The notes under the pieces are model-generated. The model did no database searches. It worked only from the letters and a program-made list of their open reading frames with translations, and had not been told where the DNA came from. This document shows positions 1 to 7,246 of a DNA stretch of 7,246 nt, piece after piece; the stretch's first letter is position 1, and every line of letters starts with the position of its first letter. This stretch comes from Pseudomonadota bacterium (GTDB taxonomy: Bacteria; Pseudomonadota; Alphaproteobacteria; Sphingomonadales; Sphingomonadaceae). The DNA lies in assembly GCA_947474905.1 (NCBI GenBank), contig CANJKQ010000040.1, positions 1 to 7,246 on the forward strand, read 5' to 3'. Both the position numbers and the translations under genes were made by a program.

Positions 1-1
1 G

Positions 2-451
2 TTCGGCGTCAATGCGCTTTATGAGCGGGCCGATCGCTACGGTGGCCGTGTCTCGGCGCATAGTGTCGAACAGCGCATCGCCGAAGCCGATCGCCTGTCG
101 CTGGCGGTCGGGCTCGACATGGCCGAAGCCGGGTGGCGGCCGACCGTCGCCAACTATCTCGGCCGCGTCACCAAGCCCCGCATCCTCGAAGCGGTGCGTG
201 AAGGCGCCGGCGAGCGCGCCGCCCAACTCATCGCACATCTGAAGAAGGGCGACATGGCGACCGAAGCCGAACGTCTCCTCGCCGAGACGGGCTGGCTGCC
301 CGAACCGCTGCGCAATTCCGGCGCCGATGCCGAAAGCACCGAGGCGGACTCTGGCGAGGGCGACGAGGCGTTGCCGGACTTCCTCGACGGCGATGACGAG
401 GAGACCAACACCGATGATGAGGAGGAACGGCACCTCGCCGCCGCGGAGTGA
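2..451 (+). CDS. ParB-like partition/nucleoid protein, C-terminal part (5' end outside window)
   Basis: An open frame enters from the left edge and runs 149 codons to TGA at 449-451. The visible part is alpha-helical in character, with repeated charged helices such as ALYERADRYGGRVS and VEQRIAEADRLSLAVGLDM. It ends in a strongly acidic tail (residues about 105-149) rich in D and E, for example GDDEETNTDDEEE. The N-terminal ParB nuclease-like and helix-turn-helix regions would lie outside the window. The ParB call therefore rests on the look of this C-terminus and on the neighbours: I recall ParB-like genes just before the small ORF and the methyltransferase-helicase gene in alphaproteobacterial islands. 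If correct, it is a DNA-binding protein for partition or maintenance of the replicon. A strong terminator follows 25 bases after the stop, so it closes its own transcript. An unrelated helical, acid-tailed protein remains possible. Confidence 0.6.
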   Translation, partial: FGVNALYERADRYGGRVSAHSVEQRIAEADRLSLAVGLDMAEAGWRPTVANYLGRVTKPRILEAVREGAGERAAQLIAHLKKGDMATEAERLLAETGWLPEPLRNSGADAESTEADSGEGDEALPDFLDGDDEETNTDDEEERHLAAAE

Positions 452-476
452 CGGCGGTCCTCATCTGACTTGACGA

Positions 477-510
477 GCCCGGCGTCCCTTCGGGGGCGTC
501 GGGCTTTTTT
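477..510 (+). terminator. Intrinsic (rho-independent) terminator after the ParB-like gene
   Basis: A 12-bp stem (477-488 paired with 493-504, two G-T wobbles) closes on a TTCG tetraloop at 489-492 and is followed at once by six T (505-510). This is a textbook terminator on the + strand. On the opposite strand no T run follows the stem, so it appears one-directional. It separates the ParB-like transcript from the genes that follow. Confidence 0.9.
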
Positions 511-524
511 CATGCGCGCCGATC

Positions 525-617
525 GAGAGGGAGAGTTTGGCCCGGACGTGGCGAGCCGGACATGGAGGAGAGAGCGCCTGCCGGCTCTCCCGTTCCCTGC
601 TCTCCGGGAGTGGCCTC
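525..617 (+). promoter_or_regulatory. Structured 5' leader A, upstream of the 137-aa gene
   Basis: This 93-nt non-coding stretch lies between the terminator and the start codon at 618. It aligns by eye with leader B (1085-1180). The first 24 bases match at 19 positions (GAGAG-GAGAG---GGCC-GGACG). Both also contain GAGAGAGCGCC followed by a pyrimidine-rich TCCCG/GCTCTCC segment just before the Shine-Dalgarno sequence. GAGAGC at 570-575 can pair with GCTCTC at 599-604. The Shine-Dalgarno GGGAG is at 606-610, seven bases before the ATG. No clear -35/-10 pair is visible. It may be a transcribed RNA element, a promoter-operator repeat, or both. Confidence 0.55.
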
Positions 618-1031
618 ATGGCCGACTATTTCACCCATTTCTCATGCCTGCTCGATGTCGGCACGCCCGAGACCGCAGCCCGCGCGCTCGATCTCTACAA
701 CCAACTGTCCGAGGACGGAGCATCCGAGGAACCGCCGTCCGATGGCTTCCTCCTGTCCATCCAGCCCGAGCATGGCGGCTCCAAACTCTGGATGCGCGAC
801 GATGTCACCGGCGATCCCGAACGGCTGATCCAGTTCGTCATACGCTGCGCCGCCGAATTCCACCTCACCGGCCGATGGGGCTTTCAGTACGCCAACACCT
901 GCTCCCGGCCGCGTCTCGATGGCTTCGGTGGCGGCGCGCATGTCCTCGATCTCGCGACCGGCGAAACTGTGGCGTGGATCTATACCAACGGTTGGCTCGC
1001 CGAGGTGATCGATGGCGGCGATGGTGCCTGA
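618..1031 (+). CDS. Hypothetical protein, 137 aa (conserved-looking accessory gene)
   Basis: The ATG at 618 is preceded by GGGAG at 606-610 and gives MADYFTHFSCLLDVG, ending at TGA 1029-1031. I do not recognise the family. The protein is small, soluble-looking and mildly acidic, with no signal peptide or membrane segment. Its second half has a dense run of aromatic and glycine residues (WGFQYANTCSRPRLDGFGGG, residues about 88-107), then a short hydrophobic strand and a W-rich end (VAWIYTNGWLAEVI). This pattern suggests a compact alpha/beta domain. Sitting between a ParB-like gene and a methyltransferase-helicase gene, it may take part in DNA maintenance of the host element, but no function can be assigned. 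Longer open frames overlapping it in the same and other frames lack its start signal and look like high-GC shadows. Confidence 0.8.
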   Translation: MADYFTHFSCLLDVGTPETAARALDLYNQLSEDGASEEPPSDGFLLSIQPEHGGSKLWMRDDVTGDPERLIQFVIRCAAEFHLTGRWGFQYANTCSRPRLDGFGGGAHVLDLATGETVAWIYTNGWLAEVIDGGDGA

Positions 1032-1061
1032 CATCATCGAGACCATTGTCTGTCGCTTGAT

Positions 1062-1080
1062 GGCGCGGCCGGGCCGCGCC
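1062..1080 (+). terminator. GC-rich hairpin between the 137-aa gene and leader B
   Basis: GGCGCGGCC at 1062-1070 and GGCCGCGCC at 1072-1080 are perfect inverted arms around a single G. In RNA this gives at least seven G-C pairs with a five-base loop. It is followed by CCTT rather than a T run, so it would be a weak or factor-dependent terminator at best. Its place, 30 bases after a stop codon and 4 bases before leader B, mirrors the true terminator that precedes leader A. It could instead be a protein-binding palindrome. Confidence 0.4.
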
Positions 1081-1084
1081 CCTT

Positions 1085-1180
1085 GAGAGCGAGAGGAAGG
1101 CCGGGACGGGTTTGAGCCCGTCCGGTCCGAGAGAGAGCGCCGGCGGGCTTTCCCGCTCCGCTCTCCCGAGGACGTCTCCC
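1085..1180 (+). promoter_or_regulatory. Structured 5' leader B, upstream of the methyltransferase-helicase gene
   Basis: This 96-nt leader resembles leader A in sequence, length and position. It holds two clear hairpins. The first is a perfect 7-bp stem, GGACGGG (1104-1110) with CCCGTCC (1117-1123). The second is a compound stem: GAGAGCG (1133-1139) with CGCTCTC (1159-1165), enclosing GCGGG (1143-1147) with CCCGC (1152-1156). The second hairpin ends just before the Shine-Dalgarno GAGGA (1168-1172), which lies eight bases from the ATG at 1181. That position would suit control of translation, but this is inference. No promoter is obvious. Confidence 0.55.
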
Positions 1181-3460
1181 ATGAATGCTCACACCCTTGC
1201 GGCGGCGCTGCCGACCGCCGCCGATCAGCCGACCGACGCTGCCGCCATCCATGCCGCGGCACTTCTCCTCCTTCCTCACATCGAGCGCGGCGAGCGCATC
1301 GACGCCGCGGTCTTGCGCACCGCCATGGAGACCGCCTTCGGCGCGTCCGATACTGCCGGCGCCTGGGACTGGAAGGACGCCTATGACGCCTGCGAAGCCG
1401 CAACCGTCCTCATGCTCCGCAAATACGGAAAGGCGCTTTTGCGCAAAGCCGGGTCTCCGGCTGCGGCGGTTCCTCTGTTCGGCAAGATCGCGGGACTTCT
1501 GCCCACCCACACGCGCCGCTCCGAGGAGGCGCAGGCCTTCCAGCAATTCTCGACGCCGATCCCGCTCGGCCTGGCCGCGATCACTGCGGCCGCCATCACA
1601 CCCGCCGATCGCGTGCTCGAACCATCGGCCGGCACCGGCCTGCTCGCCATCCTCGCCGAGATCGCCGGCGGCACGCTTGTCCTCAACGAACTCGCCGAAA
1701 CCCGGGCCGCACTCATCTCCTCCCTCTTTCCGGCCATTCCCGTGACCCGCTTCGACGCAGCCCAGATCGACGATCATCTCGACCCGGCGACCGTCCCAAC
1801 AATCGTGGTGATGAACCCGCCATTCTCGGTCCTCGCCAATGTCGAGGGGCGTGTCGCCGACGCAGCCTATCGCCATCTCGCATCCGCGCTCGCGCGGCTC
1901 GCCGATGGCGGGCGCCTGGTCGCGATCACCGGCGCGAATTTCGGCCCCGACATACCGGCCTGGCGCGACGCCTTCGTCCGCCTGCAGGAGAGGGGCCGCG
2001 TCGTGTTCACCGCCGCCGTCCATGGCTCAGTCTATGCCAAGCACGGCACGACCGTCGAAACCCGGCTGACCGTGATCGACAAGATCCCGGCCGACGAGCC
2101 ATCCGCATTTCCGGCGTCCCCCGGCACCGCTCCCGACATCGCCACGCTGATGACGTGGATCGCCGAGCATGTGCCGCCGCGCCTGGCTGTCGCGCCTGCT
2201 GTTCAGGTCATGCCGACCGGCGCCACGCCGCGCACCGTTCGCGGCTATCTCGCGCGCACCGCGGCGACATCGGCGACCCGCGTGGGCCTCGCCGATCCCG
2301 AGGGCGTGCCGCTCGCCTATGAGACCGTCGACTGGACCCCGGCCGAGGGCGCCCGCCTCAGCGACGCGATCTACGAGCAATACGGATTGCAGACGATCCG
2401 TATTCCCGGCTCTCAGGCCCATCCCACCAAGCTCGTGCAATCCGCCGCCATGGCCTCGGTCGCCCCGCCCAAGCCGAGCTATCGGCCGACGCTGCCAGCG
2501 ACCATCATGGACTCGCTCTCAGACTCCCAGCTCGAAACCCTGATCTTCGCGGGCGAAGCCCATTCCGATTTTCTCGCAGGTTCCTGGACCATCGACGACA
2601 CTTTCGATGTCGTGGCGGCCGCCGCCGATGATGCAAACGGCGTCGTCCGCTTCCGCCGCGGCTTCTTCATCGGCGACGGCACCGGCGTCGGAAAGGGGCG
2701 CGAGTCGGCCAGCATCGTGCTCGACAACTGGATGCAGGGCCGGCGCAAGGCGGTCTGGATCTCCAAATCCGACAAGCTGATTGAGGATGCGCAGCGCGAC
2801 TGGTCCGCACTCGGCATGGAGCGCCTGCTGGTCACGCCGCTCTCGCGCTTCCCGCGGGGCAAGCCGATCGCTCTGCCGGAAGGCGTCCTATTTACAACCT
2901 ATGCCACGCTGCGTTCCGACGACCGCGGCGAGAAGGTTTCGCGGGTCAAGCAGATCGTCGAATGGTTGGGCTCCGATTTCGACGGAGTGATCATTTTCGA
3001 CGAGGCGCACGCGATGCAGAACGCTGGCGGCGGCAAGGGAGAACGGGGCGATGTCACGCCCTCGCAGCAAGGGCGCGCGGGGCTTCGCCTGCAGCACGCC
3101 TTGCCCAATGCCCGCGTCGTCTATGTCTCCGCCACCGGCGCCACCACGGTCCAGAACCTTGCCTACGCGCAGCGCCTCGGTCTGTGGGGTGGCGACGATT
3201 TTCCCTTCTCGACCCGCGCCGAGTTTGTCGAGGCGATCGAGGCCGGCGGCGTCGCGGCGATGGAGGTGCTTGCCCGCGACCTTCGCGCGCTCGGCCTCTA
3301 CACCGCCCGATCGCTGTCGTTCGACGGCGTCGAATATGAGCTGGTCGAGCACGAGCTGACCGCCGAGCAGCGGCGCATCTACGATGCTTATGCCGGCGCC
3401 TTCCAGGTCTTATGCGCAGCTGCGCATAAGATCGCTTATCGCGAGGTCGCGATAATGTGA
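1181..3460 (+). pseudogene. 5' part of a methyltransferase / strawberry-notch (SNF2-like) helicase gene, interrupted by a RIT element
   Basis: ATG at 1181 with GAGGA at 1168-1172 is preferred over an in-frame start at 1112, which lies inside the leader. The frame gives 759 aa. Residues about 115-330 form a class I SAM-dependent methyltransferase-like domain with motif I EPSAGTG (147-153) and motif IV NPPF (212-215), the form used by N6-adenine or glutamine methyltransferases. Residues about 440-743 begin a strawberry-notch/SNF2 ATPase: Walker A GDGTGVGK (498-505), DEAH box (607-610), motif III SATG (650-653). After AFQV at about 743 the sense changes abruptly into 16 codons read from the mobile element, then TGA. 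The second helicase lobe (motifs IV-VI) is missing, so the helicase should be inactive. The methyltransferase half could still be made. Full-length relatives, as I recall, are roughly twice this size. Likely role: DNA maintenance or modification of the host replicon. Confidence 0.8.
3409..3430. repeat. Perfect 22-bp palindrome at the left boundary
   Basis: CTTATGCGCAG at 3409-3419 is followed directly by its reverse complement CTGCGCATAAG at 3420-3430. It has the same length and the same outer bases (CTTAT...ATAAG) as the core sites at 3435-3456 and 7215-7236. Its half-site also resembles the inner motif of the left end, which reads TAATGCGCAGC on the - strand. No T run follows, so it is not a terminator. 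It probably represents an additional recombinase binding site, or the remains of an earlier insertion or exchange. No copy exists at the right end. Confidence 0.75.
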
Positions 3461-3471
3461 AGGAACGCGGC
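3434..3471 (+). repeat. Left terminal inverted repeat (IR-L), with palindromic core
   Basis: These 38 bases match the reverse complement of 7200-7237 at 36 positions, with differences at 3448 and 3458. Inside lies a 22-bp core at 3435-3456. Its arms TTATCGCGA (3436-3444) and TCGCGATAA (3447-3455) are perfect inverted copies around GG. Such a core flanked by inverted arms is what a pair of tyrosine recombinase protomers would bind. IR-L also supplies the last codons and stop of the truncated helicase frame. Confidence 0.9.
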
Positions 3472-3510
3472 AGCGGCGTGGAATTCTCCTAATGCGGTGC
3501 GATGTTGCTG

Positions 3511-3519
3511 CGCATTATT
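3511..3519 (-). repeat. Inner subterminal motif of the left end
   Basis: CGCATTATT here is an inverted copy of the AATAATGCG motif found at the other end and within the terminal repeats. Its ATAATG core (3513-3518, - strand) is exactly 55 bp inside the ATAATG of IR-L (3452-3457). The right end has the same 55-bp spacing. It is probably an accessory recombinase binding site. A further direct TAATGCG lies at 3490-3496. The remaining DNA between IR-L and ritA shows no other recognisable signal, and no convincing promoter. Confidence 0.6.
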
Positions 3520-3553
3520 TTGATTGCGAACCTCGGCGGTCTCTGGACCAGTT

Positions 3554-3557
3554 GAGG
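3554..3557 (+). promoter_or_regulatory. Ribosome binding site that sets the ritA start
   Basis: GAGG at 3554-3557 stands eight bases before ATG 3566. The frame also opens 42 bases earlier with a TTG at 3524, but no good Shine-Dalgarno precedes that codon and the added residues are not recombinase-like. The ATG is therefore chosen. Confidence 0.7.
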
Positions 3558-3565
3558 ATAAAAGC

Positions 3566-4798
3566 ATGTTGAAATTGCACGACGAGTTGATCGCCGAACT
3601 CTCGAATTTGCTCACGACGCAGAACTACAACTCGGTGGTCGTAGCGAACCATCGCCTCTACGCCCGCGCGTTTCTCGATTATCTGGCCGAGTGCGACGTG
3701 CAGGTGGAAACTGTGACGCTGGCTCAGGTCGATCAGTATCTTGCCTATGCAGTTCAGGACTTCGAAGCCCAGTACGGTCGGCCTCCCTGTGCGCGCTGGC
3801 AGATGTTGCCCCGCACGTCGATCAACAAGCTGCTCCGGCTTGCCCAAGGCAAATGGCCGCCCGAGCCGGAGATGACCGAACCGGAAACCGCGTATCGGCA
3901 GGCGATCTGCTGCGAATACGAGGCATGGCTGCGCGACGAGCGCGGTCTGGCAAGCGCTACCATCGCGGCGCTTATGTGGGAGGCACGGAACTTCCTGCGA
4001 TGGCAGTTCGAACGGGGCGGTGCTGCCAGCCTCGACACGTTGAGCATCGTGGAGGTCGATCTCTACATGGACATGCGCGCGCCTGGATTACGGCGCAAAT
4101 CATTGGCCGATGTCGCTGAGCGGCTCCGGTCGGTGGTGCGCTATCTGCATCGGACGAGGCGCATCCCGATGGATCTCACGCCGCACATCATCGGCCCCAT
4201 GCTCTACGCCTATGAAGACGTGCCCTCGACGCTGGACAAGAACCAAATCGCCGCTGTGTTGGCCGCGACGAAGGAGGACGGATCGCCGCGAGGTCTGCGC
4301 GATTATGGAATACTTCAACTGCTTGCCACATACGGGCTGCGGCAAGGTGAGATCTGCCGCCTTCGGCTTGAGGACGTGAACTGGCGCGGAGAATCCCTGC
4401 GTATCCGTCACACCAAGACCAATGCGTACTCCTACATGCCGCTATTGGCGCCGGTTGGTGAAGCGCTGCTCGACTATCTGCGTCATGGGCGCCCTCAGGT
4501 CGAGGGGCGAGAAATCTTTATCCGGTCCTGCGCGCCCTACATCGCAATGACAAACCTGTACGGCATGATCCGCGGGCGGTTAGCAGCCGCAGGCGTCGAG
4601 CCGCCGGGAAAGCGAGGGGCACATGTCTTCCGCCACGCGCGCGCGGTCGAAATGCTGCGGGCGTCGGTCCCGCAAAAGATCATCGGCGACGTGCTCGGGC
4701 ATCGATCCACCGAATCCACCAATGCCTATCTCAAGCTGGCGACAGATGATCTCCGAGCCGTGGCGCTCGATGTACCTGGCCTGGAGGTGCTGTCATGA
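3566..4798 (+). CDS. ritA: Tyrosine recombinase RitA (first of the RIT trio), 410 aa
   Basis: A phage-integrase-family site-specific recombinase, which breaks and rejoins DNA through a covalent 3'-phosphotyrosine link. The catalytic domain (about residues 220-400) holds all key residues: R259 in TYGLRQGEIC, K284 in HTKTN, H353 and R356 in HVFRHARA, H379 in LGHRS, and nucleophile Y388 in TNAYLKL. The N-terminus looks double: one helical SAM-like core-binding region at about 4-100 and a second at about 108-210 (EYEAWLRDERGLASATI, typical of that domain). At 410 aa it is longer than minimal Xer-type proteins of about 300 aa, consistent with the extra domain. Its stop overlaps the start of ritB by 4 bp. 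The family and trio assignment are firm; the naming follows gene order in RIT elements. Expected partners are RitB and RitC acting at the element ends. Confidence 0.9.
   Translation: MLKLHDELIAELSNLLTTQNYNSVVVANHRLYARAFLDYLAECDVQVETVTLAQVDQYLAYAVQDFEAQYGRPPCARWQMLPRTSINKLLRLAQGKWPPEPEMTEPETAYRQAICCEYEAWLRDERGLASATIAALMWEARNFLRWQFERGGAASLDTLSIVEVDLYMDMRAPGLRRKSLADVAERLRSVVRYLHRTRRIPMDLTPHIIGPMLYAYEDVPSTLDKNQIAAVLAATKEDGSPRGLRDYGILQLLATYGLRQGEICRLRLEDVNWRGESLRIRHTKTNAYSYMPLLAPVGEALLDYLRHGRPQVEGREIFIRSCAPYIAMTNLYGMIRGRLAAAGVEPPGKRGAHVFRHARAVEMLRASVPQKIIGDVLGHRSTESTNAYLKLATDDLRAVALDVPGLEVLS
4783..4798 (+). promoter_or_regulatory. ritA/ritB translational coupling junction
   Basis: GGAGG at 4783-4787 lies inside the end of ritA, seven bases before the ATGA at 4795-4798 that joins the ritB start to the ritA stop. 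The 16-base junction is nearly the same as the one at 6135-6150 (14 of 16 identical). It would couple translation of the two genes and keep their products in fixed proportion. Confidence 0.8.
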
Positions 4799-6150
4799 GC
4801 GCCTGGCACGATCCCGATTGCACCGTTGTTGACGCCTTCCTGGAAAAATCGCAGTTCCGGCCGGGAAGCAGACCGACTTATCGCTGGTTCCTTCGCAGCT
4901 TCGAGGATGTAGCCCGACGTCATCCGGCGGTTGACCGGCAGATGCTCGACGTCTGGCTGAAGGAAATGGAAAAATGTTGGCGAATGCCGACGCTGCTCAA
5001 TCAGGTCTGCATTGTCGATCGCTTCCTCGACCACCTCGTCGAAATCGGGCTGATCGCCGATAATCCCGTTGCCGTGCTTCGCCACCGGTACAACGTAAAA
5101 CAAAGCAAGCCGATCTGGCGAGCGTTGTCTTCCCCCAATCCCGACGAAGCCCTGGCCGCGTTACGACGCCCTGCTCCCTTCGGTAGCGCGCTGGGGGACT
5201 TCATGCGTGAGCATGTCGCGTTGATGCGCAGCCGGGGCTATCAGTATGAGACTCAGGCTCACTGGTTATTGCGGTTCGATCGGTTCCTCCAGGCGAACCC
5301 CGAACTTGCCCAGGCATCGCTTGAGACAATGCTGGCGCGCTGGGCAACTGCCAAGCCGACCCGCAATCACGCGGCTGAATGTCAGAAGCTGGGGCGCATC
5401 CTGACCAAGGCGCGGTATCGCCTTGATCCCAGCATCCCGCCAAAACGCTTCAACGCCCGGCCGGAGCGGGAAGTGGCGCGCGAGCATCGACGGCCGCATA
5501 TCTTCAGTCCGGCCGACGTCCGGCGGTTGCTCGATGTTGCCCGCTCGTATCCGTCGCCGGATGCTCCGCTGCGGCCAATGGTCCTCTACACGATGGTGGT
5601 TCTGGCCTACTGTGCCGGACTGCGCCGCAGTGAACTCGCCGGGCTTGATCTGGGTGACGTGGACCTTCAATCGGACACTATCACGATCCGGGAAACGAAG
5701 TTCTACAAGACCAGGATCTTGCCGCTAACCGGCAGCGTCATGGCCGAATTACGGGCCTATATCGATGCAAGGCGGCGCGCCGGCGCCCCGCAGGATCCGC
5801 GGTCCGGGCTCTTCTGGCACGAGCACTTCAATGATCGCTATACCCCCGTGACGGTCTCAACGATGATTACCAACGTCATGCGCCGCGCCGGGTTCAAGCC
5901 CACGACGGGGCGGGCGGGACCACGTGTTCATGACCTGCGCCACTCGATGGTCGTGAACCGAATCCTTCAATGGTATCGATCCGGCGTTAATCCGCAGGAC
6001 AAACTGCGCTTCCTCTCCACCTATATGGGTCACCGGGACATCAACTCCACGCTGGTCTACATCACTGTCACGCAGGACCTGCTGCAGGAAGCAAGCGAGC
6101 GGTTCCGTACCGTCGGCGCCCGATGCCTCACCGTGGAGGCGCGGTCATGA
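4795..6150 (+). CDS. ritB: Tyrosine recombinase RitB (second of the RIT trio), 451 aa
   Basis: The second phage-integrase-family recombinase. The start is fixed by the ATGA overlap with ritA and GGAGG at 4783-4787. The catalytic domain (about 235-435) is complete: R277 in CAGLRRSEL, K302 in ETKFYKTRILPL, H379 and R382 in VHDLRHSM, H413 in YMGHRD, Y422 in LVYITV. The N-terminal half again shows two helical core-binding-like stretches, about 5-105 and 130-225 (FMREHVALMRSRGYQYETQA begins the second). This makes it the longest of the three. Between the H-R and H-Y motifs is a longer insert (QWYRSGVNPQDKLRFLS) than in RitA or RitC. It presumably works with RitA and RitC in one synaptic complex. 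A 4-bp overlap links it to ritC. Confidence 0.9.
   Translation: MSAWHDPDCTVVDAFLEKSQFRPGSRPTYRWFLRSFEDVARRHPAVDRQMLDVWLKEMEKCWRMPTLLNQVCIVDRFLDHLVEIGLIADNPVAVLRHRYNVKQSKPIWRALSSPNPDEALAALRRPAPFGSALGDFMREHVALMRSRGYQYETQAHWLLRFDRFLQANPELAQASLETMLARWATAKPTRNHAAECQKLGRILTKARYRLDPSIPPKRFNARPEREVAREHRRPHIFSPADVRRLLDVARSYPSPDAPLRPMVLYTMVVLAYCAGLRRSELAGLDLGDVDLQSDTITIRETKFYKTRILPLTGSVMAELRAYIDARRRAGAPQDPRSGLFWHEHFNDRYTPVTVSTMITNVMRRAGFKPTTGRAGPRVHDLRHSMVVNRILQWYRSGVNPQDKLRFLSTYMGHRDINSTLVYITVTQDLLQEASERFRTVGARCLTVEARS
6135..6150 (+). promoter_or_regulatory. ritB/ritC translational coupling junction
   Basis: GGAGG at 6135-6139 is seven bases before the ATGA at 6147-6150. This selects ATG 6147 as the ritC start over an in-frame ATG at 6123. 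The junction repeats the ritA/ritB one almost base for base. Confidence 0.8.
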
Positions 6151-7151
6151 CGAAGGGCAATCCGTTCCCCGCGTTGTTGCGGGCGTTCTTCCAGGAATGG
6201 TTGGCCGAGCAACGCAGTGCTTCTGTCCATACGATCCGGTCCTACCGCGACACATGGCGGCTGTTGCTTCGGTTTATCGCCGAGCGAAATGGTGGCGGGG
6301 TTGCGCGGATCACACTGGCCGATGTCTCGGCCGGAGAGGTTCGCGCGTTCCTCCACCATACCGAGCATGGGCGCAGGGGCACGATCGGTACACGCAACTG
6401 CCGGCTTGCCGCGATCCGCAGCTTCTTCAGCTTCGTGGCTGACAAGGATCCCGAATACATCGCGCAATGCGCCGAGGTCCTGACTGTCCCGCTCAAGCGG
6501 GAGCCCACCGCTGCACCCTGCTATCTTGAGCCGGAGGAGGTCGAAGCGATCCTCGCTCAGCCCGACCGGTCGACAATCGAGGGGATGCGCGACCATGTGC
6601 TGCTCTCGTTCCTGTACAACAGCGGCGCGCGCATCCAGGAAGCTCTCGACCTGTGTTCCAACGCGGTCCGGTTCGAAGCGCCGCACTACGCTCGCCTCTA
6701 TGGCAAGGGCCGCAAGGAACGGGTCTGTCCACTCTGGCCGGAAACCGTGACGTTGCTCAGGAAGTTGTTGGAACGTCGCCCACGCGCGTCAGATCAGCGG
6801 ATCTTCGTCAATAGATACGGTGAGCCGCTGGGCGCCTCGGGAGTGCGGTTCAAGCTTGCCGCCTACGTAGAGGAAGCGGCCAAGTCCGTACCAACGCTTC
6901 GGTCAAAACATGTGACGCCGCACAGCTTCCGGCACGCGACAGCCGTTCACCTTGTCGCTGCCGGGGTCGACATCACCGTCATTCGCAGTTGGCTGGGACA
7001 CGTCAGCCTCGACACGACCAACCACTACGCACAGGCCAATCTGGAGACCAAACGAAAGGCCTTGGAGCTGGTGGGTGCGCCGTCGGCGAGCAACGTTCCA
7101 CCTTCGTGGAAGCGAGATGCCAGTCTGATGGAGTGGCTCGACACCCTGTGA
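6147..7151 (+). CDS. ritC: Tyrosine recombinase RitC (third of the RIT trio), 334 aa
   Basis: The third and smallest recombinase, closest in size and layout to Xer-type proteins. One N-terminal SAM-like core-binding domain (about 5-110, with FFQEWLAEQRSASVHTIRSY) is followed by the catalytic domain (about 127-310). All catalytic residues are present: R162 in NSGARIQEAL, K187 in YGKGRKER, H259 and R262 in PHSFRHAT, H285 in WLGHVS, Y294 in TNHYAQA. The GKGRKERVCPL hairpin and LGHVSLDTT segment are very typical of integrase/XerD relatives. The start at 6147 is set by the coupling junction with ritB. An in-frame ATG at 6123 would add eight residues and has no better ribosome site. The stop at 7149-7151 abuts the right-end recombination sequences, leaving no room for a passenger gene. 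Confidence 0.9.
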   Translation: MTKGNPFPALLRAFFQEWLAEQRSASVHTIRSYRDTWRLLLRFIAERNGGGVARITLADVSAGEVRAFLHHTEHGRRGTIGTRNCRLAAIRSFFSFVADKDPEYIAQCAEVLTVPLKREPTAAPCYLEPEEVEAILAQPDRSTIEGMRDHVLLSFLYNSGARIQEALDLCSNAVRFEAPHYARLYGKGRKERVCPLWPETVTLLRKLLERRPRASDQRIFVNRYGEPLGASGVRFKLAAYVEEAAKSVPTLRSKHVTPHSFRHATAVHLVAAGVDITVIRSWLGHVSLDTTNHYAQANLETKRKALELVGAPSASNVPPSWKRDASLMEWLDTL

Positions 7152-7165
7152 AATAATGCGAAGGA
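7152..7165 (+). repeat. Inner subterminal motif of the right end
   Basis: AATAATGCGAAGGA begins one base after the ritC stop. It is an inverted copy of the inner part of IR-R (7207-7219, 13 bp perfect from 7153). Its ATAATG (7153-7158) is separated from the inverted ATAATG of IR-R (7214-7219) by 55 bp, matching the left end. Probable accessory recombinase binding site. Confidence 0.65.
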
Positions 7166-7219
7166 CGTGGTGGTCAGTCTCCCGGCATTGCGCGCCTACG
7201 CCGCGTTCCTTCGCATTAT
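7153..7219 (+). other. Possible long-loop hairpin after ritC
   Basis: The 13-bp perfect inverted arms at 7153-7165 and 7207-7219 enclose 41 bases. Transcribed from ritC they could fold and help end the transcript, but there is no T run, so this is not called a terminator. The arms are better explained as recombinase sites. The intervening 41 bases show no further signal. Confidence 0.4.
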
Positions 7220-7237
7220 CGCCACCTCGCGATAAGC
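7200..7237 (-). repeat. Right terminal inverted repeat (IR-R), with palindromic core
   Basis: This is the reverse complement of IR-L with 36 of 38 matches. Its core at 7215-7236 reads TTATCGCCA-CC-TCGCGATAA in the centre, with one mismatch between the arms, whereas the left core is perfect. The outer end finishes in ATAAG followed by C, matching the CTTAT at the outer edge of the left side. It defines the right boundary of the element. Confidence 0.9.
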
Positions 7238-7246
7238 CATCATCCA
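7238..7246 (+). pseudogene. Likely resumption of the interrupted helicase gene (nine bases)
   Basis: After IR-R the window ends in CATCATCCA. Relatives of this helicase often continue after the AFQ segment with residues such as IIHN or VIHN, which ATCATCCA would begin to encode. This is consistent with the host gene resuming here. Nine bases cannot prove it, nor show whether any target sequence was duplicated. Confidence 0.35.

What the first reader, a model, noticed from the sequence alone, without database searches (positions are those of the whole stretch)
3409..7237. Apparently intact recombinase-in-trio element
Three adjacent tyrosine recombinases, each with the full R-K-H-R-H-Y set, share one coupled operon between matching terminal repeats and carry nothing else. 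RIT elements are known as a class, but why three recombinases are needed and how they move remain poorly understood as far as I know. A copy with both ends and all catalytic residues is a good subject. The identity of this subtype relative to described RIT elements is unknown to me.
Basis: partly seen in the sequence, partly recalled or inferred. Interest (0 to 1): 0.7.

Follow-up and report, generated by a model that had tools for sequence, protein, structure and literature searches.

The report
Three-recombinase element with palindromic adaptor
This is an intact small mobile element made of three DNA-cutting enzymes; comparing many copies suggests that it travels together with a tiny 20-base palindrome beside it, probably as a circle that can open at either of two joints, which gives a concrete and testable account of how these little-understood elements move.

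Summary
RitA, RitB and RitC (3566-7151, ATGA overlaps, six catalytic residues each) lie between terminal inverted repeats (RIT proper 3436-7235) and break a strawberry-notch-type helicase gene. It is a recombinase-in-trio element: its proteins are reciprocal best matches of the pHG1 trio. The new point lies just outside the repeats: a 20-bp palindrome (P20, 3410-3429), two half-sites tail to tail, joined by 6-bp linkers. In related copies the order is gene5'-N6a-P20-N6b-RIT-N6c-gene3'. P20 stays on the gene-5' side although RIT lies either way (30 plus, 24 minus), and P20's direction follows RIT. Of 60 plasmids listed, 29 have the site uninterrupted; none of 40 matching records has P20 alone. 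Within genomes, copies 99.95-100% identical mostly sit in gene alleles 69-86% alike, and 14 of 16 copy pairs fit one rule: a circle of RIT plus P20 with two dif-like junctions, either of which integrates, each carrying a 6-bp sequence from an earlier host. The layout recurs on pHG1 and in contigs of other phyla. All this is inferred from sequence; no circle was seen. The 2013 RIT anatomy paper could not be read, so priority is unsettled.

The parts
1181..3403 (+). 5' part of the interrupted target gene: strawberry-notch-type helicase/methylase of plasmids (AAA_34)
   Evidence: Pfam AAA_34 E 5e-120; in the 30 plasmid rows listed the similarity stops at 3403 or 3402
3404..3409 (+). N6a CAGGTC, 6-bp linker between gene 5' part and palindrome, two in-frame codons
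   Evidence: register across loci
3410..3429 (.). P20 TTATGCGCAGCTGCGCATAA, palindromic adaptor made of two recombinase-type half-sites tail to tail
   Evidence: perfect palindrome; same place in relatives; half-site motif
3430..3435 (+). N6b GATCGC, 6-bp linker between P20 and the left terminal repeat (reverse complement GCGATC)
3436..3484 (+). left terminal inverted repeat; outer half-site 3436-3445, 7-bp spacer, inner half-site 3453-3462
3566..4798 (+). ritA, 410 aa tyrosine recombinase; model suggests two helical bundles before the catalytic domain
4795..6150 (+). ritB, 451 aa tyrosine recombinase with an N-terminal extension relative to pHG1 RitB (314 aa)
6147..7151 (+). ritC, 334 aa tyrosine recombinase, the most conserved of the three among relatives
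7187..7235 (-). right terminal inverted repeat
7236..7241 (+). N6c GCCATC, 6-bp linker between right terminal repeat and gene 3' part
7242..7246 (+). first 5 bases (ATCCA) of the gene 3' part
   Evidence: same start in many relatives

Best explanation
This is an intact recombinase-in-trio element whose mobile unit is RIT plus P20. Supported by comparison: P20 and RIT move together, into one position of the helicase gene, in both orientations of RIT, with 6-bp linkers that come from different gene alleles. Inferred: the unit leaves as a circle in which RIT and P20 are joined by two 6-bp linkers (J1 = right repeat to P20, J2 = left repeat to P20). Each junction looks like a dif site: half-site ending ATAA, 6-bp centre, half-site beginning TTAT, with the repeat's half-site on one side and P20's on the other. 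The recombinases cut at the edges of the 6-bp centre and exchange strands with a 6-bp target, placing P20 next to the gene 5' part and the terminal repeat next to the 3' part. Integration at J1 gives RIT in plus orientation, at J2 in minus, so one circle inserts both ways into a polar target. One outer linker then comes from the circle and the other from the target; the unused junction stays inside as N6b. Excision between N6a and N6c would restore the gene, at most changing two codons. Which recombinase binds which half-site is unknown.
For: 54 of 70 loci with two ends were tabulated with a palindrome of at least 7/10 pairs six bp outside one end only; RIT is plus in 30, minus in 24. In the end-by-end count, 53 gene-5' ends have P20 and 48 gene-3' ends lack it, with 6 flagged exceptions that I read one by one. 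Asymmetric P20s keep one direction relative to RIT in both orientations: TTATGGCGAG.. in plus L019, L021, L024, L028, L121 and minus L018, L023, L124; also L041/L042 and L128/L129. Same-genome copies: RIT 99.95-100% identical; 14 of 16 pairs obey the J1/J2 rule, against 6 of 247 and 15 of 67 pairs between genomes; 0 of 20000 shuffles reach 14, maximum 9. Clearest pair, S. xenophagum C1: plus copy a GCGATC, rc(b) GCAATC, c GGCATC; minus copy a GCAATC, rc(b) GGCATC, c GCGATC. Three different RITs sit at the same base of near-identical plasmid genes whose empty form reads GCGATC. 29 uninterrupted sites among 60 rows listed; no solo P20 in the 40 records matched. dif layout in passages of PMC2731167.
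Against: No circle junction was found: 0 hits in viral contigs and 0 of 39 genomes or plasmid records. Two of 16 same-genome pairs (L126-L137, L137-L138) break the rule and need a second version of the circle. The swapped rule is also met by 7 of 16 pairs, and orientations drawn at random reach 14 in 298 of 20000 draws, because in several genomes J1 equals J2. Six of 70 loci have no palindrome on either side (L020, L027, L040, L053, L055, L066) and L036 has it on both; I read all but L055 as products of recombination between copies, not tested. L010 has 8-bp linkers and P20 on both sides; L009's flank is another sequence. Target arms do not look like the half-site motif, so target recognition is unexplained. 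Why P20 sits on the coding-strand upstream side is unexplained. Nothing here is an experiment.
Confidence: 0.8

Rival explanations
1. The mobile unit is only repeat-to-repeat RIT; P20 is a landing pad already present in the target gene, and RIT inserts next to it.
For: P20 is on the same side of the target gene whatever the direction of RIT.
Against: Uninterrupted genes show no P20: 29 of the 60 plasmids listed align through the joint in one piece, and none of the 40 records matched carries P20 between the two gene parts (a copy with very different flanks could be missed). P20 differs with the RIT type in the same gene (L113 TTATGCGCAG.., L121 TTATGGCGAG..) and turns with RIT.
Confidence: 0.05
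2. The unit inserts in one direction only and RIT is later inverted in place by recombination between its two ends.
For: The ends are inverted repeats, and N6b is the exact reverse complement of N6c in 13 of 54 loci.
Against: In minus copies the asymmetric P20 is turned as well while staying on the gene-5' side, which inversion of RIT alone cannot do; linkers swap roles between plus and minus copies as expected for two junctions of one circle. For copies with a symmetric P20, as in the window, only the linker argument applies.
Confidence: 0.07
3. RIT copies spread by homologous recombination of the target gene between plasmids, not by transposition.
For: Recombination between RIT copies seems to happen: loci that I read as having two gene-5' flanks (L010, L036) or two gene-3' flanks (L020, L027, L040, L053, L066). 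L126 and L138 share an identical gene-5' part.
Against: Copies in one genome are 99.95-100% identical up to the linkers, in most pairs beside gene parts only 69-86% alike over the aligned part of 300 bp, often in opposite orientation.
Confidence: 0.03
4. As for the two-junction circle, but the movement is copy-out (donor keeps its copy), as proposed for SE elements, instead of cut-and-paste excision.
For: Up to four identical copies in one strain; SE elements, also with several recombinases, are reported to leave no empty site (PMC10214605, passages).
Against: Uninterrupted alleles on the same plasmid backbone are common, though they may never have been occupied.
Confidence: 0.3

Closest known systems
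RIT (recombinase in trio) elements, as described for Cupriavidus metallidurans CH34 and C. necator pHG1
   Same: Order ritA-ritB-ritC with short overlaps, catalytic residues, inverted repeats at the ends, no passenger; reciprocal best matches to pHG1 RitA/B/C at 30/31/39% identity, among these six proteins. A pHG1 RIT end itself shows N6 CGCGGT - palindrome TCATGCCGCTAGCGGCATGA - ACCGCG - repeat.
   Different: Different subtype: RitB 451 aa against 314 aa; target is a plasmid helicase gene rather than IS66 tnpA or radC (PMC2864759 passage). The text I could read (PMC3414803, section 11) reports an inverted repeat and an overlapping palindrome, not a separate P20 with 6-bp linkers.
GInt / SE elements
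   Same: Several recombinases act together; for SE elements 6 bp copied from the donor's left flank is reported (PMC10214605, passages).
   Different: They encode four conserved proteins (PMC5385486, PMC10214605, passages); here there are only three recombinases.
Tn554-type transposons
   Same: Neighbouring tyrosine recombinases; 6-bp donor footprint (PMC10214605, passages).
   Different: Third protein TnpC is the counterpart of Srap/GinD, not a recombinase of this kind (passage plus recall); resistance cargo (recalled).
Tn916-type coupling sequences (recalled, no call)
   Same: Circle junction carries a 6-bp sequence from the former host that ends up beside the new insertion.
   Different: One junction per circle there; here two junctions would share one palindromic adaptor.
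Chromosomal dif site (XerC/XerD)
   Same: Half-site - 6-bp centre - half-site with inner ATAA / TTAT (PMC2731167 table passage).
   Different: Junction is not dif itself and lies on a mobile element; target arms are unlike dif.

Membership tests
RIT element | three adjacent tyrosine recombinase genes in the order A-B-C with short overlaps | tested here: met
   ATGA overlaps at 4795 and 6147; each protein best matches its namesake on pHG1
RIT element | all three recombinases keep the catalytic residues | tested here: met
   R-K-H-R-H-Y invariant in alignments of 16, 18 and 16 sequences and lined up with solved Xer-type chains
RIT element | terminal inverted repeats of about 28-34 bp | tested here: met
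   34 of 38 bp agree
RIT element | RitA with two core-binding domains (PMC8138268 passage) | tested here: inconclusive
   model shows two N-terminal helical bundles, but mean pLDDT 68.7 and pTM 0.35
RIT element | RitC with an extra C-terminal helix (PMC8138268 passage) | not tested
   RitC was not modelled
RIT element | mobility shown by transposition in the laboratory | not testable with these tools
   not known for any RIT to the authors of PMC10214605 (passage)
GInt / SE element | fourth conserved gene besides the recombinases | tested here: not met
   between the repeats one search lists only the three genes and ORFs overlapping them
Tn554-type transposon | two recombinases plus TnpC | tested here: not met
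   all three proteins match PF00589
dif-like junction | inverted half-sites with ATAA/TTAT at a 6-bp centre | tested here: met
   met in the window; half-sites of relatives mostly fit NNATNNNNAG and start TTAT, TAAT, AAAT or GAAT; dif from PMC2731167

The most novel reading that the evidence does not exclude
RIT elements as a class are two-segment circles. A palindromic adaptor of two half-sites travels with the trio and turns the circle into a molecule with two equivalent dif-like junctions, so that it inserts into a polar 6-bp target in either orientation. Three recombinases are kept because the junctions and targets present distinct half-site kinds (outer repeat, inner repeat, adaptor, target arm). 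The 6-bp linkers are a record of earlier hosts.
Probability: 0.5. Interest if true: 0.78.

Novelty: new member of a known kind. Interest (0 to 1): 0.66.

Why it matters
How RIT elements move, and why three recombinases are needed, is open in the papers I could read (PMC3414803 section 11 finds no convincing binding sites apart from an inverted repeat and an overlapping palindrome; PMC10214605 passages say no transposition of RITs is known to have been reproduced). The comparison here gives exact ends, a 20-bp part that I did not find named in the texts I opened, the target rule and a circle structure with predicted sequences. That turns the question into a simple PCR and a plasmid assay. The 6-bp linkers also let one read the insertion history of copies from sequence alone.

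Tried and rejected
P20 as part of the target: rejected by empty sites and by covariation with RIT. Hairpin-made P20 (copied anew at each move): judged unlikely because asymmetric P20s and unequal linkers are inherited. In-place inversion: see rivals. Hypervariable scar in empty genes: not found; in the 30 uninterrupted genes (L140-L143, L145-L170) the six bases are GCGATC in 25 and code for A-I in 29 (the call's own tally, over 31, includes L144, which is half of an occupied site). Circle junction in viral contigs and RIT genomes: none. Host dif with a P20-like half in 17 RIT genomes: none with the strict pattern. Target determinant: at RitC identity 80-85%, pairs with different targets have lower RitA (63.6 against 71.8%) and RitB (65.1 against 75.3%); the gap is smaller at 70-80%, and at 65-70% there are only 4 same-target pairs; confounded by kinship, so only a lead. 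Viral relatives of RitC: none. Paper search for strawberry notch with tyrosine recombinases: nothing that looked relevant in the 8 of 940 listed. Script found nothing because of a wrong spacing in my pattern; mended.
Full report
1. The observation. The window carries three coupled tyrosine recombinase genes, RitA 3566-4798, RitB 4795-6150 and RitC 6147-7151, joined by ATGA overlaps. All match PF00589 and all keep R-K-H-R-H-Y, invariant in alignments of 16, 18 and 16 sequences and lined up with solved Xer-type chains. The inverted repeats are 55-nt arms with 85% complementarity. The first 38 bp agree at 34 positions, and RIT proper is 3436-7235.

2. Setting. The element breaks a strawberry-notch-type helicase gene (AAA_34) at 3403. 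The 5' part matches 559 plasmid records, and in the 30 rows listed the match stops at 3403 or 3402. The own assembly is not held; the nearest genome, G001, carries a 96% copy.

3. The part outside the repeats. Printing the ends of related copies in register showed gene5' - N6a - P20 - N6b - RIT - N6c - gene3', where P20 is a 20-bp palindrome and each N6 is six bases. In the window: CAGGTC (3404-3409), TTATGCGCAGCTGCGCATAA (3410-3429), GATCGC (3430-3435), GCCATC (7236-7241). One search paired two ends in 70 loci. In 54 a palindrome of at least 7 of 10 pairs stands six bases outside one end only. The other 16 are six with too short a flank (L022, L026, L033, L034, L057 and the window, whose right side is cut) and ten that did not classify. 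Of these ten, L043, L128 and L129 have a weaker palindrome (6 of 10) on one side; L036 has it on both; L020, L027, L040, L053 and L066 have none and by my reading two gene-3' flanks; L055 is unexplained. Among the 54, L121/L122 are the same insertion on two plasmids of one strain, and L010 in fact has P20 on both sides with 8-bp linkers.

4. Sidedness. RIT is plus in 30 and minus in 24 of the 54 loci, yet P20 stays on the gene-5' side. Of 158 deduplicated ends with at least 120 bp of flank, 53 were scored gene-5' with P20 and 48 gene-3' without; six were flagged as exceptions and 51 as other genes. I read the six: L010 has P20 with an 8-bp linker; L048, L064, L075 and L081 lie in other target genes mis-scored by tblastx; L055 remains unexplained. 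Since four of six flagged ends were other genes, a few of the 101 concordant ends may be too.

5. P20 belongs to the element. Many copies of the RIT type about 84% identical to the window carry TTATGGCGAGCTGCGCATAA, which in the RIT frame reads the same way in plus (L019, L021, L024, L028, L121) and minus copies (L018, L023, L124); L123 of similar identity has another P20. L041/L042 agree, as do L128/L129. So P20 turns with RIT but changes its side of RIT, which is what opening a circle at either of two joints gives. The exact pattern TTATGSSSAGCTGCGCATAA occurs in 1 of 391 genomes of G001's family (G001 itself) and in 26 of 45 genomes that carry RIT relatives.

6. Empty sites. A 406-bp query joining the L113 flanks matched 340 plasmid records. 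Of the 60 rows listed, 29 cover it to 100% in one piece, 17 of them at 98% identity or more. With P20 placed between the two gene parts, 40 records matched somewhere and none over 80% of the query. L113, L118 and L121 hold three different RITs (95.5, 93.2 and 84.0% identical to the window's) in near-identical plasmid genes at the same base. The empty form, seen in L140-L143, reads GCGATC. In the 30 uninterrupted genes the six bases are GCGATC in 25 and code for A-I in 29 (L144, half of an occupied site, left out).

7. Recent movement. In seven genomes with more than one fetched copy, 16 pairs have RIT identity 99.95-100% beside gene parts that are 69-86% alike over the aligned stretch of 300 bp. 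Exceptions are L126-L138, with identical gene-5' and 91% gene-3' parts, and two pairs (L126-L137, L137-L138) with no gene-5' alignment.

8. The J1/J2 rule. If the unit is a circle with junctions J1 (right repeat to P20) and J2 (left repeat to P20), a plus copy must hold J2 as rc(N6b) and J1 as one outer linker, and a minus copy the reverse. S. xenophagum C1 fits exactly (L116, L119). In all, 14 of 16 pairs fit; between genomes 6 of 247 and 15 of 67 do (in the second group some genomes share one RIT lineage). Shuffling the linker triplets among loci of the same type gave a mean of 2.2 and never reached 14 in 20000 (maximum 9). The rule with orientations swapped is met by 7 of 16, and random orientations reached 14 in 298 of 20000 draws, so support for the orientation part is moderate. 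The two misses, L126-L137 and L137-L138, need two circle versions in that strain.

9. Half-sites. Outer repeat, inner repeat and P20 halves share the core NAATNNNNAG or NTATNNNNAG with few departures; P20 is two of them with the AG ends touching. The junction, ATAA - six bases - TTAT, has the layout of dif as tabulated in PMC2731167 (passages).

10. Generality. A scan of 20 more distant loci gave a P20 row in eight: L061 (Accumulibacter), L064, L065, L073 and L074 (Cupriavidus), L077 (acidobacterium), L083 (Sulfopaludibacter), L084 (Eisenbacteria). L076 (acidimicrobiian) shows it in the inverted-repeat rows by my reading. No row came for L051, L053, L060, L066, L068, L069, L071, L079, L080 and pHG1; L082 is masked. 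Several of these are metagenome bins, whose names may be wrong. A looser scan of pHG1 shows one end with CGCGGT - TCATGCCGCTAGCGGCATGA - ACCGCG - repeat. A second, divergent RIT family sits about 310 bp further on in the same helicase gene of several plasmids, again with its own P20.

11. Membership and mechanism. The RIT features tested are met, except that RitA's second core-binding domain is only suggested by a poor model. The mechanism (circle, two junctions, 6-bp exchange) is inferred from sequence alone. No circle junction was seen. RitA and RitB models show two N-terminal helical bundles (RitA mean pLDDT 68.7, RitB 82.9). Which protein binds which half-site is unknown; RitA and RitB differ more than RitC between RITs of different targets, a weak lead.

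12. Literature. I read section 11 of PMC3414803 and passages of PMC10214605, PMC8138268, PMC5385486, PMC2864759 and PMC2731167. PMC3414803 reports an inverted repeat and overlapping palindrome but otherwise no convincing sites. Ricker 2013, Nielsen 2017 and Hemme 2016 are not held; Van Houdt 2009 was not looked up. Searches for RIT with palindromes, circles or strawberry notch were seen as listings only, apart from the papers named; in what I opened nothing describes P20. The unread papers may.

Noticed in passing
L113:7174-9866; also L014, L019, L023, L115, L116, L117, L119, L120, L123: A second, divergent trio (L113: 515 aa, 304 aa and a third recombinase running off the locus) lies in the same helicase gene about 310 bp downstream, with its own palindrome (TAATGTTGAGCTCAACATTA and variants) and 6-bp linkers. 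Some of its linkers (GCGATC, GCAATC) look like those of the first site, as if it had once sat there.
   Followed up: partly
L010, L036 and L020, L027, L040, L053, L066: Loci that I read as having two gene-5' flanks or two gene-3' flanks, as expected from homologous recombination between RIT copies of opposite orientation; RITs may fuse or invert plasmids.
   Followed up: no
target genes of the loci: P20 lies on the coding-strand upstream side in the target genes whose direction I could read (helicase, ArdC-like, IS21-like, IS66; names other than the helicase and IS66 are my reading of short flanks). No reason found.
   Followed up: no
window 568-609 and 1131-1172: A 42-nt leader, 76% alike, stands before each of two neighbouring genes upstream of the element.
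   Followed up: no
L012: RIT copy 6022 bp long between its ends, so it carries an insertion of about 2.2 kb.
   Followed up: no
L139:3345-12678 (pHG1): Partial RIT copies lie on both sides of one complete trio; only one scored end shows the palindrome.
   Followed up: partly
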